Origin: Heliopora coerulea
Lineage: Eukaryota; Cnidaria; Anthozoa; Scleralcyonacea; Helioporidae
Direction: 5' to 3'
Length of the DNA stretch: 64,000 bases
NCBI GenBank assembly: GCA_030142905.1
Contig: JASJOG010000015.1
Coordinates: 1,183,001 to 1,247,000 of the forward strand
Shown here: one piece after another, positions 1 through 64,000 of the stretch
Layout of the letters: each line of letters starts with the position of its first letter
How positions within the stretch are numbered: position 1 is the first letter of the stretch
Position numbers and translations under genes: made by a program
Notes under the pieces: generated by a model
Databases searched by the model: none
Seen by the model: only the letters and a program-made list of their open reading frames with translations
What the model was told of the DNA's origin: nothing

Positions 1-141
1 CTGACATCCTCTTCTTGTTCTGGTTTCGCACGAAAATCACGTAATAAGCCAAGAATGCGCCGAGAGCAACAAAACAAACGGCTATAACTATGACTATAAT
101 AAGCTTCGTTGAAGACGTCCTTCTCTCTACGGGAGGTTTTT
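1..141 (-). CDS. Gene A transmembrane exon (partial)
   Basis: After the acceptor TTTTCAG the exon reads EKPPVERRTSSTK, then a hydrophobic run of about 25 residues beginning LIIVIVIAVCFVALG, then the basic stop-transfer segment RNQNKKR. This is a single-pass type I anchor following the D3 Ig domain. It begins in phase 1, matching the D3 donor 615 bases upstream. The sequence differs from the transmembrane exon of gene B2, and gene B1 has no counterpart. The exon runs to the window edge. Confidence 0.8.
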
Positions 142-3100
142 CTGAAAAGATGTGTACATGCAAAAGTCATGACTGATGTCGACATTATATTAAATGGACT
201 TAAGCGACAGGCGTCCATGAGTCAAGGAATGCAGTTGGGAGAACTGGTAAACCATGGACAGTTTAAGTAAAAGGCGCATTTGAATTTTGGACGGCGTATT
301 TATGGAATGTTTCCTTTACGCTCAGCACGACACGGTTTTGATTAGAGTTGTAATTAGGGCTAATTTTAGGGCTATGGTTGGTGTTAGGGTTAGCTGAGGT
401 GAAATCATGGTCAAACCGAACTAACTTGACAGTTACTGTGTAATATAGTTAAGATATTATCTTCTCAATTTTGCTCTCGTATTTTACTCGTATTTTTGGT
501 ACCAATTAAGAGGATTCTTTTCGGAATTTGTTTTTAACTTATCCTCAGTAAAGATGTCGCTAGAAATTGGATAATTCAAGTTGTATTTAGTAAATTTATA
601 ATTAATTTTAAGAGTAATGTTATTGACCCTTCAACTGGCCTTTATCGGGAAGGTTTCCACTTGACAAGTAAAATCGTCCGGCGTTTGACAAAGTAAAATA
701 TAATAAGTAGCAGAATGGCAATAGCGCTACATAAAGTGTTATATTAAACAACATACCAGAGGTTTGTTTTCTTTTTAACACGTGTAAATAAAAGGTTTTA
801 TAATCGTATCCCATGTTATTCCCGGCCATACATGTGTATTCCCTCTGGTCTGCAGACGAGACGTTTGGCAGAAACAATTTCACTCCATGCCACTTGTTCT
901 TTTTTGAAGGAAAAACATACTCGTGCTCTTTGAGTTTTGGTTTTAGCACTGTCATGTTTTGCTTCTCTCTGTCAAATATTAGCCACTGGAAATGAGGAGA
1001 ACCATCACTGATCCCATTGCATGTTACTGTCACGTTTTCGCCCTCATATGCCGTTACATTTTTAATTTCTTGCAAAATTGGCTTTGAAATGAGTCGTTCT
1101 ACAGGAAAAAAAGATTAATATACAGTGTTAGTAATGTGTCAGTTGAGGTCAATTTGAAGTAGTCAATAATTCATATTCTAATTACTAATGTAAAAAATGT
1201 TACCGCAAGTGGATTAACCCTAATATCACTACTCATCCCATGATAAGTTTATCGAAATTCCATAATAACCAACAATCTTTTTCCCCTTGCCAGGCCACAA
1301 CTGACTTGATCTGTCAAGATAGCTATCTATCTCTAATGCTGGCTCAGTGGTATTACTTCATGTTCAATTTAATTTAAAAACTTAAAACAAAAGCAATACC
1401 TACTCTCCATTACGGTTTGTAGTCAGAAAGTTTTCGATTAACGAACCTAGTTCTGCATTTTTATTTGTTGTTAAATCCTGTGAAAAATTATCGCATCAAA
1501 AAAGAGGCCCCGCTGTACAGAAAAAGAGTATGACTGCCGGATCACTTGACACCCAATCACCTTGCTTAATTGCGCCTTTATTTTATAATAGCAATAATAA
1601 TGTACATGAAAAAATTTATCGATTCTACTTGGCTAAGAGCAGTGCAATTTCAACGTAACAACGACAACGACATCAACAACAGCAATGAGTAACAACAATA
1701 ACAGCAATCATAACAATAACAGTAACAAAAACAACAGCAACAGCAATAACAACAATAACAATGCCAATGACAATAACAATAACAACAGCAGCAATTACAA
1801 TAACAACAGCAACAACAACAACAACGACAGCAACAACAACCACAACAATAACAACAACGACAACGGCAACAACAGCAACAACAACAATAACAACAACGAC
1901 AACAACAACAATAACAACAACAACGACAACGACAACAAAAATAACAATAACAACAGCAGCTATTACAACAAGTGCAACAACAAGTAGAAGAATTTAACCA
2001 CCGCAATAGTTACCTGTTACATCAAGTGTGTACGTTTTGTTGATATATCCCCACTTGTTGGATACGTTACAGGTGTATATGCCGCTGTCCGTTGGAATAA
2101 GCGATTTTATCACTATGTTGTATTGGTACGGTGAGATTGTTGACGATTCCCCTTTTATTCTCCTCAAAATCTTGCCATTCTTGTACCAAATAACCTTAGG
2201 GGTAGGATTGCCTTCCGCATTGCATATCATTCTCTCAGAATTTCCAGTAGGGACAACCAGAAGCTCTCTGTTCATTTTCTCTGGGTTGGTAAACTTTGGC
2301 TTTCTTTCTGAAAACACACGAACATCAAACTATTTAAGTTCACGCAGTCACTACTCCTTTTTCCTTTTGACAAGCTAGAAAATAAACTATTAATTAAAAT
2401 CATGAAAAGCACAATGACTGCGTTATCTGTCAAAGATATTGACAAACTGTTAAACGTTCTGGTAATCCAGACCTATATGTAAATTTTCCATTCTAGGAAC
2501 AAAAGTGTCCTGAGACATTGTCTCAAAACTTGGCTATGTTGTATCTACTGGACCCTGTCCAGGTTTACGGTGTTTTAGACAGCCTCATATCCCTGTAAAG
2601 TATCATTTATGTAAGACATCTAGACTGAAGCAAGTTGAATTGATTGGAGAAACATTCTGTTGTTTTTGTTTTGTTTTTTTTTTGCAACTAAATACTTTTT
2701 AATCATTTTCCAAACAATCTACTTTCGACAGCGTTTTCGAATATCTTAAAACCAACATATTTCAGCAAATATGCCAGCCAATTCCCAGAGCTCTATCCCG
2801 GTCAAAAGTGATTGGTACTGGAACAGCCGTCGCGTCTCACAACGACAAAAGACTTTCGTTTGAAACAGAAATATTTTCTATTTTAAGTTTGGCCACTTTC
2901 CTACCCCTTTTGGCAATTTATACGTCGTCCAACACTGCCTAGTCACCATTCTGCTTAAATACTTTTTGCCATTTATCAACGGCCATTTCCACGATGTCCA
3001 TGGGTAAATCTAAGCCATACAGTTACAAACTTGCGTGACCATATGTCATGATCATAGTGTGACTGACTTGAAGGAGCTACCAAGGAATGAATTAGCGTCT

Positions 3101-4418
3101 GACGCATATCTCACAAGTCAGACGCTATTTTACTGTTGACTCGGTTGACTTAATGTTAAATTTCTTAAAAATAAATTTCGCCAGTTGGGTTGGCAAAGTG
3201 GTAATGTAAAGAAGGGTTTATTCGTTGATTTACAATCGGCAAATAGTGAATAGAACAAGGATAGTCAACAAAATTGACGGATTTGTGATACTAAATGGTG
3301 AATTGCCACTAACATTCAATATGATGCAACTCTCTCCGCTCTTTCTGTGGTTCCATGCCCGCGCATTTATACCGCTGACAAAAAAATTAAAATTCAAAAT
3401 GACGGAAACTGGTTAGTAGACAGATATTTACAATCAGTTGGATGCGGATGTTTCCAGGTCTTCTGAATTTCGAGCGATAATGAATTAGTGAATTTTAAAC
3501 AGACAATATAGCTCAGGAGTGTCAAACTCGTACATTTTAATAGATAAACCACGTATATTGAAATTTGAAACATCAGTCATCAGGTGTACTTTTAAGTAGA
3601 AAATTTGTTGAACATTTTTAATATTTGATGCAATTACAAAAACAATAGGCTACGGATTCAATCTGAAGACGTTAAATTTACAGAGAGTTCTTTAATCTGT
3701 CATTTCTTCAACGGGTTCTTTTTAATTCTTTTTGTAAATGTGCAATGGGACATTTTTTTAGGCGGATAGTTTAATGAAGGTATAGAAGTATATTTATATT
3801 TGAATATTTTATATATCTACTGTAGACTGCATTATCGTTCATTTACCTTCATTTGTCCTATTGACAGATAGTGGATCGACTGGAAAAAAAAAGAGAAAAA
3901 AAATTGAATTATTGTTGAATGATGTTCGAAGAAATTTGAACATGTTCAAACTTTTGTTCAACATGCGTTCAACATTGCTACTCATCTTGCCGACCGTGGA
4001 ATATGTATGTGTTTGGCCGTCCCTGACTTCAACATCTTTCAACATCGTCCAAAAATGTTGAAAGCGTTTGACCGGGGTTTAAACAATAGCACTAGTAACA
4101 GTAGCAGTTACTGTAGTAAGGAGCAGCACCTACCAGTGACGTATAAATGCATTGTATGTGAAATTCTTCCTGCCTTGTTTGATGCAAAACAAGTGTAATC
4201 ACCAGCATCCGACAGCTTCACGTTTCTGATTTTCAAGTAACGAAATTGTTTGTAACGGAATTTCTTTTTTGTAGTATCTAGAACTTGATGGTCATGCTTT
4301 TGCCACCAATATTGTGTGTCCTTGGGAGCTACCACTTGACATATTAACTTTATCTCTTTCTCGCCGACAAACGCAGAGTGATTTGCGTAAGTACGTTTGA
4401 ACCGCGGAGGGTTAAGAT
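1..4418 (-). CDS. Gene A: FGFR-like receptor ectodomain plus transmembrane exon (partial)
   Basis: Five exons are visible on the minus strand, all joined in phase 1: D1 4418-4134, 33-nt linker 3879-3847, D2 2307-2014, D3 1098-757 and a transmembrane exon 141-1 cut by the window edge. Each has an AG acceptor and a GT donor. D2 carries the FGFR-like run TNPEKMNREL...NPTPKVIWYKNGK and D3 carries KPILQ...SDGSPHFQW, both matching the known layout of FGFR Ig2 and Ig3. D1 sits where FGFR Ig1 does. The protein should be a type I membrane receptor binding FGF-type ligands outside the cell (inference). Its kinase or other cytoplasmic part would lie before position 1 and is not seen. I found no signal-peptide exon upstream of D1, so the 5' end is unknown; the gene may be complete with a distant first exon, or 5'-truncated. 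Reading frames of all exons are open. Confidence 0.8.
757..1098 (-). CDS. Gene A, Ig domain D3 exon
   Basis: This 342-nt phase 1-1 exon encodes one Ig domain. The first cysteine is in VTVTCNG, the core tryptophan in HFQWL and the second cysteine in EYTCMAG. It resembles FGFR Ig3, which with Ig2 forms the FGF-binding surface in known receptors. The protein differs from the gene B1 D3 exon (31559-31900) at only two residues (SKKN/SKNN and NNMG/NNVG). Several N-glycosylation sequons are present (NVT, NMT, NVS). Confidence 0.85.
1655..1985 (+). repeat. Imperfect AAC/AAT trinucleotide repeat
   Basis: About 330 bases are built from AAC, AAT, AGC and GAC triplets, in the D2-D3 intron of gene A. The inverted copy at 30545-31005 is about 130 bases longer, so the tract changed length after the duplication. 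Long asparagine-, threonine- or cysteine-rich frames through it are artefacts of the repeat. Confidence 0.95.
2014..2307 (-). CDS. Gene A, Ig domain D2 exon
   Basis: This 294-nt phase 1-1 exon encodes an Ig domain closely patterned on FGFR Ig2, the FGF- and heparin-binding domain: TNPEKMNREL, GNPTPKVIWYKNGK and DSGIYTCNVSN. The cysteine pair and tryptophan are intact. It differs from the gene B1 copy (30230-30523) at 11 of 98 residues, far more than D3 does. A long imperfect AAC/AAT repeat lies about 30 bases beyond its donor, inside the next intron. Confidence 0.85.
3847..3879 (-). CDS. Gene A, 33-nt linker microexon between D1 and D2
   Basis: A polypyrimidine tract and CAG acceptor precede exactly 33 nt, followed by the donor GTAAAT. 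In phase 1 it reads VDPLSVNRTNE, which contains an NRT glycosylation sequon. It lies between D1 and D2, where vertebrate FGFRs carry the acid-box linker, but it is not acidic. Two related 33-nt sequences occur on the plus strand (28668-28700 and 32228-32260), which argues that it is a real, duplicated exon. It could be optional, since skipping it keeps the frame. Confidence 0.65.
4134..4418 (-). CDS. Gene A, Ig domain D1 exon
   Basis: This 285-nt phase 1-1 exon begins DLNPPRFKRTYANHS and holds an Ig domain with cysteines in IKLICQVV and DYTCFAS and tryptophans in QYWWQKHD. In the FGFR layout this is Ig1, which in known receptors is autoinhibitory. It differs from the B1 copy by about seven residues. 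It is the most upstream exon of gene A that I can support. Confidence 0.85.
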
Positions 4419-7078
4419 CTACGAAAGAGAAAGGAATAATTAATTGGTAGGATGGTGAATCAACTTAAACGACAAAAAGAGAGAGCACGAGAGTGTATTT
4501 GGATTTCTCGGAACACAGCAGAATACAGAGGTAAGTCATAAGAATCAAGTAAGTCATAAGTCTTAACACCACTACGAAAGATAATTTAAACCTAATTTTA
4601 CGTCAATTTTCGCCTAAAATACCAGTTTGTTTAAAAATCAATGTAAAACATTTGAGAGAATCGAAAGGTAAAATCAGTTGGTATGCATAAACAGTTCCCC
4701 ATTTTCAATTTTTAAACTAGATTAACTGATATTATTTATCGATTGCAATTTGCTACCACCTCGTTACGTGACCACTTTTAATTTTTGAGAGAATGATTGA
4801 TTTAGACATTTGATGCGAGAACGTTTCACAATGCGATTGGAAAGCTCGGCCACAGCTCGCTTTTGCCGCACACTATTTTAGTTTTCTGATATCACAGCGA
4901 AACATTCCAACTCGTGCTTCGCGTATGACTTATGCGTTTGGCTTTCCATTTTTTATCACTGTTTTTGCGGGGGTTTTTTGCATTGTCTCAATTTCCCATT
5001 TGAAACAAAAAACGAATCAAAAACATTGCATGAAACGATGTCGATTTGCGAGTATCTTTTAATCGCTACGTACGCCATATGAGTAAGATGTCGTGCTTAA
5101 ACAGAACAACTGTCAAGCAGACATTACAACCTCAAGTGATAAACCAGACGGATTTTCAAATTTCCACTGCCTCGACGCTAAACGTGAGAGAAATTGTTCT
5201 CGCATTCGGGCGCTTGCACTTCATCGCATTAAAACTGATCCAATCTACGTATGACATTCACCTTTTCTGTATTCATTGGAATTGAATACTGGAATCGGGG
5301 CAACAAAATGCGAATCCGATATTATTTCATCAGTTTTTATAATTTCACATCTGATTCGTGTTTACGACGTCATGGGCTCGGCTGTTGAAATTCGCTGGAC
5401 TGTATCTGAGAGCATCCGGAATTCTAAGTTTTGAAATTTCCGGCGGATTCACGAACCGACCTGAAGATTTCGTCTGTTAAGTCTTTCTAAGCAAACTCTT
5501 AATATGTTTTAGGCCATTCTGATTGACCAATTCAAAACAAAATTCATATTCTCCACACGCATTTCTTGGCAATTTTAATTCTGTGCAACTAAATTTGTGG
5601 TATGGACTGAAAATCATGCACATTTCTGGAAAAAAGCCGTTTAGTTGAACTTGTTTTGTTGGTGTGAAGGGTGTGTAAAGACACGTAGGTTCTCCTGAGT
5701 GCCATTTATGGTGGCAACAAGTCCAACGCGATTCTGCCTAGTTCGTTGAATTCATCGTGGATACCACATATGAGCAGTAACACTTGATATCAAGTTACCC
5801 CAGTCCCATTCTCTTCAACTAAACCTGCTGGAATTAAAGTCGGGTATTTTGGTAGGTCAGACTCCGAGGCACCGATGGTGAAGTGTTAAATTAGCGACGG
5901 CCTGGAGAATTTTACTGCTCTTCGGAGCTTCTTGACAGCATGAGGGATATGTCAGTAAGTACGTTGCGGACGTTTATTTCCGAGGACAAACATTACACAA
6001 ACTCATTTAAGCTGAAGGCTTTCAAATCTTCTGACCGGCAATGACTCATGTATGATTAGCATGTAACCAGGGCCGAAGTCATTACTGAGGCATCAAAAAT
6101 TGGGTTTCTTTCTATGACACACAGGTGTATTATAAAGGTTCATCACAATTATCAAACTATCAGAGTAAGCGATTAAACAATCTCTGTTGCTCACTATTTT
6201 GTTCTTATATGGTCACTTTTGCTCATTTCTGACTGAGGGGAAAAAAATGGTAAACTTCAGTGAAAGGAACGTTGGCATAATTTCTTATTTCTTGGCTAGC
6301 CTTGCATGAACGGCCGCTACCGTTCTTCATCACAAACCTCACACATCCTTCATCTGTGTCATTGCATTCATTCCATCATCATTTTCTGGCATTCAGTACT
6401 CCTGTTCTTAAGTTAGGTTAGGATTCGCGTCAGGAGAAAGGAATATTTGTAAGCTCCTCTCGAAACATGAATAAGCTACCCTTTCTTTTGATGTCATGTG
6501 GGATACATCTCACACCAAGTGCTTCTGTCACTTTTTAGTCCCCATATACCACATCCTTACAATGTTTTACACTTTGGCCCGATTGTTTCAAAGTCTCCCA
6601 CGGTACATATCTGTTTTAGGATCTAAAAGCAACGAAACGACTTGTTCATCGCCAAGTAACAGCATCTAAAACAACCGATAATTGCGTGTGACATCGCCTT
6701 TTTTCATAATTGAGGAGAGGCCGTAAAAACCCAACGTTAAGATATCATTGAGGTTTGAAGTCTAAATCATGCCAGCTACAATCTTCGCGGCCCGATGAAC
6801 TTATTTGTCAGTCTACATCTCGTAATGTATTAGAAATCTCTTGTGACCGCGGCGCTACTCAGTTATTCAGTAAAAGCTTTACCAAAAGCTTATACTTGCG
6901 TCCACTTCTTGGGAACGGTTGAGAAATTACTTTGTTTCCGGATATTCTATACTGTAATCCTATCCATCAGGAAATCTTGCTGCAGACTTGTTTTTTGAGT
7001 AACAGAAAATCGCGGAAACCATTACCTGGGCCGAGTAAAAGCTATTTGAGAACAATGTCATTAAGGTCACACACGCTG

Positions 7079-7250
7079 GTCATTACCGCAATATGGAGCT
7101 TAAATGTTTTTAAAACGTTTGAAAGTTGCCAACAACAAAATAGTTGTAAACTATTTGGTCGCATCCGCTGATAGTTACGGCAATACAGAGCTTAAATGTT
7201 TTTCAAATGTTGGAAATTGCCAACAACAAAACGATCGTTAACTAAGTCGC
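7079..7250. repeat. Two-copy tandem repeat of about 85-90 bases
   Basis: Two adjacent units share the order GAGCTTAAATGTTTTT, then TTGCCAACAACAAAA, then a short variable tail. The first spans about 7079-7163 and the second about 7171-7250. No coding sense is evident. Confidence 0.75.
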
Positions 7251-9059
7251 CAGGGAGGTATTAATTTCGCGAAACAGTGTTCCTGGCCGTTCTGTCACAA
7301 CCAACAATAGTTTTTAGTCGCTATAAACTAAATCTTGGTTTCTATACAGGCTTATAAGTCGACGACTAAGGTACGGCAGGTCGGTGGCTTTTTGGAAGCG
7401 ATTATTAAAAACCACGCTTAGTCTAACTCGTGCAAGTCAACTTCCCGGCCTACATTCAAGGACTTTGCTATCCTCGGTGACGACAAGACAAGATGTTTCC
7501 ATATATCAGCCCAGCTTTGCGTGATACACAGTCTCAGTTGTTTATAAAAAAGTTTTGTTATTGAAAATCAATTGTTGTATATCACTGAGCAATCTATTTC
7601 CATGATAGCGTTTTCTGACCACCTTCACAGAAATGCTTTCTGGGTCTTCAATTGCAGAGATGTTGAAATTTTGTCAGTTTTCTTCCAACTCCATGGAAAG
7701 GACAACGATATTAATCATAAAGAATATTTCCTGAAGGATAGCTTTGAAAGAGATAGTTACCTTGTCACATCAGGGTCGCCGATTCAAGCAACCCCCTTTG
7801 TTTCAGAACTTCTAGAATTATGGTTTACCCTTGGATGAAAACTTTTTGAATTTATGTTGGTTTGCATCTTCACGCGAGTCAAAAACGATGCAAACCCGAA
7901 TCTTTTTTTCCATATTGTAAACGTAGACGCCAATGATTCAATGTGTTTACGTTCCATTCCTCTGGTAAGTTACTTAAACCAGACTTTGTGTGGCCCCATA
8001 AAGATACAATGACTTGCAGATGTCGGCCATTTTTTACACCAACTTCAACGCGAAATTCTGAGTGTTAAATAGTCTTATAACGTGCACGAGGTATTCGAAG
8101 GACCATTACTGAATTAGTCACCCACCCTTGGGGTTGTTTGTCTTAATACGAGTCGCTGTGTCTACATGATCTATTTTTGTACCGAGATTGGCGTTTTGCA
8201 TACAATAGGCTATGTAATTGAAATCAGAGGAATAGGTTTTTTATTTTGTTAACTTGTCGTAGGTTGTAGATAGAGACTTTATTCCTGAACGGAAACTGAA
8301 TGTCGACCCAATGAAAGTTTGTTCTGTAGCTTGCAAGATGAAAATTTAACTGTTATCTTGACATATCAAGAACATTCTCGAAACAATGCTGTTTGGTGTG
8401 ATCTCCAAATGAGGATGACCAAACAATGGATATTAAGAAAGTTGTCATAACAAAGGCATGTTATTGTTCATTAACTGCTCACGTAACCTCGGAAAAAAGA
8501 CGCCGAGTCATCTTGCAATTTGTTTTGGTCATGAAACACTTCGCAACTCGGAAAAATAATGTGACTTTTTATATTAAATAAGCTGAAGTTGTAGTGATTT
8601 CATACTTAACATTCATGTAAACAATCAGAGAAAAAAATGATTCTTTCAAAAGATCACACTATACGGCATTAAGTGCAACACTTGCGGAATTCGCTTCTCA
8701 AAAGCAAAGGACTGCAAACTCGCGCAGATCCAAATTGTAAAACTTTATTATTGGTTATTGTGCGAACTTACACCGTGATAAAGGCACCAAAGTCCTAAGC
8801 TTTACTAAGATGACTCTTCACGACAACGTAGCCAGGCAAATGTGTCACAAAAGGTTCATGCGTGTTGTATTGAAATACGTGCTACACTCATTGTTCAGTG
8901 AGCTTTTCTAACGTTCAAGCTAACTCTCAGGAACAAGGTTGATAGGATTGGATCACCGAGTACCGTGGATTTTTTCAAACGGTCATTGTCGAGGGTAAAG
9001 GTGTCTATCATTCAAGGCCTCAAGAAACTATGTAATGTAAGGTACACTGGTGGCTAGGT

Positions 9060-9120
9060 TATATGGACGATAGCCAAGCAGTAAAGGCCGATAGCCAAGC
9101 AGTTAAGGCCGATACCCAAG
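9060..9120. repeat. Short tandem repeat, unit about 22 bases
   Basis: The core GATAGCCAAGCAGTTAAGGCC appears nearly intact twice in a row, followed by a decayed third start (GATACCCAAGG). Confidence 0.75.
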
Positions 9121-12100
9121 GTGTTACGTGGATTGCCAGTTGTATAGGGAAATGACCACTCTTGCTTAATAAACTTATGTAGCGATTTCGCCGGGAAAAA
9201 TGCTTCTTCCGAGAGATAAACGAAAGTATCAAGCAAGCGATGTGATTTGAGAGCGTTGAGAGAATCTAGGATGTGTCAAGACGTGACTAGATGTGTTGAA
9301 AATGAAAATCACAGATTGCGAACATGCGGCACTTTATTTTATGGCTATTGCACAGGAAAAGAAAAGTCTATTCTTCTAGGTGACAAACGAAGAAGCAACA
9401 ACTGTGCGTTCTTGATTACGACTTGTGAAAAAAAATTCTCACACCTTACCGAGATGCCACGTCCATTTGAGACAGCTTCAAAAAATTATCTCTGATTGTA
9501 TTAAGTTCAGTCACGCAGTGTTTTCGAATAAAAAAAGATGATTTTGAGGATTTTCCGAGAATGTTCTCAATCCTGAGTTTTAACGTTGAAAACTCAACAG
9601 CTTTTAAAACTACGGTCATATTCACCAATCATAGTGGCCTATTTATTTTGCAGTGGTGTTGCATGATGAAGCAGTGACCAGGTAACAGTCGCCGATTCAT
9701 GTCATTAATCTTCGTACCAATGGTGTTGCCGACAAAATTGGGCTCCTAGCTACAAGCGTTGACGGTCCTCGGCCCATGTTGACTCCCAGTTGTTTTAAAT
9801 CATTATATTCCCTCCCCATAGTTTGTATTCCATTGATATGGAAATGAAGCGACACAAGCTTATCTTTTTTGGGTTAGCTTTCTTGTGCAAAACTTTCAAA
9901 CGTGAACCATCGTTTTTGTTCATCAGAATGATGGTTGTGACAAGATTTACGATTTGTATGATACACCTGCCAAATTTAGCGACCTGTGCGTAAGCCTTGT
10001 AAGATATTGATCCCTTTTAAAAAATTACTGCACTTCGGGTAATGGTAAAATGGGCATAGCGGGATGTGTCACACTCACTGGATTTATCACGCAACACCAT
10101 TTTGGCACAAATGTGCCACAAAATTTAGTAAGTCTAACCATTGCTTAACAAACATTGCTTAGTGCGAAACCTCGAAAGATTATTGTTTAAGATGAAAAAA
10201 GCCCAACAAACATTTCGCTACTTTTTCGTTAACCGGATGTGGAGTCTCCCATCACTTTATTATCATATTTAGGATAAGAGTTTAAGATTAATTTTGGGTT
10301 AGCGTGAGGGTTTAATATGGTGTAATATTTTGTCTAGGCCCGGTACACAAACGAAAATGACCAGCCTCAAATTGTAACTGCATCGTATTCTGTGTCCAGC
10401 ATGCACAGTAGCTACCGGGTTGTAGTTTTCCTGCGTAAAACAAAGGATGGAATGAAGGCGAAGTGTTTATTAGGATGGGCTTCTAGTATGAGTAGACGAC
10501 TGCCAATGCTGATCGAGATGAGGTTAAATTTTTTTAAAAGTAAATATTTTAACCGACAGGAAAGCCTGATCACAATGATATTGTACGTCTTTTTGAAATG
10601 CTAGTGATTGCAATAGCGAAAGAGTTTTCTATGAGGAAATTGGTCGGATTGTTTTGTTACCGAATCAAATTTCGTCTGACGTCTTGGTAAAATTTGTCGC
10701 CGTTTGTCGAGCTCTTGAATAATTCATTGCTTTGCAATCAAAGTATTTATTGAATATGGAGAAGGGGCCTGAACAACGAAGCGTCGTTCATTGGTCGACT
10801 TTTGAAACTATGCAATAAGACCGAAAGCTGTGCGCCTATGTTATATCCCCATGAAGCTATGATCACACCTTTGTAGCAGTTGCGTCTCTCAAGGTTTGAA
10901 TGACAGTTCTTCCTTGACATTTTGGTATCTTTTAATCTCAGGAAAATGGTTTATATTCCAGTAGTTTGATATCCTGTACAATAGCGGCAACAGTGCTATG
11001 GTCAATATTGGGTATACAGCACCTTTTTGTAATTTTTTTTTTTCATGACTTGATAACTATTGACGACCTTGCTTGATCTTCAAAGACCTCAAACACTTTT
11101 TCTTCCAGAACCCTGTCAGATCGCGAAACAATGGCGCATACCACTTAACTTTTGAAGCCGTGTCATTAAGATGTAAATACCTGCTGAAGTGAAAGGCGTT
11201 ACCAAAAAATAGGCTGCTCGCGAAGGCCGGAAACAGTCGAAAGCGCACGGAAAGGTGTGCACAGGATCATCAGGTCCGATTTCACTCCATCATTGATGCT
11301 TTTTTCCGGCCTTTGTGATTTAAGCTTCCTGATATGAAGAGTTTGAAAACTCAATTAGAAATATATGTTTTGAATGTTGGCCAGCTGTATCCGAAAACTC
11401 TTTCCAAGTTTCTGGAAAGTGCCTTGCAACCGACTAAGTTTGCAATTTAATACGGGAACGTATAGAGCTGTGAAACGAGATGTGAGAGAAAATGTTATGG
11501 TCAAGTTGATATTTAGGTCATACTTATATTTGTGCTCTCTCTTGACGCATCTCTACTTGAACTCCTTGATATCCAAGAAAACTGTTTGTATTCAAATTTT
11601 AGGGACGCTATCCGCCACTATCTTGAATAAAAATGAGTAACCACGAAAGTTAGTCGAAATGTAAAATGATAGCGTTCCAACCTTGACTGATACTGTTGTT
11701 TTGATATTTTATCAAAGTACTCAAAAGTATTCCGTGATTCATGACACACGAGATATCACGCTAAGGGAAACGTACTGGAAGACTGTCCACGGTAAATTAC
11801 GTATCCACTTCGTGAATTACGTCTCACCCACTTGAAAAGAGTTCTGACAACCAATATCCGAGGGATTTGTTTGTTTTTTTCGACACGCACTCCCTATTCA
11901 TGACCCTGGACTGGCCTTGTTAGGTCTCAAGATTCCCTACTGCCTTGAAGTATGACCTTTCGTCAAATCGACTGCATATCGAGCGTTGACTGTTTACTAG
12001 GGATTAACTCTAACACTTCGGATTTACATTTTCAATCTGAACTTGATAGTCAATACTCGAAGTAAGACATGGTTGAGGGATTAAGTACTACAACAGCCGA

Positions 12101-15100
12101 AAGACAAGATTTCGGAAAAATTAAAGTGTTGCATTAGGAAAGCCAGACCTTTAAAATAGAAGAAAAGCTTGCTTCCTGTAGTCGCAAGCCGCTCTCAGTC
12201 CAAGCACGTTAACACATGATCTTAACTCTGGTTAATTAAACTCGCGGGCGTCATCTTGACAGTCTATTCGTAATTACGTTCCAGATGCCACTTGAACAAC
12301 CAACCAAACGAGAAAGTTTTCGTTCGCAAAAAAGGCCAGTGTTGAACGTGTTTTACCAAAAAAGCACGTGAACTTAAGCAGATTACCAAATTCTTACATT
12401 TCTGCATGAATGTGGGGCACATTCGGCTCAGTTACCGCGCAAAATTATCCTAAAGCAATCATTTTATCGTACAATAGTCAGTGTCAAAGACCACATTTGA
12501 ATTAGTTCCAAACGCACGGCTATATATAGCCAGGGCTTATACAAGAACTACACACGCAATGGAATGTTCAGGTATATATTTGACCTGGGTCTACGTTTAT
12601 TGTTTTCACATCCACCAATATATTCCGTGGTGAGTCAAGTGGAAGTGATTCCTGTTAAAGTATACAAAAACTTATGCTGTTTATTTCACAATTTGTCACT
12701 CATCGAGCCCTACGCGAAAATCTTGGTCATTTTGAGTAAAAAGAAACACATTACAACGCGCGAAGCAAGAAAAGGCCTGCGTATGACTTTTTATAATTAC
12801 GTTACATCTTTTGTGTATCTTTCGTGTACCGCTCTTGATACTCACGGAAGGGAAGTGAAGTTGGTCACCCCTACGCGCATGGAAAGTAGTTATCAAGTTT
12901 TGCATTAGGTTGTCATTAGCCACTTGCCAGCTTACATTTAATAAACAATCGTCGTTCCACTCTACGAGTCGACAAAATGGGGGGTTTTTATTGGAGAACA
13001 TTCGCTGCATTAGTGCTTTTAAGCTTTCCAAACGATACGAAATATCTCCCAGTTAATGATTGAGTTTAATTTGTTAAAATCCTGCTACGCGACAAGCAAT
13101 AATAAGAAGATTAAATCAGGCCAACGTACTCAATTTAGTCACACTCGTGCTCTGTTAATTGAAAGAAAGAAAGTGCTTCAGATGTGCGTCACCATTGATC
13201 AATAACTCCTCAGAAACATATGCCAAATTTCGTTTTCATGTTTGTACTACCCTGTGCTCAATTTCTAGTTCCCTTGTGGTATCGCTGCAAAGATATTACC
13301 GAGGCTTATCTTTCCACTGTGCACAAGTGATGATTTCACCTTCGAGCGATCAACGAACGTTAGGAAAACTACAAAGAACTTCTTTGGGAGTTTCAATAAA
13401 CCACGCAACGTTCAGTTCCATGGACACATTGACCACGAGCAGTCATTGTTATTTTTTGTCGCAAATTAGCAAATGAGAATGCTTTACATGGATTTAAGTT
13501 GCGTTGGCGTGTGTCTGCAATACTACCCAGCTAAAACATAAACGGCAGATATCTGTAGGTTCCTTTTCTCGACCGACAAGGAAAAGCTTAACAGTAGAGA
13601 AATTTCATCCTGAACGGCTGGCTACCATTGCTCATCGGAAACCGATGCGCGTGCGCGGGTTTTACTCTTTTTTTAAATCTATGGGAAACAGCTTCACATG
13701 ATGCCTGAAAAATCATTAAGTTATTTGGTATTTTGTTGATCGATACCGAATGAAAACAACCGCGGTCGGCCTTCCTTTTATGTGTCTGTACTTCTGGCAA
13801 ATTTCCACACGGGGACTTCAGGACGAACGACAACGACGAACGAAATGAAGGGGAATAATCTTTCACGGCCTTAAATTCAAATTACTACGCATTTCTCTTG
13901 CTGGACATGACTTTGCATTCAATAATAACTTGAGAAAACTCCGCTGAAGCCTGTGGTCAGATGTTCAAGCCAACATTTCACTTTTGGACATTGGGTCAGC
14001 TCTACAGACTTGCGACGTGATGTTAGGAAGGAAGGAAGGGATCTTATCTGCTCCGCACATGTTTTCGGTCAAAGTTGATCAAAATTTACGCTTCTTGCAA
14101 CTTCTAAATCACTTTAATGAGGTTTAAGTTGCGGTAAAGAGCCCACGATTTGTCTCCGACCATTATCCCGGCAGGTTGCAATGGAGTCTTCAGTTGAAAA
14201 CATCGATTAACGCAACTCATTATCGGTGTAGCCAAAAGCAATCGCTGGTAGAATTACACAGCTGACACGGCTACTCCATAGTTAACTATGGCTACTCTAA
14301 CTCCGTTTTCTGCCGTTTTGTTACCTCGGTGGTTTGTTATGAGGCTAACGTTCAACAAATAACTCCTTTTGGCGCCACCAAAAGTTACTTTCTTTTAACA
14401 TCATTGTTTGTATGCTCCAAGAATTATAAACAAACCAGAAGAGATTCCGTCGGAGTTACAACCTGCAGGAACTAGGTTGTCCTCGAAAGGCTCAGAAAAA
14501 CCGCAACTGGTTGGGACGAACGTTCGCCCAAATCCTTTCAAGTGAATATCTGACTCGTCATTAGTCCGAAACACAGGCGCCTGAGATTGAATACCTTCAC
14601 TGTGAGCCTACAGCTTAAAGACATTGTTTGTAGGTAGATAAGCGATAGCGGCTAATTACGCATTCCATTACTGCGATCAAACCAAGCTTAAGAAGTCATG
14701 CGTATCAATAATAAGTTACCAAAATCGTTTGAAATTGCTACTCTCTCACCTGGCTCTGCACAGTCGACGAAGCCGAGACAAATGTACAACAATAAGACTA
14801 TCACACTTGAGACCATGTTGCTCTGTTTCATTTTCTTGTTGGGATTTTCTCGTTGGTGAAGGAATATTCCGTGTCGCTTATAGTCTTGAACTGTTTACAC
14901 CATCAGCTAATATTCCATCGTTACCCTTCTCACAAATTATACTTGTCACCAGCTATCTACACCAGCGAGAAAAAAATAAACCATCATTTCTTAACCCATG
15001 TGGCTTATAAACAAATTTTATACCGAAAGTGTAAGCGCTTGCCGCTTTTGATTCTCTTAAGCGGCGTAATTCCATTACAACCTGTTGGTCTTTTCCCGAC

Positions 15101-17319
15101 TCAGACAGGCCTACTAAACTATCGTAGCCGTTTTTAGAGCACTTGGTGGACCTATTGCCTTCGATGACAAGTCCAGCGACACACGGTAAACGGTGATGTG
15201 GAGTGGTAACACGCGAGTTGTGATTCGAACTTACTTGCCGTGCATGTTAAGCCAGGGTATCGTTGGTCAACGTCACCACAGAAACTCACTTTCAAACGTT
15301 TTCTCTCTTTGATATCGACTCTTTGTTGGAATTCGAAATGTTTCTGTACGACTCGTTCAGAAAGATCCGTTCCGTGTTAGCTTGCCTTTGCTCGGGTAAT
15401 ATGCTTCGTTACCAATAATTGTCGCATCAACTAACAAAATTTACACACTGCACGATACTATAGAGGAACATATGACACCCCTTGAGGTACTTAATTGACA
15501 AGCCCTGACGTCATCGATGTTCCATTAAGGACACCGGAGATTGGTCCCAGGTGCCTGACAACTGTAAGGCCTCAAGCTGTGAGAGTGGTAAACCCCAAAT
15601 TCCTTGTGGACGTGGGTATTCCCTGTTACGGCAGAAAACATTTCTGACAAATCCAATTAAACCAAAATTTTTAGCTTCTGGTAACAGAGCAAATACTCAT
15701 ACTTTTGTAATTACGATACAAAAGCATGTTTGACGTGATAAGAGGTTTACCACAACGACAAGGTCATTCTTAATGTCAAGCTAAAATGTAGTTTAGGTAT
15801 ACTTGCAGAATACTTGGGTGATGAGAAGCAGCTTATTCCAAAAGGTTTTGCAGTAGGAGGCTTTAGAGATGATTTTTGTCAGAGCCCAACCGTGAAGTAA
15901 ACGATCTGATCGCATCTGTTGGGAGTGTTAGCTATTGAAACTTTTCGTTCCACATGCCTACTTCCATACGTTTTGCGTGCATGTCCTTGAATCACACTCA
16001 AATTCAAAACACTAGAAAAATTGGTTAGTTAATGGTATTGATTTATCGAGGATATTTTTTAACATTGTTTCTGAAACTATAATGGAACTGTAGTCGATCA
16101 TACTGGCGCTCTATTGCTCCCGCGGTTAGGTTACCATGACGTCGTAATTATGTTTTAATAACAGATTCTCGCTGTTTAACGTGCTGTAAGATACACTGCG
16201 GAGGCTTTTTTTATCTCTCACCTCTGTGATAAAATATGAACAGTTTCCTTTTTCCAAGATCAAGGTTTGATTACTTGGGCGAACTGTGACCGTCTGCCTG
16301 TTGCTAGGGTTATCCTGTTTTGCCGCGATACTATTTGCAAATGTCTTTGCAACAAACAATGGAAAAAAAGAAGTAGTTCTGTGGAAGAAGACTTTATTTT
16401 GCTAACTACCACGGCCAAGTCTATGTAAAAGGGGCCGGTGGTTTGAATTTTCGATTGTAAAGATTATACCATTATTGACTATGAGAAGACTGAGATGTTG
16501 TTTGACTCCTTACACAATTTTGAATAAGTCCGAACTTCTTAGTTTACAAAGAACTTAATTTTCAAAAACCTCGCTCACTGAAGTAAAGCCCAAGCTGAGC
16601 TCAGACAAAGCGTGTTTTGTATGCTGATTGTCAGATTTATTTAACTCACAAACGTAAATAGTACGAACAAGATGATGGCTTCACTATCTTGACATTTATA
16701 TAATATTTGAGATTTACTCCACGTATATTATTAGCAGAAGGATGTTTGTGAACATTCCTTTTAGAGGTTTACAAATTATGTTGATGCTCTTCAATAAAAC
16801 AGAGAAAAAAACCTCCCAACAATTTGGAAAGTTTAATTGATTATACCCAGCCTAAAAAGTACATGAAGTGGCATAATCAACGGATCTATTTAACACATTC
16901 ATACAAAGGAATTTACGGGCAAAACAAAATAATTACTGGTAGTTGATATGTATACACGTGTCGTAGACAATTACTGTTTGTCGTGTTAAGACTTTTAGAC
17001 TGAAAATGATGCAAATTTGTTAGCTGCGTTTGCCATTACTCAATGGTCAGAGTGTTTCACCTACGGCATGAGCACTCCCATCATCCCTTCGTGTTCTGGA
17101 GTTCTTGTTTCGAATAAGTTGCAAATTATCTTTGTTTCGCCCGGTGATATAGTTCTTAAAAGTTCTAAAAATCTAAACAAAAAATGATAAATAGATTTAG
17201 CTTTATTAAAAGAGTAATAATGCTTATGTGTAAATTTCAGAATCATCCTCAGAGATACATGAAGAGAAAGTTTTTCATGATAATCTAATACTGTCGAAGT
17301 TAACTGAAAAATGTTTGCT

Positions 17320-17385
17320 TGAAAATGTTCAGCGGCAGACCGGTATCCCGAAGGTGCGAGTTCAAATCCCGCTCGAGTCAACATC
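17320..17385 (+). repeat. tRNA-like 3' half (B-box remnant)
   Basis: GAGTTCAAATCCCGCTCGAGTC resembles the T-arm of a tRNA (B box GTTCAAATCC). No matching A box or acceptor stem is present, so this is at best a relic of a tRNA-derived SINE. Confidence 0.3.
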
Positions 17386-18260
17386 TTTCAGTTGACTTCG
17401 GCAGTGTCAGATTGTCATGAAAAACTTTTGCGCAAAGATTTGTGTAAAGTGCAAAACAGTATCACGTTATGAGGCTGCATGTAGGTTCACGCAAATAGTA
17501 CATGCTTCTTGTCAGGTATTTCAAAACATGTACATGAGGTCGACCATTCAGTATTTGACACTCTGACAGTGTGGGTCCAATATCTTAAAATGGTGTAAGT
17601 GGTAGAAGTTTTAAATTTATTCTTAAGCAACCAATCACTTCCGTTTAAATCTGTATTGTGTTCCAAAAAACAAAAATGTCTTCTTCCCCTGCATCGAATC
17701 GTCGACCGTTTAGTAACCATCTTACCGGACTACTGCCACGCTGCCTTATAAAGTAATGACTGTTGAGGATAATACGAAAATAATAATATGATAAAGATAA
17801 TACGAAACCTAAGTATAACGACTTCATACCGATGGTAATTACCATTAGTTGGATGACAAATGACAGTGAATCAATCATTGCAATATCACTCGTTATTGTC
17901 GTGCAAGTTTGTCAAAGAAACTTGGAAAAAACTAAGAACATTTTGGAAGCATCAAACTCTTCACGAAGGATGTCCCTTTGAAATTTGCATAACGGTATCT
18001 TCTGATGTTACCCGGACAAAAGAAAACCTCAACCACAAAGTGACCAAACAATTGTAAGACCGCTTACCAAGGGAGAGAGTTACACCTGGGGATAACAGAG
18101 GATGGCGGATTGGGCTTTAAACTTAAGGCAAATTCCAAGCTACTTAAATTTAGCAGAAAATGCAGTAAAGTACAAGAAAAACGATGGGTTTGACAGACAT
18201 TGCGAACACTAAACAAAATACGAGTAAACGTTTACCAATGATTTACTGGGCGGAAATCTT

Positions 18261-18524
18261 AATCGAATGATGAATAGCTCAATATATGAAGATGAAAAGT
18301 CATTTTTTCAAAACATAGGCAAGCCACAGATACAATTTATAGATATTTATTACAATGACGTTTTGTTGTCATCGCGCAACCTTATCAAAGTGACATATAG
18401 TGATGGCAGCGAACCGTCAGTGTAATAAATCTCTATAAATTTTATTTGTGGCTTGCCTATGTTTTGAAAAGATGACTTTTCATCTTCGTATATTGAGCTG
18501 GGCTGTTATATTCATTATTCGATT
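18261..18524. mobile_element. Foldback (MITE-like) element with ~95-105 bp inverted arms
   Basis: The left arm (18261-18354) and the reverse complement of the right arm (18421-18524) share AATCGAAT, GCTCAATATA, GAAGATGAAAAGTCAT and CAAAACATAGGCAAGCCACA with few mismatches and one gap. The unique centre is about 66 bases. There is no coding capacity. It looks like a non-autonomous foldback DNA element of unknown family. Confidence 0.8.
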
Positions 18525-20635
18525 AAAATACAAGTAAGTCAACTGAAATGACCTGAACAGCTGCAGGGTTAACAGCAACACTTGTCGTTAATGAGGAAGG
18601 ATATTTTGAGGCTGGACAATGTTTTTATGTGGGAAAAAAAGCTTCCTGCAAGCTCGTGGAATGCGTACCTTCTCATTGCATTGACGGTAGTGATTTAAGT
18701 GAAAATATAGGAATGTTTCTTCATGCTTCGGAAATAAAGGAGATTATCTGGACAACATTGGGTCTTTTTATTAAGTTCAATCCCACATCTTAACCGCTTA
18801 ATATACTGAGCGGGACCCGATGGCCAACCGCTTTCCAGGTGCTTTAGTCTGTACCTGCATGCCTGTATCATACGCTGAGGTCGTTATGAGGGGATGCAAC
18901 ACGCCATACAATGGATGAGACGTCGACCGAAAAAATTCGGATCCTAGAAACTGCTACGTGCATAGTATGTCTCAAGTCATTTGAAGTGTACTGCAGTAAT
19001 TCACTAGCACGGAATAACATCAATGTGATTGTGTATACGTATTTTGAGTTCATTTAGTCTCTTGTTTTAACAGAAACAGCTTCACCGTCGGTGAAATTAC
19101 CCCGAATCACTTTGAATCTGCTTTTAGCAAAATCGAGAGTGTTTGTAGCAAACTACGCACGTTTGATACAATAGGTGTCACTGCAGTTGTCGGTAGTTTG
19201 ACATGCAAGCGAGGTGACGAGGCTATTCCAGCATTGTTTTGACCCTTCTTTGTTTGCATACTTTCACACAAAAGAATATTGGGCTCAACTGTAATAACAC
19301 CTGTTCTTTGAATTCTTTTGTGATGTGTGATTTTGAAAGGTCAGAAAAACCACCTGTATTAAAGACTTTGGCACGGAAACCAAGAGAAGAGAACCGTTGC
19401 ATGGTTGGGTTTTGTAATGATCTTGTAATATTTTCTTGTCTGTTAAGTGTCCACTCCACAATCTTTTAGCTTTGTTGTGGATCTGCCCAAACCTCTGGCT
19501 TGCCCAGGCGTTTGCACAACAATGGCTAGAGAGCTTGAGAAATGAGCCTTTCTTGAATCACGAAAGACTACCGGAAGAATCGGTAAACAATAGAGAGAAT
19601 AAGTTTCAGGCGTAAGTAACTGCGTTTATGAATTGACGGCGGCGTATTCTTTCAACTTAATTGGTCTTTGCGTGAACTGATCACGTGGTACAAAATCCGT
19701 CATGTTGGATCGCACCGGAACGTAAACACGCGATCCAGGACAAAAACAATTTTACGTAAACCGGTGAACCATGCTATCCATTTGTTTAGGAAATTCCATT
19801 GGGTGGTTTGCCGATCCAGCTTTGCCGTTTTTGTACCAATCAAGGCTGTTTTCCACTTGGAGAATTTTATCGCGCCAATCGAGATTAATTTGTATAAAGT
19901 AAATGGGTTTCTAATGAATTACAGTCGCAAACCCATGAGACAAGTAAAAAGTCGCTTCGCACAATAAAATTCGCTTGGTCGAAAACATCCTAATAAGCCC
20001 ACGCTCACGACACGATGTCGCGTAAGATTTGTCACCCTAACCCTAATCCTAATCCTAACTCTAAGATTCACGATAATGCTCAATCTTAGGACTAATGACG
20101 TTTCAGCAAGCATGCTGGACACACCGAACTCTAAAAAGACTTGAACGATGCCTGCAAACTGTATTTTGAAGCCAACATGGAGGCTGACATGTAGGTCAAT
20201 TTGCAGGTCATCCCAGTCCCCTACGCGATAAAACACGCAACCTATTGCGAAAAGCTTAACACAAATTTCGGATTTTTAGACAGTTTTCGTTTTTATCCTT
20301 AGTAAGTCGAGGACAATGTCGGTAAGACACTAAGACTGCATAGTTGACAGAATTAACTGTCAATGAAAATTTAAGGTTCAATACAACTTTTCCCCACGCT
20401 TGTTTTTGACTTGCATGGCTGCCCCCATATCGGCTTCGTTCAATCTTGGGGCCAGGCATAACGAGGGATCGTTCCAATCTTTTTAGAATTCAGTGGCTGG
20501 ACGCTTGAAATTTTCCCGCTCCCTCTCGGCTGTCTACTTATCGGGAATACTTTCTAGCCACGACCAAGCTTTTATGGACGTGCAGGGGGACGTGCATCTT
20601 TGAAAGATCCATTTACAAAGTAAGACTGTCGTTGA

Positions 20636-20795
20636 CGATTGTTCGTTCTGATGTATCCAATCAACTCACTGGAGTCTTACGAACATATTGCTACATTAGT
20701 GAGCCAATCGAAAACAGGGATTGCGCATTTACGACAACAATACATACCCTAGGATGAACAGTTGTATACGACAATTGAATGGTGTAGTATCCAGG
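20636..20795 (+). repeat. Dispersed repeat, copy 1
   Basis: TTCTGATGTATCCAAT, GTATTGCTACATT-like and ACATACCC-(A/T)-AGATGAACA-like segments occur here in the same order and spacing as at 47785-47915 inside gene B2. The family is not recognised; a short non-autonomous element is likely. Confidence 0.6.
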
Positions 20796-20890
20796 GTACA
20801 AAATATCGTTGCATGTGATCGGTTCTTGTTTTAAAACGACTTGAAGCCTTTAGAACGCCTTGTTAGCGTATTTCACTTGAAGTCTGAAGA

Positions 20891-21456
20891 CGTCGTTAAG
20901 AATTCTTACTAGTTCATTAAAATTTTAAGTTCAGACTTGATTACATTTGTTTCTTTTGTTCAGACTTGTTAATAGATAATTACTGAGGTACGCCGTATAT
21001 TATTGGATATAATATATCAAATAATGCTGAATGCCGAAATAATTATCTATCAAAATTACTGACATTCATCGAAACACATTATGTTTTCTCTGCATTATAT
21101 CGGCGAATGCAGCGAGCAAAATTTTGCAAACTCGACTTGCATAATTTTGGTCTCTGCATTTGTTGATATAATGCCGAGTGAAAACAATAGGTTTTGAAGC
21201 GGGTCAGTAATTATATTTTAATTATTTCGTTAGGCTTCCAGTCTTTGATTTGCTACTTTCCTTTAGTCATGAAAGTTATTTTTATAACTGTAATAAATTT
21301 CAGAAAGAAAGTCGTTGAGAAAGTCGTTGAGAATGCTTACTAGTTCATTAAAATTTTAAGTTCAGATGTGATTATATTTATTTCCTTCGGCTTCTTGCCT
21401 TTCATTTGTTACCTTCCTTTAGCCATGAAAATTATTTTCATAACTGTGCTATATTC
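20891..21456. repeat. Nested direct repeats around a palindrome
   Basis: TTACTAGTTCATTAAAATTT followed by TAAGTTCAGA occurs near 20908 and again near 21338. TTCCTTTAGTCATGAAA (near 21260) recurs as TTCCTTTAGCCATGAAA (near 21414). Between them lies the foldback at 21031-21236. The arrangement suggests an element inserted into, or duplicated with, its flanks. Confidence 0.65.
21031..21236. mobile_element. Foldback element, ~100 bp arms
   Basis: The left segment (CCGAAATAATTA ... ATTACTGAC ... TGCATTATATCGGCGAATGC) reappears inverted on the right (GCATTTGTTGATATAATGC ... GTCAGTAATTATA ... TAATTATTTCG). The centre is near 21128-21140 (CAAACTCGACTTGC). It is moderately diverged and has no coding capacity. 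Confidence 0.65.
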
Positions 21457-23440
21457 CATTCATTCACGTACTGTCTAACGCAGGAGCAATATTTATGTAG
21501 ACATTCCACAATGTGTCGGCTTTAATCTCAGAAAAGCGATTTATGAGCCTCAGACAGGGCTTGTTGACCGTTGAGACGCCTTAGCCATTAACTTACCGAA
21601 ACTCCGATCAAGTTCGACATACGTGTCTCATGGCTGCCGCTTAGGCAACACATGTGCCAAGAAATTCTCACTGAATTTTGATCACTTTATTTTTCAAAAT
21701 CTCAATACAATCCGCACGACAAAAACGCTCAACCTAACTATACTTTTTTAATCTCCCTACATTCTTTCATTGATATGTCCTGCGTTCAACAACTATCCCA
21801 CTAATTAATCTGATTACGAAAGAACCTTTCCACCCAATTTATCACCAAGAAGTGGTACTATTTTCCGAATAACAGATTACTATGTGACGTCAAACCGAAA
21901 ATATATGATTTATTTACCAAGGCCAGGTTACTCAATGACCTTTTTTCCCGTCCAAGAAAGATTACCCAACTAACTACACAAATCACCTCTCACCAAACTG
22001 CACCAGGCAGGATATATATCCTCGGCATATGTTGACAATGTTTATCGACGGGGTTACTGGGTAAGGTCAACTATAGCTGTTCGGTGAACGTGTCTGATGC
22101 CTTTATCTTGTTTGATGATTTAGGACTGATCACTTACCCTGGTAAATAGACATTTATACCATCGCAACAGCTAACTATTCTTGGTTTTTAATTGTTATTG
22201 ATTCTGTTACAATGACCATTAGGCTGTAACCTGAAAAGGCAATGAAACTAAAAGATGTGGTCGTGGCCATCATGATTACATGAGCCAACTCTTTCAATTA
22301 GGAAGTGGCTTGCGTCACTAGGACAAACGTACCAAGCTTACCAGGAAGAATTCTCGGTCCGTTGTACTGTCGAAGTCTCGAAGGTGACAAGATTTCAGCC
22401 TTCTAACTCAAATCTGGAAACGTCAATGCTTCCATGTCGTTTTCTTAGCGAACTTAACTGGTCGATGGAACATGTTACATCAATCATTCAAGTATATTTC
22501 AGTCAGTCCACCGAATATTATAATTACAGCTATTGGAGGCTATTGACACCAGAACGATTCGCTGGAATGACGTGAAGTTTTATCAAATTTCCCTTACTTA
22601 GCGTGATACCTTTGACATTAAAGATAATTCAGGAGGACGAAGCGGAGGGAATCTGTGCGCTACCCAACTCGTCAACTCATGCCTTGTTTATCTAGTTTTG
22701 CATCCTACTCTGTAAATAGAACAATATTATTTGATCAAGATTTCCACATCCTATCTATGAAACACTACACACGTGCCCTATTGAATCTCGGGGTCGCTGT
22801 TGGAACCAAGTTCAACCAACTTGAATACTGGATATTCAGCTCCAGCGTCACGTAGACTGGTGACGTATATCGTTACTCCTTCGTTCCAGCTCCCTCGCAA
22901 TTTTGTTATACATAAGAAAGTGTATGCTTCAATGCAACACTTCCGTTCCGGACGGACAACTGATAGAACTTCAACTGAGAGGTAAGTCTCATTTAACTTT
23001 ATGATTCTCATGAGTGCGACGGTACAGCCTAACAAGAACTCTATGTACTGCGACGATGGGACCGCATTTTTAGAATTTCCGGGACCGACTAATATTAAAG
23101 AGATACGGTCTTCAGTGGTCTTTGGCTTAGCCATCGAACGTGCAATTGATTACATTCTTTAGGCTTTTCCTGGTTCTAACGGCAAAAGGGTTTTTCCGAG
23201 GTAAGACTATTTCGATACAAGCGTAATTTTTATGCTAAAAGGCTCAAGAATCGTATCTTCTCTAAGTTGAAAACGTCATTTGTGTTGTACTACTGCTCGC
23301 CTCCGTGTTTGCATAATTTGCGTGCCTGGACATTCACGTATGAGGGCAAGTTCGTTTGTTTATTGACTTGTGGTAGATAAAAATCATTATGAGAATAGGC
23401 GCTTGTGTCCCTTTGGGTTAACAAAGTTTTTTATAGCATC

Positions 23441-23625
23441 GGCGTTCTTGAGGTTATACACTATCTAAAAGATAGAAAAAAAGCATCTCGACGTTTCGAG
23501 CGAAGGCCCTTCGTCCGGAGATTAGTAGCCAGTCTCGCTACTAATCTCCGGACGAAGGGCCTTCGCTCGAAACGTCGAGAAGCTTTTTTTCTATCTTTTA
23601 GATAGTGTATAACCTCAAGAATGCC
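23441..23625. mobile_element. Near-perfect palindrome with CGACGTTTCGAGC core
   Basis: Two 88-base arms (23441-23528 and 23538-23625) match as inverted repeats with about two mismatches around a 9-base spacer. Each arm contains CTCGACGTTTCGAGCGAAGG and CCCTTCGTCCGGAG. The same core sits in the foldback at 63396-63594, so this is one member of a dispersed family. Such a perfect hairpin must be young or homogenised. Confidence 0.9.
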
Positions 23626-24810
23626 GCTGTTTTATCGAAGCTATCTACACTGGACCCCCGCGCCTTGGAATTTTTTTTAGCATGTTGATCCCACTTACTT
23701 GTATTACTATGTATACCATTGGGTGACTTAAATTCATATTGGAGCCAATGTGTTCGCGCTGATACATAAGCCGATCAGACGTCATCTGTTTGTTCATCCG
23801 TTTATCGTGCGTCATTCTTTAAACCGGTTTTCTCTGAGCAAATTTGGTGAATGTGATGTGTCTGTTCGATTCCGTGTGAACATCTTACCGCGTATCGGAT
23901 GACTTAGTTAGGCGTAGCATAAGACATCTTTCAACCGACTCACCCGTTGCATGGATTTCACTGAAATACATCGCTAAGCCTACTGAGACTCATCCTTTTA
24001 AGCAGAAGACGAAAGCATGTCAAATCACAACTAAATTATTAAACTTCTAAGAACAAGCAAGACAACAATTCTTTTGATGTATATTTTCTTTGTAACGAGG
24101 TGATGCATTGTACAGCTGTGTACTGTTTATGGTTTAGAAAGGGAGACCTAATGTTTCGCCAAGCTGGTCCCGGATACGTTTGTGAGATATTTCATCATAT
24201 TTAACAAACATTAACCTGAGTTTTTTTCCGCGGAGCGTTATGAACACTTATGTGCACATTCTTCAGTGTTGTTATGATTCTGTTATGTACACTTTATAAA
24301 GACGCTTGTATTTACAAACCAGATTTTCCTCAATTTTAGTTTTGTAGCTGTCCAAACTCTTGACTGTGAAATACATGTAACGGGCGAGGCGGACGAAGAA
24401 TGTCGTCATTCGGTACGCGGTTTTCGAGGGATCGAACAGACACTTAATATTCACTAAAGTTGCTCACAGAAAACCGTCCTAAGTGACGTATTAATGGCGG
24501 TCAACTGTTTATATATGTCTTTCTTCAGTCTTATTTGTGTATTATCGTCAATGCTACTTGCCATCTACGTTTCGCACGCGGAACGGGCCAGCAGACGTGC
24601 CTCAGAAGGAAACACGACAATTTCATGATTATTATAGAGTATTGAATGACAGTATTGGATTACCAAGTTATTCCAAAGTACGTACCTCTATAACAATTAA
24701 TTACAAAGTTATTCTGGCTTTTTTCGGTATTTTTAGACCCTCGACTCTTTGCTCTCGACTCGCGACATGTATAGTCGACTCTCGACCCTCGAGTTTTGAC
24801 TAAACTCAAC

Positions 24811-25436
24811 TTAGGCCCCGTCCACACGTATCCGATTTTCTTTGAAAACTTCGCAAACTTTTCTTTCCGGATTGCCTTCCCGTACACACGTATTTCGGCG
24901 AATACGGTCAATGAAAACGGAACTTTTCAAATACGCTTCCCAGAGTAGAAATTTTCAAAAATGCCGTTTTCATACGCTTGTGTAGACGGAAGAAAACGGA
25001 ACATGGTATCCCGCGTGGGATATAATGTAGCAAAGGGACGTACCACTTTTGTGTCTTCTTGAACTTTTTTAAGCCTAATAGCGTGTCTTGAGATCAACCT
25101 GGCTTAGGTGAATGTTCAAGCTGAGTACGTGAGCAGAAGGCTTGACATTATCAGGTAACTTTTACTCCCGATCTTGAAGGCCAGTCTGAAACGTCTTGGT
25201 AGAGAACGAAGACAAACAAGACCTTGGAGACTTTGCGTTAGACCAGGACGCACTAGTGTTTGGTGGGATAACTTTGCAGTTAAAGTAGGTTCAGCGTTTT
25301 CTAATCGTGTGTCCGTATTCGTGTGGACGGGCGAAAACGATTCGAAAACGCCATTGTGTGGACGGAAATGTTTTTGAAAACGGAGAAAAATATTTGCGTC
25401 TTCAGACGGAAACGGATAAATGTGGACAGAGGCTTA
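24811..25436. mobile_element. MITE with TTA target duplications (Harbinger-like)
   Basis: An element of about 620 bases starts GGCCCCGTCCACACGTATCCG and ends with the inverted partner CGGATAAATGTGGACAGAGGC. It is flanked on both sides by TTA (24811-24813 and 25434-25436). TTA target duplications are typical of PIF/Harbinger MITEs. Internally it is rich in GAAAACG-type segments in both orientations and encodes nothing recognisable. Confidence 0.75.
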
Positions 25437-25709
25437 GATATATGGAGTTTTAGAATGTTTCCAGTAGAAATGACGTCGTTCTTGTTTCTATTACAGCACG
25501 GAGATACTCAAGCAATTTTCTATTTGTTAAATAAGCACCACGCACATAAACAGGTCATTGTTTTATATATTAAGTCCCAATATTAAACAAAGCGGCACAT
25601 TAGCCTTATGCGATACATTTCGCTACATTTCAGTACGACGCTTGCAGTGGAATTCAGCCTCACGACAGCCTACGAGTTGACTACGCGGATACTGAATAAT
25701 ATGCTAAGC

Positions 25710-25991
25710 TCACGATATATCCTCTGTCCGCGCGTTTTTAGTCCACATCTTCATTAGCCTGCGTGGTAAGCGTTCCATTTGGGAAAAGGGGAAAGCGTCG
25801 AGGATAGAAAAATCACGAATTTGGACTTCTGGTTGAATATCCCTTGGCTCCAGTATGCAATTAGATTCGTCGTTGATAAGCACATTTCTTCCAAGTGAAG
25901 AACTGAGTGTAAAGTAAAACGTAAGACAAATCGTAATGGAATTGGTGAGCTTAGGGGAATCAAGTACACCCAGCACTCGTGCCTTCAGCAT
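25710..25991 (-). CDS. Possible secreted-protein first exon, unrecognised
   Basis: An ATG-initiated frame of 93 codons has a hydrophobic run near residues 18-33 (ITICLTFYFTLSSSLG) that could be a signal peptide. It ends in FSQMERLPRRLMKMWTKNA. A strong donor (GTGAGC) occurs just before the stop, so it could be a first exon splicing onward. The LPRRLM ending is loosely reminiscent of TGF-beta-family propeptides, but that is weak. No downstream exon was recognised. It could be chance; it lies divergently, 150 bases from the gene B1 start. Confidence 0.2.
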   Translation of the reverse strand: MLKARVLGVLDSPKLTNSITICLTFYFTLSSSLGRNVLINDESNCILEPRDIQPEVQIRDFSILDAFPFSQMERLPRRLMKMWTKNARTEDIS

Positions 25992-26138
25992 GAAATTTGT
26001 TGATCGGTAGTAGGGTTGACATGTTAGTTCTTTTCACAAAAGCTAACGTGGATATTTCTCCCCGTTCTAGATAGCTGCTGACCAGCCTAATTTGTGGGAA
26101 TAGAGGGAGCTTTCTCGTGGAGGAAATCCCAATAAAAA

Positions 26139-26220
26139 ATGAAACAAAACTACGTAAACTGGAGTGCAATAGTCCTTGCTCTTTGTATTTGTCTCAGCCT
26201 CCTAGACTGTGCAGAATCAG
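26139..26220 (+). CDS. Gene B1 signal-peptide exon
   Basis: An ATG in a fair context (AAAAATGA) opens MKQNYVNWSAIVLALCICLS followed by LLDCAES, a classic signal peptide with hydrophobic core IVLALCICLSLL. The exon ends in phase 1 at a GTGAGA donor, matching the D3' acceptor 160 bases on. It lies outside the inverted duplication, so gene A lacks this exon in its arm. Confidence 0.8.
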
Positions 26221-29200
26221 GTGAGATCAATTTCAAACGTTGTTAGTTACTGTTATTTACGTTCAGAGGTGATCCGCTTGCGTTGACGGCTGTTATTACA
26301 GTAATTACATTTTAGCCAACTCCAGATTGAAACAAACTGATACATCGCCCACTTTTTATTTCAATTTTTTTCCCTTTAGATCGAGTCATTTCAAAGCCAG
26401 TTTTGCAAGAAATTAAGAATATAACGGCATATGAGGGAGAAGACGTCACAGTCACATGCAAGGCGATCAGTGACAGTGGTTCTCTTTTTTTCCAGTGGCT
26501 GGTATTTGACAAAGTGAAGCAAAACATAAAAGTGCTAAAACCGAAACTCGAAGAGCACGAGTATGTGTTTCCTTCAAAAAATAACAAGTGGCATGGAGTG
26601 AAATTGTTTCTGCCAAAGGTTTCGTTTGCTGACCAGAGGGAATACACATGTTTTGCCGGAAATTACGTTGGATACGATTATAAAACGTTTTACTTACATG
26701 TGTTACGAAGAAAACGAGCCACTGGTATGTTGTTCAATTTAACACACGTAGCGCTGTTGCAATTCTGCTACTTATTATATTTTACTCTGTCTAACACCAG
26801 ATGATTTTCCTCGTCAAATGGATACTTTCCGGAAAATTGCCCCTTAGGGGCCATTTATACGATCCTGGATTGGCGCCCAACCCGGGTTAGCTTGCCAACC
26901 AGGGTCAACCCGTCTACGAATCAACTGCTGTTTGCGTTTACACGATATCCGGGCCAATCCTAGCCTGCGGTGCACAAGCGTCTGCACCGGCAGGCTAGGT
27001 CAAACCGTCTTGCCAGGTTACCCGCTTTAAGACCCAGGTCGACCCGGGTTGGCCAGGTGTGAAGGTGTCAAATTTTTGTCAATTTTCCCATGTAAACACA
27101 GGTTGACTTGACTCGGGCTCGTGTAAAGTGTCGGCACTACGATAGTCTTGGTTAGTTTTCATTTTTTCGCGTCAAGCCAAAGTTGTAGTTTATGTTGTCC
27201 GTCTGCTGGAAGCATGGCAAGTTCGAGCGCTCACAAAGAAAAACCTCGTTTACGTCTGTGGTCGAGCGCAAAGGTCGAATACTTGATTGTCTCTCTCGAA
27301 GACTACAAATCTGAGATGAATTATAAAAACATCGACTTCTTTTCGACGTGATTGCGCTGTTTTCTGGCATACGCAAACGTATGGCGATTAAATCTGTGGT
27401 TGAACTGCCAAACAAATGACAAGAATTGAAGAGGCCGAAAGAACATGTTTACGGCGTCTATCAGAATGGCTCGGGTCAACCTGGGTTGAACAGTCCTGAC
27501 CCGGGTTGGAAAAACATATCTCAAATAACATCCAGCCCGGAGTTCATGTAAACATGAAAAAAGAAAGACTAAAGGTGGTGAGCTGACCCGAGTTGGAAGT
27601 CAACGCGGGCTCGTGTAAACGGCCCCTTAAAGGGTTAATAATATGTTTAGTAAATACCATTTGAATTATCCAATGCCTAGCCACTACTATACTGAGCTGT
27701 GGCCGAGCTTTCCAATCGCATTTCGAAGTGTTCTAACATCAAATGAATCAATCATCCTCTCGAACGTTAAAAGTGTTCATGTTGCGAGGTGGTAGCAAAT
27801 TGCAATCGATAAATAATATCAGTTAATCTAGTTTAAAAATTGAAAATGGGAAACTGTTTATGCATACCAACTGATTTTACCTTTCGATTCTCTCAACTGT
27901 TTTACATTGATTTTTAAACAAACTGGTATTTTAGGCGAAAATTGACGTAAAATTGGGTTTAAATTATCTTTGGTAGTGGTGTTAAGACTTATGACTTACT
28001 TGATTCTTATGACTTACCTCTGTATTCTGCTGTGTTCCGAGAAAACCAAATACACTCTCGTGCTCTCTCTTTTTGTCGTTTAAGTTGATTCACCATCCTA
28101 CCAATTAATTATTCCTTTCTCTTTCGTAGATCTTAACCCTCCGCGGTTCAGACGTACTTACGCAAATTACTCTGCGTTTGTCGGCGACAGAGAGATAAAG
28201 TTAATATGTCAAGTGGTAGCTCCCAAGGACTCACAATATTGGTGGCAAAAGCATGACCATCAGGTTCTAGATATTAGAAAAAAGAAATTCCGTTACAAAC
28301 AATTTCGTTACTTGAAAATCAGAAACGTGAAGCTGTCGGATGCTGGTGATTACACTTGTTTTGCATCAAACAAGGCAGGAAGAATTTCACATACAATGCA
28401 TTTATACGTCACTGGTAGGTGCTGCTCCTTACTACAGTAACTGCTACTGTTACTAGTGCTATTGTTTAAACCCCGGTCAAACGCTTTCAACATTTTTGGA
28501 CGATGTTGAAAGATGTTGAAGTCAGGGACGGCCAAACACATACATATTCCACGGTCGGCAAGATGAGTAGTAATGTTTAACGCATGTTGAACAAAATTTT
28601 GAACATGTCCAAATTTCTTCGAACATCATTCAACAATAATTCAATTTTTTTATCTTTTTTTTTTTAGTCAATCCACTATCTGTCACTTGGAAAAATGAAG
28701 GTAACTGAACGATAATAAAGTCTACAGTAGATAAACAAAATATTCAAATATAAATATACTTCTATACCTTCATTAAACTATCCGCCTAAAAAATGTCCCA
28801 TTGCACATTTACAAAAAGAATTAAAAAGAACCCGTTGAAGAAATGACAGATTAAAGAACTCTCTGTAAATTTAACGTCTTCAGATTGAATCCGTAGCCTA
28901 TTGTTTTTGTAAATGCATCAAATATTAAAAATGTTCAACAAACTTTCTACTTAAAATTACACCTGATGACTGATGTTTCAAATTTCAATATACGTGGTTT
29001 ATCTATTAAAATGTACGAGTTTGACACTCCTGAGCTATATTGTCTGTTTAAAATTCACTAATTCATTATCGCTCGAAATTCAGAAGACCTGGAAACATCC
29101 GCATCCAACTGATTGTAAATATCTGTCTACTAACCAGTTTCCGTCATTTTGAATTTTAATTTTTTTGTCAGCGGTATAAATTCGCGGGCATAGAACCACA

Positions 29201-32200
29201 GAAAGAGCGGAGAGAGTTGCATCATATTGAATGTTAGTGGCAATTCACCATTTAGTATCACAAATCCGTCAATTTTATTGACTATCCTTGTTCTATTCAC
29301 TATTCGCCGATTGTAAATCAACGAATAAACCCTTCTTTACATTACCACTTTGCCAATCCAACTGGCGAAATTTATTTTTAAGAAATTTAACATTAAGTCA
29401 ACCGAGTCAACAGTAAAATAGCGTCTGACTTGTGAGGTGTGAGTCAGACGCTAATTCATTCCTTGGTAGCTCCTTCAAGTCAGTCACACTATGATCATGA
29501 CATATGGTCACGCAAGTTTGTAACTGTATGGCTTAGATTTACCCATGGACATCGTGGAAATGGCCGTTGATAAATGGCAAATAGTATTTGTGCAGAATGG
29601 TGACTAGGCAGTGTCGAACGACGTATAAATTGCGAAAAGGGGTAGGAAAGTGGCCAAACTTAAAATAGAAAATATTTCTGTTTCAAACGAAAGTCTTTTG
29701 TCGTTGTGAGACGCGACGGCTGTTCCAATACCAATCACTTTTGACCGGGATAGAGCTCTGGGAATTGGCTGGCATATTTTCTGAATTATGTTGGTTTTAA
29801 GGTATTCGAAAACGCTGTCGAAAGTGGATTGTTTGGAAAATGATTAAAAAGTATTTAGTTGCAAAAAAAAAAACAAACGGAATGTTTCTCCAATCAATTC
29901 AACTTGCTTCAGTCTAGATGTCTTACATAATTGATACTTTACAGGGATATGAGGCTGTCTAAAACACCGTAAACCTGGACAGGGTCCAGTAGATACAATA
30001 TAGCCAAGCTCTGAGACAATGTGTCAGGACATTTTTGTTCCTAGAATGGAAAATTTACATATAGGTCTGGATTACCAGAACGTTTAACAGTTTGTCAATA
30101 TCTTTGACAGATAACGCAGTCATTGTGCTTTTCATGATTTTAATTAATAGTTTATTTTCTAGCTTGTCAAAAGGAAAAAGGAGTAGTGACTGCGTGAACT
30201 TAAATAGTTTGATGTTCGTGTGTTTTCAGAAAGAAAGCCAATGTTTACCAGCCCAGAGAAAATGAACAGAGAGCTTCTGGTTATCCCTACTGGATATTCT
30301 GCGAAAATGATATGCGATGCGGAAGGCAATCCTACTCCTACGGTTATTTGGTACAAGAATGGCAAGATTTTGAGGAGAATAAAAGAGGAACCGTCAACAA
30401 TCTCACCGTACCAATACAACATAGTGATAAAATCGCTTATTCCAGCGGACAGCGGCATATACACCTGTAACGTATCCAACAAGTGGGGATATATCAACAA
30501 AACGTACACACTTGATGTAACAGGTAACTATTGCGGTGGTTAAATTCTTCTACTTGTTGTTGCACTTGTTGTAATTGCTGCTGTTGTTATTGTTATTGTT
30601 CTTTTTGTTGTTGTCGTTGTTGTTATTGTTGTTGTTATCGTTGTTTTTGTTGTTGCTGTTGTTGCCGTTGTCGTTGTTGTTGCTGCTGTTATTATTGTTA
30701 TTTTTTGTTGTTGTTATTATTGCTGTTGGTGTTGTTGTAGTCGTCATTATTGTTGTTGTTATTATTGTTGTTGTTATTATTGTTGTTGTTATTATTGTTG
30801 TTGTTATTATTGTTGTGGTTATTGTTGCTGTCGTTGTTGTTGTTGCTGTTGTTATTGTTATTGTCATTGGCATTGTTATTGTTGTTATTTTTATTATTGT
30901 CGTTGTTATTGCTGTTGCTGTTGCTTTTTGTTGCTGTTATTGTTATGATTGCTGTTATTGTTGTTACTCATTGCTGTTGTTGATGTCGTTGTCGTTGTTA
31001 CGTTGAAGTTGCACTGCTCTTAGCCAAGTAGAATCGATAAATTTTTTCATGTACATTATTATTGCTATTATAAAATAAAGGCGCAATTAAGCAAAGTGAT
31101 TGGGTGTCAAGTGATCCGGCAGTCATACTCTTCTTCTGTACGGCGGGGCCTTTTTTTTGATGCGACAATTTTTCACAAGATTTAACAACAAATAAAAATG
31201 CAGAACTAGGTTCGTTAATCGAAAACTTTGTGACTACAAACCGTAATGGAGAGTAGGTATTGCTTTTGTTTTAAGTTTTTAAATTAAATTGAACATGAAG
31301 TAATACCACTGAGCCAGCATTAGAGATAGATAGCTATCTTGACCGACCAAGTCAGTTGTGGCCTGGCAAGGGGAAAAAGATTGTTGGTTATTATGGAATT
31401 TCGATAAACTTATCATGGGATGAGTAGTGATATTAGTGTTAATCCACTTGCGGTAACATTTTTTACATTAGTAATTAGAATATACATTATTGACTACTTC
31501 AAATTGACCTCAACTGACACATTACTAACACTGTATATTAATCTTTTTTTTCCTGTAGAACGACTCATTTCAAAGCCAATTTTGCAAGAAATTAAAAATG
31601 TAACGGCATATGAGGGCGAAAACGTGACAGTAACATGCAATGGGATCAGTGATGGTTCTCCTCATTTCCAGTGGCTAATATTTGACAGAGAGAAGCAAAA
31701 CATGACAGTGCTAAAACCAAAACTCAAAGAGCACGAGTATGTTTTTCCTTCAAAAAATAACAAGTGGCATGGAGTGAAATTGTTTCTGCCAAACGTCTCG
31801 TCTGCAGACCAGAGGGAATACACATGTATGGCCGGGAATAACGTGGGATACGATTATAAAACCTTCTATTTACACGTGTTAAAAAGAAAACAAACCTCTG
31901 GTATGTTGTTCAATTTGCGCTGCTCTTAACCAAGTAGAATTGATAAATTTTTTCATGTACATTATTATTGCTATTATAAAAGAAAGGCGCAATTAAGCAA
32001 GGTGATTGGGTGTCAAATGATCCGGAAGTCATACTCTTTTTCTATACGGCGGGGCCTCTTTATTGATGCGATAATTTTTCACAGGATTTAACAACAAATA
32101 AAAATGCAGAGCTAGGTCAGTTAATCGAAAACTTTCTGACAATAAATCGTAAGGGAGAGTAGGTATTGCTTTAGTTTTAAACTTTTAAGTCAAATTTAAC

Positions 32201-32268
32201 CTGAAGTAATATCTCTTTTTTTTCCAGAATTTCCAACGTCTGCCAACAAAAGAAATGAAGGAAAATGA
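26139..32268 (+). CDS. Gene B1: four-Ig FGFR-like protein, probably secreted
   Basis: Exons: 26139-26220 (signal peptide), 26380-26724 (D3'), 28130-28414 (D1), 28668-28700 (33-nt linker), 30230-30523 (D2), 31559-31900 (D3), 32228-32268 (short terminal exon, stop TGA). All internal joins are phase 1 with GT..AG borders, giving about 473 residues: signal 1-27, D3' 28-142, D1 143-237, linker 238-248, D2 249-346, D3 347-460, tail 461-473. There is no transmembrane or kinase exon before the stop, and AATAAA follows 35 bases later (32303). The predicted product is a secreted FGF-binding ectodomain (inference). D1-D3 are the inverted paralogue of gene A; the extra N-terminal D3' is unusual for the family. 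Alternative: exon D3 could splice in frame to 41284 and make a seven-Ig kinase receptor with B2. Transcript data would decide. Confidence 0.7.
26380..26724 (+). CDS. Gene B1, Ig domain D3' exon
   Basis: This 345-nt phase 1-1 exon encodes an Ig domain paralogous to D3 (VTVTCKA, FFQWLVFD, EYTCFAG) but with about 20 differences and one extra codon. The intron that follows matches the intron after D3 of gene A (GCTACTTATTATATTTTACT). This exon is therefore a D3 from an earlier repeat unit, now placed in front of D1. Confidence 0.85.
26844..27629. mobile_element. 780-bp MITE with TTA target duplications inside gene B1
   Basis: The element runs from GGGGCCATTTATACGATCC (26847) to its inverted end GGGCTCGTGTAAACGGCCCC (27626), with TTA on each side. 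It is GC-rich, with repeated AACCCGGGTT- and GACCCGGGTTGG-type segments inside. The paralogous intron of gene A (near 630-650) lacks it, which gives an empty site. The TTA duplication fits PIF/Harbinger-type MITEs. No transposase is encoded. Confidence 0.85.
28130..28414 (+). CDS. Gene B1, Ig domain D1 exon
   Basis: This 285-nt phase 1-1 exon begins DLNPPRFRRTYANYS, with Ig cysteines in IKLICQVV and DYTCFAS. It corresponds to FGFR Ig1 and to gene A 4134-4418. Confidence 0.85.
28668..28700 (+). CDS. Gene B1, 33-nt linker microexon
   Basis: Acceptor TTTTTTAG, 33 nt, donor GTAACT. In phase 1 it encodes VNPLSVTWKNE. It is the inverted-duplicate partner of 3847-3879: length and splice sites are kept while several residues changed, and the NRT sequon of gene A is lost. 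Confidence 0.65.
30230..30523 (+). CDS. Gene B1, Ig domain D2 exon
   Basis: This 294-nt phase 1-1 exon is FGFR Ig2-like (SPEKMNREL, GNPTPTVIWYKNGK, DSGIYTCNVSN). Eleven residues differ from the gene A copy, several in the N-terminal half, where FGFR Ig2 contacts heparin and FGF in known structures. Confidence 0.85.
30545..31005 (+). repeat. Imperfect GTT/ATT trinucleotide repeat
   Basis: About 460 bases of GTT, ATT, GCT and GTC triplets lie just after the D2 donor. It is the reverse-complement counterpart of 1655-1985 but longer. Low-complexity frames through it are not genes. Confidence 0.95.
31011..31306 (+). repeat. Direct repeat, copy 1 (flanks D3 exon)
   Basis: This intron segment, from GCACTGCTCTTAGCCAAGTA to GAAGTAATACC, is repeated at 31917-32211, about 906 bases downstream. 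Gene A has a single copy, at the position of copy 1. Confidence 0.9.
31559..31900 (+). CDS. Gene B1, Ig domain D3 exon
   Basis: This 342-nt phase 1-1 exon is FGFR Ig3-like (KPILQ, VTVTCNG, HFQWLIFD, EYTCMAG), nearly identical to gene A D3. Reading through its donor would add GMLFNLRCS and stop at 31926-31928, so a short form is possible by intron retention. Confidence 0.85.
31917..32211 (+). repeat. Direct repeat, copy 2 (flanks D3 exon)
   Basis: From GCGCTGCTCTTAACCAAGTA to GAAGTAATA this repeats 31011-31306. It replaces the intron that follows D3 in gene A, so the original downstream exons of this unit have been separated from D3. Confidence 0.9.
32228..32268 (+). CDS. Probable terminal exon of B1, a decayed microexon
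   Basis: A strong acceptor (TTTTTTTTCCAG) precedes a 33-nt block related to the linker microexons (EFPTSANKRNE in phase 1). The donor GT has become GA, so translation would run on through GK to TGA at 32266-32268. AATAAA follows at 32303-32308. This looks like a microexon converted into a last exon. A pseudo-exon that is never used is the alternative. Confidence 0.45.
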
Positions 32269-32302
32269 GAGATAACATAGTATACGGGATGTTAGAAGTA
32301 GA

Positions 32303-32308
32303 AATAAA
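32303..32308 (+). terminator. Candidate polyadenylation signal of gene B1
   Basis: AATAAA lies 35 bases after the B1 stop. The homologous intron near 28740 has no AATAAA. Confidence 0.35.
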
Positions 32309-32385
32309 TATACCACTATACTTTAGTACAACACTCTGCCTAAAAAAGTCCTCCCATATCTCATTTATGAAAGATTTAACAGAAC

Positions 32386-32574
32386 CTACACAGGGACGGC
32401 AGAGCCGGGAGGCTGAAGGGCTGTAGCCCCCCACTTTTTTCCAAATGTAATGTTGAAACAACTACGCTTTAAAACACTTGTTGTGCAATTTCCCAGAGAA
32501 GCATACAAAATGCTGTATTTTTATCTCAAGCCCCCCCCCCCCATTCGTAATTCCGCTCCGCCGTCCCTGCTACA
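32386..32574. mobile_element. hAT-like MITE, 179 bp
   Basis: The ends CAGGGACGGCAGAGC and GCTCCGCCGTCCCTG form a 15-base inverted repeat. The flanks repeat CTACA (32386-32390 and 32570-32574). CAGGG ends are typical of hAT elements, though those usually make 8-base duplications. It interrupts the segment homologous to 28640-28860, so it arrived after that duplication. It contains a poly-C tract. Confidence 0.7.
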
Positions 32575-33798
32575 TAAGGTATGACAGATTAAAATCACTG
32601 CAAAACATACTGTAATTTAGTCTGGTTAGATAGACTCGGCGGGGCCTTCATTTTCCTTTTTCATGGTATGTGCTTTTAGTTTGGAAAATATAAAATAGAT
32701 TTACTGCTTATTACTTACGACCACGCTTGATGATCCTTCAAAATACACGAGTGTGACGCTCGTGCGTTTTGCTGTGAGTTTGAGATTCTCCAGCTGATAA
32801 CCTTACAAAATCTATGGTGTACATTACAAGGAAAATTATAATGACTTTTAAAGGCTTTTGAAGGAGCCTGACCCGTTTCACAACGGTTTCAATCCCAAGA
32901 TCTTAATAGCAGGGCAGGAATTAATTCAATTTGCAAGAAATAAACTTTAACGCACATTCATTATATCCGCAATGTCGAAAACACAGTTTACCACATTTTT
33001 GAGAAAATGTTATATAAAGGAAACGTCAGCAACAGAAACTGTCGGTATGAACAACAATCTCAACAAGTTTAACTTATGTTACGGACTTCACGCTTTAACG
33101 TTTGAAAAAAGCAGCGACCTCGTCCCCTGGGTATTTCGCTTCCACGCGAGGAACAACCATGGAGATAAAGTACGCGCCCTGCCCTGGGGACTAGATTACG
33201 AAAGCATTTGTCCATGTGAGCTTCTCTGAAAGAGGGGTCTGAATTTGAAAGCCTTTCTCTGCATCCTCCTGTGCTAGCATAAACTGGATGAAAACATTTC
33301 GAGTTACCTTATAATTATGGGAAATTAACAATGCATTAAATTATCGCGAATTAAATCAAATCATCATCTAACGCGGATTGGTAAAATTTATTTTACTAAC
33401 GCGCATTTGATCTTCTTCGAGAAATAACGCAATAAAATTAATGCGAGTTGAGAATCGGAAGAATTGCTCAAAAACAGCAAGTTTTCACACGGAAACGAAA
33501 CAGCAAGTTTAATACACTACATTCATATATCAAACTGTATGGTAATAAAGAATGTTTTACTCAAATGGGTATAATGATGGAATGATTCCTGTACTCAAAA
33601 CGTTTTGAATTGCTTTTGTTATATCTGTGGCTTCTCATACGTCCAGGATGATCTCCTTTACTTGTTTGATGAAATAAAGGTCTTTTGAATCAATGACAGT
33701 GAAAAATTGCGCGCTTTTAGTTAACGGTAACGCAAATTAAGATAAATTAAAATAACACGAATTTTTCATAATCACGTTAATTGAATGCATAGTGGTTA

Positions 33799-33817
33799 TG
33801 ACGTCATCGTGACGTCA
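33799..33817. promoter_or_regulatory. Pair of CRE palindromes (TGACGTCA)
   Basis: Two perfect TGACGTCA octamers start 11 bases apart (33799 and 33810), about one helical turn. This is the CREB/ATF consensus. The nearest gene start is about 6.8 kb downstream, so a function is unproven. Confidence 0.3.
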
Positions 33818-36800
33818 TTAAAAACCCGAAAATTTCCTCTAATTTTCGTATATCATTAGGTTACACTTATTTCATTGTGTTTAGAATCTGGAGTGTATAA
33901 TTTTTAGAAGATTTAAGAAGTGCTTGAAATGTCGCGTCTTTGTCTGGAAAAAATGCCCTAGAATACGACAGAATTTTAGTACTTTTTGTAAAAATGTGAT
34001 TGCTGAACAGTCCCATGCCTACTTTTTCGTATGTAAGACCTCTGGTTTGAATGACTTTAAAAGATTTAAAATAGTGTTAATATCATGGCGTAAATGATAG
34101 TGTTTTGAAGTTTATTTCGATGACAGCATGCCTTCGCCACATTACATCACTAAGCTAAAACTATTATCTGGTTTATGCCATACATACGGTATGACACTTC
34201 CTTTGAATTGTAATCCCTGCGTGAAGTCACTTTGAATGCCAGAATAAACTGTCCTGATCAAATGTAGCATAGCAACGTAATGTGTCCAAGTACCCTTAGG
34301 TGAGCTGTAGAGAGGGTAAATATTGTACTTATTCCTATGCTTATAACATTTATTAATAATTCATGAAGAAAAAAATAAAAGAATTTAAAGTTTGATCAGT
34401 TGTTGTAAATGTGATACAACCACCAGTGGTCGTATTACATTGATTTTCATGAACTATTCGTGCTATTTTCTCGACTAAAAACTTTGGAATCTTCATCATT
34501 TTTGAAGAACACGAATGCTTCCATGTTTTCGTTTCATAAGTTGTTTACAAGATTCGCGTCCGTGTTCTAAACATTACAAAGTTAATAGACGGGGGAGACT
34601 CTATCGTCGGTACGCTCCAAGAAGAGAACCTGGGTACGAGTTGTGCCGAAGATGGCTTCGTAATGGGTTTAGATTTTCAGAATTTCTTAAAGTACGCTAT
34701 CAGATTTCCAAGAGTAGGACCCCTTCGGAGACCTGAGATCTAGTTGGTAAATCTGTGTAACCCGCTTTTTTTGCTTTCCTTTTCACCACTTACAAGTTTT
34801 TCACGAAGAAAATTAGAATTTAGGTTTATCGTCTTTACGATAAATTTGGTGATTTAGTTAATTATGCTTATTATAATTTATTGTTACAGAGGTAATTAAT
34901 TAAAATTTATCGCAGATCGTATTTTATTTCTTAAGATGAAATCAATAGCTGGCTTGGTGATAACAGCTGCTGTCCATACGTGGGACGTCTCTGGTTTCCA
35001 TGCTGATTGAGTGCCATGTAAAGAAGAGAAGAACGACCTTATCTCCTCAGACGAGGCCATCGTCTCAACAAAGCCATATAATTAATTGAAAGGCCACAAA
35101 AACCATCCTCTTCTAATTGAGAATTAACCCCGATACCTGGCTGTGCCATTTGTTGAAACAAAAACCTAACATATCGATCTTGTCAACGTCTGAAAGGTTA
35201 AACACAGCACGAGATTACAGAATAGGATTGGACGCAACAAAGAAACTTTTACCAACCGGAAATGTGAAATATTCCATTTGTCTTTACCCCTAATGGGTGA
35301 CGTCAAGCACTCAATCACCAGTTGGTATTGCCCAGTGCCTTACTGGATGTTGCTGTTGAAAGCTGGTAGAAAGTTCAACATAAGTAGATAGGACACTGAA
35401 ACGTTATTTACCCGACGTTCCGACAATTATACTCCGTTTTCACTCAATTCTTCACGTGTGAAGGTAAGTCAATCGCTAAGGATTGCTGTGGACATTACAC
35501 AAGCGTTGGTATGTGGATTGTTTACTCTGGGGAAGCTTTCTGACGATTACAGTGCATGTGGAAGTTCAAAATTCACTGTTAAAATGAACAACCTGGCCAG
35601 CAACCTCTATTTCTCAACACACAATGTTTAGTGTAAATAATAAAACCCACATTTAACGACAAAACCCATGTTCACGATGTCAAAGACTGTACTTAAAATG
35701 AAACCTGGATACAAATGATATTACCCTTGCTATTACAGACAGTACGGGTCAGGGCTTGGATTTGGGTTGTCAAAACAATCGCTTTTAATATATCTCCGTT
35801 TAAAATCAACCCGTATTTCCATTTGCTTTAGAATTCTACGCGCAAGAAGGAACCAATGTGATGGAATCCTGTTGTCAGCTGGAGTAACTTACGAGCGAAT
35901 GAGTCGACACAATTAGTCCTCACCTTGGAAGCGAGTAGCTTGACTAAATCAATAGCAATGGCGTTTCTGCGCGCGAAAGCCGGTTTCAATCTCTCGTTTT
36001 TAATCATAATGAGCACCTGGTATGTTTGCTCAGGTAAGAAAGATTTACTCATTTCAAGCTTGAATTGCCGTTGAGAATTGTTAAGGCCTAGAATTTCAAA
36101 GCTACTGAAGCGTAACCATCGAAGAAACTCGGAGAAACGCGATAACAAACGTTCGATGTGCCGATAAAGCATCGACAGGTTTGATTTAGTAGTGTAATTT
36201 AATCATCCTTAAGTAAAAATGCATGGGAAAGTTGGAACTTGGCAGTAGTTCTATAACTGTGATAATGAAACGCCGTCGTCTAGCACCTACGGGTTGTGGA
36301 TTAAATATAGAAGACATTTCCTGCAATCTTACTGTGTATTGCTTTCTGGAGAGCCCTTTAGGAGAAAATTCGTTGAAGTACTTTTGTCTGATGCCACTGT
36401 CAATCGATAGCTGAATAGGTTTCCTTTTCACGTTTGTCATATCTTTCTTAAGACTTAGTCACCTTATACTTTGGAGTTCAGTTGCACAGGTAATTATTAC
36501 TTCTATCTGGACGTACGGTTCATTAATGTTATTCGACCACGCAATCGTGGGTCATCAAGTATAATTTAGTATCTTATTCGTTTTATTTTTTCGATGGATC
36601 ACTAATCTGACTCTAGTCTAGGGTTTATTTATATTCCTTCCAATTCTCTTTAGACTTCGCGGCTTTTGTATAACTTTTCAAGGTCAGTTAAACATTCGAG
36701 TCCCTGCAGTTATTACCCTCGCTTTGAAAGGACACCTCGATTTTCACCCCAAGAGCTCATTGAACTTGACTCGGCGGAGGGTGAAATAGCATGCCGCGAA

Positions 36801-39800
36801 TCAGGAGTCTTCGCAAAAACAGCAGGAACGTTCCCTCGCAGTTGATGTAAACTTCCCTATTTTCATGTCAACGCACCACAGGGAATCCAAGGCATCAACA
36901 AATGAGAAAGATCGTCGCAAAACGCCATGATTTGTCTCAGTTAATTTGTAGCCGGTCTCAGTCGTATTGAACAAATGCGCGTTAATTGATGGTCTCGCCT
37001 CATTCATGGCGTCAGCACGATATGATGTCGATATCCAGCTTATTCCTTCGTTAAGTCATGTCATATGGCTTTAAAGTGAAAATGTACGTACTCATATGGC
37101 TCTCTAAGTCTTACATTGAACGTTCCTGATCAAGCATTGTATGTTCAGGAAATGTTATTTCTCAGGGTTCTTCAGAATTGGAGTTTTCCTGTGCAATAGT
37201 ATGGCGTGGTAGGCTTTGAGAGGTTTTCTTTGTCCTCCACTCTGGAAATATTGTCTCTCAAGCATTTGCTCTCATGAACCCTAGAGCGCTTCCTCTAGTA
37301 ATAGGCTAGTTTGCCCATGTGGTATGCCCTAGTAATTCTTCGGTCTTTTGGGTCGGAATTTTGTAAAACTCCGACATCCTTTCATGTGCTTCTTTTTTCC
37401 ACCCTCAATACCGTTCTCCACTAGGAAAAACGTGGCGTTAGTCAGCGAGGAGTTTATTTGAGGAGCTGTTTTTTGGGCCCATCTCTGATTATTCCTATCA
37501 CGGAATACACGGAAACAAAAGTCTGTTGTTTTAAGGAGCACTAGAATTACTTATTCGTCAGCATTTCCCACTTAAGTACAGAATAAATACAGCACTATCC
37601 AATGTACACTTTAAATGGAGTTGTTCCCTTAAACACAGTTATTCATTATTTTCGTATTTTCATTTTCCTAAATTGTTCCAAAACAGCTCGCCCTCTAATG
37701 ACCTTTCTTTTCGATTCACACGGTATTCAAGAAGACTATTAAGCTAGAGCATTAAAGTCAAAATAATACGTACTAGCCGTCGGCAAATTAGTGAGTTTAG
37801 GAAAACATGAAGCGGACGTCAACAATTCAACGACCTGACAGTACGATTTCTCTTTAAGACAAAAGAAATGAAAGATGTTTTTATCTCCGGGAATTCTTTA
37901 CGCCGTTCAGGCTCCTCTCAAGACGTAACAAAGAAAGCTTGCTGAAGAGTTAAGACAAGAACAGTTTGAGGTTGTATTTAACGAAAAACATAACCAACAA
38001 GCGAAATTTCTTGGAAGTATTTAGTCGAAAGGAAAGAGGATCTTGAGTTCAGCATGTATGGCTTGCTTCACGGCCATAAAAAGTACTTGGTCACTGGCGG
38101 CGTCTTTGCAACCTTCTTAAAAGGAAAGTTTTCGAAAGCTGCGACACCGACCCCAGGTAGCAAAGTACTTTAAATTCTACGGCCATGAAGCAAACTACAG
38201 ATGCTAAACTCAAGATATTCTTTCTCTTTCTGCTAAACACATCCGAGCAATTCTAGTTGGTCGATTAACGTCTTTGTCTCACGAATATTACTTGGGAGCA
38301 TTTGTTGGTCCATGCGGGCAATCGCACGCATTCCAAACATTCCTTAGCCACAACAATGACGAGGCTGCTTTGTGGGTGAACAGGTGCCCAGACTGCTTTC
38401 GTTTTCACGATTGTTTTTCAACTACGGTGATATCTAATGCTGTAATCTAATGCGAATATTGTTCACAAATGACGCAATTATACACAATGGTTTTTCGTAG
38501 TATATACGTTGCATTAAAATTCGTGATTAAAGGACAGGAAGGGTTAAAATCAACTTTACACCCTTTAGAACTCAACTCCAATGCATTCTTTCTTACATTA
38601 ACATGATGTAACCTCCTTCATGCAACTTGTCTCACGATGATTTGACTCATCATGCAATAAAATACACGTTTACATAGTCATGTCGTCGGTTGTCTTTCAA
38701 ATGAGTTGTAAAAAACTTTGTTTCCATTGCTGCTTATGGCCTCTGACACTCCACACTCAGCCAACCTTGATTCATTAGATCCCGCCAAATATCTGCCATT
38801 AATCCCCGTACGCCGAACTTCTCACGACCAAGTTTTTCCTGAAAATTTTTCCTTGACAAGGGGTCTTCCTCAAAAGCTGACCACGCCAGCTGTTGAAAAA
38901 GGCGATTTGTCAAGGAAAACACGTCAAGTTGTGACGTACACACGAAGAAATTAACCTTGGAAAGGAGAAACCTATGAAGGAAAGCTTGACAAGTGTGTAT
39001 GCGGCTTTACTTAAGCCGGCGTCATAATGAAGAAGGAGAAGAGCTCTTCCACATGTCTCATGCGTTGCAAGAGATGGTGTAAAGAATGGTCTGGGGACCA
39101 CAGACAATTCCTTTCTTTTGTTTTGAACTTAAAATCTGACCGTAAGGCCGCGTCGTATTTTCGTACACTCACAAAACTTTCTACCATAACAACACGAAAC
39201 AAGCCCGCAAAAAACTGAGTTAACATTCTCAAGAGGATATTAAATGTTCCTCTTCGCCGGACTTGCAATCAGGATGTCCGGTTGGGTAAGTGTCGAACAA
39301 GAAGTGTAAGTGTAACTGAAGTTTAACAAGAAGGTGCGGTAGCCGATCAGAAAAATCAAGCAACACGTTACCGCGACGTGACGCGACTTCTCATAGAATT
39401 CTCGAAGAATGACTGGCAAGTGGCGGACCTGGCTGCGTTATGGGGGAAATTTGTTGGTTAGGAATTTTTTGTTCCCCGAATTTTCCCCCTCTATTTATTC
39501 TCCTCCCACTTTTTATAAACTTTCACCACTAATTTAGCGTACTTTTCTGAGGAGGTTGGCAGCTAAAATCTCATTTATCCCTGATACTCCTTGGAATGGG
39601 AGTTCTGATGCTGATCATGCACCCTACACTAGATCGTGTTATAAAATACTTATGCCCAAGAAGCAGCGAAGAACATGCTACTTGAGCTTGCTCACTCGAT
39701 TTCTTCGGCAATTTATTCATTATGCAAGTCTCTGAATTTGTTGTGGTTTTAATCTTACCGACACTCTCGACGAAGGTGAAAGCCGTTTGCTAGAAGTTAA

Positions 39801-39977
39801 AATGTGAGGTCCATGCGCAGTTTGTTCGGAATAACCAGCATGCGGGCTGAAACAGAAATAAAACTAACCTTGTTTGTGGAATAGAGACTGGGAAGATTTT
39901 ATTCATGTATCATTTCACGAAATTCGCTCTTGCTAATTATCATTAACTCTTTCCCGGCGCTATAAGATTAGTATTAG

Positions 39978-40018
39978 TTTACTCTGACTAATGACAGACG
40001 ATTTTACTGGTCAAAGGG
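39978..40018 (+). repeat. Dispersed repeat with core CAGACGATTTTACT-GTCAA
   Basis: TTTACTCTGACTAATGACAG followed by ACGATTTTACTGGTCAAAGGG. Related copies lie at about 657-697 (minus), 26781-26821 and 63950-63990. Confidence 0.65.
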
Positions 40019-40625
40019 AGATCTCCCACCCCGAAAGACTTTAAAAAGCATATAGCCATGTTGACGCCATGAACACTGTTGGGATTTAGAACCTGCGCGT
40101 GCGTACTGAGCACTTTGCCATGGTAGTAAAGAGATTAGCACCAGCGTTCCGTCCTTAACATAGATTCATGATGGATCTCAACCTAACGTTGAAATTCACA
40201 TGAAGTATGTATCTATTGTAGATCATTGAGTTGCCGTCTACTTTTTCCGTTCGTATCCACTTGATAAGGTGCTCAAGATTGCTAATGCGTTTTTACCCAA
40301 TGGTAAATCAGCCCGTGGCGATCTGAGGGATGAAATGACTGAAGCGTTTCCAGACACAGCTGTGTTGCTGAGCTACATGACAAAGCCAATTGTTAGGAAA
40401 CACAAGTGGAGTTAAAAACGGTGTGAACACACTCAACATTTCTGTTAATCTTTTTTAAAGAAACATTGAAACTTAGGAAACATATGTGCGAACAAAGAGA
40501 TGGGCTGATAATGACCTAGACAATCTGATTAACTTTGTTTTCGTGTAAAGTGATTAGTCAGACGATTAACTGCGTTTCCTGTTGTCGTATTTCACCTATT
40601 TTGTATCTTAGCTTTCACAAAAACA

Positions 40626-50550
<9,925 letters not shown>

Positions 50551-51780
50551 CAGGTTTCTAAATCCAATAGAACTTAGTATTGGAATGAAGAGGATTCCGA
50601 GTGAACGCCGTCGGTTCTTTTTGTAAACCGCTCAACTTGCTAATACCTGTACTGCCGGTTGATACCGAAGACAGCGTGGAACACGTCGAGTGAACAGGGT
50701 CATGCCTGATGTCCTGGTTCGCCGGTAATTGTTTTCGAAACGAAGCGTTAAACGTCAAATGAACAGTCAGGATTTTTTTGAAATCCAAATCACGAATGTC
50801 CTTGTGTTATTATTGGCATCCGATCTGTTTCCTATGGAAAACATACTTCTTGAAATTTGTAATGCAGCATTAGTTGGCACTTTTGCCAGAAATCCATTTT
50901 CTTCCACGCTGCAGATCTTTTCACCGTGATGGCGCAAGCTACCAGGCTGAGGTTTTTTTTTCTTTGAAGTTACAGGTAGTCTATTCCTTGACGTACAAGC
51001 AGAAATCCAGCGTTCATATGCGCTTTAGCGCGATATCCATTTTTACCCGTCTTTCTCGTATTAAAAAAGGCTGACGTAAAGTTTATCGGAAAATCAACTT
51101 GACCTTCATTTACGTTGAAATGAAAGATGTTCACTTGGAAAGGACATGCTGAAGCGACGATCAGCGATTGTACTCCACGACCTTGATCCTCATCCAAGAA
51201 CGGGTCACCGTAAAAGCATCCCTCAGTAAAATTTGAGCACATTTTTCGGACGCAACCATATAAAATATTGAAGTTACGTGGCTACACTTCATCATGCAGA
51301 CGGGTTGTGTCGAAAACAAGTACACGGTTACGTGGCTTACACTATCATCACTTCCATGTTTCCTTACAAACTATACTTTATCATGTTCCATGGAGAACAA
51401 AAGTTTACCCAATTTAACATCACAAAGATTAAAAAAAAACAAAGCTCGTTTTACTCGGACTATAATAGCGCTAGATTTAATGTAATTATTTTTAACAGTG
51501 TTTTCCTCTCAATATTAAAGATAAATAATATAATAAATTTTTATAACTTCCAACAAAGCAGTGTGTAATTATCCTAACTTGGAAGTTGTGTTGTTGTCTT
51601 CTTGCCAATAACATTCGTTCGTACTTCTCTAACTTAACTGGTGACGATTTTGTCCACAAGTTGCACGCAAAATTACGCAGTTCTAAGTAAACGCTCCCTT
51701 AGCGTTCTGGCTCAGCGTACCATCCTGCCTACGCTCCACAAACACTTCTCTTGGTCGAACAGTTAACACAAAAGAATTAT
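50551..51780 (+). other. 3' flank of gene B2
   Basis: There is no further domain after the TAA at 50548. This is probably the 3' UTR. The first AATAAA lies at 51532-51537, about 980 bases on. Short frames here have no recognisable content. Confidence 0.4.
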
Positions 51781-51788
51781 TTCCAATG

Positions 51789-51822
<34 letters not shown>

Positions 51823-51866
51823 TATATATGTACGTATGTATGTATGTATGTATGTATGCATTGGAA
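51781..51866. repeat. Palindromic CATA/TATG microsatellite hairpin
   Basis: The tract opens TTCCAATGCATACATACA and closes TGTATGTATGCATTGGAA, with (TA)n and GTAC in the middle, so it is an inverted repeat 86 bases long with unique-sequence ends included in the arms. Confidence 0.9.
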
Positions 51867-52467
51867 ATATGTAATCATCAAACATAATTACTTGTATAAC
51901 TTTGTACAGCTGAAAAAGTCATGCCAACAAACACAAACGAGAACATGGACATATTGTTATTCCAAACACCTCTACTAAATTTGTTGTTAATAATTAGCAT
52001 GTCAGATTATTAGCTTGTAATTCAAAGATTGATCAGGAGATCATTTTAGTCCAATGTCACATCTGTCTAGCTGAAATCTATTTGAGTTTTCAATGGCTCC
52101 AAAAGAAAACTACAGTACAATGATGGCTGTAGTTGCTGAAGTATCAATTATTATATCTTGGAAACAATTCCCCAAACTATGTCCAATTTTCATCCAAATT
52201 GAAAGAGGTGAAACAGCACAATTCTTTTAAATCAAATAATTTCAAGGCTATTTCAAGACAAGTCTCAGTTATGATGGAAAAAGAAAAACAATATAAGTTA
52301 TGTGATCTTCACCTCTTTCATCAAACTAATGGTTTACTATGCACTCCCCCCTTTCAGAACAAATTTGACTGAAGAGATTTGACCAGCCACTGGCAGGAGC
52401 ATGGAAAAGAGCCTGGGTAAGAGAGTGGTATGGTTTGATTTTTAGAACATGTGTATGTATATACACA

Positions 52468-52511
52468 GTTGCCTGATGATCGCTTAGCAGCGTGAAACTT
52501 TAAGTAGCAAC
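52468..52511 (+). ncRNA. Hammerhead-ribozyme-like motif 1
   Basis: Stem I GTTGC pairs with GCAAC. The core CTGATGA is at 52473-52479. Stem II CGCT pairs with AGCG around loop TAGC. GAAA follows at 52494-52497. Stem III ACTT pairs with AAGT across one base (or ACT/AGT with a 3-base loop). The cleavage triplet is GTA. This is the type I arrangement known from animals. A T-T mismatch at the base of stem II could weaken it. Confidence 0.55.
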
Positions 52512-52627
52512 GTAAAGGACATTTTTAGTTAACATTTGTATTATGCTCTACCAGCCCTGGTATTGAGCACTCTATTCACGTTGATTTGGAATAACCATAT
52601 ACCTATATACATATATATATATATATA

Positions 52628-52780
52628 AGTAAAATAGGCAAAATTTTTTGCTGTCGCTACTCTGAGTTTCACATACTCAGGTGATCATCAGGCAACTGAC
52701 AGAATCTGTCAGTTGCCTGATGATCACCTGAGCACGTAAAACTCAGAGTAGCGACAGCAAAAAATTTTATCTATTTTACT
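52628..52780. mobile_element. Palindrome of two facing hammerhead-like motifs
   Basis: Two 75-base arms (52628-52702 and 52706-52780) are inverted copies with a 3-base centre. The minus-strand motif in the left arm (52696-52653) keeps CTGATGA, GAAA, stem I with one G-T pair, and stem III ACTC/GAGT. The right-arm motif (52712-52755) has AAAA in place of GAAA, so it lacks a required catalytic base. Confidence 0.8.
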
Positions 52781-52861
52781 TCTTTATTCACTCTACTGGT
52801 ATGGTATTGAGCACTCTTCATTTTCAAACCAACACTGCAACCTTCCTGGTCCTCACCTTTG

Positions 52862-52867
<6 letters not shown>

Positions 52868-52902
<35 letters not shown>

Positions 52903-52945
52903 CATACATACATACATACATACATACATACATACATACATACAC
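52868..52945 (+). repeat. (TA)n followed by (CATA)n microsatellite
   Basis: Uninterrupted TA then CATA repeats between motifs 2 and 3 of the cluster. Confidence 0.95.
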
Positions 52946-53026
52946 ATGTCAAAACTGGAAACAAGATATTGGCTGAAGGATATAGAGTGCTTAATACTTA
53001 AAGAGTAGAGCTGTATGCAATTATCA

Positions 53027-53070
53027 GTTGCCTGATAATCGCATCAATAAGTGAAACTCTGAGTAGCAAC
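53027..53070 (+). ncRNA. Decayed hammerhead-like motif 3
   Basis: Stem I GTTGC/GCAAC, GAAA and stem III ACTC/GAGT are kept, but the core reads CTGATAA instead of CTGATGA and stem II does not pair well. It is probably inactive. Confidence 0.45.
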
Positions 53071-53182
53071 AGATGACACTTTAAGTTAACTCTACTATAT
53101 ATATATATACCTAGAAAGTGTTATGGAGCAGTTATTTGTGTCTAAGTTGAAACACAAGATTTTGACTGGTGCACAGCCTTAT

Positions 53183-54301
53183 TTAACTTCCCAATCTGGT
53201 TGTATTTAATGTTGTTGGTGTTGTTTTGTTAAACTGCTTGGATATGCCCACGAAGCCATGAATTGGAGACTTCCCTGAACATAGATCATGGCTAAACTTC
53301 ACAGTGATGTTGGTGTTCCTGACTGGATAGCAAATTTGACCTTTGTTGTAACAGTAGTTCACCCTATACTCCAGTTTTTTGGATTCCTTTGTGAAAATCA
53401 GGGTGAAGACAACAGAGCTGCAGTTGAAGGATTCCTGGTCACCTAGAAAATGGCTTGAACCTCCTTTGCTTTGTGGATTGCAAGGTATCTCCTTAACCAG
53501 AGTTCTATTTGATTTAACCAAGTCCTTAACTGTTGAAATTTCAACAGACTGCATCTGGCCACGTTCGTTTACTGCAAGCACATGTGGGACGTCCACTTCT
53601 GAGTGCTGTATTATGTCAGCCAATGTTGTAATATTAAGAGCAAATAGTCCTAACGCTAGAGTAGTTCCAAAAATACACAAAGCCACACAGCAATCAAGTG
53701 ATGGCTCTGAATCATAGCAAGGTGAAAAGCACGATGGATATTTTCTGGGAAGAGAATCTCGCTTTCTGAACCAAACGTATGCTCCTTTGAAGAAGGTATA
53801 GCCAGCGACGAAAAGGCTGAGTGTAATGCATACAAACAGACTGACTTTCCAGAAACTGTAGACAACCGAGCATCTTACAATGTAATAATAGAGAACGATA
53901 CTTTGGATGGAATCCTCAAAGCAAACCTGGCAGAACAGGCAAACAAAAACAATCAGCTGACCAAGCTTTGTGGTGTTGTGTTTCTCTGTTCGGTGACTTC
54001 TGAACGATTTTGACAATCCAACAATGATAAGGATGTACCCAACTGAACTTATCAAAGCACAGACAACGCTAACAATCAGACTGAAGAAAAAGGCGCGATA
54101 AACGCTTTCATTTCGCGAGCTGACGTCTAAGGAATCTCCTCGAGAATATTGGTAAACATTCATGCCGTCACTGACACAGTCGTAAAATTCATATGTGATC
54201 CTAAGAAGGTAGAAGATGTACTGGACTACAGGCTTCAATCTCAAGATCACTGCGCCAAGCGAGCGACCAGCGTTCCGAAAACTCGCATCGACTTCATCCA
54301 T
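53183..54301 (-). CDS. Gene C: multi-pass membrane protein, unrecognised
   Basis: A single open exon of 372 residues, from ATG at 54301. Hydrophobic segments lie at about 70-96, 113-142, 151-178 and 204-231, with a possible further one near 26-40. After the last helix comes a hydrophilic region of about 140 residues with five cysteines (274, 294, 317, 324, 341) and five N-glycosylation sequons (265, 293, 331, 358, 366), so it should face outside or a lumen. The segments EFYDCVSDGMNVYQY and CFEDSIQSIVLYYYI recall the D..SD and E..PQ motifs of XK-family scramblases, but only loosely. An acceptor-like TTCAG sits directly before the ATG, so an upstream 5' UTR exon is possible. It is convergent with gene B2 and divergent from gene D. 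I cannot assign a function. Confidence 0.8.
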   Translation of the reverse strand: MDEVDASFRNAGRSLGAVILRLKPVVQYIFYLLRITYEFYDCVSDGMNVYQYSRGDSLDVSSRNESVYRAFFFSLIVSVVCALISSVGYILIIVGLSKSFRSHRTEKHNTTKLGQLIVFVCLFCQVCFEDSIQSIVLYYYIVRCSVVYSFWKVSLFVCITLSLFVAGYTFFKGAYVWFRKRDSLPRKYPSCFSPCYDSEPSLDCCVALCIFGTTLALGLFALNITTLADIIQHSEVDVPHVLAVNERGQMQSVEISTVKDLVKSNRTLVKEIPCNPQSKGGSSHFLGDQESFNCSSVVFTLIFTKESKKLEYRVNYCYNKGQICYPVRNTNITVKFSHDLCSGKSPIHGFVGISKQFNKTTPTTLNTTRLGS

Positions 54302-55274
54302 CTGAATTAGAGAATTCCAACGTCCTTCTCAAAATAAAAAAAATGATCAGCAGAAACAAGTCACATCGCAATGGGAGTTGATATTTGAATGTATTGCAAA
54401 CTAAGCAATATTCCATTTGAACACCGCGCGAGTTACGCACGAATTACGCGGGAGTAAATTATAATTTTCCCGAAATGTCCCGTTGACTTAAAAATGAAAT
54501 TATGATTCGTGCTGAGCAAAAGACTTTTTATTGATCAACAGAAGACGTTAACAGTTAAAAATGAGAAGAAGGAATTGTCCGAAAAAGGTAAAATATTTTA
54601 CGTTTCTTCTGCCGAGTATTAATCTTGTATTTGCCTCGCGGGATACACACGAGCAGTGTTGATAGGTTATTAATAAATATCAGTCATTACATCACAACAA
54701 CAGACTGTACCTGCGGTTTAATATGCTCAATATATTTCTTAGTTTCAATGACTGAAAATTCTTTGATTTGACTCGATGGCTCGAAGACTTGGTATGGTGA
54801 CTGGAACTCTGAATTGAAATGGAGAACATTTCTGTGGATTTTAATGGTACGAAATCTAGTATAATTTTTTGCAACGTGAGGGGTAATGAGATTTGGCGAT
54901 TCATGTTCACTCGAACAGGTTTAACGTATGGATATTGTTTGTCATACAGAGAGAGTTTTCCTTTGTTTTGAACGCCAATCTAACTGCACATGTTTTAAAG
55001 GAGTTTTTAACTTCCTTTTTAACTACTTCTGTTCATATTTACCCACGATTACCTTTGCATTTCAAGCAAAGTAAAATGGTTTGTGACGTGTCATCTTCAG
55101 ACGAATTCTCGCTTACTGTTCTAATTTTGACTATGTTCTGGTTCTAACGTCCGTGAGAATATACAATGCCCATTAATCGAACAGTTCTTTACTGCTTATT
55201 TTAGTGTTAAATAACCCAGATTTAAAAGAAGAATAACTAGTGGATCCACCGGCTCCATAACTAACATACGTATC
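54302..55274. other. Shared upstream region of genes C and D
   Basis: About 970 bases separate the divergent start codons of C and D. It is AT-rich and has no recognisable coding or repeat content. A bidirectional promoter is plausible; I found no clear TATA element in a decisive position. Confidence 0.4.
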
Positions 55275-58200
55275 GTGATGACGATGAGCAGTGACGATGA
55301 AGTCGAGTATACAAATGCCAGAGCTAAACTTCTGCCGACGAACAATGAGCACAGACAGAAATTACACGAAGAGCTGGAAAAATTCACTTTTCCTCGCTCC
55401 GATAGTGAAGGCAGTCGCGAGGAAAATCTCGAAATGAGGTATTTAAACCATTCTTGTTGACGGTAATAATTGAATTACAATAATTTTAAGTTTGGTGGCG
55501 GAGACTAACTTTTGGTTTCCCTGCCTCAATAAATAAATTAGCAGACAAACTTCAAATTCCTAAAAATTTGATGTATATGCATAATCAACTGAAATTCCTC
55601 CTCAGGATTAGCCATATATTGAAGAGAAATAATTGACTTTAATTTAACCCAATGTTTAATAATAATTAATAACAACTACAAGGGCAACAGCTGTTACATT
55701 AGCTAGCATTGATTACAGGGGTTCAGAAACTCTTTCTGGTTTTCTTTTTTCTTTTAAGTTTAACAGGAAAAGTTCACCAAAGTCCTAGTGAACACAATGT
55801 TGGAATTGAAAATGACAAAGTTGGACCTCGTGGTAACACATCAAGGTCATGTTTCTTGTACAAGTTTCCCAAACGTTTCATTGTTCTCATACTGTTGGCT
55901 TTTGGAAATTTTAATATGTACTGTGTAAGAATGTGCCTTAGTGTGACTATTGTTGCAATGACTCATGCAGAAGAAAATAACAGCAAAGGAAAAATGGCTC
56001 ATTTTTCCAAGGTAAATCAAGTTAATTGCTCACATATGCTGAGGACATGGTATGGTATGGTAATTTTTATTTAAACACAAGATCACTTCATTACAATGTT
56101 CTTCCAGTGATTCGTGTATTAACTAACGTGTATTAACTGTATACAAAACTACACTAAATATTTAACTATATTTAACTGTAAAAACTAACTATATTTAACT
56201 ATAAACTAATTTAACTATAAAAGTTCTTTAAAGGTTCTCAGACTGTGTTGCCTTTTAAGATCATTTGAAAGACCATTCCAGAGAACTTCCCCTTTATAAA
56301 GGAAGCTGTTCTTCCCAGCTTCTGTATTTGGTCTTGCTACATAGATATTAACATCCGAATGTCGATGGGAGATGGAAGTTATTGAGGAGAGGTTGGATTG
56401 CTGATGTGGAGCTTTCATCCTGCAAGGTGACAGCTGTACATTTATCTGTCATGCTGCACATTAGCCCATGTCTGTTTAAAACTAATGACTAACTATGGCA
56501 GAATCTGTTGCAATTTTTCTTAACTAATTAATTCAATTTTTTTCTTAGACACCTGAATTTCATTGGGATAAAGAATTTCAAGGTTTTTATCTTTTCATGT
56601 TATCTTTTGAGTATTTAGTTAACAAGATTCACATGGATTTGTACAAATTGATTATACCTTTAAATTTAGTTTTGATGTAGTTTAATGTACTTTTCTCTAA
56701 CTGCCCTTATGGTGGGTGAGTGTGGTGGATGGAGGCTCATAGAGGGATGGAAATCAAGCCTGGTAATTGCCATTTCACAGTCAATACCACATATATGCAT
56801 TTTAGGATGAAATTTTAGGAATCATGTTGAGTTGCATACAGCCTTCTAGGAAATTACAACTTACAAAATTTAAAGTCTTCATCTCTCATAAATTACCATG
56901 AGAGGGTATAGGAGACAGAAGGCAACAGTTTTTAGAGAGAGGATGTTGTTCTGCCAACAGAGTTACGGCGACTGTTGCGGAGTACAAGGACACGATTTCT
57001 GCATGTATAATGACGACAGTGAAGAGAAAAAAATATTCAAGGAACATACTGTCAAAATTCTTCGAGGCTCAGCTGGGAGATCGCTACACAAGATATGCAG
57101 GGTCGCAGGTTCGATTTCTAGCCGAAAACCGTAGAATTGGCATTTTTCGTAACTGGTCGCAGTCTGGCTTGACCAGAACAAATATTGAAGTTTAAAAGTG
57201 GACGAAACGACTTTGAATGGTCGACGAAACGAGTGAGGGCGATTCAACCGTAAATCGTAATCCTGGTGCTAGATTTATGGTGGGACGCATAACCCCTGGA
57301 TCCTCACACATTTTCATACAGAAAATACGCGTAAATTTTGTCTTCGGCGAATTTTTAAGCAAAAATACTGAGCATTTAGTTTAAGAACTTGTTTAGACTT
57401 CAAAGACAAAAAATGCTTAACTCAGTCGAGTTGGAAAAACAAGCGATATATATTAGTTATGCCGGGGTAACAGAGTTAACAAAGAAATCGATATTTAAGG
57501 GTTCAATTACGCAATATCTCCTTTTACGTTACTCCTTACGCTGGAATTTCTAGAGAAGCTCTGTAATGCTGTGTATTGTCTGATACGTCTTTGAGTCCAG
57601 AAGTCCTTTTTCTAAACTGAACAAAATCTTCTCAATGATTCATAATTAAGTATAAAAGGCACTTTGAAACCATAAAGTTAACGTTGCTCTTACTGTGGTG
57701 TGTTCGTCCACGAGCACTTTAAGTTTACGTATGTTTTTACTTTTTTTTACCTAAATATTTTCCCTCAAGGTATAATTTTATCATCATTGTACTGGGGATA
57801 TACGACAATGCAAATACCTGCTGGACTTTTATCGTTTAAATTTGGAGGAACCTTTTTAGTTGGATTTGCAGTTTTTGGTTCATCTGTTTTAACTCTGGTA
57901 ACACCTTTCATCGTTCGCCAAAACGTACATGCGTTCATCGTTTTACGCATTTTGGAAGGAGCATTTCTTGTAAGTATAGTACGAAAAAACGAGTTGTCCA
58001 AATGTCATGGAAGTGGGAGAGATCATGACTGAAACGGAATTGAAAGAGTTCACGGACCTTGTCCTTCGATTGACTGTGATAGATTACAACAACAGACCAC
58101 TTCGCTAATCCTAGTCTTAGCTCGCTCAGGGGGCGAACGGTAGCTTAAGCACGCGACTTGAAATTGTAATTTTGTCCGGTTTCCTGTTGAATGGACTCAT

Positions 58201-61200
58201 AGATCTTCCCGTAATACACGAGGACTTTGACATTGGCGAAGCGGTCTGTTAGTGGGTGTTAACTTAGGAGTTTATCCAGGAATTCCGTATGGGAATCGAA
58301 TATGTTTTCCTCCCATCTTCATATAATCTACTGTCTTCCATTTAGGGTTTGGTTGGTGCTTCAGGTTATACAATTGTGAGCAAGTGGGCTCCAATTTATG
58401 AAAGAAGTATTTTTCAGACTGTTAGTTTCTCAGGTTAGCAGTTACAAAGACTATAACATAGTTTATACTGTTATTTTTCGACATTGAGAAAAAGAAAATG
58501 TTGATCTTAAGATTACTTCGCGAGGAAAGCTGATATTGCATTCATCGACGCAGCAGAACGTAAATTTAAGTATATATTCATAGGATGTTGGTTGAAGTTT
58601 CCACCTTCAATTTTTGAATTAGCTATAAGATGAAGGAGTTGGACTTTGTATATGCTTTTTTCGCAAAGTTAGGCAATATAACTTTCAAAACCATAGTTCC
58701 CCCCACAGAAATCAAAATGTGATGACAGACAACTCTCTGAAATGTGGTCGTCGTTCCCCGGTTTTAAAACTGCCCTTTAAAATGGTTACCCTCAGTAGTT
58801 CAATATTTTTCTTTTCCCATTACAGGCTTGCTGGCAGGAACTGTGTTTGCTAACTCACTAAGTGGTGTCCTTGCTGCGAGCGCATGGGGCTGGCCCTCAG
58901 TGTTTTATTTTTTTGGTAGGTCAATCACAACCTTTTGGCATTTATTAGCGTTAGTTATTTTTGGAACACATTGATTTGTAGCGTGTGTTTGTATTCATGA
59001 TACACTCTACAATCTTTCTTGTATTGAACGGGACGTTCAGCGAGATTTTATGACAATCTCAGCCCGGCTGACTGACACAACATCGCTCATTTTGCGTATG
59101 ACCGATGATTTTTATAAAGAGCTGTCGACCTGCTTGTTTATATAGGTTTCTTAGGTGTTCTATGGTATCTTTTCTGGATTTATTTTGTGTACGAAGAGCC
59201 TAGCGATCACCCCAACATAACCGAGGACGAGTTAAAATTGATTGGAAAACATTGGAATTCAAAAGAAAAAGTATGTTGTTGCAAATTGTTTCGTTTTTCG
59301 TCGTTACCCAAGAACATCGTGAACATGACGTGAATACTTGTTTACCTCCAGACTTTATTTCTTTCGATTCATCACGCGAACCATTCAAAAGAAACGTTGA
59401 TGGTGATCATTATAACTGGTTTGAGGTCGTATGGTGTGGTGTGATTTGGTTCGGTGAAATGAAGTGTGATGTACAGTGACAGTACTGTTTAACATGGTAC
59501 AGCACGGTAAAGTACAGTATGGTATCGAGACCTATCGAGCAGTGCAGTACTATATTGTGCGTTGTGATGCAGTGGGATATAGTCCAGTCCTTACTGGGCA
59601 GCTCAGTTGAATGTAGTGCTATGCACTGCAGTGCTGTTTAGCGCAGTGCTCAGAGTTGCTGTGGTCCAAAATGTGCTATAATCTAGTCCAGTAACACTAA
59701 TAGTGGGAGGCAGTGTGGTCTGATTTAGTATAAACAGTAGGCATTATGCATGATAATGTAACACTTAGTTGTTACCACTGAACCTTGGTTTGGCATCAAA
59801 AAAGTGACAATGTGGGGCCCAAGAGGCCTTGGTGCTGATAACAAAGGTGTTATACCATCATGCACCAGAGCTATTGATTCAGATGGCTCAGTTATTTTGG
59901 TTTCTATTTTTAAAGCTTTCTTTTAGACACATTCCGTGGAGGTACATTCTAACGTCGTTTCCAGTTTGGGCTCTTATTATCAGTAATTTTACGGATTGTT
60001 GGGGTTTCTACACGTTCATAATGTCTTTTCCGAGCTATCTGAGTGACGTGTTGAACTACGACATTGCTAAAGTTAGTATTATGGTGATGTTCATTATTTT
60101 ACAATTTTATAAACAGTAATGAAATTGTATGACTACCAGAATCGATGACATCGCCTTTGACATTGTTGTGAACGTCACTATTACATTAATGAGCGCTATT
60201 TCCAATTGTTTTTTTTTATTACTTTTGCCATTACTGTTACCATAACCATCGCTGTAACTGTTGCCATAATGGTTACCATTTCAGTTATAACCAGTGCCAT
60301 TTCCCCTGACATTGATACATGTACAATTGCCGTCACTTTCACTGTTAGCAGACTTACCTCAACCACTGCCACTGTCATTGTCACTACCACTGTTGCCGTC
60401 ATTGTTATTGTCATGATCACTGTCACTGTCACTGCGAGAACTACTACCACTGTCATAGCCATTGTCACTGCCACTGTTACTGCTACTCTCACTATACCTG
60501 ACATTGCACTGGGATTTTCACGACTGGTATTATTAATCGTTTTAATAACCGCATGTCCTATTTTAACATCCTTTTCAGGTAGGTTTTGCCAGCTCTTTGC
60601 CATACGCCATTTGTTGTATTATGTCTCCACTCTGGGGTTTCATTGTTGATACTCTGCGGAGTAAGAAACGTATTACCACACTCTTTGCACGGAAACTGTC
60701 ATCTTTTATAGGTACAGTAAAAATGTTAACGTTATTTCACAACGTCTTTGAGTATAGAACTTACGTTCCGGAGCGACATGAAATGATTTGCGTCTTATGA
60801 ACTTACTTTGTCAAGCTCAACCTTGCCTGTTAATACCGCTAGAAAGCGAACTTTGCTGCCTTTATCACACTGACTTCAATATTCTTTGTAAACAGGAAGT
60901 GGGGTGAGTGCCCTGTTCATTATCGGCATTGGTTACTCAACAACTCGACTTTCTGCATTAGCTATGGTCACTGCTGCGATTTCAATCTCTTCATTCGCCT
61001 GTTCTGGCCCTGCAGTCAACACTGTTGAAATCGCACCGAAATACTCTGGTATCCTAATGGGGATCGTAAACTTCGCCTGCAATATTACTGGTTTTATTTG
61101 TCCAGTAGTTGTTGGTGCTCTTACGAATCACGGGGTAGGTACAATATTAAGTTGCATTTTATTACCTGACTGGTCCTTTGATCAGCGGTGACACTAGGAG

Positions 61201-61731
61201 AGCAAGAGGGCCAAGCGTCCCCAATCTGAACTTCATGCACAGAATTATTTACGACAATTTGGGTGCAATGCTCTTCTGGCATCTTCGTTGCAAAAAAGGT
61301 AAGGTAAGTACTGTGTTAATGTTAAGCAGAATATATTATGAGTTGAATGCTGATCAATAATCATAAATATAATAAAAGCATAAGTAAATGATTTTTGGAA
61401 AGTGTATAGCGAATTCGCCGGTATCGGACCCACGTTTTGTGCCCATTCGAGATCTTTCGTGCCCGTCGGTCCGAAAATTGTGTCAATTCATTTCTTCGCG
61501 CTACCTTTGCAAACGAGAAGTTTGCTTGCAATTCTGAGGTAGCAAGGGAGTGCAAATGCATGTGTTGTTTTTGTAATGAAGAAGTTTGCTGAGGTGCCAT
61601 TATTTCCATTTCAGGATCCCCATCATCAGTGGCGCGTCGTTTTCTTCATCACTGCTAGTATAAACGTTTTTGGAATGTTGGTGTACTGTTGCTTAGCTTC
61701 AGCAGAGAAGCAAGCTTGGGCAGAGCATTAA
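55275..61731 (+). CDS. Gene D: SLC17-family (sialin/VGLUT-like) anion transporter
   Basis: Twelve exons: 55275-55438, 55759-56011, 56549-56582, 57770-57969, 58346-58433, 58826-58915, 59146-59270, 59847-59890, 59927-60071, 60579-60711, 60896-61134, 61615-61731. They give about 543 residues, with the 12-helix major facilitator pattern. SLC17 hallmarks are the first helix with YCVRMCLSVTIVAMTHA (arginine near 112), the loop PEFHWDKEFQG, SSLYWGYTTMQIPAGLL, SFPVWALIISNFTDCWGFYT, and NTVEIAPKYSGILMGIVNF. The acidic N-terminus and the C-terminus (EKQAWAEH) should be cytoplasmic. Members carry organic anions or phosphate, often with protons or sodium; the substrate cannot be read here. Exon 59847-59890 is weak (poor polypyrimidine tract, GTTATT donor) but is needed for the frame. 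The start could be any of three near-adjacent ATGs. Confidence 0.88.
56090..56430 (-). mobile_element. LINE retrotransposon 3'-end fragment
   Basis: On the minus strand 56418-56215 encodes the C-terminal signature that follows the reverse transcriptase in many non-LTR elements: NIYVARPNTEAGKNSFLYKG followed by EVLWNGLSNDLKR...LRTFKELL and a stop. An AACTATATTT-type repeated 3' tail lies just beyond (56150-56214). It is 5'-truncated, as is common, and sits in intron 2 of gene D in antisense. Confidence 0.75.
57061..57127 (+). repeat. tRNA-derived sequence (SINE head or tRNA pseudogene)
   Basis: GGCTCAGCTGGGAGATCGC (A-box region) and GCAGGTTCGATTTCTAGCC (B box and T-arm) sit about 45 bases apart, as in a tRNA. 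The acceptor stem is not clear. It lies in the long intron 3 of gene D. Confidence 0.5.
59400..59720 (+). repeat. Degenerate GTGCAGTACAGT-type repeat
   Basis: Many diverged copies of CAGTGCAGTAC- and GTACAGTA-like units fill this intron stretch. Confidence 0.65.
60205..60515 (+). repeat. CACTGTCACTGTTGCCATT-type repeat
   Basis: Imperfect six-base units (ACTGTC, ACCATT, GCCACT) over about 310 bases in the intron before exon 60579-60711. Val/Thr-rich frames through it are artefacts. Confidence 0.9.
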
Positions 61732-61895
61732 CTTAGCAGAGTGTATAACTCTATGTGTATATGACTCCGGATCCCCCTACGTGCCACAACCCTTCAGCTA
61801 GGTTTTATTTCTTATGATTTTAAATGAAGGAATGTCAAGGAATGGACCTCTACAGCTTCGCTGCTGCTTGTCCCATATCGAGTCACGAGACTGTC

Positions 61896-61901
61896 AATAA
61901 A
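61896..61901 (+). terminator. Candidate polyadenylation signal of gene D
   Basis: AATAAA 165 bases after the stop codon. Confidence 0.5.
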
Positions 61902-62441
61902 CCACCCAGTAAAGGAGTAAAGAAATGGTGACACTGAGAGTTATCGAAATGCGAAGCTGTAGAGGTCTACTATCAACCTCGCACGGCACCCGTGCCAAAA
62001 GATACGGAGCTGCTCTGCGATAGTTCAACATTTAAAATGGCTGGAACAAATTTCCTAAGGGAAAGGTAGTTGAAAATTGGTTGTATTTTGCACATTTTTC
62101 CAAATTGAACCCATTTCCTTACCGCGAGAGACCATATGGCCACCTTAGTTACGAGTAATAATGCAAAGGAATCTGAGCGTGATGGCATCCAACTTGCTAA
62201 CTAATCTATTTTTTTAGTCTTTTTATTTAACGCACTCCACAATTTTATTAGTCACTGTTACTAGTAAATTTAGTGACTATTACTTCTAAGAAATATTTCG
62301 AGGATTAAACAATACAGGTTTTTAACGAAATGTCGGTCTGAGGTCAGCGAAAAGAGTTCTGTATTTTTACTTTCTTGTTGCTGTATCTTCCTGGTTCACG
62401 TTCCTGTAGGTATGGCAAAAGAACGAATGAGTGAACTCATT

Positions 62442-62740
62442 GAGGGGTGCTGGTGGCACAGTGGTAGTGCACATGTCTCTCACCACTGTGACTAGGGTTC
62501 GATTCCGGCTCCGTACAGGTATCTGATTAAAGTTACCTTGGTCACATGTGAGAAGAGTGTTGTCCAGTTTGTCTCTACCAAACATCGCAGGTTTTCTCCT
62601 GTTTCCTCCTGTCGTAAAACTGCACTCATGAGGGGTGGTACTTACTGGAGCTTTAGGGAAAGCAGCTCAGGTAGCTGATAGGGTTATCCAGTATAAATAA
62701 GAAATAAAGACACTTTACTTCACTTTACTATACTTCACTC
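62442..62740 (+). mobile_element. tRNA-derived SINE
   Basis: The head has a pol III A box (TGGCACAGTGG, 62453-62463) and B box (GGTTCGATTCC, 62496-62506). The body contains GGTTTTCTCC...GTTTCCTCC, a segment common in marine-invertebrate SINEs. It ends in AAATAAG and a CACTTTACTT-type short repeat. It has no coding capacity and was mobilised by a partner LINE. Confidence 0.85.
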
Positions 62741-63395
62741 AAAGGGGATCCAAGCATATAGCTATCTCAAAAAAAGAGTTCATATTAGAAACCTGAAAAA
62801 GGTTAACAAAATTTTCATCCAAATTTAGGTGCGCTTCTTCCTTCAGGCCAAATGTAAAAGTTTTTTTCAAACTCTAAGACTACAGCACATCACTGCATGT
62901 CACACATTCAGCTCCAAGGAGTTTAATTCACATTTAAGTTTTTCGATTATTGAACGTTAATATGTATCAATCCACTTGTTTTACACGAAGTAAATGGTTT
63001 CGAGTTGGTAAAATGAACGACGGTTTGGTCACAACAAGTGTCTATTTTCAGAAACTAGTTTAACGAGACTCATAATTTGTGTCTTACTTTGATACGCCTG
63101 CATTGTTTAAAACAAAAAATGCGCTACGAACGTTTTATCACGTCTGGTAACATCCTGTGCAAGCGAACTCACCGGATGAAACCAACTGATTTGTACGGCA
63201 TCATATCTATCGATTTAATTTCTTTCCATTTAATCCCACAACATAGCGTCCAACTGACGGTTTTCTGGTATAATTGTATGAGCATGTCGAAAATTGAACG
63301 GCTCGGGGAAGAATAGTGGCAAACCATTTGCGACGACATATGTAAACTGATCACCAAGGCTGGTTCAGCGTAGGCAGCGGCGCAACAACACAACA

Positions 63396-63594
63396 CCAAG
63401 GGAGGGATTCTCGCTTGCCACAATCTGAAACAGAGAAAAATATTCTATCCTCGACGTTTCGAGCAAAGGCCCTTCGTCTGGAGAGTTAGTAGAGGATAGA
63501 ATATTTAGGATAGAATAGAGGATAGAATATAAACGTCGAGGATAGAATATTTTTATCTGTTTCAGATTGTGGCAAGCGAGAATCCCTCCCTTGG
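63396..63594. mobile_element. Foldback element sharing the CGACGTTTCGAGC core
   Basis: Two 64-base arms (63396-63459, 63531-63594) are inverted repeats with one mismatch, from CCAAGGGAGGGATTCTCGC to CTCGACGTTT. The loop holds CGAGCAAAGGCCCTTCGTC and three AGGATAGAATA units. The core equals that of 23441-23625. Confidence 0.9.
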
Positions 63595-63848
63595 TATAAG
63601 TAAACTGATTTTGATTACAGTATTTCAAGACCGTTGAACATGCGCAGCCAATCAGGGATTATCGATGCTGTGCCCCTAACATCGGACTTACACCCATCAG
63701 TATGTATTTATTAACTCTTCACAATCGTATTTCTTTGGCGAGTTAAATCTGCTTGCGCTAGCCAGAGCAAAAAATAAAAAAGACCTACCCGGACAGAAAG
63801 GATATAAAGTTTCGTTGGTAGGTCTATGTTTCGATAGCCTGCGGACTA

Positions 63849-63885
63849 ATGATTCGACTGAGAGAGAGAGAGAGAGAGAGAGAAG
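63849..63885 (+). repeat. (GA)n microsatellite
   Basis: GAGAGAGA run of about 30 bases. Confidence 0.9.
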
Positions 63886-63946
63886 AAAAGTTACGTTGCA
63901 CTTCATGCTGCAGGAACTCTTTCCTGGCGAGGTAAGACTGTTATCT

Positions 63947-63990
63947 TATTCATGCTAAGGCCAGACGATTTTACTCGTCAAGAGGAGAGC
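63947..63990 (+). repeat. Dispersed repeat, CCAGACGATTTTACTCGTCAA core
   Basis: Same family as 39978-40018; cut close to the window end. Confidence 0.65.
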
Positions 63991-64000
63991 TTCCGCAGTG

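Follow-up and report, generated by a model that had tools for sequence, protein, structure and literature searches.

The question raised by positions 52468-53070 of this window, the whole 64-kb stretch of DNA that was analysed, is whether the hammerhead-ribozyme-like motifs found there are real and, if so, what kind of element they were once part of.

Motif copies and core letters

Four related hammerhead-like copies of 44 nt each, three on the + strand and one on the - strand, were found inside 52468-53070. Their positions are those at which the earlier note had placed three same-strand motifs and an inverted one, and their features are as follows.

52468-52511, + strand: HH1, with all core letters (CTGATGA at 52473-52479 and GAAA at 52494-52497); stem I GTTGC/GCAAC, stem II CGC/GCG with a U.U at its base, stem III ACT(T)/(A)AGT; predicted cut after A52506
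52696-52653, - strand: HH2, inverted, with all core letters; stem I GTTGC/GCGAC, stem II of two pairs only; predicted cut after 52658 on the - strand
52712-52755, + strand: HH3, with AAAA in place of GAAA at 52738-52741; stem II down to one pair; predicted cut after 52750
53027-53070, + strand: HH4, with CTGATAA in place of CTGATGA at 53032-53038 (second G lost); stem II down to one pair; predicted cut after 53065

The layout of the copies is GTTGC, CTGATGA, a stem II region of 14 nt, GAAA, stem III, A and GC(A/G)AC. Stem III is a palindrome-like segment of 9 nt, counted from the last A of GAAA, and GTA precedes the predicted cleavage point in the motif copies. The type I core order (CUGANGA ... 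GAAA ... NUH, open at stem I) was observed to be complete in two of the four copies, HH1 and HH2; only one core had previously been described as intact, and the inverted copy has to be added to it. In HH3 and in HH4 one essential G is missing, which agrees with the base losses reported for them earlier.

A profile built from the four copies gave 49.0-56.3 bits for HH1-HH4 when run against the window, where the next best match reached 4.7 bits. No fifth copy of the family was found in the 64 kb by this profile search, nothing else scoring above 4.7 bits. HH1-HH4 form a single homologous repeat family and are therefore not four independent observations. Exact-pattern scans for relatives gave no matches in viral or prokaryote contig collections, a result that says little about animal copies.

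Chance expectation

The strict scan was defined by an intact core, an NUH site, a stem I of 5 bp and a stem III with at least 2 inner bp, and 240 dinucleotide shuffles served as its control. Two matches were observed in the window against a shuffle mean of 0.025 and a shuffle maximum of one, a single match being found in 6 of the 240 shuffles. As the copies are homologous, they are better counted as about one independent match, with 0.025 expected. With one core mismatch permitted, the window gave five matches compared with a shuffle mean of 0.45 and a maximum of four. The fifth of these matches, at 52136-52183, lies outside the HH1-HH4 family and is probably due to chance. The stemless pattern CTGANGA...GAAA...GTAG was found twice against a mean of 0.17, and 2 of 100 shuffles also reached two; this control gives weaker support than the one with stems. 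Hammerhead-like motifs are real in this window.

Matches to RNA families

No Rfam family matched at gathering thresholds anywhere in the 64 kb. The covariance-model search that the earlier note had proposed as a check was negative for the Rfam hammerheads at the gathering threshold, and the best of them was HH1 against Hammerhead_HH9 (RF02275), which aligned the core letters and scored 12.8 bits against a threshold of 52 (E 0.65). Small-window Rfam searches at E 10 returned no hammerhead match for HH2 or HH3 and no match at all for HH4.

When the region 50-56 kb was searched at E 10, 51 matches were obtained and none of them was a hammerhead. Nearly all of these are miRNA-precursor models that align to the long inverted repeat or to CATA/TATA microsatellites; we rejected them as structure-only matches below threshold. 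The CTGATGA box resembles the C box of box C/D snoRNA. Box C/D snoRNA was rejected as well, with three small-window matches at 10.2-10.8 bits and a fourth at 6.3 bits, all far under threshold. Two further snoRNA matches at E 10 in 50-56 kb (19.0 and 18.4 bits) lie outside the motifs and are also far under threshold.

Conservation and covariation of the stems

In the four-copy alignment, stem I is paired in 20 of 20 cells, stem III in 16 of 16 and stem II in 7 of 12, and four of the 16 stem III cells represent a pair that is formable only between copies. The U.U at the base of stem II was observed in all four copies. Two-sided changes were found at two pairs: one in stem II, which is G-C in HH1 and A-U in HH2, and one in stem III, which is U-A in HH1 and C-G in the other copies. 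The second of these had been put forward, as ACTT/AAGT in one copy and ACTC/GAGT in the other three, to argue for selection on RNA structure. The exchange was confirmed with HH1 as the differing copy, but it supports selection less than had been stated: 59 of 500 shuffles matched this level of covariation. Covariation across the four copies is suggestive only and does not rise above the shuffle control.

The position of the covarying stem III pair bears on how it could form. ACT and AGT can pair within a single copy around a loop of 3 nt. The fourth, covarying pair is impossible within one copy and can form only between two, because a single nucleotide separates its partners.

Invariant columns make up 34 of the 69 in the four-copy alignment, with 30 of 44 in the motif and 4 of 25 in the flanks. 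Loop II is the most variable part of the motif, with changes at 5 of its 6 positions. Stem II has 3 variable positions among 6, and the 2 among 6 in stem III are those of the covarying pair; the core (2 of 10) and stem I (1 of 10) change little. BLAST among HH1, HH3 and HH4 gave 73-80% identity over 49-113 nt. For the five older copy pairs, from which HH2-HH3 is left out, gapped identity was 0.77-0.86 in the motif and 0.53-0.90 in the flanks. Random 50-mers gave a median of 0.68 and a 95th percentile of 0.82, so that the motif values fall on both sides of this percentile and one flank stands at 0.90. Read in register, the motif looks like the best-kept part of the copies, but four are too few to prove selection. 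Of the 83 positions compared between HH2 and HH3, 7 differ, three of them within the motif (in loop II, in stem II and at G12). These two copies are the youngest-looking pair, and the pattern of their differences fits neutral decay.

Layout of the array

The features between and around the copies are listed below.

52621-52703, - strand: left arm of an inverted repeat, 83 nt, carrying HH2
52705-52787, + strand: right arm of the inverted repeat, 83 nt, carrying HH3
52507-52750, + strand: interval between the HH1 and HH3 cut sites, 244 nt; part of a unit plus the inverted copy, not a clean unit
52751-53065, + strand: the only clean unit between same-strand predicted cut sites, 315 nt, from HH3 to HH4
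52791-52817, + strand: 5' side of a hairpin in the 315-nt unit, 7 + 15 bp with 53004-53010 and 52984-52998
52984-53010, + strand: 3' side of this hairpin in the predicted fold, upstream of HH4
53071-53110, + strand: start of a further, truncated unit, ending in a TA run

The two arms of the inverted repeat are 92% complementary and are separated by 1 nt, which places HH2 and HH3 head to head. Whichever strand of the array is folded, the arms are predicted to make one long hairpin that would sequester HH2 and HH3. A chance-translation probe of the inverted repeat against a protein database gave no candidate.

A TA/CATA microsatellite (about 52865-52944) enlarges the 315-nt unit. The z of the unit in a circular fold was -4.46 (100 shuffles), and -3.22 with the microsatellite removed, where 1 of 200 shuffles was as low; 57% of its nucleotides are predicted to be paired and its GC is 0.336. 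The 244-nt interval gave a z of -16 with 75% of nucleotides paired, a strong pairing that is due to the inverted copy. The 16-mer TGGTATTGAGCACTCT occurs at 52802-52817 and again at 52558-52573, at an equal distance after HH3 and HH1, and most of it is located within the 5' side of the hairpin in the 315-nt unit. The longest stop-to-stop frame listed over the array is of 89 aa and runs through the microsatellite.

At the edges of the array, TATATAC, which occurs at 52458 and 53104 within TA-rich sequence, is the sole exact word of at least 7 bases that the two flanks have in common. It is too weak a candidate, and no clear target-site duplication was found in the flanks. An inverted-repeat DNA transposon was rejected, since the end copies HH1 and HH4 are direct and there is no clear target duplication. 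Elsewhere in the window, a palindrome was observed at 51778-51869 with CATA/TATG-repeat arms of 46 nt that are 96% complementary, the left arm starting with TATTTCCAATG.

Predicted folding of single copies and pairs

The predicted minimum-energy fold of all four copies is not the hammerhead but another, imperfect hairpin. Its competing stem TCRC/GTGA is paired in 15 of 16 cells of the four copies compared with 7 of 12 for the hammerhead stem II, and within the minimum hairpin itself all four pairs of this stem are present in HH1, HH2 and HH4 and two in HH3. The hairpin minimum lies below the hammerhead fold, taken with a stem III of 3 bp, by about 4 kcal/mol in HH1, 14 in HH2, 11 in HH3 and 10-11 in HH4. 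In the predicted ensemble of HH1, the competing stem (0.45-0.47) comes close to the hammerhead stem II (0.49-0.51), with stem I at only 0.07-0.08 and stem III at 0.02.

Pairs of copies were also modelled as double hammerheads. HH1 with HH1 gave zero mispairs and -15.8 kcal/mol, and the other nine pairings of the four copies gave 2-4 mispairs and -6.2 to -9.7 kcal/mol. The HH1 double hammerhead nonetheless lies above the predicted minimum, as two separate HH1 minima come to -16.2 and the free cofold to -21.8 kcal/mol. In these models, the covariation would fit an ancestral dimer of like copies and not the present mixture of copies.

A further idea, which we regard as quite improbable, is that this octocoral family is an obligate-dimer hammerhead, with a palindromic stem III (ACTYNRAGT) that covaries between copies and a conserved U.U. 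A head-to-head pair of copies would then give one hammerhead per strand, and RNA of either sense might be processed.

Origin of the array

We consider it probable that about 52465-53110 is what decay has left of a small tandem mobile element that carried type I hammerheads and was of the same kind as the non-LTR retrozymes of metazoans, in a genome that resembles those of octocorals. The sequence shows where the motifs lie, in what order and at what spacing, that two copies have lost core bases, and that HH2 and HH3 form an inverted head-to-head duplication; the folds show a predicted self-pairing of the unit. Tandem hammerhead repeats of the kind known from metazoan retrozymes, which the earlier note had suggested, remain the best explanation. 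A simple tandem arrangement was not borne out, with HH2 head to head with HH3, and the support is weaker than had been claimed in respect of the covariation, the Rfam result and the damage to two of the four cores.

Animal retrozymes are reported to give circles of about 170-400 nt from repeats of 150-450 bp with a GC under 45-50% (PMC7229834), and both the length of the 315-nt unit and its GC of 0.336 are inside these published figures. Between HH3 and HH4 there is one hammerhead-bounded tandem unit within about 150-450 bp; the 244-nt stretch from HH1 to HH3 holds an inverted copy. The low GC (below 45-50%) and the longest frame of 89 aa are also in keeping with the non-coding nature of metazoan non-LTR retrozymes.

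Those described from Acropora millepora, Mytilus galloprovincialis and Ambystoma mexicanum (PMC7229834) share with the array a type I core whose stem III is short and weak, multiple copies that follow each other at intervals of a few hundred bp, a low GC, a lack of evident coding capacity and a unit predicted to pair with itself. The array differs from them in that it has just four copies, of which two are damaged in the core and one is inverted head to head, and in that its stem II is very weak. The stony coral Acropora millepora, for which over 6000 hammerhead motifs are reported, 1508 of them canonical (PMC7229834), also differs as a host from the octocoral-like host of the array. Metazoan retrozyme RNAs are described as being over 70% paired (PMC4918200), whereas the 315-nt unit is 57% paired.

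Similar structural features are published for HHR_Amex2 of the axolotl: as in the array, stem II has a U.U mismatch at its base and stem III is very short. It is reported to self-cleave weakly alone and better as dimeric constructs (PMC7229834). Its stem III has two pairs and a tetraloop, whereas the array palindrome leaves one nucleotide between fully paired halves; the comparison is one of structure features and not of sequence relation. A dimeric mechanism in which the stem III strands pair together has been reported for the newt and avocado sunblotch viroid motifs (PMC6155905).

For the time when the family was active, we infer cleavage, a dimer, circle formation and retrotransposition. 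Every copy in a read-through transcript would have offered a GUA for cleavage. Given how short stem III is, and that it is a palindrome, cleavage probably went best in a double hammerhead, with two copies pairing their stem III and stem I strands. The units set free, each a few hundred nucleotides long, would have been circularised and then reverse-transcribed by another element. Efficient present-day cleavage at the array is unlikely as judged from the models, because HH1 is the only copy that combines an intact core with a stem II of three pairs and a position outside the 83-nt hairpin, and because the HH1 core in a double hammerhead would act on the cut site of its partner copy.

Alternative origins

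Instead of coming from a non-autonomous retrozyme, the motifs could derive from a Penelope-like element (PLE) whose coding part is gone, as minimal type I hammerheads of its pseudo-LTRs. PLE hammerheads are described as minimal and tandem and may act as dimers, so that the minimal form, the tandem arrangement and the proposed dimer action are all common to them and the array. The short stem III of the array copies would agree with such an origin, as would the TA runs in which the copies end, since the Penelope endonuclease reportedly prefers AT-rich DNA. Minimal hammerheads of Penelope-like elements are said to have been covered by Cervera and de la Pena in 2014 and by Lunse et al. in 2017. 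However, PLE hammerheads are usually without helix III nucleotides, whereas the array has the palindrome-like stem III of 9 nt. In addition, the cut sites are just 244 and 315 nt apart, and no reverse-transcriptase or GIY-YIG Pfam match was obtained at E 0.01 in the six frames of about 47-57 kb. A PLE origin is therefore considered unlikely.

The predicted folds raise another explanation, in which the copies are hairpin-forming remnants of some other element, such as a miniature inverted-repeat transposon, and resemble hammerheads by chance. The 83-nt inverted repeat would agree with such remnants, the imperfect hairpin is the predicted minimum of all four copies, and TCRC/GTGA is better kept than the hammerhead stem II. 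The lack of a hammerhead at Rfam thresholds and the 2 of 100 shuffles that equal the window in the loosest control point in the same direction. Against this, intact-core matches with stems number two in the window and 0.025 in shuffles, the end copies are in direct orientation and no target-site duplication is clear. On the alignment, the competing hairpin also gives no account of why TGA, AAAC and the final bases of stem I's 3' strand are conserved. We judge this explanation to be very unlikely.

Neighbouring genes

An ORF on the - strand at 53183-54328 has 16 database matches, of which the best is 99% identical and the 15 others are 47-66% identical; the match to the octocoral Paramuricea clavata is at 57% identity. 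From this one gene, the host is probably an octocoral. The single-exon ORF gave no Pfam match. Its product looks by eye like a membrane protein, and it could be specific to octocorals or cnidarians. The array is located downstream of this gene, the closer end of it lying about 70 nt beyond the stop codon at 53183, and the intact-core HH2 (52653-52696, - strand) could be inside the 3' untranslated region. That HH2 is a domesticated regulatory element there and cuts the messenger is extremely improbable: it is sense to the gene, about 490-530 nt past the stop codon, and hammerheads in the 3' UTR of rodent Clec2 genes are a reported precedent (PMC6155905), but HH2 has a stem II of two pairs and sits within the 83-nt hairpin, and three of the four copies are antisense to the gene.

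Immunoglobulin-like exons were observed in two sets of opposite orientation, at 620-4464 (- strand) and 26331-31929 (+ strand), and their translations are nearly identical by eye, for example 4108-4464 on the - strand and 28084-28440 on the + strand. These opposed sets suggest that receptor-like genes were duplicated in inverted orientation. On the + strand, tyrosine kinase matches were found at about 48.0-48.5 kb.

Implications

Hammerhead repeats have been published for stony corals, jellyfish and anemones (PMC7229834, PMC4918200). No octocoral case was found in our literature search, with most subscription journals and supplements outside its coverage. The locus looks like a decayed relic of the retrozyme kind. 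If this is confirmed, the hammerhead repeats known from stony corals, jellyfish and anemones would extend to octocorals, and the locus would offer a family whose stem III is testable for action between copies.
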